Part shown: positions 1-64,000 of the stretch, one piece after another
Layout: each line of letters starts with the position of its first letter
Numbering within the stretch: position 1 is the first letter of the stretch
Assembly (NCBI RefSeq): GCF_016746095.1
Contig: NZ_JAERTY010000009.1
Coordinates: 124,001-188,000, forward strand
Reading direction: 5' to 3'
DNA: 64,000 bases
Source of the DNA: Sphingobacterium faecale
GTDB taxonomy: Bacteria; Bacteroidota; Bacteroidia; Sphingobacteriales; Sphingobacteriaceae
The notes under the pieces: generated by a model
What the model was told of the DNA's origin: nothing
The model's database searches: none
What the model saw: the letters and a program-made list of their open reading frames with translations, nothing else
Program-made: the position numbers and the translations under genes

Positions 1-1117
1 GATTGGCCTCTGCGCGATTCAGCAACACCTCTTCCATCGTAAAGCAGTCGTACCTCACCTGCAGTGCATTCGGGTTATTAGGTTGGTTACCATATTTGAC
101 GACCAGTGCCACACTATCGATTACCGTTCCGCCTGCGCTAAAATGATCTTTTCGGTAATCCGTAGACGGTGTACTGTAGAAAATATCATGCGCAATATAA
201 AAACCACCCAAGCGATAGCCAAATGGCCGACAAAGGAAAGTCGAGGTCACCTGATTGACGAGCAATAAATTCGGGTGAATACTCGGATTCATAATTTCCT
301 GCGCCCAGTATTGCTCTGTGGTACTCGTCTTACGGTATACGTCATCTGCCATCTTACGTACCACCACCCCTCTATCGGCGACTACGAGATCGGCATACTT
401 CGCCGCCTCTTCCCATTTTCCTTTATACAGATTGATTCGGGACATAAAAGCATGCACACTTGCCAGGCTAAAGCGATATGGACTACGGGACAAGAACGAG
501 AATCCCTTTTTCATCAAGGCAAGTCCCTGTTCCACGTCTTTATCGATTTGGTCATACACCGCTTTTACAGATGCCCTGTCGTACAATCCTCTATTTTCTT
601 TGGGCACTTCTATAATCAAGGGCACCCCCAGGTTGGTCTCATTCGTAGCTTCGTTATAATGCATCCCGAATAGATTGACCAACGAAAAATAACCGTATGC
701 CCGTAGCACCAATGCTTCACCCAGTAAGGCATCTTTATGCAGTTCATTACCATTTACACCTGCTACCGATTCTATAATCAGATTTGCTTCATATATTTTC
801 TTGTAATAATGGGAATAAGCGTGTGTCGGAGTCGCCGTAGTGATCGCGTCCGAGTACTCATCTTCCCATTTAAATAACGGAATATAAGTCGCCCCGTTAC
901 TCGCCTGCATAGTGGTAGCATAATGGTGCAGGTTGTCGGTCATGATCTCTGTAAATAAATCTGCACGCATCGGATACGCGTTATTGACAAGGAGATCAAT
1001 ATCATCTATATCATTTAGTTCTACACGATTATCATAAGGGGCATCCAGGAATTTTTCGCAGGAGCTGAATCCTATCAATAGTGTAGTAAACAGTATAATT
1101 TTATTAAAATTTTTCAT
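1..1117 (-). CDS. SusD/RagB-family outer-membrane lipoprotein, partial
   Basis: The reading frame is open from the ATG at 1117 to the left edge, giving about 372 residues without a stop, so the C-terminus lies outside the window. The N-terminus is a lipoprotein signal with the lipobox GFSSC followed by EKFLDAP, typical of SusD proteins. Inside are SusD/TPR-like stretches such as LGEALVLRAYGYFSLVNLFG and, near the edge, MEEVLLNRAEAN, the usual SusD signature near the C-terminus. SusD proteins sit on the cell surface over the SusC channel and capture the substrate. It starts 11 bp after the susC-like gene at 1129-4761 and is surely co-transcribed with it. The substrate cannot be read from the sequence. 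Confidence 0.93.
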   Translation of the reverse strand, partial: MKNFNKIILFTTLLIGFSSCEKFLDAPYDNRVELNDIDDIDLLVNNAYPMRADLFTEIMTDNLHHYATTMQASNGATYIPLFKWEDEYSDAITTATPTHAYSHYYKKIYEANLIIESVAGVNGNELHKDALLGEALVLRAYGYFSLVNLFGMHYNEATNETNLGVPLIIEVPKENRGLYDRASVKAVYDQIDKDVEQGLALMKKGFSFLSRSPYRFSLASVHAFMSRINLYKGKWEEAAKYADLVVADRGVVVRKMADDVYRKTSTTEQYWAQEIMNPSIHPNLLLVNQVTSTFLCRPFGYRLGGFYIAHDIFYSTPSTDYRKDHFSAGGTVIDSVALVVKYGNQPNNPNALQVRYDCFTMEEVLLNRAEAN

Positions 1118-1128
1118 GTACATTCCTT

Positions 1129-4100
1129 CTAAAAGCCAAAAATTAAACGCATGGTATAAGACCTCGGGTTCGGCAATGCCGTACCACCACTCAGGTACAA
1201 GTCCGGATCCACACCTCTTAACCTGCCGCTGGACCAGTAGTAAATGTTATTCGCCGATAGCATCACCCTTGCATTTTTGACAAATGGATATTGTCTGCCC
1301 AGCGTCTTACCAAGGTCATAGGCCAATAGTATTTCGCTCAGCCGGAGATTACTTGCATTGACCGCACGGAAATCGCTGCGGTTATAAGCCATTTCATCGA
1401 CATTATCGACAGAGCCCAGATAGACACGCTGTATCGTACCCACCAATCCCGGTATATTCGTATAATTTTCATCACCGATCGTCTGCCATCTGTAGTTTAG
1501 ATCGCCAGATTTGGATCCAGAGTCATTGTAAGTTCGTTCTGCGACAGGGCTGGTAAACACCTTATGCCCATACGAATAGGTCATAAATACACGGAGTTCC
1601 AGTCCCTTGTATTGGAATGAGTTTGCGATAGATCCCGTTCCGGTGGGCTGTCGTGTTCCCAGATAGGAAATTAACGACCTATCACGCGATGACCGTACAA
1701 GTCCATTTTGGGGACCATTCTCTCCATTAAACATCGGTCTACCATCCGCATTCAAGCCCGCAAAATTATACCCATACAAAGCCTCCTTAGGATACCCTGT
1801 TAGTGGATAACCGAGAGGATTAGTAATCTCGCCCAGTAGCGCCGACTGCAGCTCGCCATCCACCAGCTCATTCTTCACATAGCCATAGATCAGGTTTACA
1901 TCCCATTTAAACTCCTGCTTATTAAGCACATTATTATAGCCCACTGTGATATCCACCCCTTTATTGGTCATGGATCCAAAATTGATTTTTTTGGAGGTAA
2001 AGCCATCTTCCTGCGAGATATTAAACGGAACCACTAGGTCAACATTTCTTCGGGTATAATATTCTAAGGCCAGTGTGAGGCGATTGAATAGCGAAGCGTC
2101 TAGTCCAAAGTTGGTGGTATAGTCCTTCTCCCACCCGAGGTTATGTAATTCAGGAGCTAGTATATTGATCCCTTTGGCATTGTTTGAGGCATCCAGCCGT
2201 GGCAGGTTGAAAATAGAGGCATCCAACATTGGTGAAGTTTCGAAGCTATTTCCACGTAAGGCGTGACTCACTCTAAATTTCAAGTAATCGATAGTACGGT
2301 TTCGGTTTATCTTTTCAAAAAATGGCTCCCGGTCTATATTCCAAGCGAATCCCAAGCCGTAGTTTGGCAAGAACTTACTCCGTTGCATACGGCCAAACAT
2401 ATTGCTACCATCCTGTCTTCCCGAGATATCCAAGTTATACCTGTCTTTGAAGGTATATTGCAGATTCGCATAAAAACCCACGTTTCTTCTATCCTGAAAC
2501 TGCTCCACATAGGTCGGATCATCCCTATTAATCGCATAGATCATCGACATTTTAGAGGGTGACGCGATCCTTCCGCCATAGTACATATAACCGTACGCTT
2601 TAGAATACACCCTATCCACATAGGTCTTTTCAATTTCGGATCCCACCAACACATCAAATTTGTGATCCAACACCGTTTTGTTGTATGCCAATTGGTTACG
2701 CACACTCCAGAAAGACTGCGTATTATTCCACAGATAGCGGAATCCACCTTCCGGAAGAATGGTCTCGTTATAGCCAAAAGGGTCATTCGGGTCTCTATAC
2801 AAGAGTGAATTTTGGCCTTTTAAGACATTGTTATAATCCACCCTGTATGCATTAGCCATATTTGATCTTTCGGTTACGATATGACTGATCTGATTTGAAT
2901 TCTTGCGAACCGCAAACGTTCCACTATAGGTCAGATTCTTTGTAATCTTATACGTCGGTTTTATAATAGCCCTTATCTCCTGTGCTTTGATATCATTAAA
3001 GTTCTCCGCCAGTTCCTCCACGATATTAAAAGGAGCCAGATTTTCGAGGTAGTATCTGTACGATCCATCCGCGTTATACGGGTATTTTGTCCTACTCGTC
3101 CGCATAGCATACAAGAACGGGTTTATCTCAAACTCCCGTGTTACCTCAAAAAAGTTGCTGGAAGCCAACTGTTTAGACTCATTGGTACCCGGTGTAGACT
3201 GATCGCGTGTATTCCAGTTCAAGTTAATATCTAGGTCTAGCTTAGAGGTCAAGTTGAGTGTAGTACGCATATCTGCTGTATACCTCTTTGTTCCAAATCC
3301 GATCGCTTGTCCATTATCATCGGCCATACTTCCCGACACATAATAAGTATGCTTATCGCCACCTCCCGAAAAAGACAAATTATGCTCCTGCACCAAGTTA
3401 TTCCGGAATAGGACATCAAACCAGTCTGTATTCGCTTTAGCCGATCTATTCAACTCCTCGTAAGCCTCATCCAGCGTAATATTCCGTAATGCCAGCTGCC
3501 TGTAGGTCTCTGTAAATGCGCCTGTAAAGGTCGGCCAGTTGGCATTCGAAAAATACCCCCGGTCATACACTTCCTTATACAGTTGCATCTCCTGCGCGGA
3601 GTTCATCAAGTTAAACTCGCCTACATTTGGCTTTACACCCACCGACAGGGCCGTACTTAGATTGATATTTTTGGTGTTATACGCGCCCTTCTTTGTGGTG
3701 ATCGAGATGACCCCATTAGCCGCACGGGTACCATATAGCGCCGTCGCTGCCCCATCTTTCAGGATTTGTATGTCAGCGATGTCCTGGGCATTCAACCCTG
3801 CTATAGCCGATCCTAACACCGAAGCCGGATCTCCACTGTACAGCTGATTGACCGACACATTCGATGGCGAGGTAATAACCACCCCATTGATCACATAGAG
3901 CGGTTCCTGATTGGCCGAGATTGACGAGTTACCCCGTATACGGATTTTAGGGGTGGCTCCAAATGTACCCGAGGTATTCTGTACCGACACCCCTGCGGCC
4001 GCTCCCTGTAGCATCCGGGATACGTCGATAGCCCCCGAGCGATCGATATTCTTCTTATCCACCGAACTTACCGAGCCGGTAAATTTTTCTTTATTAATCC

Positions 4101-4761
4101 TTTGGAAACCCGTGACCACTACCTCATCGATATCCTTATCGTCCAATACCATCGTAACCACCATATTGTTAACCGCACTTTTTTCTACAGAGCGATGTCC
4201 AATCAGGGAAAACCTCAGGTTTCCGGTACCTACCACAAGCTTAAAGTGACCATCAGCATTGGTATTTGTGGCCTTATTCGTCCCGACCTCCATAACGGTT
4301 ACGCCCGCTATACCTCTACCGTCCGCATCAACCACTCTTCCGGAGATTTCCTGCTGCTGGATTTCTTCCTCTTTTAATGAAGCTGGATTTACCGTGATGA
4401 TCCTATCCGAGATAATATAATTAAAAGGCTGATCGGCAAATATTTCGTCGAGCACCTTCCGCATCTGCGTTTTATTTGCTTCTATTGTCACGGGATTTGC
4501 ATTCTTAAAATGACTCGAATTCATCAAAAAGCTATACCCCGTCTGTTTCTGAATTTCATTCAGAGCAACTTCCAGACGCTGCTTTTTTAAATGTAGCGTC
4601 ACTTGCTGCCCAAAACTACTAGCCGAAGCCTGTATACAAAACAAGAGCACAAGTATTGTAGTTAATTTCATTGCTAAAAGTGTTGGGTAACTTAGAGCGA
4701 AGATAGTCCACTGCCTATTTTCCAATCCACAGGCGGACACAATCACTTTTCGTCTTTTCAT
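1129..4761 (-). CDS. SusC/RagA-family TonB-dependent transporter with STN domain
   Basis: This 1210-residue protein has an N-terminal stretch ending in the hydrophobic signal MKLTTILVLLFCIQASAS (from about residue 30). Next is a secretin/TonB short N-terminal (STN) domain (about 50-125), a carboxypeptidase-regulatory-like beta domain beginning GRVVDADGRGIAGV, the conserved EVVVTG segment, a plug with LQGAAAGVSV and the SusC motifs RIRGNSS and ALYGTRAANGVI, then the 22-strand barrel. The STN domain marks transporters that signal to a FecR anti-sigma factor, matching the fecR gene upstream (4909-6087). It pairs with the SusD-like gene downstream. Energy comes from TonB-ExbBD. The later in-frame Met before KLTTIL (codon 31) is an alternative start. 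Confidence 0.95.
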   Translation of the reverse strand: MKRRKVIVSACGLENRQWTIFALSYPTLLAMKLTTILVLLFCIQASASSFGQQVTLHLKKQRLEVALNEIQKQTGYSFLMNSSHFKNANPVTIEANKTQMRKVLDEIFADQPFNYIISDRIITVNPASLKEEEIQQQEISGRVVDADGRGIAGVTVMEVGTNKATNTNADGHFKLVVGTGNLRFSLIGHRSVEKSAVNNMVVTMVLDDKDIDEVVVTGFQRINKEKFTGSVSSVDKKNIDRSGAIDVSRMLQGAAAGVSVQNTSGTFGATPKIRIRGNSSISANQEPLYVINGVVITSPSNVSVNQLYSGDPASVLGSAIAGLNAQDIADIQILKDGAATALYGTRAANGVISITTKKGAYNTKNINLSTALSVGVKPNVGEFNLMNSAQEMQLYKEVYDRGYFSNANWPTFTGAFTETYRQLALRNITLDEAYEELNRSAKANTDWFDVLFRNNLVQEHNLSFSGGGDKHTYYVSGSMADDNGQAIGFGTKRYTADMRTTLNLTSKLDLDINLNWNTRDQSTPGTNESKQLASSNFFEVTREFEINPFLYAMRTSRTKYPYNADGSYRYYLENLAPFNIVEELAENFNDIKAQEIRAIIKPTYKITKNLTYSGTFAVRKNSNQISHIVTERSNMANAYRVDYNNVLKGQNSLLYRDPNDPFGYNETILPEGGFRYLWNNTQSFWSVRNQLAYNKTVLDHKFDVLVGSEIEKTYVDRVYSKAYGYMYYGGRIASPSKMSMIYAINRDDPTYVEQFQDRRNVGFYANLQYTFKDRYNLDISGRQDGSNMFGRMQRSKFLPNYGLGFAWNIDREPFFEKINRNRTIDYLKFRVSHALRGNSFETSPMLDASIFNLPRLDASNNAKGINILAPELHNLGWEKDYTTNFGLDASLFNRLTLALEYYTRRNVDLVVPFNISQEDGFTSKKINFGSMTNKGVDITVGYNNVLNKQEFKWDVNLIYGYVKNELVDGELQSALLGEITNPLGYPLTGYPKEALYGYNFAGLNADGRPMFNGENGPQNGLVRSSRDRSLISYLGTRQPTGTGSIANSFQYKGLELRVFMTYSYGHKVFTSPVAERTYNDSGSKSGDLNYRWQTIGDENYTNIPGLVGTIQRVYLGSVDNVDEMAYNRSDFRAVNASNLRLSEILLAYDLGKTLGRQYPFVKNARVMLSANNIYYWSSGRLRGVDPDLYLSGGTALPNPRSYTMRLIFGF

Positions 4762-4908
4762 AATTGTGATTTAAGCACATCTATAAGGAGTTATGTATAC
4801 AATCCTTATATTTGTACTGGTTAAAAATTTTTGTAATTAGTCATTCATCGTTTTTAAACCGTCTACTGGGGGTGCTGGAACACCTCCAGTATTGTTTTAT
4901 TACCGTAT

Positions 4909-6087
4909 CTAGTATCGTCTTACAAGAACCCTCCTTTCTCTAATTTCAAACCTATAATTGGTATTCATTTCTAGTACTTTTAAAAGTTCAGACAGCTTTA
5001 CATTCCTCGATACCGTCCCCGATAGCTGCACATTCTCTATATCCGGGTCAAAAAACACCATCTGTACATCATACCAGTTTTCCACTTCCTTCAGTGTTTC
5101 TTTAAACGAACTGTTGTCAAAGACAAATTTCTCGTCCTTCCAGGCCACCGAGTTGGAGGCTTTCACGTCTTTAACCACCACCTTATCCGAGACCACTGCC
5201 TGTTGTCCGGGCTTCAAAAAATAATCCTTGCCTTCTGCTACAACTTTCACACTTCCTTCTATCAGGGTTGTTTTTGCATACTTTTCATCTGATATCAGGT
5301 TAAATGAAGTGCCCAATACCTCGATCATCTGCTTCTGCGAATGCACTCTGAATGGGCGCTCCTTATCATGCTGTACCTTGAAAAAAGCTTCTCCCTCTAC
5401 AAATACATCACGTTTATCCCCTTCAAAACTCGTCGGATACCGGATAGAGGAAGCCGCATTAAGTTCGACAAGCGTTCCATCATCCAATTTCAATTTGGTA
5501 AAACCACCTTTCGGCGTATGTATAGTTAGGTAAGTCGGTTCCTGATCTACCATGCTACTATCTTTGTATACAATTTCGCCCTCCTCACTTTTATATACAT
5601 GCAGCCCATTCTTACTGTATATCAATCCGACACGGGTCGAATCGACGCGGATGGTCTCCCCTGTAGCCAGTGTGATCAATGCTACAGGCTCTGCCGGATC
5701 CACATCTGTTTTTTCTACGATCTGTATCTCCTCCTGCGGCTGCCCTTTCCACTGATATAGTGTCCAGCCTATAGCCGCACATAGACAGGCTGCCACGAGG
5801 GCTTTCCACAAGACCGGGCTACTTCCCTTCCTAGGTTTATCTGTATTCAACATTCTAACCGGGGACTGCTCAAACAAATTTTCTTTGATTCTGTCCAAAC
5901 GATCCGAGATTTCATTTTCCGGAATCTCCGGTCTATAGGTATCCGGTGTCTCTATATTATGCAGCAACAGCGCGAGCTGCTCATCCGGCAACTCATCCAG
6001 CATAGCCATCAACGCTGTACGTTCTGTGCTCGTCAGGGTATTCGAAAGGTATTTCTCTACTAAAACTTTTAACCTTGGGTTCGTCAT
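4909..6087 (-). CDS. FecR-family anti-sigma factor
   Basis: This 392-residue inner-membrane regulator has an N-terminal cytoplasmic sigma-binding region, one membrane helix at about residues 90-112 (LWKALVAACLCAAIGWTLYQ), a periplasmic FecR domain (TPKGGFTKLKLDDGTLVEL, then VFVEGEAFFKV) and a C-terminal DUF4974 domain (LSGTVSRNVKLSELLKVLE). FecR proteins hold an ECF sigma factor until the STN domain of the cognate TonB transporter signals substrate. The sigma gene is divergent at 6215 and the transporter gene follows 147 bp downstream on the same strand, so the three form one regulatory unit. Confidence 0.95.
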   Translation of the reverse strand: MTNPRLKVLVEKYLSNTLTSTERTALMAMLDELPDEQLALLLHNIETPDTYRPEIPENEISDRLDRIKENLFEQSPVRMLNTDKPRKGSSPVLWKALVAACLCAAIGWTLYQWKGQPQEEIQIVEKTDVDPAEPVALITLATGETIRVDSTRVGLIYSKNGLHVYKSEEGEIVYKDSSMVDQEPTYLTIHTPKGGFTKLKLDDGTLVELNAASSIRYPTSFEGDKRDVFVEGEAFFKVQHDKERPFRVHSQKQMIEVLGTSFNLISDEKYAKTTLIEGSVKVVAEGKDYFLKPGQQAVVSDKVVVKDVKASNSVAWKDEKFVFDNSSFKETLKEVENWYDVQMVFFDPDIENVQLSGTVSRNVKLSELLKVLEMNTNYRFEIRERRVLVRRY

Positions 6088-6214
6088 ATACGCTTCTTTT
6101 TGGCTAGTCTTTAGTATATATACGCACCACCATCACAAACTCACTATTCCATCCGCAAAAAAAAATATATTTTTTTTAACTGATTAAATACATTAAATTC
6201 ACATAACCATTTTT

Positions 6215-6829
6215 ATGCCAACCACTAGGATGTACAAGGACACTATAAATAGCGCTATACAACATGCTTTTATCCGCGGGGAGCGACAGGCATTTGAGCA
6301 TATCTATCGTGCCTTTTCCCGTCCGCTGTACCGTCGTATCCTTTACCTGGTCAAAGATCCGGATGAGGCGGACGAGATTCTCCACAATCTGTTTCTCAAG
6401 ATCTGGTCTTCACATGATCAGATAGATCCGGATAAAAATCTATTCGCCTATTTTATGCAGGCTGCCAACAGCATGTCCATTGATCAGCTGCGCAAAAACA
6501 TCCGTACACAGGCCATACACGATAAGATCGGACGTAGCGGTGACGATGACAGCATCTGCTCGGTTGAGGAAAACTACATCAGTAAAGAAGAGTGGCAGAT
6601 ATTAGAATCAGCCATTGAACAACTGCCTCCGCAGCGCCGTTTGATTTTCAGGCTCTGCAAGATCGAAGGCAAGAGCTACAAAGAAGTGAGCGAAGTCCTG
6701 TCTATTTCGACCGCTACGATCAGCAATCAACTGGTTTTGGCGATGAAATCGTTACGGCAATTTGTTATCCAGCATCAAAAAGAGATTATGCTGTATTGCT
6801 TATTCTTAGAGCAGCTCCGACAGCGCTAG
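6215..6829 (+). CDS. ECF (sigma-70 family) RNA polymerase sigma factor
   Basis: This 204-residue protein has a region 2 segment (FEHIYRAFSRPLYRRILYLV, then ADEILHNLFLKIW) and a region 4 helix-turn-helix near the C-terminus (GKSYKEVSEVLSISTATISN). Length and layout fit the Bacteroidetes FecI-like ECF group. It diverges from fecR (6087) across a 127-bp AT-rich spacer, so regulator and anti-regulator are probably expressed from facing promoters. Its likely target is the fecR-susC-susD unit to its left. It converges on the dehydratase gene that ends at 6840. Confidence 0.94.
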   Translation: MPTTRMYKDTINSAIQHAFIRGERQAFEHIYRAFSRPLYRRILYLVKDPDEADEILHNLFLKIWSSHDQIDPDKNLFAYFMQAANSMSIDQLRKNIRTQAIHDKIGRSGDDDSICSVEENYISKEEWQILESAIEQLPPQRRLIFRLCKIEGKSYKEVSEVLSISTATISNQLVLAMKSLRQFVIQHQKEIMLYCLFLEQLRQR

Positions 6830-6839
6830 GTCTCAAAGC

Positions 6840-8783
6840 CTAGCTATCCAACTTCTCAAAGACCGAGTTCTGCGACTTATACTCCGGCACTATTTCTTTT
6901 ATCAGGCGCACCAGTTCCATTTTATGATCTTCGGGGTCAGCGCTCTTTACTAAGTCACACAGCTCTTCGATTTTGGCCTTCTTCACCAGCATATCCTGCG
7001 GACTGACCTTAGCGATCATGATTTTTTCATGGTGCGTCTTTTCCGTATTCTCGTCATTGGCCAGCAGCTCCTCAAATTTCTTTTCTCCCGGCCGCAATCC
7101 CACGATGTCGATCCCGATATCCTCCGGATAGCTGTAGCCTTTGAGCTGTATCATCTGTATAGCCAGATCCATGATCTTCACCGGCTGCCCCATATCAAAG
7201 ACAAATACCTCCCCGCCTCTGCCCATTACCCCAGCCTCCTGCACCAGCTGACAGGCTTCGGGTATCGTCATGAAATAACGCGTGATATCTGGGTGCGTAA
7301 TAGTCAATGGACCGCCCTTAGCCATCTGCTTCTCAAACAGCGGAATGACCGAACCGTTGGAGCCCAGTACATTTCCAAAGCGGGTCACGATATAGCTGGT
7401 TTTTGATTCTTTATTAATACAGGAGACGATTATCTCGGCCACCCGTTTGGTTGCACCCATTACATTGGTTGGGTTTACGGCCTTATCCGTCGACACCATC
7501 ACAAATTTCTCTACCCCGTACTTATCCGCCAGACACGCCACATTACAGGACCCCCATACATTGGTCATTACGGCCTCATAGGGGTTTTCCTCCATGAGCG
7601 GGACATGCTTATACGCCGCGGCATGAAAGACATACTCAGGCTTGTATTTTTCAAAAACCCGTTGCATAAAGGCCTCATTCCGGACATTTCCTACGACACA
7701 TCTAAAACGCATAGGATTGCGATACCCCAGTATCTCCTGCTGTATTTCATAGAGGGCTGATTCTGCCTGATCCAGCACAATAAGCTGCCTACAGTCTGTC
7801 GCCGCTATTTGCCGCACCAATTCAGACCCTATAGATCCCGCACCACCCGTGACTAACACCACCTTGTTGCGCATCTCCTCCTGTATAGCCGGGTTGTCCA
7901 GATCGATTGCCTTTCTGCCCAGCAGATCCTCGATACGCAGGCTACGGATCTGCCGCGTAGCCACCTCACCGGCGAGCAATCTCGCCGAATCAGGGATTAT
8001 TTTTACGATCAGCGGAATCGGCTCCGCCAGCTTTACTACCCGCTGCAGACGCTCGGGAGTATGCTTATCCGTAGCAATGATCAGCTCGTGTGGATTGCCG
8101 TACTGCTGCACAAAATCTTTATTCAACCGAGCCACATCATGCACTTTAAATCCCTGGATACGTTTACCTATCCTTGTTGGATTATCGTCCATTATAGCGA
8201 CTATACGGTATTTATTCCTTGAGGTCGATTGTATAAAATGAAAAGTGGTATTCCCCATATTGCCCGCACCGAACAAGATGACCGGTATACGGTTGTCCTT
8301 GCGGTTCCATAATAGTTCGTGGTACAGCGCCCGGTAGAGTACACGTGCAAAGGACATGGAGAACCCCGTGACAAAGGCATGGAAAAGCAATTGGGTATCC
8401 GAGAAAGGAATAATACTTCTGAAATAGGGTAAATACTCAATTTTCCAATGGATAAGATGCGATACCAGTACCGACAGTGCAAAAGCAACTCCAATGGCTA
8501 TAGCCAACTGTTGTATATCCCGCAGGCCCGTACGCCGGATAACACTCCTATACGTCTGAAATATCCAGAAACACAATAGATAGATCGATCCCACTATAGC
8601 CAGCTGCCCGAGCAACCGGTCGAGCTGTCCCCCACCCATATCCGGCAATTCCAGACCATTACGCTCCTTAAAAATAAGTACAAAACTGAAGGCAAACGCT
8701 CCAGACATCAGTACCAGATCGACCAACAGAATTAGCCAACGCGGCTTATCCATCCGTAATCCTTCTCTCCAAATGTTCACCAT
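6840..8783 (-). CDS. Membrane-bound FlaA1/WbpM-type nucleotide-sugar 4,6-dehydratase
   Basis: This 647-residue protein has four N-terminal membrane helices (about residues 14-130), a CoA-binding-like nucleotide domain (VILFGAGNMGN) and a C-terminal short-chain dehydrogenase domain with VLVTGGAGSIGSELV and the active-site run VSTDKAVNPTNVMGATK, in which Met replaces the usual SDR tyrosine as in FlaA1/WbpM. Such enzymes convert UDP-GlcNAc to its 4-keto-6-deoxy form at the inner face of the membrane. With the WbpV-like reductase at 16378 it could make UDP-QuiNAc. It lies apart from the rest of the polysaccharide genes, beyond a repeat-rich spacer, and probably has its own promoter. Confidence 0.92.
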   Translation of the reverse strand: MVNIWREGLRMDKPRWLILLVDLVLMSGAFAFSFVLIFKERNGLELPDMGGGQLDRLLGQLAIVGSIYLLCFWIFQTYRSVIRRTGLRDIQQLAIAIGVAFALSVLVSHLIHWKIEYLPYFRSIIPFSDTQLLFHAFVTGFSMSFARVLYRALYHELLWNRKDNRIPVILFGAGNMGNTTFHFIQSTSRNKYRIVAIMDDNPTRIGKRIQGFKVHDVARLNKDFVQQYGNPHELIIATDKHTPERLQRVVKLAEPIPLIVKIIPDSARLLAGEVATRQIRSLRIEDLLGRKAIDLDNPAIQEEMRNKVVLVTGGAGSIGSELVRQIAATDCRQLIVLDQAESALYEIQQEILGYRNPMRFRCVVGNVRNEAFMQRVFEKYKPEYVFHAAAYKHVPLMEENPYEAVMTNVWGSCNVACLADKYGVEKFVMVSTDKAVNPTNVMGATKRVAEIIVSCINKESKTSYIVTRFGNVLGSNGSVIPLFEKQMAKGGPLTITHPDITRYFMTIPEACQLVQEAGVMGRGGEVFVFDMGQPVKIMDLAIQMIQLKGYSYPEDIGIDIVGLRPGEKKFEELLANDENTEKTHHEKIMIAKVSPQDMLVKKAKIEELCDLVKSADPEDHKMELVRLIKEIVPEYKSQNSVFEKLDS

Positions 8784-9100
8784 GTATACATTACCTACTA
8801 AATATTAATCCCATCTACAGCCTAAAAAAGCCATGAGCTATCTCTCCGGTTAATTTTTCTACACTCTCGATTAATATGGTACACTTAGACAAAAAGAGTA
8901 CCAAAAAGCGGGTACACGTTTATTAGCTGTGCAGAATAACAGGCAAGATATACAAAATATTCAATCGTTTTTGCATCAAATCCATGTATTAAAGAGCGAG
9001 ATCATTTAATTAAAACCTATAGGCATAGAATTTGTTTATAGGAGAAAGGCGCGGTATCGCTTCAGAAAAACAAAATCGAATAACCTTAAATATTTTTATT
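8784..9100. other. Divergent intergenic region, no gene seen
   Basis: This 317-bp AT-rich spacer separates the minus-strand dehydratase from the plus-strand HdeD-like gene and must hold both promoters. I found no perfect TTTG / TAnnTTTG pair. The closest plus-strand candidate is TAGAATTTG at about 9026, one base too long in the spacer. No convincing small reading frame or hairpin is present. Confidence 0.5.
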
Positions 9101-9739
9101 ATGCAACATTCATTTTTCAAAACCATCCGTAATTCTGTCAAACATTGGTACATTCCACTCCTCATTGGGATCCTCCTTATCCTTTTGGGCTTCTACACCA
9201 TCACTACCCCTGTCGCCTCTTTTATAGCACTGACACTTCTTTTCTCCTGGTCATTTATTGTTTCCGGTCTTTTAGAAATCATCTTTGCTATACAGAACAA
9301 GGACGAGATCGAGGGCTGGGGCTGGTACCTCACCGGTGGTATACTGTACACCCTATTCGGCATCCTGCTATGGAGCAATCCGGCGGTATCAGCTATCTCT
9401 CTAACTTTTATTGTAGGTTTTTACGTGCTGTTCCGGTCCATACAGCTCATGGCGTTTTCGTTTGATCTCAAGAGCTACGGTAGCAAGAACTGGGGGTGGA
9501 TCACCGTATGGGCCGTATTGGGCCTGATCTTTAGCTTTATCCTATTATGGAATCCTGCTTTTGCCGGGCTATCCTTAGTTATCTGGACCGGTATGGCTAT
9601 TATCGCCATCGGATTTTCGGCCTGTTTCTTAGCCTTCCAGCTCAAAGGGATCAAAAACAAAACCTCCGCGATGTCTGAGGAATGGAAAGCCAAATACCAG
9701 AGCCTAAAAGACGAATTCTATAACCACAGGACAGACTGA
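9101..9739 (+). CDS. HdeD-family membrane protein
   Basis: This protein of 212 residues from the ATG at 9101 has six hydrophobic helices arranged as three hairpins (for example PLLIGILLILLGFYTI and ISLTFIVGFYVLFRSI), the DUF308/HdeD pattern. The open frame extends upstream to 9032, but those 23 residues are polar and lack membrane character, so the ATG just before QHSFFKT is preferred. HdeD relatives are linked to acid resistance, but the biochemical role is unknown. It is a single plus-strand gene, closed by the hairpin at 9752, inside the otherwise minus-strand polysaccharide region. Confidence 0.85.
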   Translation: MQHSFFKTIRNSVKHWYIPLLIGILLILLGFYTITTPVASFIALTLLFSWSFIVSGLLEIIFAIQNKDEIEGWGWYLTGGILYTLFGILLWSNPAVSAISLTFIVGFYVLFRSIQLMAFSFDLKSYGSKNWGWITVWAVLGLIFSFILLWNPAFAGLSLVIWTGMAIIAIGFSACFLAFQLKGIKNKTSAMSEEWKAKYQSLKDEFYNHRTD

Positions 9740-9751
9740 TTCTTCCATTAA

Positions 9752-9791
9752 AAAAGGTCAGCAAGTTTATTTAACCACTTGCTGACCTTTT
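9752..9791 (+). terminator. Rho-independent terminator after the HdeD gene
   Basis: A perfect 15-bp stem (AAAAGGTCAGCAAGT / ACTTGCTGACCTTTT) with a 10-base loop lies 12 bp after the HdeD stop codon. The A/T ends of the stem supply a U-tract in either direction, so it may also stop minus-strand transcripts coming from the cupin gene. Confidence 0.85.
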
Positions 9792-9841
9792 CCATAATAT
9801 CCCACCGATCCCCGACTACTATTGCCCACTGACTACTAATC

Positions 9842-10080
9842 GCGAATCTGCGGATTTGCAAATCTGCCCAAGAAAGCTATAATAACTGTCAATTAATCAC
9901 TAACACACTGACTACTGATTCCCTGACTACTGATCACTGCCCCCTGACTACTCCCTACTAATGGCGAATCTGCGGATTTGCAAATCTGCCCAAGAAAGCT
10001 ACAATAACTGTCAATTAATCACTATCCACTGACTACTGATCACTGCCCCCTGACTACTGATCACTGACTACTGATTCACT
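9842..10080. repeat. Octamer-type repeats and CTGACTACTGATCACTG-like words
   Basis: Two near-identical copies of a 59-bp unit begin at 9842 and 9964. Each starts GCGAATCTGCGGATTTGC, which is a run of three NNATYTGC octamers, and continues through CCAAGAAAGCTATAATAACTG to AATTAATCAC. Between and after them are many variations of CTGACTACTGATCACTGCC. The last of these words run into the coding end of the cupin gene. A third, shorter copy lies at 10799. No gene is seen between the terminator and the cupin gene. Confidence 0.85.
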
Positions 10081-10503
10081 TCCCTCCCTCTTCACAAAAA
10101 AATCCGACGGCCAGGTATAATCATCGTGGGGCGCATGCTCTATCCCATAATCTGCAAATACCAACAGCTCCGATCCCTCCTCCATAGCCTGGAACGCTGT
10201 ACCGTAGCCCACGGGCACATGGATCACCTGCTTATCCTCAGCCTTGATGACACGCCTTTCTATCCTTAAATCCGGAGAAGCATTTGCCCAATCATCGATC
10301 TTCACCGTATCCAAAGTAAAAGCACCCGACAACACATAGAACCAGCGCTGTTCGATGCGATGGGCACGCCATCCACGGACCAGTTCAGTGTCCTTATTCT
10401 GTATAATATAAAATCTTTTGATCGGTGTCATGTCAAAATCATTGACAAAACGAATGGCTCCCCTATGGTCCGAAGCTATGCCTCCTTGAATACTACCTAT
10501 CAT
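10054..10503 (-). CDS. WxcM/FdtA-like cupin protein, probable sugar-modifying enzyme
   Basis: This 149-residue single-domain cupin has the segment RGWRAHRIEQRWFYVLSG and the later HVPVGYGTAFQAMEEGS, resembling the WxcM/FdtA/QdtA group of dTDP-sugar 3,4-ketoisomerases. Closely related proteins are often annotated only as sugar epimerases, so the exact reaction is uncertain. The last eight residues (SESVVSDQ) and the stop codon are written by the surrounding CTGACTACTGATCA repeat, so the C-terminus has been extended or cut by repeat DNA. It stands alone between repeats, separated from the main polysaccharide operon. Confidence 0.75.
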   Translation of the reverse strand: MIGSIQGGIASDHRGAIRFVNDFDMTPIKRFYIIQNKDTELVRGWRAHRIEQRWFYVLSGAFTLDTVKIDDWANASPDLRIERRVIKAEDKQVIHVPVGYGTAFQAMEEGSELLVFADYGIEHAPHDDYTWPSDFFVKREGSESVVSDQ

Positions 10504-10633
10504 TTCTAGTTAATTTTGTTTCCCTATTTAGCTTATAAAGATACTATTTTTCTTGCCATTCTTGCTTTTTAAAAGTTTGGCAAGGATATTGCAGTATATT
10601 CTCTACATTTTACCTATTTTATTTGAAATTACT

Positions 10634-10756
10634 ATGAACAGGTTTACCTTAATATTCAGAACCCTGCCCAATGAGGCCCGTGTCTTTGCTCTGGCCTTCG
10701 GCTTATTTATTATTGCCGCCGGTCTATTCTTTTCCTTGTTATATCTAGGTCTATAA
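10634..10756 (+). CDS. Small single-span membrane protein (40 aa)
   Basis: From the ATG at 10634 the product begins MNRFTLIFRTLPNEARVFAL and ends in one long hydrophobic helix (AFGLFIIAAGLFFSLLYLGL). The frame stays open upstream to 10553, but that part has no better start context. It diverges from the cupin gene and ends just before the repeat block at 10799. I recognise no family. The clear charged-then-hydrophobic layout favours a real small membrane protein, but it could be chance. Confidence 0.45.
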   Translation: MNRFTLIFRTLPNEARVFALAFGLFIIAAGLFFSLLYLGL

Positions 10757-10975
10757 GGAGCACAAAAAATAGCCCACAGAATCTGAAGGCTACTGATCGC
10801 GAATCTGCGGATTTGCAAATCTGCCCAAGAAAGCTATAATCACGGACTACTAATCCCTGTCCACTGATTACTGACTACTTATTCACTGCCCGACTAATCC
10901 CTATACACTGACTACTAACTCCCTATACACTGTCCACTGAATACTGACTACTGATCACTGAATACTGCCCACTAC
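10757..10975. repeat. Repeat-filled spacer before the phosphatase gene
   Basis: A copy of the octamer-type unit (GCGAATCTGCGGATTTGC) starts at 10799 and is followed to about 10975 by variations of CTGACTACTGATCACTG. The stop codon of the PHP phosphatase gene lies at the edge of this block. No gene is seen here. Confidence 0.8.
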
Positions 10976-11766
10976 CCCACAGCTATAGTATTACCCTGCA
11001 TGTGATCCAATAGACTTGGATTTTTTACCGGACAGGTTTTTAAGAGATCCCGGACCGGATATTTTGCCACCACCTCCTGTAGGGCGGCCAAATGCTTCTC
11101 ATGATGCGTATCCGTACCAACAAAATCATACATTCCCGATTTAATCATGGTCAGTGCCGCGACCTTTACCTCCGTACCGTAGTAGCGGCTTATCGACAGC
11201 AGATTCAATTGTAGTAGACAGCCCGCATCTTTGATCCGCTTATACATATCAAAGTTATAGTGGTAGTAATTATAGCGCTCGGGGTGGGCCAATATCGGCT
11301 TATAGCCTAGATTTTGGATATCCAATATAGTTTGAAACAAGGCCTTGGATTCCGAAAGATAAGACATTTCGATCAGCACATAGCCTCCCGGCATTACACA
11401 GAGATTATCCTTCTTTAGCAAGGCTTCTAATCCCTCGTCGATCATATGCTCTGCAGCCGCAAATATTTCCACCTTGCTATTTACAGCACGCAATTCCTTA
11501 TTCAGCAACTGCTGCGCAGCACCTATAGTCGATTTCGTATTGGGATGTACCCCTTCCATAATATGAGGCGTACAGATAAATTTTTCAAAGCCTATACCAT
11601 GCAAACCTTTAATCAATGCCATAGATTGTTCTACAGACTGACTACCATCATCGATACCGGGCAACAGATGATTGTGCATATCCACTTCTAGAAAAGCCAG
11701 TTTACCAAGTGTCCTTACTTTAGTTTCGCGTTGAGCCTTACCGAATAGATTTGAAAAAATTCCCAT
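10972..11766 (-). CDS. PHP-domain protein-tyrosine phosphatase (CpsB/YwqE type)
   Basis: This 264-residue protein begins with the metal-binding motif DMHNHLLPGIDDG (about residues 29-41), followed by FICTPHIMEG, ILAHPERYNYY and DFVGTDTHHEKH, which are the PHP-fold metal ligands in order. This family removes phosphate from the tyrosine-rich tail of Wzc-type kinases and so controls chain length and export of capsule. The wzc-like gene lies just upstream on the same strand, but a strong terminator hairpin (11978-12007) stands between them, so expression may need read-through or its own promoter in the 11767-11977 spacer. Confidence 0.92.
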   Translation of the reverse strand: MGIFSNLFGKAQRETKVRTLGKLAFLEVDMHNHLLPGIDDGSQSVEQSMALIKGLHGIGFEKFICTPHIMEGVHPNTKSTIGAAQQLLNKELRAVNSKVEIFAAAEHMIDEGLEALLKKDNLCVMPGGYVLIEMSYLSESKALFQTILDIQNLGYKPILAHPERYNYYHYNFDMYKRIKDAGCLLQLNLLSISRYYGTEVKVAALTMIKSGMYDFVGTDTHHEKHLAALQEVVAKYPVRDLLKTCPVKNPSLLDHMQGNTIAVG

Positions 11767-11977
11767 TATATCCTATAAAAATAAGTTTATGATTATAACA
11801 TCAAAACGTAATACTTTGTTTTTTCGCTACAATGATAGATCTAAAAAATGAATCTTACATTTTTCAGCGGATCTGTAACAAACCCCATGCCACACCACCA
11901 CAATACAATATTAGATTGCGCAAAGGTAATTAACATTCCCTTAATATTCAATCAAAATTGCATCATTTTTACTATAC

Positions 11978-12007
11978 AAAAAAAGCACCGCCTTCAGGGC
12001 AGTGCTT
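11978..12007 (-). terminator. Rho-independent terminator after wzc
   Basis: On the minus strand the stem AAGCACTGCC / GGCGGTGCTT (one G-T pair), loop CTGAA and a run of seven T follow the wzc stop codon by 22 bp. This suggests that the long polysaccharide transcript ends or is attenuated here, before the phosphatase gene. Confidence 0.85.
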
Positions 12008-12029
12008 CTATATATATAGTTAGGAATAG

Positions 12030-14429
12030 CTATATCGATTTCTTACCGAACAAGCCTTTTACTTTAGACAGCAATCGGGCTCTCAAGGGCTTATTACCCA
12101 TATCGCCATAGCCATAACCGTAGCCATAACCATAGCCGTAGCCTTTGGCAAAGTCGACGTCATTCACTACTATAGCCATATTTTTCAATTTACCATCGGC
12201 ATAAAGTTCTTTTGGTACATTGAGCAAGCGTTTATCCAGATAATTGGCCCGCGACACATAGACCGTCAGGTCCGCATTATGTGCAATCAATAAGGTATCC
12301 GTGACCAAGCTCACCGGAGCTGTATCCACCAGTACATAGTCGTAGTGCTCCTGTCCGTACTTTATAATATCATCGAAATGCCCGTTCATCAGCAACTCCG
12401 CCGGATTAGGCGCAATATAGCCAGAGTAGATAATATCAAAGCGGTAATTATCCGGCTGTTTAATAATAATATTATCAATATCCATATCCGGATTGATCAA
12501 GTACTGCGTGATCCCCACATTGGTATGCTGTAGATGTGACAGCCCCAGATAATCCAATACCTTAGGCGAACGTATATCTGCTCCTACGAGCAATACCTTC
12601 TTGCCCGACATGGACAGGATACGCGCCAAGTTCGTCGATACAAAGGATTTTCCTTCACCCGATGTCGTAGAGGTTATAAAGATCACTGCCGAATCCTTCT
12701 TGGCACCCAGCATAAAGGAAATATTCGTCCGCAGGATACGGAAAGCCTCTGCCAGCGAAGAGCGGTCATTATCGCGTACAATCGGATCCGGTGAGGTGGG
12801 TACCTCTCCGAGAATTGGCGCTGACAGTACCGCTTCAATATCCTTACGGGACTGCACCTTATTATCCAACAAGAACTTGATATATAGAGCTACAAAAGGA
12901 AGGAGAACCCCAGCAATCAGCGCACCCAACAGAATAATCATTCTTTTGGGCGCTACAGGTATATCCGATCCATAAGCTGAATCAATCACTTTCAGGATAT
13001 CCGGCCTCGCTGCAGCTTTAATTTCGTTCTCCTCCCGCTTTTGCAACAAGAAAAGATAGATAGACTCCACGATCTGCTGCTGCCGGCTAATATCCTTAAA
13101 GCCGAGCTCCTGACGGGGCACTGCCGAGATACGACTCTGTAGCTGATTCTTCTTGGTTTGGGCACTATTCAGTGACAGTTTCAATACCGACTGGTAGTTG
13201 TCCAGCGATGTCATCAAGTTCCGGTTCATCGAGCGGATATTCTCCGTCAGGTTCTTCACGACAGGGTTATCTGCGGTTGAACTTTTCAACATATCCTCCC
13301 TCTCTAGCACCATCTTATTATATTCGATCAACGATCTCTCAATGGACAAGTCCTGCAATCCCACATTAGATGGCAACAGCTGCAGATCCGAATTCGATTT
13401 GATCGATTCCTTCATATAATCGGCCAGTTGCAGTTGGGTCCGTTTTTCGAGCACATCTTTGTCCGCTTCCGACATGGTTTTGAGATTCAGCTCCGCCTCC
13501 GCCATCAGATCGGTCAGGTTATTGTTGGACTTAAAGTCTCTTACCTTTTGGTCCGCAGAATCCAGATCTTTCGAAATCAACTCCAATCGGGCGGAGATAA
13601 ATTTGGATGTCGCCGCAGTAACCTTATTCTTGTCATCAGACACATCATTATTATACCGCTCGATGAGGCTATTGATAATAAGCTCTGATTTTTCTTTGAT
13701 CGGCCCAGTCATAGAGAAGGAAACAATATAAGACTGCTTCTCTGCGCTAGGATTGATCTGGAGCGCCTTTTGCAATCCATCTACTGTTTTATCTACGGAT
13801 TGCATAATCACTTTTACCGTATGCCCGATAGACTTGGAAAAGTCTACATTAGGGGTAATAATAATCTCACCAAAATTAGTAGTGACAGCCTTTCCGAACT
13901 CTCCTTTGCCTTGGTCTAGTCCGTCTTTCTCGATTAAGGAAAAAGTGGTATGGTCTAGTATCTTCAATGTAAAATCCCCTGTCTTCTGAAGATTTTTAAT
14001 ATTCGTAGCCAGCACCTTAATGGGCGAGTTCTTAAGGAGCACTTCCGTCTCCTTAATATTTCCTTTTACAAAATAACTATTCTGTAAGTTGTGCTGCTCG
14101 ATTACTTTACGCAGTATGCGGCGCGATTTAATAACTTCGATCTGGTCGATCACAAAGGCCGACTGTCCCGAACCACCCGTCAAACTTGATAATTCGGCCA
14201 GTCCAGACAATTCGCCTCCTGCCTTATCCTCCTTTTCCAGCAGAATCTTGGCATCGACCTTATATTCTGCGGTACTGTAGCGCAAATACAGAAATGCGGC
14301 TAGCACGGCTAGTATCATCGAAACAACAAACCATTTCCAATAATAGGCATATTGTTCGACCAATTGCTTCAGGTCAATCTCTTGCTCCTCTGCCTCAGCA
14401 GCTTTATATTTTTTTAGGTTATCGGTCAT
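12030..14429 (-). CDS. wzc: Wzc-type polysaccharide co-polymerase and tyrosine autokinase
   Basis: This 799-residue inner-membrane protein has a first membrane helix at about residues 32-52, a large periplasmic Wzz domain with coiled-coil segments, a second helix near residue 500 (MIILLGALIAGVLLPFVALYI region), then a cytoplasmic BY-kinase domain with Walker A TSTTSGEGKSF, Walker A-prime LLVGADIRSP and Walker B YVLVDTAPV. The tail is a cluster of six Gly-Tyr dipeptides, the expected autophosphorylation site. It works with Wza (immediately upstream, 2 bp gap) and the PHP phosphatase downstream to control polymerisation and export. Confidence 0.95.
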   Translation of the reverse strand: MTDNLKKYKAAEAEEQEIDLKQLVEQYAYYWKWFVVSMILAVLAAFLYLRYSTAEYKVDAKILLEKEDKAGGELSGLAELSSLTGGSGQSAFVIDQIEVIKSRRILRKVIEQHNLQNSYFVKGNIKETEVLLKNSPIKVLATNIKNLQKTGDFTLKILDHTTFSLIEKDGLDQGKGEFGKAVTTNFGEIIITPNVDFSKSIGHTVKVIMQSVDKTVDGLQKALQINPSAEKQSYIVSFSMTGPIKEKSELIINSLIERYNNDVSDDKNKVTAATSKFISARLELISKDLDSADQKVRDFKSNNNLTDLMAEAELNLKTMSEADKDVLEKRTQLQLADYMKESIKSNSDLQLLPSNVGLQDLSIERSLIEYNKMVLEREDMLKSSTADNPVVKNLTENIRSMNRNLMTSLDNYQSVLKLSLNSAQTKKNQLQSRISAVPRQELGFKDISRQQQIVESIYLFLLQKREENEIKAAARPDILKVIDSAYGSDIPVAPKRMIILLGALIAGVLLPFVALYIKFLLDNKVQSRKDIEAVLSAPILGEVPTSPDPIVRDNDRSSLAEAFRILRTNISFMLGAKKDSAVIFITSTTSGEGKSFVSTNLARILSMSGKKVLLVGADIRSPKVLDYLGLSHLQHTNVGITQYLINPDMDIDNIIIKQPDNYRFDIIYSGYIAPNPAELLMNGHFDDIIKYGQEHYDYVLVDTAPVSLVTDTLLIAHNADLTVYVSRANYLDKRLLNVPKELYADGKLKNMAIVVNDVDFAKGYGYGYGYGYGYGDMGNKPLRARLLSKVKGLFGKKSI
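12108..12143 (-). repeat. Six-fold Gly-Tyr hexanucleotide repeat in the wzc tail
   Basis: Six consecutive GGY-TAY codon pairs encode the phospho-tyrosine tail of Wzc. A hexanucleotide array of this sort can gain or lose units without a frameshift, which would change the number of phosphorylatable tyrosines. Confidence 0.9.
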
Positions 14430-14431
14430 TC

Positions 14432-15199
14432 TTATCTTCTACTGGTTACAACTAGAGTTAAAATCGAAATGATGATCGAACTCACCGAGATCCATACATT
14501 CGTATTCTGACCGAGGTTCGAGTTTCGTACCTGTGAGCCATTTGGCTCCACATAGATCACATCATTTTGGGCTAGGTAATAATAGGGTGAGTTCAGTATA
14601 GAATCGGACAGAAGGTTCAACCGTTCCATTTTCTTTTCTCCATTCTTTTCTCTTATCAATAAGACATTGTTCCGCAGGCCTTTTATCGTCATATCTCCAG
14701 CTAATCCCAATGCTTCTAATACGGTGACACGCTCCTGCGGCAAGGTGTAGGTTCCGGGCTTGGCCACCTCGCCTAATACCGTAACCTTAAAATTCGCAAA
14801 TGTTAGATTCACACCAGGCTCGACGATATATTTTTTTAACTGAGAACGTAATAGCTCCGTAGCCTCGACCCGACTTAATCCTCCTACTTTCACTTTTCCC
14901 AAAACTGGAAATTCTATTTCACCTTTCGCATCGACTAGATACGTAGGTTTAAACGCCATATCTGTAGCCGTACCTGCCGCAGCTTGATAGACATTCTGCT
15001 GATTAAAAGGCATTGTTGCCTTTATATCAGCTGCCGATACCGTAATAGTCAATAAATCCTCCTGTTGTATTTTTGGCGCATATTGCAGATAGGTCTTCTC
15101 CAATTCGAGGTGCGAAGGCTGCAGATAGGCAATATTCTTGCGCGAAGCACAGGAAGCAAATAGCAGTAATAATACGAAAGCAAGGTAAATTTTATTCAT
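14432..15199 (-). CDS. wza: Wza-type polysaccharide export outer-membrane lipoprotein
   Basis: The product has 255 residues from the ATG at 15199, which begins a clear lipoprotein signal (MNKIYLAFVLLLLFASCAS, lipobox FASC). The nine residues of the longer open frame upstream would precede the signal unnaturally. Next is a polysaccharide-export (Poly_export) domain (LLTITVSAADI), then SLBB-like segments (KVTVLGEVAKPGTYTLP, LEALGLAGDM). A C-terminal hydrophobic helix (VWISVSSIIISILTLVV) lies just before the end. It should form the outer-membrane channel through which the polymer leaves the cell. The stop is 2 bp from the wzc start. Confidence 0.94.
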   Translation of the reverse strand: MNKIYLAFVLLLLFASCASRKNIAYLQPSHLELEKTYLQYAPKIQQEDLLTITVSAADIKATMPFNQQNVYQAAAGTATDMAFKPTYLVDAKGEIEFPVLGKVKVGGLSRVEATELLRSQLKKYIVEPGVNLTFANFKVTVLGEVAKPGTYTLPQERVTVLEALGLAGDMTIKGLRNNVLLIREKNGEKKMERLNLLSDSILNSPYYYLAQNDVIYVEPNGSQVRNSNLGQNTNVWISVSSIIISILTLVVTSRR

Positions 15200-15256
15200 G
15201 CAAATAATTTTAAGTCGTAAAGGCAAAAATCACTCCAATTTTTCATCAACCAACCA

Positions 15257-15264
15257 CAAAAGTA
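15257..15264 (-). promoter_or_regulatory. Possible -7 box upstream of wza
   Basis: On the minus strand TACTTTTG matches the Bacteroidetes TAnnTTTG box about 58 bp before the wza start. A TTTG lies further upstream at 15290-15293, but the 25-base spacing is longer than usual, so this is a weak candidate for an internal promoter for the export genes. Confidence 0.35.
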
Positions 15265-15327
15265 AAATATTAATAGTAATAATAAAACACAAATACAGAT
15301 TCCTTTATGCCTTTGGTATGTTTTTAT

Positions 15328-16284
15328 TTAATTCACATATTTCTTAATCAGGTACTTCTTTCCTAGCAGATAGCATAGCGACATTCCCGATAAGAGCCCA
15401 ACAGCGAAAAACACCTGCATATTTAAATTTTCTTGTGCCATCCGAATAACCAATACGCCAATCAAGAACTGCACGGCAGCATACAGAAATGAAACCAATA
15501 GTTTATTAACACCCGCCTCATTAGCGAGGTATTGATAGAGGTGAGAACGGTGCGCTTTAAAGATATTCTCTCCTTTAGACAAGCGCCTTATGATAGTCCA
15601 TATGGCATCTATGCCATAGACCGCCAAGAATAAGATATAAATCAGATTCTGTGTTTTAATAATCAATGCTACCAACGCGAAAAGCAAGATAAAAGCAATC
15701 GCAACAGAGCCTACATCACCAGCAAAACACTTTGCCTTTGTCCGGAAGTTAAAAAACGCAAAAACCAATACCGATAATAAGGTATAGATCAGCAAATCCG
15801 GATTGATGAAATCAATAGAGTGACTCATCCAAAGCAATAACCCTCCCACAGCCAAACTATAACAGGCCGTGATCCCATTGATACCATCCATAAAGTTGTA
15901 GGCATTGATGACGCCGACTACAATTATGAACGCGAGCAGCAGAAAATACCAAGGCATGTCAAAGAGGTTAAGCTCATAAGCCATGAGCAGCACCGAAGCA
16001 AAGTGGATCAAAAGACGCACCTTATTCGACAAGGTCATCACATCATCAGCAAAACTCACTACGGTCATTAGTGTCAGCCCCAAGAAAAACCAAGGACACT
16101 GGAATCCCGAGAGGATAAAAAATGCCAGAGCCCCGAAATAGAAAATAATTCCACCACCACGTAGTGTTATCGTGGTATGCGATGATCGCTCATTCGGCTT
16201 ATCGATAATGTTAAAGCGATCCGCTATCTTAAAATAAAGTAGCTCCAGTACAAACAGAACTACAAAAACTAATGCGTATATCAT
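15328..16284 (-). CDS. WecA/WbpL-type undecaprenyl-phosphate sugar-1-phosphate transferase
   Basis: This 318-residue polytopic membrane protein of glycosyltransferase family 4 (MraY/WecA) has about ten hydrophobic helices. It carries the usual cytoplasmic motifs: DKPNERSSH with RGGG near the N-terminus, SFADDVM, NAYNFMDGINGI and the basic loop HRSHLYQYL. It should load the first sugar phosphate of the repeat unit on undecaprenyl phosphate. In Pseudomonas, WbpL enzymes accept FucNAc or QuiNAc, and both could be made by this locus. It lies downstream of the WbpV-like reductase and is separated from it by a structured repeat. Confidence 0.93.
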   Translation of the reverse strand: MIYALVFVVLFVLELLYFKIADRFNIIDKPNERSSHTTITLRGGGIIFYFGALAFFILSGFQCPWFFLGLTLMTVVSFADDVMTLSNKVRLLIHFASVLLMAYELNLFDMPWYFLLLAFIIVVGVINAYNFMDGINGITACYSLAVGGLLLWMSHSIDFINPDLLIYTLLSVLVFAFFNFRTKAKCFAGDVGSVAIAFILLFALVALIIKTQNLIYILFLAVYGIDAIWTIIRRLSKGENIFKAHRSHLYQYLANEAGVNKLLVSFLYAAVQFLIGVLVIRMAQENLNMQVFFAVGLLSGMSLCYLLGKKYLIKKYVN

Positions 16285-16312
16285 TTTCTCTTTACTTCCA
16301 ATTAACTCCTAA

Positions 16313-16390
16313 AGGATTCAAATTTGACAAAAGAAAGCCTAGAAACTTTTCGAATGAAAAGGTTTCAGCTTTTGTTGTCAATTTAATCCT
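16313..16390. repeat. Structured hairpin repeat, copy D
   Basis: Outer arms AGGATT..AATTTGACAA (16313-16330) and TTGTCAATTTAATCCT (16375-16390) pair over about 16 bp. Inside, AAAGC-CTA-GAAAC-TTTTC and GAAAA-GGTTTC-A-GCTTT form nested stems. The core (AGCCTAGAAAC, GGTTTCAGCTT) matches copies at 43438 and 55969. The right arm overlaps the last codons and stop of the epimerase gene at 16378. It fills the spacer between that gene and the wecA-like gene. Confidence 0.75.
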
Positions 16391-17292
16391 TTTTCAAAAC
16401 TCCTTATCGTCTTCTCCAAACCTTCTTTTGCTGTCAGCGGCAATTTCTCTATCCCCAGTCCCTTCTTTATCTTCTCATTGGACACTACATACGACTCTGT
16501 CAACTTCTTTAGTCGTTCCGAATTAAGCGGTAACGGCAAGATATCTCCAATTTTCACCACCATCCTTATCATACCTGCCGGTATAGACCATAGTTTTGGC
16601 TTCTTCCCTAATGTCTCAGAAATTAAAGCCACTAGCTCGTTGGTAGACAAAGCCTCATCATCCGCAAAATTATACACACCAGAAGGCAGCTCCTCACTGC
16701 CAATCATTCCCTCAACAAGAAAATTAAGGTTATCAATGCTTAGAAAAGAACGTAGGTTATAAAAAGAGGCCAACGGCCAAGGAATCCCCCCTTCCACTAC
16801 TTTATATAATAGATTCAGGTTCCCTTTATTACCTGGACCATGAATCATGGACGGACGCACTATAAAGAGACGTTTGCCTTTTGGTAAAGTCTGACTTAAC
16901 AAATACCGTTCAGCTTCCAGCTTCGATTTACCATAAGGAGTTAGGGGTGTACCAACAATAGCTTCGTCTAATACGCCATTTACCGTATCCGCTACGGCCT
17001 TCACGGAAGAGAAATAAAAGAAATCTCGGATATTGGATTTTAGAAACTCTTTATATAATTTAATCGTTAAATCCTTATTTACTTTAAAGTATTCGTCGTC
17101 TGCAGAAGTATTCGACGTGTCATGGGCTTTTCCTGCTAAATGCACAATGGCAAGCCCCTCTTTTTCCATATGATCAGTCCAATTTTCCTGACGTAAGGAT
17201 AGTTGTTGGGTACCGTGTTTTCTACCCTCTAGATGTCGCTGTAAATTCTGTCCAACAAAACCAGACGCTCCTGTTATAATAATCTTCATCAA
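16378..17292 (-). CDS. NAD-dependent epimerase/reductase, WbpV-like
   Basis: This 304-residue extended SDR protein has the nucleotide motif GASGFVGQNL at the N-terminus, VHLAGKAHD, and an active site with FFYFSSVKAV followed by PYGKSKLEAE (the YxxxK pair). The family includes GalE-like epimerases and the UDP-4-keto-QuiNAc reductase WbpV. The presence of a WbpM-type dehydratase and a WbpL-type transferase in the same locus favours the WbpV role, giving UDP-QuiNAc. The start overlaps the stop of the preceding glycosyltransferase gene by 4 bp, so the two are translationally coupled. Confidence 0.88.
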   Translation of the reverse strand: MMKIIITGASGFVGQNLQRHLEGRKHGTQQLSLRQENWTDHMEKEGLAIVHLAGKAHDTSNTSADDEYFKVNKDLTIKLYKEFLKSNIRDFFYFSSVKAVADTVNGVLDEAIVGTPLTPYGKSKLEAERYLLSQTLPKGKRLFIVRPSMIHGPGNKGNLNLLYKVVEGGIPWPLASFYNLRSFLSIDNLNFLVEGMIGSEELPSGVYNFADDEALSTNELVALISETLGKKPKLWSIPAGMIRMVVKIGDILPLPLNSERLKKLTESYVVSNEKIKKGLGIEKLPLTAKEGLEKTIRSFEKGLN

Positions 17293-18542
17293 TTAACTAA
17301 GCTATCTATTAAGGAAATATATTTCTTTACCACGACTTCTTTAGAATAGTTTTTATTAATCTCTTGCAGTCCATTTGCCCCCATGGCCTTAAGTTCCTCT
17401 TTTGTAATTCCCTTTAAAAAGTTCACGAGCTCACTGACCTTATCCTGAAAAATAATAGTGGTTACCAATTTAGAACACCCTTGATGTTTCAAAAAATTGA
17501 TAATAGGCGTTCCTTCACCCGAACATACCAACAATGGCTTACTACATGCCATTATCGTATACACTTTTGAAGGGAACCCATGTTTCTCCATTTCCTTGGA
17601 CATAAAAATATACTGTAGATCCGCAAAAGCTAATAATTCAGGCATTAACTCCCTTCGCTGATAAGGTAGAATATGAACGTTACTTAATCCAAACTCTTGT
17701 ACTTTTTGCTGTACATAACCTTTCATCACTCCCTCGCCGACTACATAAAAATCAAACGGCTCATCTTTGAGCAGTACCGCTGTCTGCAACAATGGCTCCC
17801 AATCTTGTGCATGTCCGATATTTCCGGCATACATCAACTTAATATGATCGTTGTTTATAAATAACGATGAATCCAAATTCACGTTCGTGGACAATGGCCT
17901 ATACAACTCCGTATCTACAAAGTTAGGGATAACATGCAATTTAGCTTTATTATGAAATCTATCCATTATTGTTGTATAGAAAACGTCATCAATGGTTGTC
18001 ACCGCATCTGATTGATTGTATACAAATTGCTCCAACCATTTCAATACATTAATTATAAATTTTGATTGAAGACCACCTTGTTCTATTAAAAAATCGGGAT
18101 AAATCTCCTGGACGTTATAAACGACTTTTGATTTCTTAATCTTTCCAATAATTAAATTAATAAATCCAATTGTCAATGGTGGAGAGGGTGATAATATTAC
18201 ATCAATATTCTTTTCACGGAGACCTAATAATAAAGACACCATATGCCAGTACACAAAACCAAGCATACGAAGCAAAGAAGACTTAAATTTCTTCTGTGGC
18301 ACATGTAAAACCCGAATGCCTTCATAATTACTTTCTCCAAATAAACCACCCCACCTTTTAGATATGGGTTGCTTTTCGAGTTCCTCTTTAACCACATTAT
18401 AATGGGGTGTAGTGGTCAAAACAACAACCTCATAACCAATACCTTTAAACCCTTTTGCAATATCGTTATACAAGTAAGCTGTAGACACTCCATCCGGACT
18501 GAAAACAATACTATGAATTAGAATCTTCTTTTTTTTGATCAT
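17289..18542 (-). CDS. Glycosyltransferase family 4, WbuB-like (putative L-fucosamine transferase)
   Basis: A GT-B protein of 417 residues from the ATG at 18542 (MIKKKKILIHSIVF). A longer frame reaches 18563 but would overlap the preceding gene. The C-terminal half has the GT4 nucleotide-sugar site (LMYAGNIGHAQ, then EKHGFPSKVYTIMACSKP, which supplies the conserved E-x7-E region). The N-terminal half contains FSPDGVSTAYLYNDIAKGF, typical of WbuB. WbuB enzymes add L-FucNAc to the lipid-linked first sugar. The direct neighbours are the FucNAc pathway genes, which supports that acceptor and donor, although specificity is inferred. Confidence 0.87.
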   Translation of the reverse strand: MIKKKKILIHSIVFSPDGVSTAYLYNDIAKGFKGIGYEVVVLTTTPHYNVVKEELEKQPISKRWGGLFGESNYEGIRVLHVPQKKFKSSLLRMLGFVYWHMVSLLLGLREKNIDVILSPSPPLTIGFINLIIGKIKKSKVVYNVQEIYPDFLIEQGGLQSKFIINVLKWLEQFVYNQSDAVTTIDDVFYTTIMDRFHNKAKLHVIPNFVDTELYRPLSTNVNLDSSLFINNDHIKLMYAGNIGHAQDWEPLLQTAVLLKDEPFDFYVVGEGVMKGYVQQKVQEFGLSNVHILPYQRRELMPELLAFADLQYIFMSKEMEKHGFPSKVYTIMACSKPLLVCSGEGTPIINFLKHQGCSKLVTTIIFQDKVSELVNFLKGITKEELKAMGANGLQEINKNYSKEVVVKKYISLIDSLVN

Positions 18543-18544
18543 TA

Positions 18545-19726
18545 TTAAATCTCTTCCGACCAAACGGTTCTTTTAATGTAATCGGTATAAGAAATAATTA
18601 TCCGCACCACTTTCGCCGATACATTCGGCATAGAATAATCGGCAACAGGCCGGAAATTTCTGGATTCTCCCACTTCCTGTTGCAGTACCTGTACCAAACC
18701 TTGCATGATACGCTCTGGTGATAAGCCCACCATCATAACCGACGCTTCTTCCATAGCCTCTGGCCGCTCATGTGCTTGGCGGATATTTAAAGCTCTAAAA
18801 CTTAGGATCGAGGACTCTTCTGATATTGTTCCCGAATCAGACAGCACCGCATAAGAATGCTTCTGCAGGGCATTATAATCATGGAATCCTAACGGCTTTA
18901 AGAATTGTACTTCAGGACGCATTTCAATTTGCATCTTGTCGATCATGTTTTTTGTCCGTGGGTGCGTCGATACGATAATTGGGTACTGATACTTTTCAGC
19001 AATCGCATTTAATGAAGTCATTAAACCTCTAAAGTTCTTTTCGGAATTGATATTTTCCTCCCGATGTGCAGATACCACATAAAATTCACCTTTTTTTAAG
19101 TTCAGTTTCTCCAAGACATTGGAAGCTTCAATCTGCGGCAGGTAATGCGTTAGCACCTCGTACATAGGAGATCCTGTTTTGATAATACGATCTGCAGGAA
19201 GACCTTCCCGCAATAAATACTCTCTTGCTATATCGGAATAGGTCAGGTTGATATCCGAAGTATGATCTACAATCTTACGGTTTGTTTCTTCCGGTACACG
19301 CTGATCAAAACATCGATTGCCTGCTTCCATGTGGAAAATAGGGATATGACGTTTTTTAGCAGGAATAGCACAAAGACAAGAGTTTGTATCTCCCAATACT
19401 AAGAAAGCATCCGGTTTCAACTCTTCCAACAGAGGGTCTATTTTGATTAAGATGTTACCAACCGTTTCTGTAGCTGTTTTACCGGCTGCCTCTAAGAAAT
19501 AGTCTGGCTTACGTAACCCTAGATCCTCAAAGAAAATCTGATTTAACTCGTAATCGTAATTTTGTCCGGTATGGACGATAATATGTTCAACCGCTTCGGA
19601 AGCATCAAGAGCTGACAACACGCGTGATAATCGTATTATTTCTGGACGGGTACCAACCACCGTCATTACTTTCAATCTGGTTATTGGTGATTGGTTTCCT
19701 GTTATTTGTTGTGTATTACTAATCAT
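18545..19726 (-). CDS. capG: UDP-N-acetylglucosamine 2-epimerase family (CapG/FnlC-like)
   Basis: A non-hydrolysing WecB-fold epimerase of 393 residues. Motifs: MTVVGTRPEIIRLS, HTGQNYDYELNQIFF, VLGDTNSCL, HMEAGNRCFDQRVPEETNR and SDSGTISEESSIL. The NYDYE and GNRCFD variants are characteristic of the CapG/FnlC branch, which completes UDP-L-FucNAc synthesis after CapE and CapF. Both of those genes lie directly upstream, with a four-helix-bundle gene between. The first 18 or so residues (ISNTQQITGNQSPITR) look like translated intergenic repeat, so the true start may be nearer the motif. The overlap with the four-helix-bundle gene is 8 bp. Confidence 0.9.
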   Translation of the reverse strand: MISNTQQITGNQSPITRLKVMTVVGTRPEIIRLSRVLSALDASEAVEHIIVHTGQNYDYELNQIFFEDLGLRKPDYFLEAAGKTATETVGNILIKIDPLLEELKPDAFLVLGDTNSCLCAIPAKKRHIPIFHMEAGNRCFDQRVPEETNRKIVDHTSDINLTYSDIAREYLLREGLPADRIIKTGSPMYEVLTHYLPQIEASNVLEKLNLKKGEFYVVSAHREENINSEKNFRGLMTSLNAIAEKYQYPIIVSTHPRTKNMIDKMQIEMRPEVQFLKPLGFHDYNALQKHSYAVLSDSGTISEESSILSFRALNIRQAHERPEAMEEASVMMVGLSPERIMQGLVQVLQQEVGESRNFRPVADYSMPNVSAKVVRIIISYTDYIKRTVWSEEI

Positions 19727-20078
19727 TTCCTTTTAAATATTTTATTAATCCATTTAACAACTTACCTATTGTTTGGATTTCGTTCTCCAATCTATCAAAA
19801 TCCTCATCAAGGATAAATTTGAGATTTTTTGCAATCAGTAGCTGTGTATCTAATTCTTGTTGACTACCTAACGCTATATACAAAAATTGTATAAATTCCT
19901 TTTTCGAATGTCTTGCAGCACCCTCAGCTATATTACTGGGAATAGAAACTGAAGCTCTTCTCATCTGGTTCGTTAAACCAAACACCTCTTCTTTCGGAAA
20001 AGCACTTGTTAATTGGTAAATGATTGTTACTAAATCCACACTAAATTTCCAAGAATCTAAGTTTTTATGTGTTTTCAT
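19719..20078 (-). CDS. Four-helix-bundle protein (IVP/S23 family), copy 1
   Basis: This 119-residue all-helical protein has the family signature FGLTNQMRRASVSIPSNIAEG at about residues 34-54. The family was named from proteins encoded in 23S rRNA intervening sequences; its role is unknown, and the Avd subunits of diversity-generating retroelements share the fold. The gene sits between capF and capG, splitting a pathway that is usually contiguous. It is bordered on both sides by simple AATCACCAATTAC / CAAATAAC words (20088-20105 and about 19690-19727). Another copy lies at 40154. Confidence 0.88.
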   Translation of the reverse strand: MKTHKNLDSWKFSVDLVTIIYQLTSAFPKEEVFGLTNQMRRASVSIPSNIAEGAARHSKKEFIQFLYIALGSQQELDTQLLIAKNLKFILDEDFDRLENEIQTIGKLLNGLIKYLKGND

Positions 20079-20104
20079 TTCTAATCACCAATTACAAATA
20101 ACTA

Positions 20105-21223
20105 CTATACTACTTCAAAATACGTATCAGCATCTTCGGGATTAAATGGCTCATTGATCCAAAATATAGTATACAATTCTTCTTCACCGATATTCTTTAT
20201 ATTATGCGTATACCATATAGGCATATCTACATAAGCAGGTTCGGTCCCATCTAAATAAAAATCTAATACCTCATCCGTACCGATCTTACGCAATTGAATC
20301 AGAGCCTTACCTTTAATAACGGCAAAACGTTCAATTTTGCGTGTATGATAATGATTCCCACGCGTAATCCCCGGAACTGTAGTAGAAAAAGAACATTGTC
20401 CGCCAATGCCCAATCGAATCACCTCGACAAAGGCGCCACGCGGATCAGTATGCTGAACGAATTTTACCGGATAATGTGATTTGTGGTCGATATAGGTACG
20501 ATATGTATTGAATAGATTATGCTCAAAGCTATCCTTGATAACAGGGATTTCCCCACCCTCCAAGTATTTAGTTTTATAATCTTCTAGCAGATCCAACACT
20601 TCTGAAACTTTTTTTACAGCGGTCGGTTCAACTAAAAGCTTCGCATTACCTTTGTCCGATCGAATCTCCTGAATGATAGTATCCACTAGCTCCTGTACAT
20701 AAATCAATTTCACCTCCCCATCGTTGCTAACGATGGGCGTTTCGCCATGTGTCAATTGGTAGGAGAAGGTCGCTACAAAAGAGTTGTAAAAGGGCTTGCC
20801 AAAAGCACCAAAAACATTAGGAATGATTAAGCCTGTAAATTTACCTCCTGCTTCCTGTGCCCAGCTAACCAAAAGTTCACGCCCTTCACGTTTGGAGCGA
20901 CCATACAAGTTGTCTCGTTCTTCTTGCGTAGAAGATGACATCAGCACATGAGCTTTAGAACCAGTTCTCCTCAATGCATCAACCAGCTTTTGAACCAAGC
21001 CAACATTCGTTTCATAAATGATTTGTTCGGACTCATGCCGATTCATTGCTGCTAAATGTACTATTACATCACAAGACGCCACAAAAGCATCTAAGTCATT
21101 TTCTGACTCAAAAAACTCTTTGTTAAAATCAATACGTTCAAATTCCTCAGAGAATAACCCCAAAGTATTATATAAATGACTCCCCACAAACCCATTCTGC
21201 CCCGTAATACCAACTCGTTTCAT
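20105..21223 (-). CDS. capF: CapF/FnlB-like bifunctional UDP-sugar reductase with cupin domain
   Basis: A product of 372 residues from the ATG at 21223 (MKRVGITGQNGFVGSHLY). The N-terminal SDR domain (about 1-245) has GQNGFVGSH, VHLAAMNRHES and LMSSSTQEERDNLYGRSKREG. The C-terminal cupin (about 255-370) has TRGNHYHTRKIERF with the metal-binding histidines. In Staphylococcus aureus CapF the cupin domain epimerises at C3 and the SDR domain reduces C4 of the CapE product, giving the 6-deoxy-talosamine intermediate. It is preceded by capE, and capG follows after the inserted small gene. Confidence 0.93.
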   Translation of the reverse strand: MKRVGITGQNGFVGSHLYNTLGLFSEEFERIDFNKEFFESENDLDAFVASCDVIVHLAAMNRHESEQIIYETNVGLVQKLVDALRRTGSKAHVLMSSSTQEERDNLYGRSKREGRELLVSWAQEAGGKFTGLIIPNVFGAFGKPFYNSFVATFSYQLTHGETPIVSNDGEVKLIYVQELVDTIIQEIRSDKGNAKLLVEPTAVKKVSEVLDLLEDYKTKYLEGGEIPVIKDSFEHNLFNTYRTYIDHKSHYPVKFVQHTDPRGAFVEVIRLGIGGQCSFSTTVPGITRGNHYHTRKIERFAVIKGKALIQLRKIGTDEVLDFYLDGTEPAYVDMPIWYTHNIKNIGEEELYTIFWINEPFNPEDADTYFEVV

Positions 21224-21282
21224 ATGTAGCATATATACGTTACCTTTTCTACTTTACCCTTTTATCTTTAAACTTATTTCCC

Positions 21283-22317
21283 TTAATAAGGATATTGCAT
21301 AACATCTTCACCAAATACCTCTTTACGAATCAAAGGCAAAGTTGACACTAACTTCTTCAACCCTTCTACGCCTTGCTGTTCTGTATTATGCGAATGGTAA
21401 TCTTCTATTTTGGAAACATCTTGCTCTCCCTCTGAGAAATACTTCGCGTAGTTCAGATCACGGTTATCAGCTGGCACACGATAGAAGTCCCCCATATCCT
21501 CCGCTTTTATCATCTCTTCACGGGTACATAGTGTTTCATAGAGCTTTTCTCCGTGCCGTGTACCGATTACTTTAACCGGAACTTCCTTACCCGTCAATTC
21601 GATCAACGCTTGAGCCAGATCACCAATAGTACCGGCCGGTGCTTTATTGACAAATAAATCACCAGGATTGGCATGCTTGAAAGCAAATAATACTAAATCT
21701 ACTGCATCTTCCAAAGACATAAAGAAACGCGACATGTTGGGATCGGTAACGGTGATTGGTTCTCCTTTTTGAATCTGATTTAAAAACAATGGAATTACCG
21801 AACCACGGGATGCCATGACATTCCCATAGCGTGTCAAACATACCACCGTATCCGTCAAATTACGAGCTTCAGCCACCGCTACTTTTTCCATCATGGCTTT
21901 AGAGATTCCCATCGCATTGATCGGATAAGCAGCTTTGTCTGTACTTAAACAAATCACTTTCTTAACCCCATTCGAAGCAGCTGCACGGATAACGTTCTGC
22001 GTCCCCTCTACATTGGTCTTAACCGCCTGCATAGGAAAAAATTCGCATGAGGGGACCTGTTTCAGGGCAGCAGCATGGAAGATATAATCTACACCTCTAG
22101 TAGCAGGCTCGACAGAAGCATAATCACGCACATCTCCTATATAATATTTAATTTTATCATTTTTATACAGATTACGCATATCATCCTGCTTCTTTTCGTC
22201 CCTAGAGAAAATACGTATCTCTTTAAAATGGTCTGTGGTCAAAAAACGATTAAGCACGGCTGTACCGAATGAGCCTGTACCGCCTGTTATTAAAAGGACT
22301 TTATCTTTAATCTCCAT
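21283..22317 (-). CDS. capE: CapE/FnlA-like UDP-GlcNAc 4,6-dehydratase/5-epimerase
   Basis: This soluble 344-residue SDR protein has ITGGTGSFGTAVLNRFL, RDEKKQDDMRNLY and the FlaA1-type active site CLSTDKAAYPINAMGISKAM, where Met replaces Tyr of the classic YxxxK. CapE performs 4,6-dehydration with 5- and 3-epimerisation of UDP-GlcNAc, the first step to UDP-L-FucNAc. There is no membrane region, unlike the FlaA1/WbpM type at 6840. Its start overlaps the stop of the upstream HisF-like gene by 11 bp, tying the FucNAc genes to amidotransferase set 1. Confidence 0.94.
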   Translation of the reverse strand: MEIKDKVLLITGGTGSFGTAVLNRFLTTDHFKEIRIFSRDEKKQDDMRNLYKNDKIKYYIGDVRDYASVEPATRGVDYIFHAAALKQVPSCEFFPMQAVKTNVEGTQNVIRAAASNGVKKVICLSTDKAAYPINAMGISKAMMEKVAVAEARNLTDTVVCLTRYGNVMASRGSVIPLFLNQIQKGEPITVTDPNMSRFFMSLEDAVDLVLFAFKHANPGDLFVNKAPAGTIGDLAQALIELTGKEVPVKVIGTRHGEKLYETLCTREEMIKAEDMGDFYRVPADNRDLNYAKYFSEGEQDVSKIEDYHSHNTEQQGVEGLKKLVSTLPLIRKEVFGEDVMQYPY

Positions 22318-23086
22318 GCTTTACTTTTTTAAACAAATTTTCCTTTTGTTCTTTTGAAGGATAATTAATCAACACTGCTTTATATACACCTTTAAACACA
22401 AATAAACTTCCTGCAGCGACACCAATGATTTTGTGTTTATCAATTACATCTTTAATATCATCTAACGAACCTGCTCCTCCCAATACTGTCATGGGCAAAG
22501 AACTCTGCTCTCTTGCTTTATCAATCAACGCATGATCAAAACCTTTCATAGCACCATCCTGATCAATCGAATTAATAACAATCTCTCCTGCTCCTAGCTT
22601 TTGAGCTTCTTGTATAAATTTAAAAGGGTTAATTCCGGTAGCTTTTTTACCGTTATGTGTATAAACTTCATAGCCACCAAATAACTTTTTCTTGACATCA
22701 AGCACAATAATTACCGATTGAGCTCCTACCCTATCCGCAATCTGCGTAATCAAATTGGGATTATGCAGTACAGCCGATGATAACGCTATTTTTTCTATAC
22801 CTAATCCAAATATCCTTTGAGCTTGCTCAACTGTTTTTACGCCCCCTCCATAACATAAAGGCATTCTAGATTGATTTGCTATACGTTCTATCAAACTATA
22901 ATTAGGCTCATATCCTTTAACAGTTGCATCGATATCAAAGATTGCCAATTCATCGACAGCTTTTTCATTAAATATTTTAACAGCATTAATCGGGTCGCCG
23001 ACATACTTCGCATTCTTAAAGTTTACGGTCTTCACTAATCCATGGTCCTGTATCAATAAACTTGGAATAATTCTTGGTCTCAGCAT
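22307..23086 (-). CDS. hisF: HisF-like subunit of sugar amidotransferase, set 1
   Basis: A TIM-barrel of 259 residues like the imidazole glycerol-phosphate synthase cyclase. The first catalytic Asp of true HisF (Asp11 in Thermotoga) is absent: the strand reads RIIPSLLIQDHG. The second (LDVKKK) and the IDQDGAMKG segment are kept. In Pseudomonas O-antigen loci a HisF/HisH pair supplies ammonia to WbpG, which turns an N-acetyl group into an acetamidino group. The adjacent hisH and wbpG-like genes, with no other histidine genes near, fit that role. Confidence 0.9.
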   Translation of the reverse strand: MLRPRIIPSLLIQDHGLVKTVNFKNAKYVGDPINAVKIFNEKAVDELAIFDIDATVKGYEPNYSLIERIANQSRMPLCYGGGVKTVEQAQRIFGLGIEKIALSSAVLHNPNLITQIADRVGAQSVIIVLDVKKKLFGGYEVYTHNGKKATGINPFKFIQEAQKLGAGEIVINSIDQDGAMKGFDHALIDKAREQSSLPMTVLGGAGSLDDIKDVIDKHKIIGVAAGSLFVFKGVYKAVLINYPSKEQKENLFKKVKHGD

Positions 23087-23091
23087 ATCAA

Positions 23092-23706
23092 TTATAGTCT
23101 AGCGAAGTTATGCAATAAAATTTCACCATAATGATGACTTTTTTCGGGATGGAACTGAATACCATATTTATTCTCATGATGCGCAGCAGAAGCAAATTCT
23201 CCTCCATACTCTGTTGTTGCCATTATATCATCGCTATTATTACATTCAAAGTAATAGGTATGTAAAAAATAAAAAATAGCATCTTTTTCTAACCCATCAA
23301 ATAAAGCAATATTTTTCACCGGAGTTACATCGTTCCACCCCATATGCGGTAATCGTGTAACCTGATCAATCTTAGTTTCATCAAACTTACGCACTGAGGC
23401 ATTAATCCATTTTAATCCCTCCATGCAGCCCTCATCGCTATTATTGGCCATCATCTGCATACCAACACAAATACCAATAACCGGGACTTCCTTTTCTAAT
23501 ACCAGTTCATCCAATACCCCTCTCATGCCAGAGTTATTTAACTGTTTCATTGCATGATCAAAATGTCCTACGCCAGGAAGAATCAATTTCTCAGCACCTT
23601 CGAGATCCGCTTCGGCCCTTGCGATTTTTACAGAAACATCAACCCTCTTGTATACATTTACAAAAGCGTTAATATTACCAACTCCGTAATCAATTATTGT
23701 TATCAT
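23092..23706 (-). CDS. hisH: HisH-like glutaminase subunit, set 1
   Basis: This 204-residue class I glutamine amidotransferase has the nucleophile elbow GICVGMQMM (Cys at about residue 80), the oxyanion region LPGVGHFDHAM and the catalytic His-Glu pair in GIQFHPEKSHHYG. It releases ammonia from glutamine for the WbpG-like enzyme. The start overlaps the wbpG-like stop by one base, and hisF follows after 5 bp. It is about as long as ordinary HisH, but the context is sugar modification. Confidence 0.92.
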   Translation of the reverse strand: MITIIDYGVGNINAFVNVYKRVDVSVKIARAEADLEGAEKLILPGVGHFDHAMKQLNNSGMRGVLDELVLEKEVPVIGICVGMQMMANNSDEGCMEGLKWINASVRKFDETKIDQVTRLPHMGWNDVTPVKNIALFDGLEKDAIFYFLHTYYFECNNSDDIMATTEYGGEFASAAHHENKYGIQFHPEKSHHYGEILLHNFARL

Positions 23707-24851
23707 TATCTAAATAATCGCTTTTCCATTCCAAATTTTTGCATCACTTGTGCACCAAGTTTAATAATACCCATTTTATTTTTATAGTCTTTGTAGGTTT
23801 TGTTCGGCCCATTAAATATCTCTTGAAGATCTTCTCGAGTCAAATCAAGTTTATGTGCCACATACTCAAACTCTTTTTGCAAAAATTCCTCCGACAATTC
23901 TGGTCTAGAAATCCGATCTAGAGCTTCCTCTCTTGTCATCTGTCCTGTAAGAATTAAAGAAGAAAAGTGTGCTCTACGTTTTTCGTATCCAAATTTACGT
24001 GGCAGCCAATAATCTTCGTAAAAACGAGTAAATCTTGATTCATGATGCTTATGTTGAAAAGGTTGCCAACCAAATTTATCTTGTAATAACTTCTCTGCAT
24101 CTGTCTTCACAAATGGAACTAAATTTAATGGTTTAAAAACTTCCATGGCATACACATACTTATAATATATCTTATAAGACAAGATATCTACCAAAGGAAA
24201 AGTCTTCAATGGACGTTTACCAAATTTACCATGAATATCATTTACCAACCTTAAATCAATGCCGGGAAATCCACCCCATTCTTCTGGTTCACGACAACAT
24301 TCGGTAGAGAAGTTACCACCAGTTAACACGTAATTAATTTTATTCTTCTTCGCAAACTTGTACAAACCTGAAAAAAAAGCATAATCTTGTGGTAAGTCTT
24401 GGTCAGCTATCTGTGACTTTAAAAATGCAACCTGTAGATCTTTCATCTCCTCCCAATTGATAACCTCAGTATATAGGTCTAAGTTTAAGCCGTTAATTAA
24501 TTTTTCAATATTTCCAACAGCTTTGTCCGTGTTCCAACCTGCATCCACATGAAAGATTAGAGGGCGTATTCCCATTATTTCTTTTGCTACATAGGCTGCG
24601 TAAGAGCTATCTAGCCCCCCACTTAAACCTATGATACAGTCAAAGTCCTTATTGCGGCTATTTTTTTTGATTTTATCGGCGATTTTCATTAACTCATCGA
24701 AGCCTTTCTGATCTGTATGCCAATTTGGCTTTATATTTTCGATATAGTTAGTATAATAATCACTTTCTCCCTTTTCATTAAAAATGATATTTGGATCTGT
24801 CGTATCCATTATCGTTTTTGTACATATTTGATATGGCCTATTATTTTTCAT
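23706..24851 (-). CDS. WbpG-like N-acetyl sugar amidotransferase, set 1, cysteine cluster lost
   Basis: This 381-residue PP-loop ATPase has the nucleotide motif IIGLSGGLDSSYAAY at about residue 70, then GGNFSTECCREPEEW and the family C-terminal REEALDRI segment. WbpG activates the carbonyl of an N-acetyl group and adds ammonia from HisH/HisF to form an acetamidine. The N-terminus reads QICTKTIMDTTDP and later KGESDYYTN. The corresponding places in the second copy (29432) read KICKRCVMDTTDP and GHCNYCNS, so only one of the four likely metal-binding cysteines remains. It may have a different substrate or altered stability. Confidence 0.88.
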   Translation of the reverse strand: MKNNRPYQICTKTIMDTTDPNIIFNEKGESDYYTNYIENIKPNWHTDQKGFDELMKIADKIKKNSRNKDFDCIIGLSGGLDSSYAAYVAKEIMGIRPLIFHVDAGWNTDKAVGNIEKLINGLNLDLYTEVINWEEMKDLQVAFLKSQIADQDLPQDYAFFSGLYKFAKKNKINYVLTGGNFSTECCREPEEWGGFPGIDLRLVNDIHGKFGKRPLKTFPLVDILSYKIYYKYVYAMEVFKPLNLVPFVKTDAEKLLQDKFGWQPFQHKHHESRFTRFYEDYWLPRKFGYEKRRAHFSSLILTGQMTREEALDRISRPELSEEFLQKEFEYVAHKLDLTREDLQEIFNGPNKTYKDYKNKMGIIKLGAQVMQKFGMEKRLFR

Positions 24852-24856
24852 CTAAT

Positions 24857-25771
24857 TTATTTTAATAGCACTAATATTTTCTTCATTAATTTCAAATGAG
24901 ATCTTGAATTATCTTGTAAAAATCTTTTTACATCTTTCGAATAACCGATGTTTTTGGTTGTTTTGTTATTATAGAAATATTTATCTGCATTCCACCAAAC
25001 AATTCCATCTATTCTTCTTTGCTCCACTGTTACCTCCAACATATTCCTAATATGTCTTAAAAATTGCTGTTCTGGAATTTTTTGTAAACCCAATTTTCTA
25101 TTGCTAGGATGAAATCGCTCCATTACAAAAGGCAACAACATTTTATTATATTTTGCACTTATTTTTATAAGATTTTCAATATTTTGCTTAACATAGGTAT
25201 CATTTTGAAATCCATTTGACTCTTCGTCCGAATAAAAGAAATACATGGACGGAAATAACACATCACTTTCTATAATCAAACTCTCAATTTTTTGTATATT
25301 CTCAACAAACCAATCACTTTCATCCAAATTCCAGTACGTAGTAAAAGGAATCCCATAATAACCCCATTTAACATTGGGTCTTAGTTTTTTTACAGATCTT
25401 AGTATCTGTAAATAATATGACAACGACCTCTTAAACGTCTCCGTATCTGACGGCTCATTAACTAATTCATCAATATAGGGTGCTTCTAAATCTATATAAC
25501 AAAATCCGGTTGCTAATGGATCCGGATATAGCTCTTCTACAGACTTCCTAAGCTTCTGCTCATTAAATCCGAAATAAGTCCCAGTAGCAAATGCATGCTC
25601 ATCAATAAATAACACCTTCTGAATGCCATTATCCTTTAAATATATAGATAACTTGACATCTTCAAAGTCGAAGTAATAAAACAACTGTTGCTGCTTTTGA
25701 GCTATCAGTGATAGAAAAGAAAAGAAAAATAACATCAATAAAAAAATAAACTTTTGATGCAACCCGCTCAT
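24857..25771 (-). CDS. Exported TIM-barrel-like protein, possible glycoside hydrolase
   Basis: This 304-residue protein has an N-terminal signal (KFIFLLMLFFFSFLSLIA) followed by QKQQQ, so it is exported. The rest suggests a barrel: strands VLFIDEHAF, FCYIDLEAPYID, VKWGYYGIPF, VLFPSMYFFYS, MLLPFVMERFHP and IDGIVWWNADKY. The acidic DxE in YIDLEAP recalls the DxE pair of hyaluronidase-type (GH56) enzymes, but I cannot show homology. It lies between the amidotransferase and a glycosyltransferase inside the polymer operon, so a trimming or release enzyme is possible. Function unproven. Confidence 0.55.
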   Translation of the reverse strand: MSGLHQKFIFLLMLFFFSFLSLIAQKQQQLFYYFDFEDVKLSIYLKDNGIQKVLFIDEHAFATGTYFGFNEQKLRKSVEELYPDPLATGFCYIDLEAPYIDELVNEPSDTETFKRSLSYYLQILRSVKKLRPNVKWGYYGIPFTTYWNLDESDWFVENIQKIESLIIESDVLFPSMYFFYSDEESNGFQNDTYVKQNIENLIKISAKYNKMLLPFVMERFHPSNRKLGLQKIPEQQFLRHIRNMLEVTVEQRRIDGIVWWNADKYFYNNKTTKNIGYSKDVKRFLQDNSRSHLKLMKKILVLLK

Positions 25772-25824
25772 GATATGTTACTATTTAGTAAATAATAAGA
25801 TTTATAATTCCAATCAAGAACAGA

Positions 25825-26988
25825 TTACTCACAACCAAGCGATTTTTTGGCAATATTAGTGTAAGCAAATTCTGTACATCCCTTTTGTTGGGCTGATTTG
25901 AGCATTTCCTCATAAACCCCTTCCTTATCTATTACGTGAGTTAAAATTGATTCTATCTCTTCTACACTATCGTGTTTAAGAAATAGAGCATTCCCCCCCA
26001 CATCGACATGTGTAATCCCTTCCCAATATTTAAAAATAGCTGGAGTACCTGTACCAACAGCTTGTTCCCATAAGACAGAATGTGTCCCAGGAAATACTAT
26101 TAGATCGCTCATAATATAATAATCTAAAATTTCATCTGATGACAACCAACCCACAAACTTTATCTTTGAATGCACTAATAATTCATTAATTTTTTCTTTT
26201 GCCTCAGGAGCAATTGTACCAAATACAACCAGAGTAACTTCTTTTGAAAAACTTTCAATATTTCTAAAGGCTTCCAAGACCAGGTGTATATTTTTTAACA
26301 TATCTATTTTACCTCCAGTCAAAATCACAAATTCCTTTGACAAACATAACTTTTCTCTTAATCTCTCTCCTGCGCCAAGGTTCAACTTTTGCTGTAATAA
26401 ATCATCATCTACCCCCATCAACAGTAGCTCGACTTTAGCCTCAGGTATTTTATATGCATTTCGTAAAAAATCACAACGAAGAGGAGTTACTCCGTAAAAC
26501 ATACTTACATAAGGTAAAATTTTACGTCCTATAAATCGCCACACAACGTGATGAAAAATATGCTTCGAGATCCAGCTCTTTGCGCTATTTATATAATCTG
26601 TATGGCAGTCAATAAAAACCTGTATATTGTTTCTTTTTGCATATCTCATTACTTGAATAATATCCGCAAACGAATAATCGTGTATAAATAAAATATCTGG
26701 ATTCTCTGTTTTTAGTGATTCGGAAAGATTTTCATATCTTCTAATAAATGAATTAATTTTTTTCCAGCATCTTCTGTAATTTAACCTAATTACCTTATAA
26801 CCATCTGTCGAAAAATAAGTATTAGCTTTAGGTAAAGTACAAGGTTTTCCATTCTTATCAAATGAAACCAATGAAGCTATCACAGAAACCTCATGCCCTA
26901 GCTTTTGGTGATACTTTGGTAACATGTTTTCCTGATATGAATAATTGTCTATATAGAAATTAGAAAGACATAGATGAACGATTTTCAT
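25825..26988 (-). CDS. Glycosyltransferase family 4/1
   Basis: A GT-B glycosyltransferase of 387 residues. The N-terminal half has FIHDYSFADIIQVMRYAKR. The C-terminal donor site has FVILTGGKIDMLKNIHLVLEA, LVVFGTIAP, FVGWLSSDEILDYYIMSDLIVFPG and WEQAVGTGTPAIF in place of the usual EAMA-type motif. It would add one sugar of the repeat unit at the inner membrane. Its 5-prime end overlaps the wzy-like gene by 29 bp. Base composition is clearly more AT-rich than the flanks, common for polymer-specific genes acquired by transfer. The donor sugar is unknown. Confidence 0.85.
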   Translation of the reverse strand: MKIVHLCLSNFYIDNYSYQENMLPKYHQKLGHEVSVIASLVSFDKNGKPCTLPKANTYFSTDGYKVIRLNYRRCWKKINSFIRRYENLSESLKTENPDILFIHDYSFADIIQVMRYAKRNNIQVFIDCHTDYINSAKSWISKHIFHHVVWRFIGRKILPYVSMFYGVTPLRCDFLRNAYKIPEAKVELLLMGVDDDLLQQKLNLGAGERLREKLCLSKEFVILTGGKIDMLKNIHLVLEAFRNIESFSKEVTLVVFGTIAPEAKEKINELLVHSKIKFVGWLSSDEILDYYIMSDLIVFPGTHSVLWEQAVGTGTPAIFKYWEGITHVDVGGNALFLKHDSVEEIESILTHVIDKEGVYEEMLKSAQQKGCTEFAYTNIAKKSLGCE

Positions 26989-28249
26989 ATTGATTATTTC
27001 GAGGATAAAATAAAATTAAGCCAAATAAATTCCAGAAATCAACATTCTGGTAAATATTACCAGAAGTAAGAGTCAGACCAAATGACAACAGTAATAAAGG
27101 AACAAATACAATAAAATATATATCAAAACTTCTAAAGGATTTAATTTTATTAAACAATCGAATTATGAGTAAGCAAAATATAAAAATCCCTACAAATCCA
27201 AGAGCCATTAAAACCTCTAAAAATATATTATGCGGATATCCACCATTTGATCGTAAAACGAATTGATCACCAATTATAGGGTTATTAAGAAACATTTCCC
27301 ACGCCTCTTCAAAAAGATAGTCTCTAATTTCCTTTTGTCCCCCCTTTATTTGAGTCGAAAAATTAATAATTCTTGTAACACCTCCTATTTCGATATTATT
27401 TAGAATAATATAATCTATAAGGTAACCAAAAACTACAAAGCCTGATGTAAAAAAAAGAATAGATCTAAAAAAATACCCTAATGTTTTCCTAACTTTCGTA
27501 TGATAAATAAAGAGTATCAGGATAGTACAAATAACTGTTATTAACATTGGTCCTCTTGACGCTCCAAGAATTAAATTGAGCAAACCAAAACATATAGCAA
27601 ATAACAGCCAAGCCCTTCCTTTTCCATTTAATGAATTCTTCAAAAAAAGATAACCACTAAAAGAAATAAGCAATAGATATCCTCCATAAAGACTGTAGGA
27701 AATTGAATTGAGTATCGGAGAAATTTGATCTACACCGTAAATTTCAGCTCGTTGCAAAAGTATATCAAAAGATATTTGAAATCTATTTTGAATTAAATAT
27801 GCCGCTAAGCTAAACAAGTTAACTACTAGAAGGCAAACAAATGACTTTCTGGCTAACGACGCCGTATTTACATAATTTATCCCTCTAGACATTGCGATAA
27901 GAGGAATTAAGATATTTCCAATATAAAAGCCAAAAACCTCTAATCCACTTTTTTCATGAAACACATCATAAATACCTAAGTCAATTAATATCCTAAAAAA
28001 ATATACAATTAAAAACAAAAACAATAAATTTTGCGAATATTTATTCGGCGCAAAATTGACACTTTTTATAATAATAAAAATAGATAAGCACACTCCAATT
28101 ATTCTATATCCAGTGTTAAATGCGGTAGATGACATACCGATAAACAGGGATAAAATAGTGGAGATTGGATACGCAAAACACAAAAGGACAATCATCCATT
28201 CCGTTAGCTTTCCAATAGTCTCTGCATCTTTCTCTATTGGCACTCCCAT
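26960..28249 (-). CDS. wzy: Wzy-like O-antigen/capsule polymerase
   Basis: This 429-residue protein is almost entirely membrane helices (about ten to twelve), with a large external loop late in the sequence: DYLFEEAWEMFLNNPIIGDQ followed by GGYPHNIFLEVLMALG, the pattern of the O-antigen ligase/polymerase family (PF04932). It should join lipid-linked repeat units on the periplasmic side. There is no other polymerase candidate in the locus, so it is the likely Wzy. It overlaps its upstream neighbour by one base and its downstream neighbour by 29 bp. Confidence 0.85.
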   Translation of the reverse strand: MGVPIEKDAETIGKLTEWMIVLLCFAYPISTILSLFIGMSSTAFNTGYRIIGVCLSIFIIIKSVNFAPNKYSQNLLFLFLIVYFFRILIDLGIYDVFHEKSGLEVFGFYIGNILIPLIAMSRGINYVNTASLARKSFVCLLVVNLFSLAAYLIQNRFQISFDILLQRAEIYGVDQISPILNSISYSLYGGYLLLISFSGYLFLKNSLNGKGRAWLLFAICFGLLNLILGASRGPMLITVICTILILFIYHTKVRKTLGYFFRSILFFTSGFVVFGYLIDYIILNNIEIGGVTRIINFSTQIKGGQKEIRDYLFEEAWEMFLNNPIIGDQFVLRSNGGYPHNIFLEVLMALGFVGIFIFCLLIIRLFNKIKSFRSFDIYFIVFVPLLLLSFGLTLTSGNIYQNVDFWNLFGLILFYPRNNQYENRSSMSF

Positions 28250-29451
28250 TATTCTATAATAAGATCTATTTCACGCTTTGCCCGCTCTTCCCAAGATAAA
28301 AACGTTCTATTTGCAAATTTTTTTGCATTTTCAGAAATTTGATGCCTTAATTCATCATTTTCGAGCAGATTTAATATTGCATCTTCTATCACTTCAATTT
28401 TATTAGATTTAATTTCGAAGAATGCGTTTAAGTCTATCAAGTCTAATGATCCAGTATCATTCAATGCAATCATTGGAACTCCCAATTGTACTGCTTCAAT
28501 AAATACATTTCCTAAATTAGAAGTATGATATAACGAGAAAGTAATATCGGAGTGCAGCAACATATAATGAACTTCCTGAATAGGTAACCCATAAATGAAC
28601 TTGATTTTATCTTCTAGTCCAAATTTATTTACCATCATTGATAGTCGAGCTACGTACTCTTTATCCCAAGCTGCGCCAATTATGTAGGTAACCGGAAAAT
28701 CCAAACCCTTGGTATGAATACAATGAAGAGCTTCAATAAGCAAATGTTGACTTTTCCAAGGATCTAGTCGAGCAACATACGTCATGAAATTATCAGGTAA
28801 AGAAATATTTTTTGGTCTCTTTATATTTGTAGCTATATTTTTATCCACTCCATTCAATAAGAAATGTAATGGCAGATCTTTATTGCCTATTTTCTCAAAA
28901 ACAATATCCCCTTTGGTACCATCATTTGTAATAATGAGTCCTTTTCCTTTCATACTAAAAGTTAAATATTCCAGTGGATGCTTTAAAAACAACTTCCATT
29001 TAGGTTCTGAAATCTCATTAATTAAAAATGTCCCATATAAACGACGAAATTCAGGAACTGAAGTTTTACGGCTAATTAAAGCAGTAACTCCTCCCAAAGA
29101 ACCAAATCCAACTAACTGTTGGATATTCGAATTATTTTGCACAATACGCACTCCTAAAGATACTGCTGTATAAATCAACTTGAACTTTTGAAATAAATTA
29201 GTAGATCTCTCACCAACAGTATAAATTTGAATTTTTTTATTATACTTGGGCGGAATAGAGATCACATACTCTGGTTGCCACACAATAACATGAATCGTTC
29301 CTATTCTATCATCATCTAGTATCTTATAGAATACGTTGTTAAACGCTGGCATTCCTTTGGATTTTTCCTGTCCTTCATAAAAGAATGGTGCCGCTCCAGT
29401 CCAAACGTTTGTTACTAACAAAACATCCTTTCTAATCTGCTCTTTTCCCAT
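28249..29451 (-). CDS. Glycosyltransferase family 4
   Basis: This 400-residue GT-B protein has the C-terminal nucleotide-sugar domain FMTYVARLDPWKSQHLLIEAL, IIGAAWDKEYV, IKFIYGLPIQEVHYMLLHSD and the GNVFIEAVQLGVPMIALND site containing the conserved Glu. Likely a cytoplasmic, membrane-associated transferase building the repeat unit. It overlaps the second wbpG-like gene by 20 bp and the wzy-like gene by one base, so it belongs to the tightly packed AT-rich core of the operon. The linkage made cannot be predicted. Confidence 0.87.
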   Translation of the reverse strand: MGKEQIRKDVLLVTNVWTGAAPFFYEGQEKSKGMPAFNNVFYKILDDDRIGTIHVIVWQPEYVISIPPKYNKKIQIYTVGERSTNLFQKFKLIYTAVSLGVRIVQNNSNIQQLVGFGSLGGVTALISRKTSVPEFRRLYGTFLINEISEPKWKLFLKHPLEYLTFSMKGKGLIITNDGTKGDIVFEKIGNKDLPLHFLLNGVDKNIATNIKRPKNISLPDNFMTYVARLDPWKSQHLLIEALHCIHTKGLDFPVTYIIGAAWDKEYVARLSMMVNKFGLEDKIKFIYGLPIQEVHYMLLHSDITFSLYHTSNLGNVFIEAVQLGVPMIALNDTGSLDLIDLNAFFEIKSNKIEVIEDAILNLLENDELRHQISENAKKFANRTFLSWEERAKREIDLIIE

Positions 29452-30583
29452 AATAATTAATTGACTTCAACCAATTATGAACACCAAAAGCAAAATCATA
29501 AAGTTTCTTATAAAACCTACTATTATAATATCCTTTATAGTCTAGATAGCTTTTAACTTCTGCATTCATCATACCCTGAAAATCAGCCTCAGACATACCT
29601 AGTTTCTTCATAAAGTAAACCCGATCTTCTTCCTTCATTTCCTGATTAGGATAAGGATCGAGTTGAAGATCTATCAAAGCTTCTTCTCTAGTCATCTCTC
29701 CAGCACAAATCAAATTGGAATGATGTGCCTTTCTTTTATCTAAATTAAATTTCTGTGGTTGAATATAGGCTTGAGTAAATCTAGTATAAATAGATTCATA
29801 GTGTTTCCCCCCATAGTAAACCCACCCCAATTCATCTTCAATAAGCTTTTTACCTTTTTCCTTAGAGTAATCAACATAATTTAAAATATTTACGGTAGAC
29901 AATTTATGTATTAATTTATTTTTAAAATTGTCAAAAATAGTTGTCCTAGGAAAACTCTTCAATTTTACACTTCCAAATTGCTTATGTACATTTTTAATAA
30001 GCAACCAATCGCGCTGTGCATCACCTTCAGACCATCTCGGAGACATGATAAATTCAGATGAGCCATTTGATCCATTTATTATATATCGGATGTTATTCTT
30101 TATGGCTGTCTGATTAAGAATAGATATAATGCCATGATCTGTAGGTATTTCCATCCCTGGGGTAGAAGCCTTTAAAAAAGAAATCTGCAAATCTTTAAAC
30201 TCCTTCCAATCAATCACATATGTAAATAAGTCGATTTCCAATTTATCTAAACACTTTTGAATATTTGAAACAGCAAGTTCCGAATTCCAACCGTTATCAA
30301 GATGCACAGCTAGTGGGCGTAAACCTCTTCTCTTGACTTCATAAGCAACATAAGTACTATCTACACCTCCGCTTACCCCAATAATACAGTCATATTTCTT
30401 TCCTTTTCCTGCCGCTTTAATTTCATCTATGACTTTTTGCAATTGCAGTTCCTTTTCTTCATTGTATGTAAAATCATGAGATAAATAGCTATTGCAATAA
30501 TTACAATGTCCTTCCTTATCGAATTGAATTACCGGATCTGTGGTATCCATTACACATCTCTTACAGATTTTAACTTCGTCCAT
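29432..30583 (-). CDS. WbpG-like N-acetyl sugar amidotransferase, set 2
   Basis: This 383-residue PP-loop enzyme begins KICKRCVMDTTDP and GHCNYC, giving the full CxxC...CxxC cluster expected to bind zinc. The ATP motif is IIGVSGGVDSTYVAY (about residue 63), followed by GSNGSSEFIMSPRWSEGD and the C-terminal EEALIDLQLDPYPN. It is the full-featured copy of the two in the locus. The hisF- and hisH-like genes lie directly upstream (14-bp and 1-bp overlaps), and the diacetamido-uronate genes follow beyond wzx. It probably converts the 3-acetamido group of the mannuronate to an acetamidino group as in Pseudomonas O5, but the acceptor is inferred from order. Confidence 0.92.
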   Translation of the reverse strand: MDEVKICKRCVMDTTDPVIQFDKEGHCNYCNSYLSHDFTYNEEKELQLQKVIDEIKAAGKGKKYDCIIGVSGGVDSTYVAYEVKRRGLRPLAVHLDNGWNSELAVSNIQKCLDKLEIDLFTYVIDWKEFKDLQISFLKASTPGMEIPTDHGIISILNQTAIKNNIRYIINGSNGSSEFIMSPRWSEGDAQRDWLLIKNVHKQFGSVKLKSFPRTTIFDNFKNKLIHKLSTVNILNYVDYSKEKGKKLIEDELGWVYYGGKHYESIYTRFTQAYIQPQKFNLDKRKAHHSNLICAGEMTREEALIDLQLDPYPNQEMKEEDRVYFMKKLGMSEADFQGMMNAEVKSYLDYKGYYNSRFYKKLYDFAFGVHNWLKSINYYGKRAD

Positions 30584-31343
30584 CTTTTATACTTATTTTT
30601 GATTGAATATCCTCCCAATCGGGATAATTTATTAATACCGCCCTATGAACACCCTTATACACAAACAAACTTCCAGCTGCACTAGCTGAAGCTCCACCGA
30701 TGTTGATTGCATCTATTAAATCGCTTTCATCTTTAGCTCCACCACAAGCAACTACAGGTATTGAAACCGCCGCACTAACCATTTTTATCAATGCTAAGTC
30801 GTACCCCTTATATGTGCCATCTCTATCAACAGAATTTAAAAAGATTTCACCCGCGCCCAACTTCTCCATATTTTTGACATATTCTACTACATCCAATTTC
30901 GCATTTACTTTACCTGAATCGCTATAAACGTATTGTCGTCCAAATAGATTACTTTTTACATCAACCGAAACCACAGTACTTGAGCTCCCAAATCTGTGTG
31001 CCGTCTCTTCAATCAGTCTAGGGGTTAGAAGCGCACTGTTATTAAACACAACTTTTTCAACTCCCTGATATAAAATATCTTTCACCTGATCGATGGAAGT
31101 TATACCTCCACCGTAAGCCAAAGGCATAAAAGCCTCACTTGCTATTTCTTTTATCAAAGACAAGTCCGGAGATTGCTTTTTTTTTGTTGCAGCAATGTCC
31201 AATATGACGATTTCGTCAACGCCTTTTTCATTAAAAATTTTCACGGCATTAATTGGATCCCCAACATAGTTGTAATTTTTGAACTTAATCGACTTGACTA
31301 AACCGCCCTCATGAACCAAAAGCACTGGTATAATACGCTTCAT
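30570..31343 (-). CDS. hisF: HisF-like subunit of sugar amidotransferase, set 2
   Basis: A HisF-type barrel of 257 residues. The first strand reads RIIPVLLVHEGGLVKS, again without the Asp that acts in imidazole glycerol-phosphate synthase, while VDVKSN and VDRDGTYKGYD are kept. It is clearly related to the set 1 copy (for example the shared YVGDPINAVKIFNEK run). Loss of the cyclase residue in both copies supports a pure ammonia-channelling role for WbpG rather than histidine synthesis. It overlaps hisH by one base and wbpG by 14 bp. Confidence 0.91.
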   Translation of the reverse strand: MKRIIPVLLVHEGGLVKSIKFKNYNYVGDPINAVKIFNEKGVDEIVILDIAATKKKQSPDLSLIKEIASEAFMPLAYGGGITSIDQVKDILYQGVEKVVFNNSALLTPRLIEETAHRFGSSSTVVSVDVKSNLFGRQYVYSDSGKVNAKLDVVEYVKNMEKLGAGEIFLNSVDRDGTYKGYDLALIKMVSAAVSIPVVACGGAKDESDLIDAINIGGASASAAGSLFVYKGVHRAVLINYPDWEDIQSKISIKDGRS

Positions 31344-31960
31344 TAGTAATTTTTAACAAAGTTATGTAATAATTTTAATCCAAATTTATGACTTTTTTCA
31401 GGGTGAAACTGCACACCCATTATATTGTCTTTCTCAACTGCGGCAACAAATTCATAGCCATATTCTGTTAACAATAGGCTATCATTCAGATTAAAGACCT
31501 TAAAATGATAACTATGTACAAAATAGAAACGCGCTTTATCACCGAGTCCATTTAAAAGCTTACTATCTTTCAATGCTGTGACATAATTCCAGCCCATATG
31601 AGGAACTTTTTCATTATTTACAAGCTTACTTTCCTCGAAGCGGACTACATTTCCCTTTATCCATGATAAGCCTTCTATACCACCTTCTTCGCTTTCTTCA
31701 AACAAAAGCTGAGCCCCTAAACATATACCTAACAGAGGTTTCTTATTAACTATAACTTCATGTTCAAGACGTGGAAACGAAGATAAAGATCTTAGTTTTT
31801 TTATTCCATATTCAAAAGAGCCTACTCCCGGCAAAATAATTTTATCAGCCTCAACTAAGTCTTTCTCGTCATTAGAAATTTTACTTTTGACTCCTACTTT
31901 TTTCAGCATATTAGCTATTGAGGCGAGATTACCAACGCCATAGTCAAAAATCAATATCAT
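31343..31960 (-). CDS. hisH: HisH-like glutaminase subunit, set 2
   Basis: This 205-residue class I glutamine amidotransferase has LPGVGSFEYGI, the Cys nucleophile in GICLGAQLLF and the catalytic pair in GVQFHPEKSHKFG. Similar in layout to the set 1 copy but well diverged, so the two sets are not a recent tandem duplication. It overlaps the wzx-like gene by 4 bp upstream and hisF by one base downstream. Confidence 0.92.
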   Translation of the reverse strand: MILIFDYGVGNLASIANMLKKVGVKSKISNDEKDLVEADKIILPGVGSFEYGIKKLRSLSSFPRLEHEVIVNKKPLLGICLGAQLLFEESEEGGIEGLSWIKGNVVRFEESKLVNNEKVPHMGWNYVTALKDSKLLNGLGDKARFYFVHSYHFKVFNLNDSLLLTEYGYEFVAAVEKDNIMGVQFHPEKSHKFGLKLLHNFVKNY

Positions 31961-33228
31961 ATCTTTCTTAATGAAAACTTGTATGAAAAAATAAAATAAA
32001 CGATATAAATAAAAGCAAGGTTTAAACTAAAAACCCACATAATAGCATTTAAAGAAAGTTGAAAATAATTCGGTAGAATAAAAATCAAAACCGTTGATAA
32101 TAACATATAAAGATTAATAAAAAAATCGACCTTCTGCTTTTCTGCTATAAAAAATATATAAGTCAAGGGACTTGAAACAAATCGAAACAAATAAAATAAA
32201 GAAAAAATACTAGCCAATTCTCCCGCTTGCGCCCATTCACTTCCAAAGAAAAATTTAAAAATATCACTTCCCCATAAAAAAATAATTAAAAAAGGAAATA
32301 CTGCTAATAATAATAATATTTTTGCGGTCCTAATAAATAACGGTCTACAATTTCCTATGGAAAAAAACAATTCTGCTGATTTTTGTCGAAAAACTTCTAA
32401 TATAGAAGAAGACAACAACGACATAGGAGCATCCAAAGACCTCTTTGTTAAGGAATATTGTCCCGTAATGTTCGCACCATACAATAGATTAAGCGAAAAA
32501 ACAGGAATTTGATACGAAAGTTGATTTAAGAAATCTGTTGGTATAGTAAACATAGGAAAATTCTTAAATCGCAGAGATAACACCTTGATTCTATTTTTTG
32601 TCTCTTTTGAAAAATCAAATAATATTCGATGTTTTGGAAACAAATATAATGTTGAAAATAACATTCCTAAGACCTCTCCCAAGATTAATCCTCCTAAATT
32701 ATTGCAAAAGAAAATTGCAAGTAGTGAAAAACCAATTGTTACAATAGTTTTTACAACCCTTGTTCTAGATAATTCTTTAAATTCCTTTTGATAGTTTAAA
32801 TAGGAAACAAAAACAGTATTTATTGCGGTAACAAAAATTAGGATGGGCAATAAAAACAACCAATTAAACAAATTACCGTTATCAACCAATGAGGTAGACA
32901 AACCTATCCCCTTAATAAATAACAAGCTAAACAAAACAAGTAATGAAAACAGAAAGGAAATAACTAAAATCAATGTAGAAATTGCCTTTAAATCTTTCAA
33001 ATCTTGAAGTATCAAAATTGCTCTTTCATATTTCCCTGTAGCAAAAGCACCAAGAACAGCATAAATCGCCATGAATGTAGTAAAATACCCAAAATCTTCA
33101 GGTGAATAGTGTCGCGTCAATATTGGAGTTAAAGCCAAAGCAATTGCTTGTGAGGCCGCTGTTCCTGTCATAACAACAGCAACATTTCTTACGAACTCTG
33201 ACTTTATATATCTCGTGAAAACGCCCAT
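31957..33228 (-). CDS. wzx: Wzx-like polysaccharide flippase
   Basis: This 423-residue integral membrane protein of the MATE/MOP (PST) superfamily has about twelve helices. The N-terminus, MTGTAASQAIALALTPILTRHYSPEDFGYF, shows the family pattern of a first helix, a TRxYSPEDFG loop and a second helix, as does YLNYQKEFKELSRTRVV in the middle. It should turn lipid-linked repeat units across the inner membrane. It lies between the sugar pathway genes and the assembly genes, and the whole gene is AT-rich. Confidence 0.9.
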   Translation of the reverse strand: MGVFTRYIKSEFVRNVAVVMTGTAASQAIALALTPILTRHYSPEDFGYFTTFMAIYAVLGAFATGKYERAILILQDLKDLKAISTLILVISFLFSLLVLFSLLFIKGIGLSTSLVDNGNLFNWLFLLPILIFVTAINTVFVSYLNYQKEFKELSRTRVVKTIVTIGFSLLAIFFCNNLGGLILGEVLGMLFSTLYLFPKHRILFDFSKETKNRIKVLSLRFKNFPMFTIPTDFLNQLSYQIPVFSLNLLYGANITGQYSLTKRSLDAPMSLLSSSILEVFRQKSAELFFSIGNCRPLFIRTAKILLLLAVFPFLIIFLWGSDIFKFFFGSEWAQAGELASIFSLFYLFRFVSSPLTYIFFIAEKQKVDFFINLYMLLSTVLIFILPNYFQLSLNAIMWVFSLNLAFIYIVYFIFSYKFSLRKI

Positions 33229-33232
33229 TTGA

Positions 33233-34276
33233 TTATTTTGCTATAATGGTTTTAACAATCCGTTGAGCAGTATCACCTTGACCATACAAATTATTATCCC
33301 ACTCGATTGGAGTTTTAAGTAGTTCCATTTCTAAAGAATCAAGATTATCGAACATTAGAATATTACCATTCAACTCAGCAGTTTCTAACCACTCTGTCTC
33401 CGTCCTGATGGTTACGCACTTCTTATTGAGCCAATATGCTTCTTTTTGCATTCCCCCACTATCAGTAATCAATCCCGATGAATGGTACAATAGGCTCAGG
33501 TTATCAAAGTAACTTTGTGGTTCTATCACTACGAGATTGGTATATTGCTCAATATTAATACCGTAATCTAGTGATAGTTTTTTCGTTCTTGGATGCAATG
33601 CTATAACGACTTTATAACACAATGTATTTAACCGCTCAAAAATAGCCATAAGTCTTTTGGGATCATCCGTATTATAAGGTCGGTGTATAGTGGTATAGAA
33701 ATAAGAAAAATCATACTTTGCTTTACCAATATGGCCATCTTGAATTACCATATTAACAACATCTTTCATAATGTCGCCAACTAAAACCACACCCTCCGTT
33801 ATACCCTCATCTTCTAAATTATCTATAGCAACTTCTGATGTAACAAAAAGCTTGGTCGAAATATGATCTGTTAATACTCGATTTACCTCTTCTGGCATTT
33901 TTTTATTAAAACTTCTCAATCCAGCTTCGATGTGATAAACAGGTATATGCAACTTTGCGGCTACCAGTGCTCCGGCTAAAGTTGAATTTGTGTCCCCATA
34001 AACAACTAGAGCCTCTGGATTTTCGTCCAAAAGTATACGTTCAATCTCAATTATCATTTTAGCTGTTTGTTCGCCGTGATTACCACCTCCATTATTCAAG
34101 ACATACCGAGGTCGGGACATCCCTAATTGATCAAAAAAGACTTTGCTCATATTTTCATCGTAGTGCTGCCCCGTATGGATAGTAATCAAATCAATCTTAT
34201 CTTCACAAGCCTTCTCAAAAGGGAAGTGCTTAATAAATTGTGGTCTCGCTCCTACAATAGCTATAATTTTTTTCAT
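33233..34276 (-). CDS. wbpI: UDP-N-acetylglucosamine 2-epimerase family (WbpI-like)
   Basis: This 347-residue WecB-fold epimerase has IVGARPQFIKHFPFEKA, HTGQHYDENMSKVFF, VYGDTNSTLAGALVA, YHIEAGLRSFNKKMPEEVNR and LITDSGGMQKEAYWL. The ARPQFIK variant and the GGGNHGEQTA stretch are typical of WbpI, which converts UDP-GlcNAc(3NAc)A to UDP-ManNAc(3NAc)A. The genes for the four preceding steps lie directly upstream, in coupled order. It overlaps the WbpB-like gene by 4 bp. A separate epimerase for the FucNAc pathway exists at 18545. Confidence 0.9.
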   Translation of the reverse strand: MKKIIAIVGARPQFIKHFPFEKACEDKIDLITIHTGQHYDENMSKVFFDQLGMSRPRYVLNNGGGNHGEQTAKMIIEIERILLDENPEALVVYGDTNSTLAGALVAAKLHIPVYHIEAGLRSFNKKMPEEVNRVLTDHISTKLFVTSEVAIDNLEDEGITEGVVLVGDIMKDVVNMVIQDGHIGKAKYDFSYFYTTIHRPYNTDDPKRLMAIFERLNTLCYKVVIALHPRTKKLSLDYGINIEQYTNLVVIEPQSYFDNLSLLYHSSGLITDSGGMQKEAYWLNKKCVTIRTETEWLETAELNGNILMFDNLDSLEMELLKTPIEWDNNLYGQGDTAQRIVKTIIAK

Positions 34277-35292
34277 ATATTCTTAAAACTATAAATTCTT
34301 TCAATAATATCTACGACTTTTAATCCTTCAAGGGCATTAGTAGTAATTACATTTCTTTCCTTTAAAACATCTACCACATTTTCAATAATATAATGATGAT
34401 TGGCAGCTGATCCTTTATAAGCACCGTAGTCATTACCTGGATTTGTCGGCGCCAAATCCGGCATTTCATAATCTTTAATATGACAATACTCCACTTCGTT
34501 CATGTATTGACCGCCTACTTTTAGCGATCCAGTCTCCGCAATAACTGTAATCGAACTTTCCAAGTTTTTATTCCAAACTGAGGTTGAATAATTTAAAGAT
34601 CCCATTCCTCCATTTACAAAATCGAATGATACAAAGCCAGAGTCTTCGAAATCCGTTAAGTTTCCATGGTTAAAATCAGCAAATTTTGCTTGGATATTAG
34701 TAATATCTCCGAAATACCAATACATCAAATCTATAAAATGAGAAAACTGGGTGAATAAGGTTCCTCCATCAAGATCTTTCTTACCATGCCACGATTCCGG
34801 TTTATAATATCGATCATCACGGTTCCAATAACAATTAATCTGCACCATAAATATCTTTCCAAGCTTACCTGATTCTATTAAGTCTTTTAACCAGACAGAG
34901 GGTGGTGAATAACGATTCTGCATAACACAAAACACTTGCTTATGCTTCTGTAAACCTTTAAAAATCAACAACTCCGAATCCTGCTTAGTCAGTGACATGG
35001 GTTTTTCAATAACCAAATGCTTTCCAGCATCGAGAATTTTCATTCCTTGTTCTGCATGAAATCCATTAGGACTAGCTACATTTACTACATCACATTCGAT
35101 TCCAGATTTAAAAAAATCCTCTAGATTCGAAAATAATGGAACAGAATAAGATTCAATCCCCAGTTGAACTTTGTCTTTAACATCTATAAATGCCACTAAC
35201 TCTGATTCTTCATTACGGGAAATCATCTCAGCATGTCGCTTTCCAATATGACCACAACCGACTACAGCAAATTTTATTTTATTCTCTCCCAT
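34273..35292 (-). CDS. wbpB: Gfo/Idh/MocA oxidoreductase, WbpB-like UDP-GlcNAcA 3-dehydrogenase
   Basis: This 339-residue protein has an N-terminal Rossmann domain (FAVVGCGHIGKRHAEM) and the family catalytic EKPMSLTKQDSE run at about residues 95-106, then the C-terminal beta-sheet domain with GGTLFTQFSHFIDLMYW. WbpB enzymes oxidise the 3-hydroxyl of UDP-GlcNAc uronate with tightly bound NAD, which is recycled by reducing 2-oxoglutarate to 2-hydroxyglutarate. That coupling explains the L-2-hydroxyglutarate oxidase gene three genes upstream. The gap to the acetyltransferase gene is 2 bp. Confidence 0.91.
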   Translation of the reverse strand: MGENKIKFAVVGCGHIGKRHAEMISRNEESELVAFIDVKDKVQLGIESYSVPLFSNLEDFFKSGIECDVVNVASPNGFHAEQGMKILDAGKHLVIEKPMSLTKQDSELLIFKGLQKHKQVFCVMQNRYSPPSVWLKDLIESGKLGKIFMVQINCYWNRDDRYYKPESWHGKKDLDGGTLFTQFSHFIDLMYWYFGDITNIQAKFADFNHGNLTDFEDSGFVSFDFVNGGMGSLNYSTSVWNKNLESSITVIAETGSLKVGGQYMNEVEYCHIKDYEMPDLAPTNPGNDYGAYKGSAANHHYIIENVVDVLKERNVITTNALEGLKVVDIIERIYSFKNI

Positions 35293-35294
35293 GA

Positions 35295-35867
35295 TTACTT
35301 AATACGAATTACTTGGTTATTCTCTAGTCTATATTCTTGTTGGCTCTCTGGGCAAATGGCAACATCATTTTCATTAAACTCTAACCTATGCCCATATTCA
35401 CCAACCCATCCTAATTGGCGTGCCGGATTTCCTACCACTAAAGCAAAGTCGGAGACTGCCTTAGTAACTACAGCACCAGCGCCAATAAAAGCATACTGAC
35501 CTATATCATGTCCACACACAATGGTAGCATTAGCACCAATAGATGCTCCTTTACCCACATGTGTTCTTGTGTACTGATCTCTTCTATTGATAGCACTCCT
35601 GGGATTGACAACATTAGTAAATACCATAGAAGGTCCTAAAAACACGTCGTCAGCACAGATCACCCCGGTATAAATAGAAACATTGTTCTGCACCTTCACA
35701 TTATTACCCAATACAACCTCTGGGGAAACAACCACATTCTGACCGATATTGCACTTTTCCCCAATAATACAGTTAGGCATGATATGAGAAAAATGCCAGA
35801 CTTTTGTTCCCTCTCCTATTTGACAACCATCATCAACAATGGCTGTTTCGTGTACGAAATAACTCAT
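35295..35867 (-). CDS. wbpD: WbpD-like left-handed beta-helix N-acetyltransferase
   Basis: This 190-residue hexapeptide-repeat protein has repeated turns such as [34 protein letters not shown] and [20 protein letters not shown], ending with [15 protein letters not shown]. WbpD uses acetyl-CoA to acetylate the 3-amino group introduced by WbpE. It lies exactly between the wbpB- and wbpE-like genes, overlapping the latter by one base. The trimeric beta-helix fold is evident from the repeat; the substrate follows from context. Confidence 0.93.
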
Positions 35868-36994
35868 TACTTATAGCTTTTAACAGTTTCAATAATATAG
35901 GTTAGTGTTTCTTGATCCATTTCAGTATGAATAGGGAGGGATAAGACGCGTGTGCATAAATCTTCGCATATAGGAAAGTCTCCTTCTCCAAATTCTTGCG
36001 TTTTGAATGCCTCTTGCAAATGTAAAGAAACAGGATAATACACCATACTTGGCACCCCGTTTTCTTGCAAATATGCTTTCAGTTTATCTCTATCAGTAGC
36101 ATCCGTAAGTTGTATTGTATATTGGTGATAGACATGAGATGAATTAGAAACACGCTTTGGAATTTTCAACCAACTCAAATTTGCAAAAGATTTATCATAT
36201 GCATCCGCAACAGTATTTCTGGCAGCAGAATAAGTATCAAGATTTTGTAACTTCACATTCAAAACTGCTGCCTGTATGGTATCCAGCCTCGAGTTACACC
36301 CGATCACACTGTGATGGTACTTTTTAGCTTGTCCATGGTTAGCGATCATGTGTAATTTTCCAGCCAGCTCTGTGTTATTGGTATACATAGCCCCGCCATC
36401 ACCATAACAACCTAAGTTTTTAGATGGAAAGAAGGATGTACATCCTATATCTCCCATAGTTCCAGCTTGTGCCTTGCGCCCATCCGAAAAAGTGTAGGTT
36501 GCACCGATAGCCTGTGCTGTATCTTCTATTACGTACAGGTCATGCTTTTTTGCTACCTCAAGGATTTCCTCCATGGGAGCACATTGTCCGTACAAATGAA
36601 CTGGAACAATAGCCCTACATCTAGGAGTTACTACCCTTTCAATTTCGGCGGGAGTAATCATAAACGTTTCGGGATCCACTTCTGTGAGCACAGGCTTTAA
36701 TTTTAACAAACCTATAACTTCGGCAGTAGCTACATATGTAAATGCAGGAACAATTATCTCATCTCCTGGTTGCAGATCTAATGCCATAAGTGCAATCTGT
36801 AAAGCATCAGTACCATTCGCACAAGGAATGACATGTGTTCCCCCTAAATAAGCGCCTAGATTTGTTGCAAATATTTTAACTTGAGGCCCATTTATAAAGG
36901 TTGTAGTATCAATTACTTCTTGAATTCCTTTATCAATCTCCGTTTTTATATTTTCATATTGACGCTTAAGGTCAACCATTTGTATATTATTCAT
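35867..36994 (-). CDS. wbpE: DegT/DnrJ/EryC1 aminotransferase, WbpE-like
   Basis: This 375-residue PLP-dependent sugar aminotransferase has [47 protein letters not shown] and the Schiff-base lysine in [16 protein letters not shown] (about residue 189). WbpE transfers the amino group of glutamate to the 3-keto sugar made by WbpB, releasing 2-oxoglutarate, which WbpB consumes. It is packed between the acetyltransferase gene (one base overlap) and the hydroxyglutarate oxidase gene (2-bp gap). Confidence 0.94.
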
Positions 36995-36996
36995 TT

Positions 36997-38190
36997 CTAT
37001 AAAACTAAATCACTAATTGTATTACCTATTGACAAACACGATGTTGCTGCAGGCGAAGGGGCATTGCGTACATGGATAATCTGTCCGCTGCGAACGATAT
37101 CAAAATCATCCAGTAAAATACCGTCACGACTGCAAGCTTGTGCACGAATTCCTGCTCCTCCCGCTCTTAGGTCACTCTCTTGGATTTCTGGTATTAATTT
37201 TTGCAGCGCCTTTGTAAATGCAGATTTCGACAACGATCTGTACATCTCTCCCATTCCAGTTTTGCCATATTTTGCAACAATTTTATGAAAACCCGGCCAA
37301 CATAAGGTTTGTGCTAACTCACCAATATTGATATCAAAAAACTTATAACTCTCCTTTCCAAAAGCCAAAACTGCATTTGGCCCTGCTTCAACACCGCCAT
37401 GAATCATTCTCGTGAAATGCACCCCTAAAAATGGAAAACTGGGGTCGGGCACGGGGTAAATTAAATGCTTTACTAAGTGTTCGCGATCGGGCTTTAATTC
37501 ATAATATTCCCCACGAAAGGGAATAATCTGAACATCGTTTTTGAGTTCGGTCATTTTAGTTACCTTATCCGAATGCAATCCCGCACAAGAAATCACTTTA
37601 CGAGCTAAAAATTCCTTTTTATCCGTAAGCACGACGCAGCGTTGACCATCTTTCTTCAAATTAACAACTTTGTGATTAAAGAAAACCTCACCCCCCAGCT
37701 CTTCAAAAAGTTCATGCATTTTTTTTGCAATTGCAGGATAGTCTATAATACCTGTCTGTGGAACTCTTATTGCACGTACCCCCGCACAATGCGGCTCTAT
37801 CTCTTCAAACTCCTCTTTTGTTAAATATTTAAGATCCTGAAGTCCATTATCTACACCACGTTTATAGATATTCTCTAGTAGCGGGAGCTCTTCTTTACTT
37901 GTAGCAACTATTATTTTACCACATAAATCGTACGCAATTCCATGCTCTTGAGCAAAATTTACAATTGATGTGTATCCCTCAATACAATTTTTTGCTTTTA
38001 GACTGCCAGGCTTGTAGTAGATTCCACTGTGTAGGACACCACTATTATGTCCAGATTGGTGCACCGCAACATCTGCTTCTTTTTCTAAAACAGCTATCCT
38101 TAAAGCAGGTGATTTTAATTTGGCTTGATATGCTGTCGCTAACCCAACCAAACCGGTTCCTATAATTAATAAGTCAAATTCCTGCATCAC
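36997..38190 (-). CDS. lhgO: L-2-hydroxyglutarate oxidase
   Basis: This 397-residue FAD-dependent oxidoreductase of the DAO fold has the dinucleotide motif IIGTGLVGLATAYQ, the family signature HNSGVLHSGIYYKPGSLKA, and the C-terminal GGAGIRAQACSRDG stretch. LhgO oxidises L-2-hydroxyglutarate to 2-oxoglutarate and passes electrons to the membrane quinone pool. It is normally a metabolic-repair gene; here it is locked into the uronate operon with 2- and 3-bp gaps on each side. The WbpB-type reaction makes 2-hydroxyglutarate, so the likely job is to regenerate 2-oxoglutarate and drive sugar oxidation. Confidence 0.93.
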   Translation of the reverse strand: MMQEFDLLIIGTGLVGLATAYQAKLKSPALRIAVLEKEADVAVHQSGHNSGVLHSGIYYKPGSLKAKNCIEGYTSIVNFAQEHGIAYDLCGKIIVATSKEELPLLENIYKRGVDNGLQDLKYLTKEEFEEIEPHCAGVRAIRVPQTGIIDYPAIAKKMHELFEELGGEVFFNHKVVNLKKDGQRCVVLTDKKEFLARKVISCAGLHSDKVTKMTELKNDVQIIPFRGEYYELKPDREHLVKHLIYPVPDPSFPFLGVHFTRMIHGGVEAGPNAVLAFGKESYKFFDINIGELAQTLCWPGFHKIVAKYGKTGMGEMYRSLSKSAFTKALQKLIPEIQESDLRAGGAGIRAQACSRDGILLDDFDIVRSGQIIHVRNAPSPAATSCLSIGNTISDLVL

Positions 38191-38193
38191 GAA

Positions 38194-39516
38194 CTATAAC
38201 CTTGCGTCTACTAAAGCGCGGTCTAAACATGCCTTCGTGTCGAAAATAACACCATTATTCCGCTTAATTTTCTTATAATCAAATTTCAGGAATTCAGAGT
38301 GGGCTACTGCTACTATTACCGCATCATATACAACAGATTCATCCAATTTGTTGATGATATCTAACCCATATTCGTGTTTTACTTCCTGTGCATCAGCCCA
38401 TGGATCATAAATTTCAACATCTAAACCGAAGTTAACTAGTTCATGGTAAATATCTACGACACGGGTATTACGAACATCCGGACAATTTTCTTTAAAAGTG
38501 ATTCCCATAATCAAAGCTTTTGAACCTTTAATCTTATGATCCTTTTGAATCATCAACTTCACCACTTTATCTGCCACAAAAGGCCCCATATTATCATTTA
38601 CTCGTCGTCCAGATAAAATAACTTGAGGATGATAACCTAAGGCTTGCGCCTTATGTGCTAAATAATAAGGATCAACACCTATACAATGTCCACCAACTAG
38701 TCCAGGTTGATATTTCAGAAAATTCCATTTTGTGCCCGCAGCTTCAATCACGTCATTCGTATCGATTCCTATACGATCAAAGATTAAGGACAATTCATTA
38801 ACAAAGGAAATATTCACATCGCGCTGTGCATTTTCGATTGCCTTTGATGCTTCTGCGACCTTAATTGAAGGAGCCTTATGCGTACCGGCAGTAATTATTG
38901 AGCGATAGAGATCATCCACGCGGTTAGCAATTTCTACAGTTGAACCTGAAGTCACCTTCTTTATTTTGGTGAGGGTATTAATCTTGTCTCCTGGATTAAT
39001 GCGTTCAGGGGAATATCCTGCAAAAAAATCTTTATTAAAGACTAAACCGGACACGCTTTCCAAAACAGGCACACAATCTTCTTCTGTACAGCCCGGGTAT
39101 ACTGTTGACTCATAAATAACTACATCACCAACATTTAACACTCTTCCTAACATCTCAGAAGCTTTAAGCAACGGACGTAAATCAGGTGCTTTAAAATTAT
39201 CAATTGGTGTGGGGACTGTTACTATAAATGTGTTATAAGCTTTTAGATCATCTGGATTAGAGGAGAAGGAAAGGCCCGAAGTTCGTTTGTCTTTTTTAAC
39301 TTCTATTACACTTTTCAGATCCTCAACATTGGCCTCCTGAGTACGGTCTCTGCCTGCACTTAACTCTGTGACGCGGTCTATATTAATATCAAAACCTAGT
39401 ACATCGTATTTTTTAGCAAATTCTATTGCTAAAGGTAACCCCACATATCCCAATCCTATAACGGCAATTTTCGCATTGTTCACGATGCCATTGTTGTTGT
39501 TTAAAGCTTTGCCCAT
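38194..39516 (-). CDS. wbpA: UDP-N-acetylglucosamine 6-dehydrogenase (WbpA/TviB-like)
   Basis: This 440-residue nucleotide-sugar dehydrogenase has an N-terminal NAD domain (AVIGLGYVGLPLAIEFAK), VTVPTPIDNFKAPDL and YESTVYPGCTEEDCVP, the catalytic Cys in GGHCIGVDPYYLAHKAQ, and a C-terminal domain with KENCPDVRNTRVVDI. It oxidises the 6-hydroxyl of UDP-GlcNAc to the uronate, the first step towards UDP-diacetamido-mannuronate. It heads the coupled block wbpA-lhgO-wbpE-wbpD-wbpB-wbpI. Confidence 0.94.
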   Translation of the reverse strand: MGKALNNNNGIVNNAKIAVIGLGYVGLPLAIEFAKKYDVLGFDINIDRVTELSAGRDRTQEANVEDLKSVIEVKKDKRTSGLSFSSNPDDLKAYNTFIVTVPTPIDNFKAPDLRPLLKASEMLGRVLNVGDVVIYESTVYPGCTEEDCVPVLESVSGLVFNKDFFAGYSPERINPGDKINTLTKIKKVTSGSTVEIANRVDDLYRSIITAGTHKAPSIKVAEASKAIENAQRDVNISFVNELSLIFDRIGIDTNDVIEAAGTKWNFLKYQPGLVGGHCIGVDPYYLAHKAQALGYHPQVILSGRRVNDNMGPFVADKVVKLMIQKDHKIKGSKALIMGITFKENCPDVRNTRVVDIYHELVNFGLDVEIYDPWADAQEVKHEYGLDIINKLDESVVYDAVIVAVAHSEFLKFDYKKIKRNNGVIFDTKACLDRALVDARL

Positions 39517-39593
39517 ATTAATGGATTTTTTATTTATTATTATTTTAACAGTTCTTATTTTAATATATCAACAATTACACCTAACTGTTACCC

Positions 39594-40091
39594 CTATCCA
39601 TTCTTCGAGTTTTCCTTATCCGCTACAATCTTGCGCAGTCCGGAGCTCGAAAAGCGGTGATCACGGCTATTAAAATACAGTTCGATACCTTTTTCTTCGC
39701 AATACTGGCGTCCTGTAAAATCTCTATTTTCATACTCGTCACCAACAATACGAACATCCAACTTGAAGGAACGTAAGATATCTTCGAGATCCTGCTCGGT
39801 AGAATAAGGCACAATCTCATCTACATATTGACAACCGCGCAATTGTATATAACGCTCTACCACAGTCTGGGTTGGCGCATTTTTTTCGGGTCTATCCAAT
39901 GTGGGGTCCATCTGCAGGCCACAGATCAAATAATCGCATTGCCGCTTGGCCTCAGCCAACATCATAATGTGTCCGGCATGTAACAGATCAAAGGTCGAGA
40001 AGGTAATCCCTACCCGTGGTCCAGGATTGTAATCTTGGCGTGGATTCGCTGATTTGCTGATTTGCTGATTCGTTGATTCGTTGTTTTTCAT
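39594..40091 (-). CDS. Cytidylyltransferase-like protein (TagD/RfaE-C type)
   Basis: This 165-residue nucleotidyltransferase has GITFSTFDLLHAGHIMMLAEA (the HxGH-type motif) and, at the end, FSSSGLRKIV in place of the usual STT/RT box. The family includes glycerol-3-phosphate cytidylyltransferase. The product could feed a phosphoglycerol or similar substituent into the polymer. The first 19 or so residues (NNESTNQQISKSANPRQ) are encoded by the octamer repeat array at 40042-40164 and precede the fold, so the N-terminus is repeat-derived or the real start differs. There is no other in-frame Met before the motif. Confidence 0.82.
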   Translation of the reverse strand: MKNNESTNQQISKSANPRQDYNPGPRVGITFSTFDLLHAGHIMMLAEAKRQCDYLICGLQMDPTLDRPEKNAPTQTVVERYIQLRGCQYVDEIVPYSTEQDLEDILRSFKLDVRIVGDEYENRDFTGRQYCEEKGIELYFNSRDHRFSSSGLRKIVADKENSKNG

Positions 40092-40164
40092 AATTGCTTA
40101 TTTGCTTATTTGCCTATTCGCGGATTTGCGTATCTGCTTATTCGCATGTCTGCTTATTTGTTAA
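40042..40164. repeat. Imperfect 8-bp tandem repeats, left array
   Basis: Strict 8-bp periodicity: GATTCGCT-GATTTGCT-GATTTGCT-GATTCGTT, a short break, then TTTGCTTA-TTTGCCTA-TTCGCGGA-TTTGCGTA-TCTGCTTA and similar units. It encodes the N-terminus of the cytidylyltransferase on one side and the stop codon of the four-helix-bundle gene on the other. Confidence 0.9.
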
Positions 40165-40513
40165 ACTTATTATATAAACTATTGAGTTGGTTGGTTATCT
40201 TTTCCACCCGTTCTCTTGTCTGTATATACTCTTGGTCGCTGAGAAATTCTAAATCGCTTGCTAAAATTAAAAAATTTATAACTTCGATGGCAGAACCAAA
40301 TGCTTGATTAATAAATCTGGCTTTGTCTTTTTCTGTAGATCTCGCCATTCCTTCGGCAATATTAGCAGCAATACTGCTAGCCGCTCGTCTCAACTGTGAT
40401 GTCAACCCAAAACGTTCTTCTACCGGAAAAATCTGTGTAAGCTTGTATACCTCGCGCACTAATGCCCGAGCTTCTTGCCATACTTCCAATTTTTCGAAAT
40501 AGAATTGTCTCAT
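40154..40513 (-). CDS. Four-helix-bundle protein (IVP/S23 family), copy 2
   Basis: This 119-residue helical protein has the signature FGLTSQLRRAASSIAANIAEG (about residues 33-53). The same length as copy 1 at 19719, but clearly diverged in the rest. Function unknown. Both ends touch octamer repeat arrays (40042-40164 and 40518-40694): the stop codon lies within one array and the start codon lies five bases from the other. It seems to be a small cassette placed inside the repeats, downstream of the winged-helix gene that heads the operon. Confidence 0.88.
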   Translation of the reverse strand: MRQFYFEKLEVWQEARALVREVYKLTQIFPVEERFGLTSQLRRAASSIAANIAEGMARSTEKDKARFINQAFGSAIEVINFLILASDLEFLSDQEYIQTRERVEKITNQLNSLYNKFNK

Positions 40514-40517
40514 ATTT

Positions 40518-40694
40518 TTGCGTATTTGCTTATTTGCGGATTCGCGTATCTGCCTATTTGCGTATCTGCGAATTTGCCTATTTGCTTATTTGCGAATCTG
40601 CCTATTTGCGTATCTGCCTATCTGCGAATTTGCGTATCTGCCTATCTGCGAATTTGCGTATTTGCTTATCTGCGTATGTGCGAATCTTCCTATT
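40518..40694. repeat. Imperfect 8-bp tandem repeats, right array
   Basis: About 22 consecutive octamers of the form TYTGCNNA (TTTGCGTA, TTTGCTTA, TCTGCCTA, TCTGCGAA and relatives) run without a break in phase. The same octamer word makes up the units at 9842, 9964 and 10799. All three plus-strand frames are open through the array, but this is a consequence of the repeat, not evidence of a gene. Confidence 0.93.
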
Positions 40695-41196
40695 TACTAT
40701 ATAGTACTATTTTAGACTTCAGTGGATCGGGAGCTTTTAAATATAAGCTCACTTTTTTATTCAACAACTTCTCGGCCTTGCCAGCTGCCTGCAATAAATA
40801 TGCCGAATCCAATTCCTTGCCCAGCACCAACAGCTCGATATGTCCCGAATCCAACCCTTGTGCGTAGTCGCCCAATAGCGCAACCTGCTCTACATCGCCC
40901 GCCCGCTCCAATACCTGATCCACGATCTGGTCGACTCCCAAAAAATTATGGATTAATCCCTGAAGCGAGCCAAATAATGTATGCCCGGCATTCGCGCGGT
41001 AGAAAACCTTCTGCTCACCTTCTTCACGGATAAGATACCCCGCCTCGGTCAACTGATTGAGCTCCTTGCGGATTGCATTGGTCGATTCATTAAATTCATC
41101 GGCAATACCCCGCAGGTACCCGCGATTGCTCGCAGAAACAAAAAATTTAATTAAAAGCTTAAGTCTCGTCTTAGACGTGATCAATGATTGCAACAT
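40690..41196 (-). CDS. Winged-helix transcriptional regulator at the head of the polysaccharide operon
   Basis: This 168-residue protein has an ArsR-like winged helix in the first 75 residues (YLRGIADEFNESTNAIRKELNQL, then GYLIREEGEQKVFYRA) and a C-terminal domain with VALLGDYAQGLDSGHIELLVLG, reminiscent of a minimal nucleotidyltransferase fold. Similar two-domain proteins often head polysaccharide loci in this phylum. It is the first gene after the promoter-like site at 41217-41248 and probably acts on this operon, though the target is inferred. Confidence 0.82.
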   Translation of the reverse strand: MLQSLITSKTRLKLLIKFFVSASNRGYLRGIADEFNESTNAIRKELNQLTEAGYLIREEGEQKVFYRANAGHTLFGSLQGLIHNFLGVDQIVDQVLERAGDVEQVALLGDYAQGLDSGHIELLVLGKELDSAYLLQAAGKAEKLLNKKVSLYLKAPDPLKSKIVLYSK

Positions 41197-41216
41197 TGGC
41201 TAATAGTGTTGAGCAA

Positions 41217-41248
41217 CAAAAGTACTCGATAAAAATAAGAATGACAAA
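41217..41248 (-). promoter_or_regulatory. Promoter-like site for the polysaccharide operon
   Basis: On the minus strand TTTG (41245-41248), 20 bases, then TACTTTTG (41217-41224) fits the Bacteroidetes -33/-7 consensus TTTG...TAnnTTTG. Transcription would start near 41210, about 14 bases before the ATG of the winged-helix gene, so the leader would be very short. Confidence 0.6.
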
Positions 41249-41295
41249 AAAAGTTTCTTATAGTTATGAACCAGCGCCAACTTGAAATGACCTAG

Positions 41296-41610
41296 CGACG
41301 TCTTCCCACAGCATGCAGGCAACTTCCCTTGCACCAATATAGCCCTCCTCTGAGCAATCGCCATCCGCCCGCAGGCCGCAGGAGACCTATCTGGAGCCAA
41401 TGCAAACTTCACCTCAGCCATCGCCATCCGGCCACAGACTACAGAAGACTTCCCGTACACCCAAATAAACTGCTCCTGAGCCAATGCCATTCTCCCACAG
41501 ACGGTAGGATGCTCCTTTGCACCAATACAAAACTCACCTGAGGTATCGCCATCCTCCCGCAGACTGTAGGACACTTCCCTTGCAACAATGCTATCTTTCA
41601 TTGCACCACG
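41296..41610. repeat. 63-bp tandem repeats, about five units
   Basis: Units start near 41296, 41359, 41422, 41485 and 41547 and share CGCCATCC-CCCGCAGACTGTAGGA...CTTCCC...GCACCAATAC...TCACCTGAG. The last interval is 62 rather than 63 bp. A minus-strand frame of 189 residues (41200-41769) spans the block, but the one-base slip shifts the repeat into another frame and the flanking part (41693-41750) is itself made of TTGTAAANCG words, so I do not call a gene. No other gene is seen between 41197 and 41873. Confidence 0.8.
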
Positions 41611-41873
41611 ACCTTCTTGCCATGAGCCAGCGCTAATCTCCCCTGCTGCAAAACAGGAAGGAATTTGCAACCTATCCATCCAAATCAGGCCAGCTTGTAA
41701 AGCGCGTGTAAACCGTCTGTATAACCTTGTAAAACGTTGTAAAATAAATCTTTTCACCCTGCTATTCACCCCAATTTAGGGGTATGGAACGAACAAATAC
41801 ACAGATCAGAGGACCTCCGTCGGTAACGATTGGTGGTTAATTATTAAGGGTTAATTAAAATACTAAAAAAATC

Positions 41874-42509
41874 ATGAGAAGAGATAAAGTAATAACAAAC
41901 TACGCAAAAATAAAAGAGAGCGAACTAGCCATACTAGCTGGTAAGGTAGCTGCACAGATGGAGGGAAATGCAAACTTCAGTAATGACTTAAAACCTACCG
42001 CCGCCGAGCTGTTGGCAGCCGCCGAAGACTACCGCATAAAACATGAGGTAGCGATAAACGGGGGATCTAAACACGAAAAGCAGCTTAAGAAAGAAAGTAA
42101 AACAAAGCTCTTGGATATGCTTTCGGACATGGCGCACGCTATCAACATTGAAGCCAAGGGTAACGCTGTAGCACTGAGCAGCACAGGACTGATACTTCAA
42201 AAGCAGCATGTACCTGTCTCCTTGCCGGGCACAACGCTCCGTGTAGTGCTGCGCGACGGCCCTGTGTCCGGAATGATGCGGACAGACTTTGATAAAATAC
42301 CCGAGACCTACGAGTATGAAATCCAGATCGGCACCATGGATACGGTACGGCAGGAAATTGACTGGGGCAAAACGCTAATAACAACGACCAGTTCGCAAAA
42401 CTACATGGACAATCTGACGCCGGGTACACTTTACTACGTAAGGGTGCGTGGCAAAAATAGGCTTGGCTATGGCAATTGGTCGGACGCCGTATCACTCATC
42501 GCACGTTAA
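41874..42509 (+). CDS. Protein with C-terminal fibronectin type III domain
   Basis: This 211-residue protein has a helical N-terminal part (about 1-100, ILAGKVAAQMEGN...AAAEDYRIKHEV) and a C-terminal FN3 domain (about 115-210) with YEIQIGTMD, the LTPGTLYYVRVRGKNRLGYG signature and NWSDAVSLI. There is no signal peptide. It heads a small plus-strand cassette followed after 11 bp by a DUF5675 gene and two small proteins. The group looks like a piece of a phage or cell-lysis module, but this protein's own role is unknown. Confidence 0.8.
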   Translation: MRRDKVITNYAKIKESELAILAGKVAAQMEGNANFSNDLKPTAAELLAAAEDYRIKHEVAINGGSKHEKQLKKESKTKLLDMLSDMAHAINIEAKGNAVALSSTGLILQKQHVPVSLPGTTLRVVLRDGPVSGMMRTDFDKIPETYEYEIQIGTMDTVRQEIDWGKTLITTTSSQNYMDNLTPGTLYYVRVRGKNRLGYGNWSDAVSLIAR

Positions 42510-42520
42510 AGCAAGCTACT

Positions 42521-42985
42521 ATGGTGCTAACTGTAAAACGTATAAAAAAAGGAGAGAACAGTACGCTCTCGGAAATATACCTGGATGGCAGATTGATATG
42601 CTATGGGCTGGAAGACACGGTACGCGATGTCAAAATAAAGGGCAGTACGGCTATTCCCGCAGGGAGGTATAAATTGGGCATCAATATCTACGGGGCGATG
42701 AACGGCAGGTATAAAAGGGACTACCCTGCTATACACCGCGGTATGATCCAAATCATGAACGTCCCCAATTACAGCCACGTGTATATCCATGTAGGGAACA
42801 ATTTTTCGCATACCGCAGGCTGTTTATTGGTAGGCAAGTCCGTCAAGTACGATGGTACAGACTACGAGTTGCGCGGATCGGCCAAGGCATACATGATGCT
42901 ATACGAGTTAGTAATTGAAGCAGTGGCAAAAGGGGAAGCGGAGATTGAAGTGAAGGGTAAGTCAAATTTGATCACTGTAGCGTGA
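42521..42985 (+). CDS. DUF5675-family protein
   Basis: A product of 154 residues from the ATG at 42521; a longer frame from 42476 overlaps the FN3 gene and lacks sense. Features: LEDTVRDVKIKGSTAIPAGRY, YPAIHRGMIQI, YVYIHVGNNFSHTAGCLLVG-like segments (here VYIHVGNNFSHTAGCLLVG) and a final helical tail. The HxGN and H-x3-C/G positions resemble the active-site layout of L,D-transpeptidase-like folds, although the family has no assigned function that I know. It is often seen in phage-like lysis neighbourhoods. The stop overlaps a possible GTG of the next frame. Confidence 0.8.
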   Translation: MVLTVKRIKKGENSTLSEIYLDGRLICYGLEDTVRDVKIKGSTAIPAGRYKLGINIYGAMNGRYKRDYPAIHRGMIQIMNVPNYSHVYIHVGNNFSHTAGCLLVGKSVKYDGTDYELRGSAKAYMMLYELVIEAVAKGEAEIEVKGKSNLITVA

Positions 42986-43008
42986 AAAAAAGTGTAAAAA
43001 TCAATAGG

Positions 43009-43185
43009 ATGAACAAAATAATTAAAAAAGCAAAGGCAGCATTGCAGATTGTATTACTAGCGCCGGTAAAGCTACCCGGCAAGGTGCTGAATATCATAAA
43101 ATATGTAGCACTGGGGCTTGGGATTATCGAATCCGTGCTGGACAAGGAGAAAGAAGGAGAGCAGGGCGGTGATCAAGACAAATGA
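43009..43185 (+). CDS. Small basic amphipathic protein (58 aa)
   Basis: From the ATG at 43009, preceded by AATAGG, the product starts MNKIIKKAKAALQIVLLAPV, has a second hydrophobic stretch VLNIIKYVALGLGIIESVL and a charged, Gln/Gly-rich tail. A GTG at 42982 in the same frame would add nine residues. One or two short membrane-associated helices fit a holin or spanin-like role in the cassette, but I recognise no family. Its end overlaps the next gene by 17 bp. Confidence 0.55.
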   Translation: MNKIIKKAKAALQIVLLAPVKLPGKVLNIIKYVALGLGIIESVLDKEKEGEQGGDQDK

Positions 43186-43336
43186 GCTACAAGTAGGAAC
43201 CCTAGGCGGTACACTCTGCTCGGTATGGGCTTCGGTAAGTTGGGGTGATCTGCTCCATACGGTGATCATGGCAGCCATAGGGACATTGGTCTCCTACGCC
43301 ATCAGCGCGACACTGAACCGAGTAAACAAAAAGTAA
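43169..43336 (+). CDS. Holin-like small membrane protein (55 aa)
   Basis: The likely start is the GTG at 43169, shortly after GGAGAGCAGGG; the longer frame from 43118 overlaps the upstream gene heavily. The product has TLGGTLCSVWASVSWGDLLH followed by one clear membrane helix (TVIMAAIGTLVSYAISATLN) and a basic tail (RVNKK), a holin-like layout. It is the last gene of the FN3-DUF5675 cassette and is followed by a strong terminator. Confidence 0.55.
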   Translation: MIKTNELQVGTLGGTLCSVWASVSWGDLLHTVIMAAIGTLVSYAISATLNRVNKK

Positions 43337-43385
43337 CCCGTGGCTGACTAAGACCCCTAGCGCTATTTTCTTATTAAAAACCAGA

Positions 43386-43420
43386 ACGCCTGAAGCACAT
43401 CACTTCAGGCGTATTTTTTT
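43386..43420 (+). terminator. Rho-independent terminator after the FN3-DUF5675 cassette
   Basis: Perfect 10-bp stem ACGCCTGAAG / CTTCAGGCGT with loop CACATCA, then A and seven T. It ends the plus-strand cassette. Confidence 0.92.
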
Positions 43421-43502
43421 AAGAGACAGATTGAGCAGACGAAGCCTAGGAGCTTTCCCAAGGGAAATATTCCAGCGTTTGAGGCTAATGTAACTTCGTC
43501 TT
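43421..43502. repeat. Structured hairpin repeat, copy A, with direct-repeat flank
   Basis: AAGAGACAGATTGA (43421-43434) is followed by the outer arm AGACGAAG (43438-43445), the core GCCTAGGAGC, an inner hairpin TTTCCC-AA-GGGAAA, TATTCCAGC and the closing arm CTTCGTCT (43495-43502). The core matches copies D and B. The 14-bp flank is repeated exactly at 44800-44813, at the other end of the ATPase gene. Confidence 0.75.
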
Positions 43503-43544
43503 AAAAAACAACATATTTTAAGGTGAGATTAATTTTATGAGTCG

Positions 43545-43604
43545 ATATTTCAAAGTTAATGTTCAGATATTTCAAAGTTAATGCTCATATATTTCAAAGT
43601 TAAT
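43545..43604 (+). promoter_or_regulatory. Three 22-bp-phased iterons upstream of the AAA ATPase
   Basis: ATATTTCAAAGTTAAT occurs exactly three times, at 43545, 43567 and 43589, a period of 22 bp (about two helical turns). The third copy ends four bases before the -7-like box at 43608. Repeats in such phase are usual for a multimeric DNA-binding regulator, or could act in RNA. Confidence 0.8.
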
Positions 43605-43607
43605 CAA

Positions 43608-43615
43608 TATATTTG
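43608..43615 (+). promoter_or_regulatory. -7-like promoter box for the AAA ATPase gene
   Basis: TATATTTG matches TAnnTTTG. No TTTG lies at the usual -33 distance; the third iteron occupies that place, which suggests dependence on, or blocking by, an iteron-binding protein. Confidence 0.5.
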
Positions 43616-43628
43616 TCTAATATAAAAC

Positions 43629-44813
43629 ATGTTAAATATGGAAAATTGGATTTCGAGAACGATAGCAAAGGAGATTAGAGAAAGAATTTATCAATATCCT
43701 ATTTTAGCTGTTACAGGTCCTAGGCAATCAGGAAAAACAACCTTGCTGAAAGAGCTTTTTCCAGACTATAAATATGTCTCTCTTGAAAATCCAGACATCC
43801 GCTCATTTGCCCTTGAAGATCCAAATGGCTTTCTCGCTCAATATGCTAGTCCCGTAATTTTGGATGAAGTACAGCGAGCTCCCGAACTTTTTTCCTATTT
43901 GCAGACCATTGTAGATGAATCAGGTAAAATGGGACAATATATACTCTCCGGCTCTCAAAATTTTCATTTAATGAAGAACATTACCCAATCTTTAGCTGGA
44001 AGAGTGGCTTTATTTCGCTTATTGCCTTTGGACACCCAAGAGCTGGAACAAGCGGGCAAATTGCCAGCAAACTATTTAGAATCCTGCATAAAGGGGGGAT
44101 ACCCTGCTGTTTATCATCGAGGTCTTAATCCAACGGACTTCTACGCGAACTATATACGCACCTATATTGAAAAGGATGTTACTGAATTAGTTAATATCCG
44201 TGATCTGAATAGCTTTAGGACATTTTTAGGTCTATGCGCTGCACGAGCCGGACAGCTATTGAATCTTAGCGCAATGGCCAATGAATGTAATATTTCGCAG
44301 CCGACGGCTAAATCATGGTTATCCATTTTAGAAAGCAGTTATATTGTATTCCAACTCTACCCTTATCACGAGAATTTTAATAAGCGTTTAGTAAAAACAC
44401 CTAAACTCTATTTTTACGATGCGGGACTATTAACTCATTTATTACAAATCAGGGAGCAGGAGGAATTGGCCAATAACCGGGCTAAAGGGAATATTTTTGA
44501 GAATTTCGTTATTGCTAATTTTCAAAAATTTAACGAAAATCGGTACCAGCATCTTCAATATTATTTTTGGCAGGATCACAACGGGATAGAGCTTGATCTC
44601 CTCCTCAAGACAGCTAATGAATTTGAAGTATACGAGATAAAATCTACACAGACCTTAAGTGCTGGCTTATTTAAAAATTTAAAACATTTTGCAGATCTGG
44701 CCGAGCCCCAGCTTGTCAATCCACATTTGGTATATGGCGGTGAAGAAAATCTTATACGCAGTGGCGTGACGGTGCTATCCTGGAAGATGATAGATACCAA
44801 AGAGACAGATTGA
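43629..44813 (+). CDS. AAA ATPase with DUF4143 C-terminal domain
   Basis: This 394-residue protein has Walker A GPRQSGKTTLLKE at about residue 30, Walker B PVILDEVQRAPELF, sensor YILSGSQNFHLM and an arginine-rich SLAGRVALFRLLPL. The C-terminal DUF4143 part has FENFVIANFQKF and FWQDHNGIELDLLL, a nuclease-like E...D pattern, then VYEIKS. These ATPases are widespread single genes with poorly known roles. Flanked by direct repeats (43421 and 44800) and preceded by three iterons, it looks like a self-contained mobile cassette. An in-frame Met three codons later could also be the start. Confidence 0.92.
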   Translation: MLNMENWISRTIAKEIRERIYQYPILAVTGPRQSGKTTLLKELFPDYKYVSLENPDIRSFALEDPNGFLAQYASPVILDEVQRAPELFSYLQTIVDESGKMGQYILSGSQNFHLMKNITQSLAGRVALFRLLPLDTQELEQAGKLPANYLESCIKGGYPAVYHRGLNPTDFYANYIRTYIEKDVTELVNIRDLNSFRTFLGLCAARAGQLLNLSAMANECNISQPTAKSWLSILESSYIVFQLYPYHENFNKRLVKTPKLYFYDAGLLTHLLQIREQEELANNRAKGNIFENFVIANFQKFNENRYQHLQYYFWQDHNGIELDLLLKTANEFEVYEIKSTQTLSAGLFKNLKHFADLAEPQLVNPHLVYGGEENLIRSGVTVLSWKMIDTKETD

Positions 44814-44850
44814 CCAATGATAGCCTAGAAACTGTAAAATATTCCAAATA
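44800..44850. repeat. Partial copy of the structured repeat, copy E
   Basis: AAGAGACAGATTGA (which includes the ATPase stop codon), 8 bases, AGCCTAG, then AAAC and ATATTCCA follow in the same order and spacing as copy A. The closing arm is missing, so no full hairpin forms. Confidence 0.65.
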
Positions 44851-44860
44851 GATGAAGAGC

Positions 44861-44892
44861 ATTGCTTGTAAAGTCGAATTTACGTAGGTTTG
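44861..44892 (+). promoter_or_regulatory. Promoter-like site for the second ECF sigma operon
   Basis: TTG (44862-44864), 20 bases, then TAGGTTTG (44885-44892) matches the -33/-7 consensus of this phylum. Transcription would start near 44899, about 36 bases before the GTG start of the sigma gene. Confidence 0.5.
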
Positions 44893-44934
44893 AATCAGAA
44901 ATCAGATTCATAAACAATTACACTACTAACTTAA

Positions 44935-45519
44935 GTGAATAGTCATTCGGAATATCATTTATTGACTCGAATACGGGAAGGGGACCATAGTGCATTTGAA
45001 AAGATTTATGATACGCATAAAATACAGCTGACCGCCAGCGTATTAAGACTATTAAGATCCTCGGAACTGGCCGAAGAAGTCATTCAAGAAACATTTGTAA
45101 CCTTGTGGGAAACACGAGAACGTATCGACGACACAAAGCCGTTGCAACCTTATCTCTATACGATTGCAGCAAACAAAACCAAAAATATTTTCCGAAAGTC
45201 CGTATCTGATTTAAAAGTTAGAGACGAGCTTTTGACCACATTTGAAGAAAGCTACACCCCTATTATGGACAGCATATTCCGCAAAGAGTATGCCTCATTA
45301 GTCGATAGCCTATTATCAAAACTGACGCCACAACAAGCCACCGTATACCGACTGTGCAAATTGGAGAACAAAAGCTATCAGGAAGTAAGCCGATTACTGG
45401 GGATAGCCGAGGGTACCGTCAACGTACATATACGGGAAGCTAACCGTACCTTAAGAGATCTTATTGCTAACCGCCCAGATCTTTTATTGCTGTTAATCAC
45501 TTTTTTTCATTTTTCTTAA
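44935..45519 (+). CDS. ECF (sigma-70 family) RNA polymerase sigma factor
   Basis: A protein of 194 residues with a GTG start at 44935; the following residues (LLTRIREGDHSAFEKIYD) are the normal beginning of the family. Region 2: EEVIQETFVTLWE and LQPYLYTIAANKTKN. Region 4: NKSYQEVSRLLGIAEGTVNVHI. It is co-oriented with fecR (61 bp downstream) and the SusCD genes, unlike the divergent left-hand system. It probably controls this operon in response to signalling through the transporter and FecR. Confidence 0.94.
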   Translation: MNSHSEYHLLTRIREGDHSAFEKIYDTHKIQLTASVLRLLRSSELAEEVIQETFVTLWETRERIDDTKPLQPYLYTIAANKTKNIFRKSVSDLKVRDELLTTFEESYTPIMDSIFRKEYASLVDSLLSKLTPQQATVYRLCKLENKSYQEVSRLLGIAEGTVNVHIREANRTLRDLIANRPDLLLLLITFFHFS

Positions 45520-45580
45520 AATTTATCTACCTGCTTTTGCATCGATGCGTGTATTACTACTATACAAGCAGTAATTAGGC

Positions 45581-46744
45581 ATGAATACTAACCAAGAATT
45601 TGAGGATCTATTTGCCAAATTAGCTAATGGTTCAATCACAAAACCTGAGCTAAGTAGGTTATTAATTCTTCTCGATACACAAAACCTAGATAATGATCTG
45701 ATCCAAAAGATAAAGTTGGAGCTAAAGCAACCTACATTATTGGAGGACACGGAACGGGTAAAGGATATCGCATCGAAAGCCAGAAACAACATCATGGCAC
45801 GAACCAGCCCGACAATAAAAGGCAAGTCGCGAAGCATCTATCGACCTGCGGTATGGTGGGCAGCCTCGCTAATCCTGGTCGGTGGGCTAGCTATACAATA
45901 CTTTAAAACAACAAACCAAAATACACCAGCTACAACCAACCAACAAGCTACCGTACAAGATATCGCTCCCGGAGGGAATAATGCAGTCTTAACCTTGTCT
46001 AATGGAGAGACGATTGTACTGGACTCGACACAGCAACAACTGGTAAGCCAGGAAGGTGCGCTAAAATACGACGGTGGCAAGAATGTGCTTTCGCTGGAGG
46101 ATTCGGTCTACAACCTGACACTGGCGACACCCCGCAAATGCCAATATCAAGTCCTATTGCCTGATGGCACACATGTATGGCTGAATGCGGAATCCAAAAT
46201 CAGCTATCCGTCACGATTTGATGATAATAACCGAACCGTATCCGTCGAAGGAGAAGTCTATTTTGAGGTAGCGAAAAGGCAAGGATCCAAATTTATTGTA
46301 CAGCTGGGTAATGGACACCAGGTTGAAGTACTGGGTACGCATTTTAATATTAATAGTTATTCCGATTTTCCATCGATAAAAACCACCCTGCTAGAAGGAA
46401 GTGTAAAAGTGGTATCCACAGATAAGACAACGGTAACACTGAAGCCCAACGAACAGGCGACTCAAAGGAAAAACAGATCTACAATAACTGTAGGCACAGT
46501 AAACACCGATAATATCATAGCCTGGAAAAACAACAAATTTAACTTTGAAGGGTTACGATTTGAGGAAATCATGAGCCAGATCGAACGCTGGTATGACGTA
46601 AAAGTGGAATACCAAAATGAAGTGCCCGATATTGAATTCTATGGTGAAATAGGTCGGCAGAACTCACTACTTTATGTATTGAAAGTCTTTGAAAACTCTG
46701 GGGTAAAATTACAACTTAAAGGAAACAAGCTTTTAGTCTATTGA
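45581..46744 (+). CDS. FecR-family anti-sigma factor
   Basis: A protein of 387 residues with a membrane helix at about 87-106 (AVWWAASLILVGGLAIQYF), an Asn/Gln/Thr-rich linker, the periplasmic FecR domain (LTLSNGETIVLDSTQQQ, YQVLLPDGTHVWLNAESKI, VSVEGEVYFEV) and a C-terminal DUF4974 domain (FYGEIGRQNSLLYVLKVFE). It should restrain the sigma factor encoded just upstream and receive the signal from the STN domain of the transporter that follows after 52 bp. Confidence 0.95.
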   Translation: MNTNQEFEDLFAKLANGSITKPELSRLLILLDTQNLDNDLIQKIKLELKQPTLLEDTERVKDIASKARNNIMARTSPTIKGKSRSIYRPAVWWAASLILVGGLAIQYFKTTNQNTPATTNQQATVQDIAPGGNNAVLTLSNGETIVLDSTQQQLVSQEGALKYDGGKNVLSLEDSVYNLTLATPRKCQYQVLLPDGTHVWLNAESKISYPSRFDDNNRTVSVEGEVYFEVAKRQGSKFIVQLGNGHQVEVLGTHFNINSYSDFPSIKTTLLEGSVKVVSTDKTTVTLKPNEQATQRKNRSTITVGTVNTDNIIAWKNNKFNFEGLRFEEIMSQIERWYDVKVEYQNEVPDIEFYGEIGRQNSLLYVLKVFENSGVKLQLKGNKLLVY

Positions 46745-46796
46745 CTATCCAACTGAATAATAACTAACAAATAACTAACAACTAATAATTTTTTTT

Positions 46797-49700
46797 ATGA
46801 AGGAAAATTTAGGAGTTCTAAGAGGGCTGGCCTCTGCTTTGCAAAAATCGGGCAGGCTCTTGTCTAGAACAAAATTTCTACTTCTGATTTCATCTGTTAT
46901 GTTTATGTCTATGGGCATAGCGCAGGTCATCAAAATCGAGGGAAGAAACATGTCGCTCAAGCAGGTACTTGAAGAAATTAAAAAGCAATCCGGCTATTCA
47001 GTATTTATCCGCAAAGATCTATTGGATAATGCAGCCGCTATTAATCTACAGAAGAAGAATAGAACAGTCGCTGAGCTGCTGGAGGAAGTGACCAAAGGGC
47101 AGCAACTGGAGTACCAGATTAAAGGGAAGGAGATCGTGCTGACCAAAGGCAACCGGAGTACCGGACGTACTGAAAACAATACGATAAGCCAACAGACAGC
47201 CACAGTCAGCGGTACCGTTGTAGACGCTGACGGAACCCCAATAAGCAATGCGACCATTAAAGCAAGCAAATCAAATATCGTAGCGCGCACTAATGAAAAT
47301 GGACAATTTAAGATCGCTGTAGAACTACCGGACAACATAACCATCACGATGATGGGCTTTGAAAGTAAAACAGTAAACGTACAAAACACCAATATATTAA
47401 AAATAGCCTTGGTACCTAAGTCGGTCCAGGTTGAGGACGTGGTGGTAAACGGAATATTTAGTAGACCAAAAGAAAATTTTACCGGTTCAGCAACCGTCAT
47501 CAAAGGTGAAGATCTAAAAAAAGTAAGCCCAACAAATGTATTCAAAGCCATCTCCGCTTATGAACCATCATTTCAAATCGTACTGGATAATAAAATTGGA
47601 GGAAATATCAATCAAGTACCCGAAGTGCAGCTCCGCGGTCAAAATAGTTTTCCAAATTTAAGTGGTGAAATTTCTCAAAAACCAAACCAACCACTTTTTA
47701 TCCTAGACGGATTTGAAGTAGGTATTGAACGAATTGTCGATCTAGACATGAACCTTATTGCTGAAATAACGATTCTTAAAGATGCATCAGCGACGTCAAT
47801 ATATGGTTCTAGAGCAGCAAATGGCGTTATGATTGTTACTACATTATCTCCAGATAAAGGAAAACTAAGAGTAGTATTTACAAATGACTTTGGTTTAAAC
47901 ACACCAGATCTGTCTGTTTACAACTTTTTGAATGCCGCTGAAAAATTGGAATTTGAACAAAGAGCCATGGTTTATACCGCCGACTCGCCTATTAGTAGGC
48001 TTCAAAAGGATCAGATTTACAACGAACGATTAAAAGCCGTAAATGGTGGCATTAATACGGATTGGCTGCGAATACCTATTCAGACCGGTGTAAATAACAG
48101 ATCAACCGTATACCTATCTGGCGGGGATGAAGTGATCCGCTATGGTATTCACGCTACTGCTGGCTTTCAGAATGGTGTTATGAAAAATCAGGACCGAAAA
48201 AACTACTCGGGACAATTTGACTTTTCATTCCGCACAAATAAAGTCTTGTTTAGTAACTCTATCCGCCTGTACGAGACCAAATCTAACGAGTCTAATTACG
48301 GCAGCTTTATGACCTATGCTCAAATGAATCCATATTGGAGTCCTTATGACAATGAAGGTAAATTAAAGTTTTACTTGGAGAACATCGTATTTGATAACAA
48401 TTACAGTAGTACTCGTTTGAATCCACTTTTTAACTCATCCTTAAACACCGTCGACTCGCAAGGTCTATTTGGATTTCAAAATAATTTTCAAATGCGTTAT
48501 AATGTGATGCCAAGCTTATTTCTTGAAGGGCAACTTAGTTTAGGTAAAGAGGTAGGTAAATCTGATAAATTTTTACCAGCGCAACACACTTCCTTTGATC
48601 TCGTTACCGATCCAAAATTAAAGGGTTCTTATAGCAAGTCAAGTAGCGAAGCCCTCTCTTATGAGGCAAATTTCATGGCTAATTATAACAAAAGATTTGG
48701 GCAACACCTTGTTTTAGGAACCATCGGCGCCAACCTCGCAAGTCGTCGTTTTGATTCATACCATGTGAAAGCAGTCGGTTTTGCATATGACAAACTCGAC
48801 CATTTATTATATGGTACACAGTATGAGCCCAATGTCAAACCAACGGGAGCAGAAAGTCTGGTAAATAGATTAGGCTATTTATTTAATGCCAACTATAGTT
48901 TTGACAATCGTTATTTATTTGATGTCTCTTTAAGACGCGACGGTTCTTCCCAATTTGGCACAAATGAACGCTTCGGTACTTTTTGGTCTATTGGAGCTGG
49001 ATGGAATTTGCATCATGAACAATTCCTAAAAAATATGGAATCTATCGATCGTCTTAAATTGCGCAGCAGCTATGGTAGTACCGGTTCATTAAACATACCT
49101 GCCTATTCATCTCAAACCCGATACTCCTTTTTAGGTCAATACATATATGATGGTGAAATGGGGGCCATGCTACAGAATATAGGAAATCCAAATTTGGGCT
49201 GGCAGGAGAAACGCGAGCTTAATATTGGTTTGGATCTTTCCCTATTCAAAGAACGCCTGGACGTGCGCCTGGACCACTACCGTGGAGTTACCAACCATAC
49301 GATAATACCTATTTCCTTAGCTCCATCTCTAGGTTTGGGATCGTATTATGATAACCTTGGAAAAATAAAAAATGAGGGCTATGAAATCAATGCTAGATAC
49401 AAGCTACTAGACAAAAAAGAAAAGGGAATACTATGGAGTGTATTTGCTAATGCAGCTCATAATAAAAATACTTTAGTAGAGATTTCGAATACATTGAAGA
49501 TAACCAATGATAAACTAAATGCCAGCACGACGGAAAATGCGAAGCAAACGATTCCAAACATCCAATTTAAAGAAGGTGAATCTATGAATGCTATTTATGT
49601 TGTGAGATCGCTAGGAATTGATCCTGCTACGGGCAGAGAGGTTTATTTGGATATCAACGGAAACCCGACCGCCACATGGTCTTCGACAGATAAAGTTGCT

Positions 49701-50177
49701 TTAGGTGTAACTGATCCTATTTTAAGAGGTACAGTTGGATCAAATTTCATTTACAAAGGTTTCGATATAAACCTTCTATTTGACTATAAATTTGGAGGAC
49801 AGCTATATAACCAAACACTGGCCGACCGTATCGAAAATGCAAATGTCAGCAACAACGTGGATAGAAGAGCTTATGATTTCGGATGGACTAAGCCTGGTGA
49901 CCAAAGTACATACAGATTTATAAGTATTTACAATACCAATTCACCGACACGTTCCACTTCGCGATTTGTACAGGACGAAAATACCCTCAATTTGATGTCA
50001 GCATCTATTGGGTACACTTTTATAAATCAACCATTTATAAAAAAGATGGGATTAGGAACATTTAAAGTAACGGCAACGTCGACTGATATGGCGCGTTTCA
50101 GTTCGATCCAAATAGAACGAGGTATAGAAAACCCCTATTTTAGAAACTACACTCTATCGCTAAGGGCTAGTTTTTAA
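46797..50177 (+). CDS. SusC/RagA-family TonB-dependent transporter with STN domain
   Basis: A protein of 1126 residues with a signal region (FLLLISSVMFMSMGIAQ), an STN domain (IKIEGRNMSLKQVLEEIKKQ), a carboxypeptidase-regulatory-like domain (GTVVDADGTPISNATIKAS), the VEDVVVNGIF segment, a plug with VQLRGQNSF, FILDGFEVG and ATSIYGSRAANGVMIV, then a beta-barrel ending in aromatic ...LSLRASF. It imports an unknown substrate with the SusD-like partner encoded 29 bp downstream. The extra lipoproteins and the TlpA-like gene that follow are typical of the DUF4843/PKD class of SusCD operons, not of starch systems. Confidence 0.95.
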   Translation: MKENLGVLRGLASALQKSGRLLSRTKFLLLISSVMFMSMGIAQVIKIEGRNMSLKQVLEEIKKQSGYSVFIRKDLLDNAAAINLQKKNRTVAELLEEVTKGQQLEYQIKGKEIVLTKGNRSTGRTENNTISQQTATVSGTVVDADGTPISNATIKASKSNIVARTNENGQFKIAVELPDNITITMMGFESKTVNVQNTNILKIALVPKSVQVEDVVVNGIFSRPKENFTGSATVIKGEDLKKVSPTNVFKAISAYEPSFQIVLDNKIGGNINQVPEVQLRGQNSFPNLSGEISQKPNQPLFILDGFEVGIERIVDLDMNLIAEITILKDASATSIYGSRAANGVMIVTTLSPDKGKLRVVFTNDFGLNTPDLSVYNFLNAAEKLEFEQRAMVYTADSPISRLQKDQIYNERLKAVNGGINTDWLRIPIQTGVNNRSTVYLSGGDEVIRYGIHATAGFQNGVMKNQDRKNYSGQFDFSFRTNKVLFSNSIRLYETKSNESNYGSFMTYAQMNPYWSPYDNEGKLKFYLENIVFDNNYSSTRLNPLFNSSLNTVDSQGLFGFQNNFQMRYNVMPSLFLEGQLSLGKEVGKSDKFLPAQHTSFDLVTDPKLKGSYSKSSSEALSYEANFMANYNKRFGQHLVLGTIGANLASRRFDSYHVKAVGFAYDKLDHLLYGTQYEPNVKPTGAESLVNRLGYLFNANYSFDNRYLFDVSLRRDGSSQFGTNERFGTFWSIGAGWNLHHEQFLKNMESIDRLKLRSSYGSTGSLNIPAYSSQTRYSFLGQYIYDGEMGAMLQNIGNPNLGWQEKRELNIGLDLSLFKERLDVRLDHYRGVTNHTIIPISLAPSLGLGSYYDNLGKIKNEGYEINARYKLLDKKEKGILWSVFANAAHNKNTLVEISNTLKITNDKLNASTTENAKQTIPNIQFKEGESMNAIYVVRSLGIDPATGREVYLDINGNPTATWSSTDKVALGVTDPILRGTVGSNFIYKGFDINLLFDYKFGGQLYNQTLADRIENANVSNNVDRRAYDFGWTKPGDQSTYRFISIYNTNSPTRSTSRFVQDENTLNLMSASIGYTFINQPFIKKMGLGTFKVTATSTDMARFSSIQIERGIENPYFRNYTLSLRASF

Positions 50178-50206
50178 TCGCGGTAATCTTATTTAAAATA
50201 ATAAAA

Positions 50207-51631
50207 ATGAAAAAGCATAACTACTTGATATACATAATAGCCTCAATATTTATACTGAGTGGCTGTTCAAATTTTTTGGAGGTAGAACCAAAATCAAGCG
50301 TATCAGACCAGAATTTATACTCGGATGAAGCAGGATTCAAACAAGGACTTACCGGGGTATATGTTAATATGGCTTTGCCGCAACTATATGGTGATTATTT
50401 AACGATGGGGGTGCTCAGCGCTATGGCTCAAAATTACTCCCTATCTACGCTCCATTCCTATTACAACACGAGCAACTTTCTATATGCAAACAATGCATAT
50501 ATGAGAGATATTTGGAATAAAGGCTACTTCAGCATAGCGACCATAAACAATATGCTTAGCTATATTGATCAATCTAAATCTGTATTTAGCGACAACAATT
50601 ATAACCTGATCAAAGGCGAAGCGCTAGGGATAAGAGCATACCTGCATTTTGATTTATTACGGTTATTCGGGCCTCGCTTTGAGACTGGAGAAAATCAAAA
50701 GGCTATCCCGTATCGAAAGAATTTTGATACCAATACCGAACCTGCACTTACAACAAATGAAATTTGCAGCCTAGCACTAGCTGACCTGGCCGAGGCCACA
50801 GAATTATTAAAAAATGACCCGATAAAGGATGGTAGCGCGGCAAGAAAGAACAAAATGAACTTTTATGCGGTACTAGCTACAAAAGCCCGGATTCTTCAAT
50901 ATATCAACAAACCGCTTGAAGCTAAGGCAGTGGCCGAGCAGATCCTTAACGACGGTAAATTTAACTTTGTAAAGCCAGCTGTAATTACGACTTCGGATGT
51001 TAAAATAAAAGATAGGCTATTTTCAGATGAACTGATTTTTGCGCTTCGCGTCTATGATATGGAGCGATGGGTAAAAACGGGACTCGGAGGGTATAATGTC
51101 TACTTTTACGAAGGGACCAACCCTAGCAACAGGATGACGAGGTCTATAGCCAACTTTAGAACTTTATATGAAAGTACTGTAGCCAACGAAACGAAGGATT
51201 ATCGTTTTAAAAACCTGATAGAAGTTGATGGAGCCACTTATTTTCCATCAAAATATTGGCAAACCTGGGCTGGAGCTTCTGGTAGCTACAGACTGGACCA
51301 AATGGTCCCTCTATTCAGGCTATCTGAATTGTATTATATTATGGCTGAAGGTGCATCAACTATACAGGAATCACTTTCTTATCTCAATACCGTTAGAAAA
51401 AATCGTGGTTTAATTACCGATCTCACCACGCAGACCATCAGCACGAAGGAATTATTGCGCGCAGAGATTACCAAAGAATACCAAAAGGAATTTTATGCAG
51501 AAGGGCAAACATTCTTTTATTATAAACGTATCGGGGCGCCAACCATGCTTTTTCGCTCTGCTGCGATACAACCCCAAAATTATAAGGTGGATATTCCATT
51601 AACTGAGTTAGAATTTAATCCAACGTATTAA
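50207..51631 (+). CDS. SusD/RagB-family outer-membrane lipoprotein
   Basis: This 474-residue protein has the lipoprotein signal YLIYIIASIFILSGCSNF (lipobox LSGC) and the SusD start LEVEPKSSVSDQNLYSDEAG. Further in are IKGEALGIRAYLHFDLLRLFG and, near the C-terminus, VPLFRLSELYYIMAEG, both typical. It should act as the surface lid and substrate-binding partner of the SusC-like protein encoded 29 bp upstream. The next gene begins only 3 bp later. Confidence 0.94.
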   Translation: MKKHNYLIYIIASIFILSGCSNFLEVEPKSSVSDQNLYSDEAGFKQGLTGVYVNMALPQLYGDYLTMGVLSAMAQNYSLSTLHSYYNTSNFLYANNAYMRDIWNKGYFSIATINNMLSYIDQSKSVFSDNNYNLIKGEALGIRAYLHFDLLRLFGPRFETGENQKAIPYRKNFDTNTEPALTTNEICSLALADLAEATELLKNDPIKDGSAARKNKMNFYAVLATKARILQYINKPLEAKAVAEQILNDGKFNFVKPAVITTSDVKIKDRLFSDELIFALRVYDMERWVKTGLGGYNVYFYEGTNPSNRMTRSIANFRTLYESTVANETKDYRFKNLIEVDGATYFPSKYWQTWAGASGSYRLDQMVPLFRLSELYYIMAEGASTIQESLSYLNTVRKNRGLITDLTTQTISTKELLRAEITKEYQKEFYAEGQTFFYYKRIGAPTMLFRSAAIQPQNYKVDIPLTELEFNPTY

Positions 51632-51634
51632 ACC

Positions 51635-52402
51635 ATGAAAAAACTCTTAATATATAGCGGTCTTGCCATGTTGATCATGACAACCACACAGGCCTGTAAA
51701 AAAAATCAACTTCCTCTATACGAAGAGGGGTCGGGACTTACTTTTGATCAGACATTGGATGTTCCGGCGGATAGTTTAAATTATACCTTCGCACTCAATG
51801 TGGTGCCAAAAACCAAGGATACTGTATACATACCGCTACTGTTAACGGGTTGGCCGAGTGATCAGGAACGGCAATTTGTACTGGAGGTAGATCCAATGTC
51901 GACAGCCAAAGCAGGCGTACATTATGATTTTACCCCGATGAAATTTCCGGCAAATAAGGTCTCGCACCTTTATCCCATCATCGTGTACAAAACCGAAAAT
52001 ATGGATAAACAGGTATATCAGCTTAAGATTGCAATTGCTACAAATGAATCATTTAGCAAAGGTGCCGCGGGGCGTTACATTAAAATCGATTCTTACACAT
52101 TCCCAGTAGGAGCGACAAGCTATAACTCTTTTAAACTAAATATTACGTCCAAAATGAGTATGCCTGCGACCTGGACTTCGGATATCACGTATTACTTTGG
52201 AGCGTACTCCAACGCCAAGCTGGCATTTATGATAGAGGTACTGGGAATTAATGATTTTAGAACAGTACCGTATGGGGGCAAATTTATCTATGCTGATATT
52301 CTAAACATGACTCAAAAGTTAAACGATGCATTAAATGCTTTTGAAGATAAATATGGGTATAGAAAGAAAGATGAAAATAATCAGGAGATTATATTTAGAT
52401 AA
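51635..52402 (+). CDS. DUF4843 lipoprotein
   Basis: This 255-residue protein has a lipoprotein signal ending MTTTQACKKN (lipobox TQAC). The body matches the DUF4843 pattern: LPLYEEGSGLTFDQT near the start, YTFALNVVPKTKDTVYIPLLLTG and RQFVLEVDPMSTAKAGVHYD in beta-rich order, then WTSDITYYFGAYSNAKLAFM. Members are probably surface-exposed accessory proteins of SusCD complexes. Encoded between SusD and the PKD-like lipoprotein, with which it is nearly contiguous. Confidence 0.87.
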   Translation: MKKLLIYSGLAMLIMTTTQACKKNQLPLYEEGSGLTFDQTLDVPADSLNYTFALNVVPKTKDTVYIPLLLTGWPSDQERQFVLEVDPMSTAKAGVHYDFTPMKFPANKVSHLYPIIVYKTENMDKQVYQLKIAIATNESFSKGAAGRYIKIDSYTFPVGATSYNSFKLNITSKMSMPATWTSDITYYFGAYSNAKLAFMIEVLGINDFRTVPYGGKFIYADILNMTQKLNDALNAFEDKYGYRKKDENNQEIIFR

Positions 52403-52412
52403 GCATTTTATT

Positions 52413-53867
52413 ATGAAGAAGATATTTCTAGTAGCAATTGCAACAGCATGCTTATTTAGCTCATGCTACAAAGACAACAATAATTACGACCAGCAAGATG
52501 TTAATACATTAAAAATAGAAACAGATGCAGAGTCGTATCAGGTAGAGCAGACAAAAACACTAAAAATTCAACCAAAATTAACGTCTACCATAGACGGTTC
52601 GGCGGTATACGACTTCGAATGGAAACTGCTATCGGAGACGGAAGAGTCAGTGTTGAGTACGGCGGCGACTTTAGAGGAAAAAATAGATGCCATCCCTGGG
52701 AAATATACGTTATTGCTGACAGCAACCGACCAAAAAACGAAAGTCAGAAGCTATAAGACCATGGCCTTAACGGTAAACAGCACCTTGTATAATGGCTATT
52801 ATGTAGCATATAATAGGAATGGGAAAGGAAGTTTAGGTTTTGTGAGGAAAGATGGTGAAGTGTTTTATGATGTTGAAAAAGGGTTTAGTAAGATCGAACT
52901 GCAGTCTAAGATCAATAAAGTATATACGACGATCAGTAAAAACTTACGCTTGATTTTTATTTCAACGGAAGATAATATCTACCGCCTACACGGTGATAAC
53001 CTTTTTGCAAATGGGAATAGCGGCAATATGTTTCCCTCAAAAATATCGGTAGGTACAGATTTTTATGCAGGAATGAATTATATACCCAATTCCTATCCCA
53101 CGGATATATTCTTAATCAACGCGGGCAAGCCGTATGCCAATATTGGCCCTGACTTTGGCGGATCGTCTAGCGTATACTCGGATCCATTATCTTACGATCA
53201 GGAATATGAGATGTTTCCATTTGTCGCCACAACGGCCTCCTATGCATCTCTATTTTATGATAATAAAGGCAAAAAATTCTTAAGGATGGGCTACTCTACA
53301 CGTAATCTTTTAGAAATGACAAGTAATGCAGCTAATCAATTTGACCCTTCTAACGTAGGAAAAACAGTGATCGCGGCAATCCCTGGACAGGGTAACGAAG
53401 TATATTATGTCATGAAAGACCCGACAAACAATAAGCTAAGTATCTACACGATAGATCAATATATCGCAGCAGTAGCCAAGGGCAAGCAGGATATTGATCT
53501 GCAACAGGTACCCGAGTTTGATAAAGCCCGATACTATTCGGCTGTAACAGATCGACCTCTATTATACTATGCTACAGAAAATAAATTGTACCTATATGAT
53601 TTAAGGACTTCGACTTCAAAACTTGTATTGCAACTATCGTCGGATGAAAAACTGGCGGACGTGCAGGTACATCATAAAAAAGTTTGGGAAAGTATAGAAC
53701 AACCGGAATATAATAAGCAGATCGTCTTAGCAATCAATAAGGCAGATAAGGGTGAAATTCGTATACATACTGTTCATGCAGATGGCACATTGGAGCCGAC
53801 TCCATTAAAGGCTTACGCTGGCTTTGGTCAGATTGCCGATATTGATTACAGAAATCCGAACAATTAA
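52413..53867 (+). CDS. PKD-like family lipoprotein
   Basis: A protein of 484 residues from the ATG at 52413; the upstream part of the frame overlaps DUF4843 and is not used. The signal MKKIFLVAIATACLFSSCYK has lipobox FSSC. An N-terminal PKD-like beta-sandwich (about 35-130: YDFEWKLLSETEESVL, IPGKYTLLLTATDQKTKVRS) is followed by a repeat-rich, beta-propeller-like region (GYYVAYNRNGKGSLGFVR, LLYYATENKLYLYDLRTST). Probably a surface substrate-binding or docking protein of the SusCD complex. Confidence 0.87.
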   Translation: MKKIFLVAIATACLFSSCYKDNNNYDQQDVNTLKIETDAESYQVEQTKTLKIQPKLTSTIDGSAVYDFEWKLLSETEESVLSTAATLEEKIDAIPGKYTLLLTATDQKTKVRSYKTMALTVNSTLYNGYYVAYNRNGKGSLGFVRKDGEVFYDVEKGFSKIELQSKINKVYTTISKNLRLIFISTEDNIYRLHGDNLFANGNSGNMFPSKISVGTDFYAGMNYIPNSYPTDIFLINAGKPYANIGPDFGGSSSVYSDPLSYDQEYEMFPFVATTASYASLFYDNKGKKFLRMGYSTRNLLEMTSNAANQFDPSNVGKTVIAAIPGQGNEVYYVMKDPTNNKLSIYTIDQYIAAVAKGKQDIDLQQVPEFDKARYYSAVTDRPLLYYATENKLYLYDLRTSTSKLVLQLSSDEKLADVQVHHKKVWESIEQPEYNKQIVLAINKADKGEIRIHTVHADGTLEPTPLKAYAGFGQIADIDYRNPNN

Positions 53868-53877
53868 TTTATATAAT

Positions 53878-55305
53878 ATGTGTTTGAATTTTAGAAAACT
53901 AACGATCTGTTTGGGAGTTGTACTCGTATCGCAGTCAGCCCATGCCCAGCTTGCTAAAAAAGATAACCTGACTTTCAAAGAAATTCAGGACCGCGTCAAC
54001 ACCTTGCTGGAAAGCAAAGATCCGCTAGCTAAAGATTCTATTAAATGGGAGGCCTCCCATTTAATAGAATCCAAAAATGAAGAGTATATCAAGCATGGTA
54101 AATCTGTATTTAACTTTTTGGGTGATAGCAAATCGGTGGATCTGGCCCACCAGAACCTGTTAAAGCAATTCCCAAAAAGTGACTATGCCGCAAGCGCCAG
54201 CCTGGATGACATATTAAAAAATTATACGGAGCCGTCCAGTCTGGATAAGGATATCGCAACATGGACAAAGAGATACAAAACCCTATTAAAGCAGGCTTCC
54301 TTTGCGGATGCAAGCTATGCTAAGATTAGCAATAAACTATTAGCCAACGATGCTGTTGCTGCTGCTAAGAAGTATGCTGCACGGATAACGAAGGAAGCAC
54401 CAAAAGCAACCTTCGCGTATAATTATGCAAAGCAGGCTTATGAAAAGGGCGATCAGGCCACTAGTGTAAGGCTGGTTGAAGAGATTATCCAGCAGTACCC
54501 GGGCGTGCTAGAGAATAACAAGTATTTTGCACAGCAATTGTATACCCTACAGGCGCAGCTTTATAGCAAGCAACAGAAATGGAAAGAGGCTTTAACCCTT
54601 ATAGAAGAACAAAAAATCCCGCTAGAGGACATCAAGTTTCAGGCACTCATGCAGACAGGACGTAACTTTGATGCCTTTTTACTATTGGATGCCCGATTTG
54701 CAATGACCGCATTATCGCCTATCCAAGAACAGGAAGGCCCTACACTTTTTAAAAATCTTGGTAGTACAGCAGCTCAATGGGAGGCTTACAAACAGCGTAT
54801 AGAGCAGAAGAAAACCAAGGAAAATGAAACGCAGTGGAAAAACGCGATGATCAGTGAGGAATCTATTGATTTTGACTTGGTGGATATGGACGGTAAACGT
54901 GTTAAGTCATCCGACTACAAAGGAAAAATTATAGTTATCGACTTTTGGGCAACATGGTGTGGCCCCTGTGTGAACTCTTTCCCTGGCATGCAGGCCGCAG
55001 TAGACAAGTATAAGGAGGATCCGGAAGTAGTATTTTTATTTATCAACACCTGGGAGCGTGGTGCTGACTATAAAACAAAAGTAAAATCCTTTATCCAAGA
55101 AAAAGGCTACCGATTCCATGTCGTATTTGACACCATGGAAAGTGATGCGCTGGTTGAAAAATATGGCATAAAAGGTATACCAACAAAAATCATCATTGAC
55201 AAAAATGGCCGAGTACGCTTTAAATCTTCAGGAAGCTCGCCAGTAGTTAAGGAAATTCTAGATGAGATCTCTTATAAAATAGAAATGGTTAAAAAAAGTA
55301 ACTAG
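53878..55305 (+). CDS. TlpA-like thioredoxin-fold protein, exported
   Basis: A protein of 475 residues from the ATG at 53878 (MCLNFRKLTICLGVVLVSQS, signal ending AHAQ). The middle part (about 25-320) is helical and TPR-like (LLKQFPKSDYAASAS, LLKQASFADASYAKI). The C-terminal TlpA/thioredoxin domain has IIVIDFWATWCGPCVNSFPG (active CGPC) and the cis-Pro segment GIKGIPTKIIIDKNG. It should reduce or rearrange disulfides in the periplasm, perhaps in proteins of the SusCD complex. It is the last gene of the operon, ended by the hairpin at 55354. Confidence 0.92.
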   Translation: MCLNFRKLTICLGVVLVSQSAHAQLAKKDNLTFKEIQDRVNTLLESKDPLAKDSIKWEASHLIESKNEEYIKHGKSVFNFLGDSKSVDLAHQNLLKQFPKSDYAASASLDDILKNYTEPSSLDKDIATWTKRYKTLLKQASFADASYAKISNKLLANDAVAAAKKYAARITKEAPKATFAYNYAKQAYEKGDQATSVRLVEEIIQQYPGVLENNKYFAQQLYTLQAQLYSKQQKWKEALTLIEEQKIPLEDIKFQALMQTGRNFDAFLLLDARFAMTALSPIQEQEGPTLFKNLGSTAAQWEAYKQRIEQKKTKENETQWKNAMISEESIDFDLVDMDGKRVKSSDYKGKIIVIDFWATWCGPCVNSFPGMQAAVDKYKEDPEVVFLFINTWERGADYKTKVKSFIQEKGYRFHVVFDTMESDALVEKYGIKGIPTKIIIDKNGRVRFKSSGSSPVVKEILDEISYKIEMVKKSN

Positions 55306-55335
55306 AATCGGATTTTGACGGCGGAAGCCTAGGGA
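55305..55335. repeat. Left half of the structured repeat, copy C
   Basis: GAATCGGATTTTGACGGCGGAAGCCTAGGG matches the left half of copy B (55969-55998) at all but two of 30 positions. It begins at the last base of the TlpA stop codon. The right half is absent. Copies C and B flank the toxin-antitoxin pair in the same orientation. Confidence 0.75.
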
Positions 55336-55353
55336 AAAAGAGTTAACTACATA

Positions 55354-55396
55354 AAATATATTTGCCTGAGATTTGATACCTCAGGCAAATATATTT
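55354..55396. terminator. Bidirectional terminator between TlpA and the toxin gene
   Basis: A perfect 17-bp stem (AAATATATTTGCCTGAG / CTCAGGCAAATATATTT) with a nine-base loop lies between the convergent tlpA-like and yafQ-like genes. The A/T-rich stem base gives a T-rich end on both strands. Confidence 0.88.
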
Positions 55397-55669
55397 TTAA
55401 AAAAGATCAGTATGTTTGCCCGTCCTGATTAATGTTACTAATTTAATGCTATCATTCTGTTCCCAAATCAGAAGCCAATCAGGCTGAATATGACATTCCC
55501 AAAAGCCTTTATAATTCCCAATCAACTTATGAGCTTTATACCTCGGCCCTAGCTCACCGCTTTCAACTAATGTGGTAACAACTTCATTTAGCAAAATGAA
55601 ATTTAGTCCACGCTTTTTTGCCAATTTTATATCCTTTTTAAATTGACCGGTCTGTTCAAGCGAAAACAT
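55397..55669 (-). CDS. YafQ-family mRNA interferase toxin
   Basis: This 90-residue RelE/ParE-fold toxin has FKKDIKLAKKRGLN, then AHKLIGNYKGFWECHIQPDWLL and the end IRTGKHTDLF. The positions matching the active-site histidines and Asp of E. coli YafQ (HxL, CHIxPDW, TGxHxxLF) are all present, so it should be an active ribosome-dependent endonuclease. The antitoxin gene precedes it by 2 bp. The pair lies between two copies of a structured repeat. Confidence 0.92.
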   Translation of the reverse strand: MFSLEQTGQFKKDIKLAKKRGLNFILLNEVVTTLVESGELGPRYKAHKLIGNYKGFWECHIQPDWLLIWEQNDSIKLVTLIRTGKHTDLF

Positions 55670-55671
55670 CT

Positions 55672-55863
55672 TTAATCAAGTTGTTTACGAAAATCAGCAA
55701 GCGATATCTTATTTGTTTTACCAGATTTCGCCTCTTTAATAGCATTTTCAGTTGTACTATTATAACGCTTCTCTTCTATTTCAATAAAAGGAAGTGTCTT
55801 AAGATACTCGTATAGGGCCTTTGCTTGTTTACTTCGTTCATCAAGTTTTAAAGTAATTTCCAT
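55672..55863 (-). CDS. Antitoxin of the YafQ-type pair
   Basis: This 63-residue protein begins MEITLKLDERSKQAKALYEY (beta-strand then helix), continues with FIEIEEKRYNSTTENAIKEA and ends in a polar tail. No ribbon-helix-helix is clear, but size, position just upstream of the toxin and the AKALYEYLKTLPFI helix fit the antitoxins often found with YafQ-like toxins in this phylum. It should bind and neutralise the toxin and repress the pair. Confidence 0.85.
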   Translation of the reverse strand: MEITLKLDERSKQAKALYEYLKTLPFIEIEEKRYNSTTENAIKEAKSGKTNKISLADFRKQLD

Positions 55864-55890
55864 ATCCGTAAAGTTTATTTAGCTCTGAAT

Positions 55891-55898
55891 CAAAGTTA
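55891..55898 (-). promoter_or_regulatory. -7-like box for the toxin-antitoxin pair
   Basis: On the minus strand TAACTTTG (TAnnTTTG) lies 28 bp before the antitoxin ATG. No matching TTTG is seen at -33, so it is a partial promoter match. Confidence 0.4.
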
Positions 55899-55968
55899 CA
55901 AAAATTAAGTTTAATAAAAATACACTCCTCTTTATTAGCAACTTTCCCCTTTTAACAAGACCCCACAA

Positions 55969-56044
55969 GAATTGGATTTTGACGGCGGAAGCCTAGGAAC
56001 TTTCCCTAGGGAAAGGTTCCAGCTTCCAAGTTAAAATCCAATTC
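55969..56044. repeat. Structured hairpin repeat, copy B (most complete)
   Basis: Outer arms GAATTGGATTTTGAC and GTTAAAATCCAATTC pair over 15 bp (one G-T). Inside, GGAAGC/GCTTCC and GGAAC-TTTCCC-TA-GGGAAA-G-GTTCC form nested stems. The core matches copies A and D, while the outer arms are different in each but still pair. The right arm reaches the stop codon of the helix-turn-helix gene at 56043. Confidence 0.85.
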
Positions 56045-56453
56045 AAACCTTTCCTTTTGGTACCGAATACCACTGCCGCATCTCCCTGATCTCACTGGCG
56101 ATATAGCGCACACCGCCCCCCTTCTTGCCGATCTCTACCTTGGTAAGCAAGCCTTCACGACGCCGTACGCCCAGCGTAACCCGCGATATGCCCAGCATGT
56201 CGCAAGCCTCAACGGTATCCACCAGCCAGTCACCTTCGGCCAGCACCAGGTCACGGATGTGGATGACACGGCGTTTATCGACATGAATCTCACAGTCGGA
56301 CGTGGGCACATGCATGGTCTGTGCGCCGTAGCGAGACAGGCAGGCAGGACAACTGGCTTTGGGCGAAAACCGTGTTTTCAACCACATAAACAATTCTAAC
56401 AATAAAAAATACAAACGGTCATTTTGATTACTACTATTTACTAACGAATCCAT
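56043..56453 (-). CDS. Helix-turn-helix domain protein
   Basis: This 136-residue protein has a hydrophobic N-terminal stretch (LYFLLLELFMWLK), a CPAC pair (about residue 36), and a C-terminal HTH of the MerR/excisionase type: DTVEACDMLGISRVTLGVRRREG, then GGGVRYIASEIREM. Excisionase-like proteins of this kind are frequent in this phylum beside mobile DNA. It lies next to the most complete structured repeat and the toxin-antitoxin pair. The CPAC segment could bind a metal. The target is unknown. Confidence 0.72.
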   Translation of the reverse strand: MDSLVNSSNQNDRLYFLLLELFMWLKTRFSPKASCPACLSRYGAQTMHVPTSDCEIHVDKRRVIHIRDLVLAEGDWLVDTVEACDMLGISRVTLGVRRREGLLTKVEIGKKGGGVRYIASEIREMRQWYSVPKGKV

Positions 56454-56519
56454 AATTGCAATGATTTAGTGTGTTTGATTTAGACTAGCATAGAAAAAAA
56501 CAGGCATCATCAAAGAACA

Positions 56520-57245
56520 TCATTGAAAGCGTTTATAAAGCGCAAGGAAACTTTCTCTGTAAATATCCGTGATACCTATCGATCCGCGGTACCCACGCAT
56601 TTGTATTTTATATGATTTGGTATTGAAGGTTATTAGATTGTCGATATGAATAATGAAACTACGATGTATGCGCACAAAGCGGTCCTTCGGCAGGTGATCA
56701 TACATTTTTTCCAAGGTTTTGCGTTGTGTATATTTGCTGCCGTCAATAAGGTAAATATAAATATCATTACGAGCAGATTCGATGACCGAGATCTCATCCG
56801 GGGCGAGTATCAGCTCCACATGAGTCTCTTTATCTTTGATTACCAACTTGGGGCGTAACACTTTGCTGCTTTGAGGCTCCTCTTTAAATATTACGCTCAG
56901 CGCTTTTATCAAGTGCGGTATTAGGAGCGGCTTTGTCAAGCAGTAATCCACATCATCCAGATAGCCCGGTACTACATAGCTTGCATATCCTGTCACCATT
57001 AAGAGTTTAGGCCTAGGAGTTAGCAACGGAAGCATTTCCAGCCCATTGAGGCCCGGCATTTCCACATCAAAAACCAACAGGTCCACCTGATTTTTTTTGA
57101 TATAGTCAATGGCGCGGATGCTGTTGGTCTCCGTCTTAATTTCATAACCCAGAATTAATTTAAACAGATCAGCATGTGTATCCAATATAGCAGGCTCATC
57201 ATCCAGCAGTAGTACTTTCTTCGTTGTCTCTAGCATGTTGTTCAC
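56520..57245 (-). CDS. LytTR-family response regulator
   Basis: A protein of 241 residues. The N-terminal receiver domain has the acidic pocket LLLDDEPA, the phospho-acceptor Asp in LLVFDVEMPG (about residue 60), MVTGYAS and the conserved Lys in CLTKP, so it looks functional. The C-terminal LytTR DNA-binding domain (about 140-240) has YIYLIDGSKYTQRKTLEKM and FVRIHRSFIIHIDNL. The partner sensor gene overlaps by 47 bp upstream. LytTR proteins bind direct repeats about 21 bp apart, and such repeats are found at 59761. Confidence 0.93.
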   Translation of the reverse strand: MNNMLETTKKVLLLDDEPAILDTHADLFKLILGYEIKTETNSIRAIDYIKKNQVDLLVFDVEMPGLNGLEMLPLLTPRPKLLMVTGYASYVVPGYLDDVDYCLTKPLLIPHLIKALSVIFKEEPQSSKVLRPKLVIKDKETHVELILAPDEISVIESARNDIYIYLIDGSKYTQRKTLEKMYDHLPKDRFVRIHRSFIIHIDNLITFNTKSYKIQMRGYRGSIGITDIYRESFLALYKRFQ

Positions 57246-58287
57246 TATTTAGATTAACGTTTAGTTCCAATTGATATGTTGTTTCTAGGTCTTCTACCTG
57301 TAGGTCATACTTGCCAGCAAGGTGTGTATCTAACTGTTCGTGCACAAACTGCATCCCCCTACCAGTAGGTTCGGTAATAGCTATAGCCCCAGTCTTTTTG
57401 ATATTCCAGCTACGAAACGTATATCCATCATCGTGCAATTCCAGTTCAATGCGCACCGCAGCACTGCAGGTAAGATCGGCATAGGTACCTATATTCTCGA
57501 TGATGGTAAGCAACACCAGCGCCGGTATAATCTGTCCCGAATACCGCCCAGCTACCTGAAGTCGCACGGCATCCTGCCTTCGATATCTTAGGCAGTAGAA
57601 ATCAAGCATCTTCTCTACATAGGCCATTTCGGTTTTGATGGGTTTGAAAGGCAACGATAGTTGTGATACCTCTTCAATATAAACTTTGACATCTAGGTAC
57701 ATTTCCAGCAAGGTAGCGGTATGCACGGATTGTCCGATACGGGTTACATAAAGAATAAAGCTTAATGTATTGCGCTCCAAGTGCATCGACATTCTGCTAC
57801 GTTTTACCTGCTCATTCAATAGGCCAAAGCCCCGTCGGTACGATTGCCAACTATGCAGTGTACGTACGAGCGAACCAAACAACCAGATTGGAGTTACGTA
57901 AAACAAGAGTAACTTTCCATATTCTGTACCTATGGTTGTCAGAAATTCTTCAAAATCAAACGCAGCTCCTCTTTTGAAAGCGTAAAGACCAAATTTTGGC
58001 ATAATGTGATATATCCAAAAGTAGACGACAAGCAAAGCAATCGGAAATAGAATCCCGATAAAGGCAAGTATCCACAGTGCTCTTCTTTTTATTATAAACC
58101 AATCTATTCCATAGGATATCGTATAACCAAAAGCTACATATAGTAAAACGATAAAAATACTTAGGAAAAAAGAAATCCCTGAGTAAAAATCAAAGTTGAC
58201 CCAGGATAAAAGTATCCAGATTAATGTCCAAAAAAGTATAGTAAAATGATGCTTATACTTTTCTATGTAGAAAGGTTTCGTATTCAT
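57199..58287 (-). CDS. LytS-like sensor protein lacking the phospho-acceptor histidine
   Basis: This 362-residue protein has four to five N-terminal membrane helices (from FTILFWTLIWILLSWV to about residue 145) and a cytoplasmic His_kinase/HATPase region. In place of the usual PHFLFN box it reads MHLERNTLSFILY, so the histidine is replaced. The N-box is kept as LLTIIENIGTYA but loses the usual K/H, and the G-box is reduced to GRGMQFV. It is probably a pseudokinase that senses or scaffolds, not one that phosphorylates. It overlaps the LytTR regulator gene. Confidence 0.85.
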   Translation of the reverse strand: MNTKPFYIEKYKHHFTILFWTLIWILLSWVNFDFYSGISFFLSIFIVLLYVAFGYTISYGIDWFIIKRRALWILAFIGILFPIALLVVYFWIYHIMPKFGLYAFKRGAAFDFEEFLTTIGTEYGKLLLFYVTPIWLFGSLVRTLHSWQSYRRGFGLLNEQVKRSRMSMHLERNTLSFILYVTRIGQSVHTATLLEMYLDVKVYIEEVSQLSLPFKPIKTEMAYVEKMLDFYCLRYRRQDAVRLQVAGRYSGQIIPALVLLTIIENIGTYADLTCSAAVRIELELHDDGYTFRSWNIKKTGAIAITEPTGRGMQFVHEQLDTHLAGKYDLQVEDLETTYQLELNVNLNSEQHARDNEESTTAG

Positions 58288-58366
58288 AGTGTAGCCGGTC
58301 TCAGTTAGGATTAATAGCTAATATACAATTATTTTTTAACCATTATCCCTTGGTTCGGAGGCTACA

Positions 58367-59362
58367 CTACCCCAAATGAAGATGAAGCCTCTTTGCAAAG
58401 CAGATGTATTGATACGCTTTTTTACTTAACAATCGGCTATCCAAGTAACGACTATGTATCAGGTAATGGCTGTTACCGATCTGAACTGGCCATAGGTTTT
58501 GGATGTGGCGTAAAATCTGCCACTTAGTACCAGCAGAGGTATACTGCTCTACTCTGCACCATGCGTAAACCCACCCTTCCCACATCATACCGTATTTTGC
58601 CAATGAATGTGTTAAGAGTCCATATAGCTTATTGTATACACGCTTACTGTACTGTTGGTTGTCTTCTGCGGAATCGGCCATTAATGCTTCTGCAATAGTC
58701 CAATTGAAATGCATATTTACTTTATGTACCAGCATGGGGTATATGGGTACCTGCCAACGGTAGGATAATACCGCCATAGCCGTACGCTGTATTATTTGTC
58801 CTTTGAAAAGAGGAATGCACAGATTCTGCCTGCTCTCCTTTTGAGGGGAGTGGCTGCCGGTGTTGCCATCTGCATATACCAATACATGATATCCATCCCG
58901 CAAAGCCTTACGGACCTGTAGCAGGCTACTTTCTTGTTCGGCATCCAACAGGATGAAATCACCGGTTTTAGCATCGAGCTGTTGTAGCCCCCTATGCTGT
59001 GTGTGCATCATGCCCATTTGCTCGGCACGTACCTTGGACGAGACCAAAAGAGCAATGTTAAAGCCCAATTCACACAATAGCCGGGGTAAAACCCGATAAG
59101 CTCCTGTATGAAAGGTAAGAATAATACCAGGCCTTTGTTTCATCGCTTCCAATTGTGTGTGCTGCCCTGGGCTGAGCTGAATATAGGACGAAATATCATC
59201 CAACAATTGATCGGCACTCACAGTAGATTTCCACTGCATAAAATCGGTATAAAAATTACGATAAGTTGAAACAGGAATATGAGGACAAAAGTATTGAAGA
59301 TTAGCACAAAAAAGGGCAAAGATGGTATCGCCCAGCGCGGGGGTAGTAGGTAGCTCGTTCAT
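58367..59362 (-). CDS. LpxL-like acyltransferase-fold protein with altered catalytic box
   Basis: A protein of 331 residues with the LpxL/HtrB (lysophospholipid acyltransferase) pattern: LTFHTGAYRVLPRLLCELGFN, GYHVLVYADGNTG and IIQRTAMAVLSYRWQVPIYPM. In LpxL the first motif is HFGNWE (HX4E/D). Here it is HTGAYR, with Arg in the acidic position, so lipid A acyltransfer in the classic way is doubtful. There is no clear membrane helix. It lies between a 48-residue peptide gene (63-bp gap) and the sensor gene, in one operon. A role in acylating or transporting the peptide, or in signalling, is speculation. Confidence 0.75.
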   Translation of the reverse strand: MNELPTTPALGDTIFALFCANLQYFCPHIPVSTYRNFYTDFMQWKSTVSADQLLDDISSYIQLSPGQHTQLEAMKQRPGIILTFHTGAYRVLPRLLCELGFNIALLVSSKVRAEQMGMMHTQHRGLQQLDAKTGDFILLDAEQESSLLQVRKALRDGYHVLVYADGNTGSHSPQKESRQNLCIPLFKGQIIQRTAMAVLSYRWQVPIYPMLVHKVNMHFNWTIAEALMADSAEDNQQYSKRVYNKLYGLLTHSLAKYGMMWEGWVYAWCRVEQYTSAGTKWQILRHIQNLWPVQIGNSHYLIHSRYLDSRLLSKKAYQYICFAKRLHLHLG

Positions 59363-59425
59363 AAAAAAGGGTTTAAGAAAGGAGGCTATAAGAAGCCTCC
59401 CCTGTTTAATCGTGTTGGATATATT

Positions 59426-59572
59426 CTAATTTTGTGGATCTAAAGGTTTGAAATCACATTTTGATTGTGCCTCTACTACATTATTCAATAGTTGACCCAT
59501 CGTATCCGAGTCCATATATTCGCCACCGAAAGATCCAAATGACGATGCAAAATCTATAATTAGCTGTAACAT
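59426..59572 (-). CDS. Short peptide gene (48 aa), possible precursor or signal
   Basis: An open frame from the ATG at 59572 to TAG at 59426 gives a peptide starting MLQLIIDFASSFGSFGGEYM and ending VEAQSKCDFKPLDPQN, with a single Cys at residue 39. It is preceded by the A-rich stretch usual for translation starts in this phylum and is the first gene of the operon that runs through the LpxL-like, sensor and LytTR genes. A Gly-Gly at 16-17 could be a leader cleavage site. There is no match to a known family that I recall. Confidence 0.6.
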   Translation of the reverse strand: MLQLIIDFASSFGSFGGEYMDSDTMGQLLNNVVEAQSKCDFKPLDPQN

Positions 59573-59760
59573 AATTTTTTCATTTAACTAAAACCATTGT
59601 GTCCGTTTACGAGGTAAGGACATCCACCTTGAGTTTCCTCTGGCCAGAGGTGATAGCTATCGATAACGAAGGTGAAAAATAACTTTTAGCTGTGCCTCAT
59701 TGGGGGACTTAAAGGCGGGAAACCGTGACAGGAAGACACAAAGTTTATGACCAAGGGCAC

Positions 59761-59813
59761 TCGTCCCTAAAAAATTCCATTTCGTCCCTAAAACAGGGGT
59801 TTATGTCCCAAAA
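59761..59813. promoter_or_regulatory. Three 21-bp-phased direct repeats in the divergent region
   Basis: GTCCC-led units (TCGTCCCTAAAA, TTCGTCCCTAAAA, TATGTCCCAAAA) have GTCCC at 59763, 59784 and 59805, exactly 21 bp apart. LytTR regulators bind such direct repeats. The site is 60 bp before the Crp-like gene and about 190 bp before the peptide gene. The rest of the 296-bp spacer shows no gene. Confidence 0.7.
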
Positions 59814-59868
59814 GTTGGTCGTACGAGGATGTCCGAGGTAACTTAGGTTATTTTTTAAATGACCGATT

Positions 59869-60474
59869 ATGAACAGAAAAAGCCCAAAATGCCGCAGAGC
59901 GGTAACCTTTGCCATGACGCAATGGAACAAGTATGTTGCTACAGAAAAATTTCACGAAGAGTGGATCTGGAGACATGCTGAACTATTAGAACTAAAAAAA
60001 GGACAAAAAATAACGGATGTGCTGCACGACTTTGTACCAGCTGCATTCTACCTTATCGAGGGACTGATGGCCCGTAGTACGGTACAGGAAAATAACAAGC
60101 GAAAGCTCATATCGATCTGCCTGCCCGGAAATATGCTACTCAACACCAGCAACATGGAGAGCAGAACCCCCTTAAATAGCGATATCGTAGCACTGAAGCG
60201 AAGTATGTTACTGTATACGCCCCATAGCAAGATGGTACCCTATAAAGACACTGATCCCGTATTCGTAAACTACCTCAATGTACTGCGCGAAAAGAAGCTC
60301 AAGCAGATGCGTATCCATACCGAGTTACTCCAACAAGAATCGCCCTCCAAGAGGTTTGTCAAATTCACGCAGCTGCTTCCCGAAATCTACCGAGCCACCA
60401 TCCAAAAAGAACAAGCCGAATACCTGGAAATATCCAGAGCCACAGTCGCTTTCGCAAAAAAACACCTGTTATGA
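59869..60474 (+). CDS. Crp/Fnr-family transcriptional regulator
   Basis: This 201-residue protein has a cNMP-binding-like beta roll (LELKKGQKITDVLHDFVPAA, FYLIEGLMARST, KLISICLPGNMLL) and a C-terminal helix-turn-helix (SPSKRFVKFTQLLPEIYRA, then KEQAEYLEISRATVAFAKKH). The nucleotide-contact residues of E. coli Crp are not conserved, as is usual in Bacteroidota members, so the ligand is unknown. It diverges from the peptide operon over the phased repeats, hence may be controlled by the LytTR protein or control that operon. Confidence 0.85.
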   Translation: MNRKSPKCRRAVTFAMTQWNKYVATEKFHEEWIWRHAELLELKKGQKITDVLHDFVPAAFYLIEGLMARSTVQENNKRKLISICLPGNMLLNTSNMESRTPLNSDIVALKRSMLLYTPHSKMVPYKDTDPVFVNYLNVLREKKLKQMRIHTELLQQESPSKRFVKFTQLLPEIYRATIQKEQAEYLEISRATVAFAKKHLL

Positions 60475-60581
60475 TGGTTTAGGTCGGCCGATTTAGCATT
60501 ATCTATGGCACGAAACCGCTGGAGTATCCCGATGTAACTTGGTACCATAGAAAAACACAAGCAATATTGGGGACACGAAAG

Positions 60582-60692
60582 ATGAGTACAATGAAACACT
60601 ATATAAGAAAATTTACGGTATTCCGGCGGTGCCGTATACGAGACACGACCATCGGATCACAGCACCAGATATGTTGTACCGAGCAATTATAA
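60582..60692 (+). other. Possible small reading frame (36 aa), unproven
   Basis: ATG at 60582, preceded by GAAAG, gives MSTMKHYIRKFTVFRRCRIR and ends ICCTEQL before TAA. Basic, with three Cys. It lies in the 259-bp gap between the Crp-like and MauE-like genes; a second tiny frame (60705-60743) overlaps the MauE start. Either could be chance or a leader. Nothing else is seen in this gap. Confidence 0.2.
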
Positions 60693-60733
60693 ACTAAAAA
60701 AATCATGAAGCATACCGTCATAACAGAAGAGCC

Positions 60734-61225
60734 ATGCGCATAGGAATATATATACAATACTTTTTCAGCTATATCTTGGGCTTGCTATTTATTTACACTG
60801 CTGTACGCAAGATGATAGATTATAATGCCCATGTGGCACATATCGCCGACGTCAAATTTTTATCAGCCTCTATAGCTTACCATGCCGCATACCTCGTTAT
60901 CCTAGCCGAAATGGCCATCGCTCTGCTGCTATTAGTACCGATAACCCGTGTACAGGTGTGGGGATGGAAACTGATCCTACCCCTGATGCTGGTATACACT
61001 TTCTATGTGAATCATGTCTTGAACCTGCCTCTTTTCATTCCCTGCTCCTGCAAGGGCGTGCATGACCGGCTGGCCTGGACAGATCATTACATATTGAATG
61101 CCGGACTATCTATACTCGCACTGAGTATGATAACCCTGCACTACAGAATACGGAAACTCATGAAAAAAAATAATGAAGAAAAAGAACTCAACGAGCTCAT
61201 TGATGTTGTCATAGCGTCTCGATGA
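60734..61225 (+). CDS. MauE/DoxX-like redox-associated membrane protein
   Basis: This 163-residue protein has four membrane helices (for example YILGLLFIYTAVRKM, LVILAEMAIALLLLVPI, LPLMLVYTFYVNHVL and AGLSILALSMITLHY), with a CxC pair in the loop FIPCSCKGV. MauE-type proteins help to form disulfides in exported proteins, perhaps with TlpA- or DsbC-like partners. It is followed 41 bp later by a small Cys-containing exported protein, and a TlpA-like gene converges at 61652. The charged C-terminal tail ends ELIDVVIASR. Confidence 0.86.
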   Translation: MRIGIYIQYFFSYILGLLFIYTAVRKMIDYNAHVAHIADVKFLSASIAYHAAYLVILAEMAIALLLLVPITRVQVWGWKLILPLMLVYTFYVNHVLNLPLFIPCSCKGVHDRLAWTDHYILNAGLSILALSMITLHYRIRKLMKKNNEEKELNELIDVVIASR

Positions 61226-61266
61226 TCAATAACCCGCAGTCTAAACACTGCACAATACTTTTTAAG

Positions 61267-61590
61267 ATGAAAAAGATATTAATATTTTTAATTCCAATTT
61301 TAATAATCGGCGGAGGAACCGCCTTAGCACTAACAATGCAAGATGATCCGATATGTAAGCAAGATGGGCATACGGGGTATACATTGGAGGATGATGCATT
61401 ACTCCCAGATGCGTCAACATTTGATCCCGAAGCAACCCTACCTACTGGTATGGTTGACGAAGGAAAGTTTGGAACAAACTTCAACTGTACCACACCCATA
61501 CCTGAAACATGTCACTATGTGTATGTTCCAGCAACGGAAAATGAAGAGGCTAAGTGGGTAGAATGTAAAGGAAGAATCTTAAGAAATTAA
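61267..61590 (+). CDS. Small Cys-containing exported protein (DUF6520-like)
   Basis: A protein of 107 residues from the ATG at 61267, with signal KILIFLIPILIIGGGTALAL followed by a mature part containing four Cys (DPICKQDG, NFNCTTPI, PETCHYVY, VECKG). Size, signal and spaced cysteines resemble the DUF6520 proteins that often follow MauE genes in this phylum. Two disulfides are possible. The gene is the last of the plus-strand unit and is closed by the hairpin at 61630. Partner and role unknown. Confidence 0.72.
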   Translation: MKKILIFLIPILIIGGGTALALTMQDDPICKQDGHTGYTLEDDALLPDASTFDPEATLPTGMVDEGKFGTNFNCTTPIPETCHYVYVPATENEEAKWVECKGRILRN

Positions 61591-61629
61591 GAAATTCTTC
61601 ACAACTTTTTCTTGAAAACACGTATATGA

Positions 61630-61653
61630 AGCGGGCCTAAAGCCCGCTCTTTT
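61630..61653. terminator. Terminator hairpin between convergent genes
   Basis: Stem AGCGGGC / GCCCGCT with loop CTAAA, followed by CTTTTATTT on the plus strand, ends the MauE unit. It also lies at the stop codon of the minus-strand TlpA-like gene. Confidence 0.8.
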
Positions 61654-63148
61654 ATTTCCTCAATCCTGCCTCTATAGCAGAAATCAGCTCCTCTTGACTA
61701 GACAATGTAGCCTTTTCATTGATTAACCTACCATCTTTGCCCACAAGCAATGGATAAGGATAAGACATGATTTGATAATGAGTAATGATCGGATGACTGG
61801 TATATTGATTGTCCGTGTAAAGATGAACACCTCCTTCGGGCAAAAATTCCGCTTGTTTTAGCATCTTAGAAAACACCTCTTTTTTATCGATAGACACTGT
61901 AATAAAAACTACATCAGGATTATTCTTAAAGTGCTTTTTTACTGGCCCTACCACATTTAACATATACTGCCTACAGGGTGTACAAGATGCAAACCAGAAA
62001 TCCATAAACACCACCTTCCCCTTGAAATCTTCCATTTTGTGGTATTTACCTTCTACATCTGGTAGCGAAAATGCAAAAGCCTTCTCCCCCTTGAGCGCAT
62101 TTCGTAATAAGGAAATATGAGAATATGCGAGTGAATCTCTGACTATACTCAATGCGTCGTTAAGTAATTTATGACTCGATTTAAACTGAAACCGTTCTTT
62201 TAATAAGGTAGCTAACACACGATCTCGAACTTTAGAGTCTCTTAACAGATCTTTGGTAAAGCTATACCATAGTTCCACATCCCTACTCTGTGTCGTATTT
62301 AATAAAGCTACCCATGTGTATTGCGCTAGATAATCAACATATTTAGGAGCGTCAGCATAATCATCAGAAAAGCGAACAACTTCAGCCTCCCTAGACGTTA
62401 TAAATTTATTTAATTCTTCCTTTACTTGTGCTTTCCAATTTTTATCTTTAGCAGCATAGAGCAATCCATCAATCGATCTACCTGATTTCAAACCAAATTC
62501 ACCTTTGATCTGTGCCTTCAAAAGCATGTAAGCAAGTGGTGAGAGCTCTGCTCTAGTTTCGTCCAATTTTGCCATCGCTTTTTGGTTAATTATATTCCAC
62601 ATGTATAAAATATTAAGTGGGTTGTTTTTTTCTAAGGATCCTAAGATTGCCTCTTTGCTTTGTGTTTCACACAGACGCTTTTTATCCCACAGCACTTGGT
62701 ACTTTGCCGCACCCCTACCTGAGAATTCTGCATCCCACCCCTCCATTATTATAGGGATATCGCCATCATAACCTTCTTGCAAGGAGCGATATTTACCCAT
62801 GCGAGGCGAAAGATGGATACTAACACTATCCCCCGCTTCCATTAAAAAATCATGCATAAGGTAGGGCATAGGTGTAGCCGAAGATTTTTGAAAAGAAATA
62901 TTAACGCCGATCCAATTTGGTTTAACCAAATCTGAAATGACAAAGTGAAAATAACCCGCATTATTATGAGCTGTGATTAACTTCGATGGGTTAAGTACAG
63001 CTTCACCAATACGTTCATCTTGCATGTATAGTTCTAAAGTATCATTCGGTGCTAGTACGGGAGCGTACACCGTAATATATGCTTTATCCTGAGCCCTAAC
63101 CAATCCCAGATTGATTATACAGAATATTGTTATAAAAAAAGATTTCAT
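61652..63148 (-). CDS. TlpA-family thiol-disulfide protein with N-terminal extension
   Basis: A protein of 498 residues with a signal (FFITIFCIINLGLVRAQ), a long N-terminal part (about 20-350) that begins with a beta-rich region (YITVYAPVLAPNDTLELYM) and continues mostly helical, and a C-terminal thioredoxin domain with VVFMDFWFASCTPCRQYML (active CTPC), VFITVSIDKKE and the cis-Pro segment MSYPYPLLVGKDG. It is encoded 3 bp after a SusD-like gene, so it is the last gene of a SusCD operon. It probably handles disulfides in the periplasm for that system; it also faces the MauE-like protein. Confidence 0.9.
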   Translation of the reverse strand: MKSFFITIFCIINLGLVRAQDKAYITVYAPVLAPNDTLELYMQDERIGEAVLNPSKLITAHNNAGYFHFVISDLVKPNWIGVNISFQKSSATPMPYLMHDFLMEAGDSVSIHLSPRMGKYRSLQEGYDGDIPIIMEGWDAEFSGRGAAKYQVLWDKKRLCETQSKEAILGSLEKNNPLNILYMWNIINQKAMAKLDETRAELSPLAYMLLKAQIKGEFGLKSGRSIDGLLYAAKDKNWKAQVKEELNKFITSREAEVVRFSDDYADAPKYVDYLAQYTWVALLNTTQSRDVELWYSFTKDLLRDSKVRDRVLATLLKERFQFKSSHKLLNDALSIVRDSLAYSHISLLRNALKGEKAFAFSLPDVEGKYHKMEDFKGKVVFMDFWFASCTPCRQYMLNVVGPVKKHFKNNPDVVFITVSIDKKEVFSKMLKQAEFLPEGGVHLYTDNQYTSHPIITHYQIMSYPYPLLVGKDGRLINEKATLSSQEELISAIEAGLRK

Positions 63149-63151
63149 AAT

Positions 63152-64000
63152 TTATCTTAAATTTTGAAGTAGACCAGACGTCTTTATTTCATTAGTTGGT
63201 ATCGGGAAGAGCCATTTTGGCGAATTCGGTTCCAGTTTATAGACCTGACCTCCAAGCTCACGAGTCAGGGCGATATTGGCTCCGTCCCGATTGTAACGCT
63301 TTAAGTCCGACCAGCGCAAGCCACGAAACAATAATTGCTTACGACGCTCCTGTAAGACAATCGCTAAAGCATCCTCTTTGTTCGCTGCAATTTGGTCTAC
63401 ATAATTACTATGTACACGCTTCAAAAGATGATTTAAAGTCTTCATCGCCTCATCATAATCACCTAGACGTGCTTCACATTCTGCTTTAATCAAATACTGC
63501 TCATCCGAATCAAGGCCACGAAAGAAGTAAAAATTGATCTTATACTGACTGAGATAAAAGGGGTTACCCTGCTCATTCAATTTAAAAAATGACCGCCTCC
63601 AATCATTCAATTCATAGCTATCAAAAAGATATTGTTCGATCTGAATATTCTGATCATTCGACTGAATAAAAGGGCCATTAGTTTCATATCCCATATATAA
63701 AGTCTTCTTGTAATCGAGTTCACCTACATTTAAATCCACCAGCGCATCATGCGTATCGATAGACTGCGTAGCCATGTCTAATGCCTCCTTATACCTTCCC
63801 ATCGCTAGAAGGACTCTTGCACGAAGTGCATAAACTGCAGCTTTGGTAGGGCGTGCGTAATCGACCTCGGCCTGCACCAAATAAACAGCGGCTTCTAAGT
63901 CGGTCAGAGTTTGCTGATAAACCTCTGCTACCGATTGACGCTTTATTTTCTCATTGACATCGGATAGCAGTGGTATCGGAACGCCTAAATCAGTATGGGC
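63152..64000 (-). CDS. SusD/RagB-family lipoprotein, partial at the window edge
   Basis: The frame is open from the stop at 63152 to the right edge, about 282 residues. Visible are LGVPIPLLSDVNEKIKRQSV and YQQTLTDLEAAVYLVQ, the central SusD region, then AVYALRARVLLAMGRYKEAL, YLIKAECEARLGDYDEAM and the typical end RRKQLLFRGLRWSDLKRYN with WLFPIPTNEI. The N-terminus and signal lie beyond the window, and a susC gene is expected upstream. Followed closely by the TlpA-type gene. Confidence 0.93.
   Translation of the reverse strand, partial: AHTDLGVPIPLLSDVNEKIKRQSVAEVYQQTLTDLEAAVYLVQAEVDYARPTKAAVYALRARVLLAMGRYKEALDMATQSIDTHDALVDLNVGELDYKKTLYMGYETNGPFIQSNDQNIQIEQYLFDSYELNDWRRSFFKLNEQGNPFYLSQYKINFYFFRGLDSDEQYLIKAECEARLGDYDEAMKTLNHLLKRVHSNYVDQIAANKEDALAIVLQERRKQLLFRGLRWSDLKRYNRDGANIALTRELGGQVYKLEPNSPKWLFPIPTNEIKTSGLLQNLR

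Follow-up and report, generated by a model that had tools for sequence, protein, structure and literature searches.

The 64,000-nucleotide stretch of Sphingobacterium faecale DNA analysed here (the window) carries a four-gene operon that looks like an undescribed Gram-negative peptide-signalling system, a cassette of a short peptide, an enzyme of the LPLAT fold, a LytS-type sensor kinase, and a LytTR regulator. We propose with moderate confidence that the enzyme, which we call ACYL, acylates the cysteine-containing core of the ribosomal peptide, and that the LytS/LytTR pair of the same operon then senses what is made and controls its own expression. The broader proposal is more tentative and falls just short of an even bet: that such loci form a new pheromone class of Gram-negative Bacteroidota, in which an enzyme of LpxL/PatA fold, carrying a fused RRE-like domain, acylates ribosomal Cys-hexapeptides that are each read by their own LytS/LytTR pair, with several orthogonal channels per genome. 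The features of the operon, in window coordinates, are as follows.

56520-57245, minus strand: response regulator with receiver and LytTR domains; GTG start, overlapping the sensor gene
57066-57068, minus strand: Asp60 of the receiver, present in 39/39 aligned sequences
57199-58287, minus strand: LytS-type sensor kinase, 362 residues, about four transmembrane (TM) segments; relatives match PF06580 (His_kinase)
57781-57783, minus strand: His169 of SMHLERN, the sensor H-box, from an alignment of 39 sensors
58367-59362, minus strand: ACYL, putative peptide acyltransferase of LpxL/PatA fold, 331 residues, from an AF2 model and fold matches
58370-58501, minus strand: C-terminal beta-beta-beta-alpha extension of ACYL, from the secondary structure of the AF2 model
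58868-58870, minus strand: Asp165, candidate catalytic partner, invariant (62/62), at the alignment position of the LpxL block-3 Asp
59108-59110, minus strand: His85 of HTGAYR, invariant (61/61)
59426-59572, minus strand: precursor peptide gene, 48 residues, MLQLIIDFASSFGSFGGEYMDSDTMGQLLNNVVEAQSKCDFKPLDPQN; position and C-terminal K-C motif common to about 55 loci
59441-59458, minus strand: predicted core CDFKPL, Cys39 to Leu44, aligned with CDFEPL, CGFTPL, and CDFVVP; boundaries inferred
59761-59813, minus strand: putative LytTR-type operator, two copies of TTTTAGGGACG at 21-bp spacing (59793-59784 and 59772-59763) and a degenerate third copy (59813-59805)
59869-60474, plus strand: divergent Crp-like (cNMP_binding) regulator, linked in 19/41 loci

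The operon is a real, four-gene unit. Its minus-strand order in the window (peptide, ACYL, LytS-like sensor, receiver-LytTR regulator) had been put forward in an earlier, sequence-only reading of this DNA, and all four open reading frames were located as described; among their products, only the regulator gave a strong Pfam match. The same reading had proposed a search for conserved neighbourhoods of the peptide and the LpxL-like gene, and we found the four-gene order kept at nearly all of 41 loci and at the majority of a second locus set. From the divergent gene to the regulator, conservation was limited to the genes for peptide, ACYL, kinase, and regulator. Comparison of gene neighbours at the 41 loci revealed neither a dedicated protease or exporter conserved in the operon nor a conserved immunity gene. 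An ACYL homologue was found in 36 of 201 sampled genomes of the family, with up to five copies in some, and the cores differ between the copies of these multi-copy genomes. Two paralogous ACYL-kinase-regulator operons (L035 and L036) lie elsewhere in the genome of the window. A scan of named organisms queried with the window ACYL protein alone returned no match; with a tighter alignment, the scan gave 11 named loci, in Parapedobacter, Olivibacter, and a Chitinophagaceae MAG.

The precursor peptide was recognised by an ending first seen among short open reading frames upstream of ACYL at the 41 listed loci. At 34 of these, the LpxL-like gene is closely preceded by a short frame with a tail of the [K/R]-C-x4-[L/F/I] type. 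A motif of the [KRPD]C type close to the stop codon occurred at 34/41 loci compared to 2.6 expected from Markov shuffles, and in control searches of the same loci a motif frame appeared at five on the reverse strand and at one to three in downstream windows. Because this pattern had been defined on the same 41 loci, we tried a stricter pattern on 18 further, independent loci; it was found in 17 of them (0.97 expected) and in none on the reverse strand. The Cys-tailed reading frame upstream of ACYL is more than chance. The search turned up no motif peptide at L040, L048, and L065 of the first set or at L113 of the second.

All 48 non-redundant peptides contain the cysteine, which directly follows a lysine or arginine in 42. 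The count from this cysteine to the end is six residues in 30 peptides and seven in 13, and 38 peptides end in Leu, Phe, or Ile. By inspection, many of the leaders have a P-[I/L]-x-x-x-[E/Q]-[L/I]-like stretch in common. An encoded precursor with leader and core adjoining a modifying enzyme is the arrangement of a RiPP, and it is seen here. The peptide of the window departs from this pattern: its core resembles CDFEPL, but four extra residues (DPQN) follow the typical six-residue core, placing it outside the 34 strict matches. Coding selection on the peptide is well supported by codon comparison, another check that had been suggested beforehand, since the L037 and L038 peptides differ by 15 synonymous and no nonsynonymous codon changes, every one at a third position. 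Peptides with similar cores tend to go with similar ACYL proteins (Mantel r 0.43, 0/2000 permutations), a correlation that shared ancestry alone would also give.

ACYL has the fold of the LPLAT superfamily (PF03279). The AF2 model of the window protein (pLDDT 88.7) matched LpxM (5kn7, Z 21.1) and PatA (Z 20.7), with the next group of structures far lower, and Lip_A_acyltrans (PF03279) was detected at E<=0.1 in 22 of 38 family members (best 1.7e-7). LPLAT-fold enzymes use acyl-CoA/ACP donors, and LPLAT relatives acylate lipids. The genome of the window also encodes three canonical HX4E LpxL-type genes, which group together in our tree and are distinct from ACYL; the canonical LpxL proteins form one clade. 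Weak class-level matches L080, L081, and L083 proved to be LpxL-like genes of the canonical HX4E kind, set in different gene surroundings.

The sequence-only reading was right that HTGAYR stands in place of HX4E/D. Of 61 full ACYL members, a single one (L069, HLGNHE) has an acid at the fifth position after the histidine, so HxGxYR is a family feature, and the position is mostly Arg. Trp261 is invariant in the family and a WE.W motif nearly so. PatA has H126-E200 as its catalytic pair and can do without D131 of the HX4D motif, as D131A keeps 37% activity; HtrB/MsbB have been suggested to rely on the same block-3 acid (PMC4792965). When ACYL was aligned by HMM with one of the canonical LpxL-like proteins encoded in this genome, its Asp165 fell on the Asp of the ADQ motif. 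ACYL is probably an active enzyme because its invariant Asp165 takes the alignment position of the block-3 acid, which is catalytic in PatA, and by this analogy HxGxYR is compatible with catalysis. We rejected a dead enzyme arising from loss of the HX4D/E acid in view of the PatA data, the invariance of Asp165, and the LpxL block-3 alignment. The substrate of ACYL is probably the peptide, to which it would attach a fatty acid.

The C-terminal part of the enzyme suggests how a peptide might be recognised. Seven long-tailed members have in common a C-terminal domain (beta3-alpha3 in the model, pLDDT 92.5) that models as a RiPP recognition element (RRE) by fold. Its best PDB matches were lasso B1 (Z 6.2), TbiB1 (5.9), and PqqD (5.0), and the top matches were mostly RREs of RiPP pathways, with ThcOx, McbB, SuiB, CteB, and PbtF also in the list. 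A Z of only about 6 is modest for a 70-residue RRE-like domain, but the list of matches is consistent. No Foldseek match to the long-tail domain reached E <0.001, and when the tail sequence was compared with Pfam, NCBIfam, and PDB, nothing meaningful came up and there was no HMM hit. The window protein keeps the beta3-alpha1 half, so its extension is apparently a shortened RRE-like domain; the tail is absent from six members (L042, L046, L059, L067, L098, and L122).

Two distant ACYL homologues were also seen in RiPP clusters. One, in another class of the phylum (L127:659-4996), encodes an rSAM/SPASM maturase, a 47-residue Cys precursor (2309-2452), an ACYL homologue, and an RRE-like/M50 metalloprotease. 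Another, in a different family (L106:3282-7670), combines an rSAM/SPASM protein, a 57-residue Cys peptide, an ACYL homologue, and an M50 protease. The M50 metalloproteases of both clusters are daptide-type. Both homologues have long branches; L106 falls inside the ACYL group, and the membership of L127 is uncertain because its long branch adjoins the LpxL clade. At L104:5246-6740, two identical 50-residue Cys precursors stand in tandem before ACYL, beside a membrane-anchored LytTR protein.

The sensor and regulator retain the residues of normal phosphotransfer. In the alignment of 39 sensors, His169 and Asn173 of SMHLERN fall on the His and Asn of NPHFLFN, and the H-box His (39/39), N-box Asn (38/39), and G-box Gly (39/39) are conserved; like the kinase His, the receiver Asp is present in 39/39. 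The window regulator keeps Asp60, as had been read from the sequence, together with the acidic pocket and Lys105. The claim that the PHFLFN histidine is replaced did not hold up: ERNTLSFILY had apparently been taken for the H-box, which lies a few residues earlier at His169, and with this alignment the stated ground for a pseudokinase falls away. The related suggestion of signalling without normal phosphotransfer is unsupported because the sensor keeps its His and the receiver its Asp and Lys. The flanks of the window H-box are divergent, and given this divergence the window kinase could have reduced activity. Hydropathy gives about four TM segments, and the input part of the sensor is nearly all transmembrane, with no large periplasmic domain.

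Upstream 10-base direct repeats were found with a period of 20 at 8/55 loci and 21 at 13/55, compared to about 1.2 expected per period; other periods occurred at zero to four loci, and a coding control reached four at period 21. These periods match the layout of known LytTR operators, which consist of 9-bp repeats with 11-13 bp spacers (PMC6193735). A genome-wide search for a second copy of the window operator at up to three mismatches found none, which suggests local autoregulation of the operon, possibly together with the divergent Crp-like gene, which may share the putative operator.

Neighbours at the 41 loci include genes that, from reading of their sequences, we take to be SusC (28) and SusD (26), as well as Crp-like (19) and MauE (16) genes. 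A MauE-like gene lies at 60734-61225 of the window, and a 91% identical copy outside it (G000:C52:218949) suggests a duplicated cassette. Just 3' of the regulator is a gene for an HTH_17-like small protein (56043-56453), and similar small HTH genes lie downstream at many loci. A toxin gene of the YafQ/RelE type, preceded by a small partner (55397-55863, minus strand), is also near the operon, and DUF6266 and DUF5675 genes recur 3' of several operons (L057:10573-11217, L054:10188-10601).

These observations can be assembled into a mechanism in which acylation and its site, cleavage, export, sensing, and autoregulation are all inferred steps. The product of the short gene would be a precursor made up of a leader and a core that contains Cys, and ACYL, using the RRE-like, leader-binding tail present in many relatives, would transfer an acyl group to that core. 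The acyl site would most likely be the invariant Cys, as an S-acyl group, or as an N-acyl group once the peptide has been cleaved behind the preceding Lys/Arg. The acylated product, released or kept in the membrane, would be sensed by the co-encoded 4-TM LytS-type kinase, which would phosphorylate the LytTR regulator; this would then bind the 21-bp-phased upstream repeats and activate the operon and possibly the divergent genes.

The main gap of this peptide-signalling model is the missing exporter and protease. On a rival view, the acylated peptide is an antimicrobial lipopeptide, a bacteriocin-like RiPP, and the sensor-regulator pair does no more than autoregulate its production or immunity. 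Bacteriocins are under LytTR control in streptococci (PMC6193735), and the RiPP clusters holding ACYL homologues may make antimicrobials. We nevertheless judge this unlikely: the core is a small, uniform hexapeptide-like unit, neither an exporter nor an immunity gene is conserved, and genomes with as many as five copies, whose cores differ, suit signalling better than killing. The lack of an export gene in the operon is also what would be expected if the peptide stays inside and its acylated form is a membrane-anchored internal signal of acyl-donor or membrane state rather than of cell density, as is the almost entirely transmembrane input of the sensor, with no large periplasmic domain. We consider this very unlikely, as core diversification tracking the enzyme fits a secreted, specificity-tuned pheromone, although shared ancestry could give the same pattern.

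Other alternatives concern the chemistry of ACYL. The Cys-x4-hydrophobic ending is like the rings of staphylococcal AIPs, and a Lys/Arg precedes the Cys in 42/48 peptides, so the product might be a Cys-to-C-terminus thiolactone, or be acylated on the Lys at -1, instead of on the Cys. Such chemistry seems quite unlikely given the acyl-CoA/ACP donors of LPLAT-fold enzymes, the lack of an activating enzyme, the lack of a C-terminal follower in most peptides, and the invariance of the Cys but not the Lys. ACYL might also be what its LpxL/PatA fold and lipid-acylating LPLAT relatives bring to mind, a lipid A/phospholipid acyltransferase for sensor-controlled envelope remodelling, with the short frame a translated leader or attenuator. 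We see only a slim chance of this, as the peptide is conserved at the amino-acid level amid synonymous drift, the enzyme has an RRE-like tail, and ACYL is distinct from the single tree group of the genome's three canonical HX4E LpxL-type genes. Acylation of the Cys core followed by two-component sensing remains our best reading.

Among the closest parallels are the Gram-positive agr/Fsr-type autoinducing-peptide systems, in which, as here, one operon encodes a short precursor whose hydrophobic C-terminus has a Cys nearby, a modifying enzyme, a membrane kinase, and a LytTR regulator (here PF06580 kinases with LytTR regulators). The modifier here is instead of LpxL/PatA fold, the kinases are of the PF06580 LytS type, and the host is a Gram-negative member of the Bacteroidota. 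No AgrB-like membrane peptidase/cyclase was seen among the conserved genes between the divergent gene and the regulator. An AgrD-like recognition tail after the Cys core was likewise not found, as 43/48 peptides end at the sixth or seventh residue counting the Cys as first; the window peptide, with ten, is an exception. We do not class the system as agr because AgrB was not among the genes seen, the AgrD follower is lacking from most peptides, and the modifying enzyme is of an unrelated kind; agr-like logic built from unrelated parts appears to be the best reading.

Lipidated RiPPs also have ribosomal precursors and the acylation that we propose here, as with the nostolysamides, which are fatty-acyl Lys lanthipeptides (PMC13060382), and a ChrH-type peptide (PMC12636315). 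Their modifying enzymes are reported to be different ones, a lanthipeptide synthetase (PMC13060382) and an MNIO with the lipoprotein pathway (PMC12636315). ACYL is like LpxL/LpxM/PatA (PF03279) in fold, invariant His, and block-3 acid, and is set apart by HxGxYR (60/61 without the His+5 acid), Trp261, WE.W, the RRE-like tail of many members, and its genetic linkage with a peptide gene. A LytTR regulator paired with a membrane protein is also found in LytTR Regulatory Systems (LRS; HdrRM/BrsRM), as are upstream 9-bp repeats with a spacer of about 12 bp, but in the present operon the regulator is paired with a kinase of the LytS type and includes a receiver domain. A survey of Bacteroidales places putative RiPP precursors near HK/RR two-component systems in Bacteroidota but mentions acyltransferase zero times (PMC10352776). 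Literature searches, with incomplete coverage of subscription papers, found no published account of such a system. The sequence-only view that peptide, acyltransferase-like modifier, and signalling genes make up one undescribed system thus fares well, given the conserved order, the selected peptide, the RRE-like domain, and the homologues in RiPP clusters.

Most known cases of two-component systems that sense peptide pheromones come from Gram-positive bacteria, and Gram-negative bacteria have been described with acyl-homoserine lactones and other small molecules (PMC8895600). If our reading is true, an LpxL-fold enzyme would join the set of ribosomal-peptide maturases, and peptide communication in Bacteroidota could be tested directly by way of the Sphingobacteriaceae cassette, of which a genome may carry as many as five copies.
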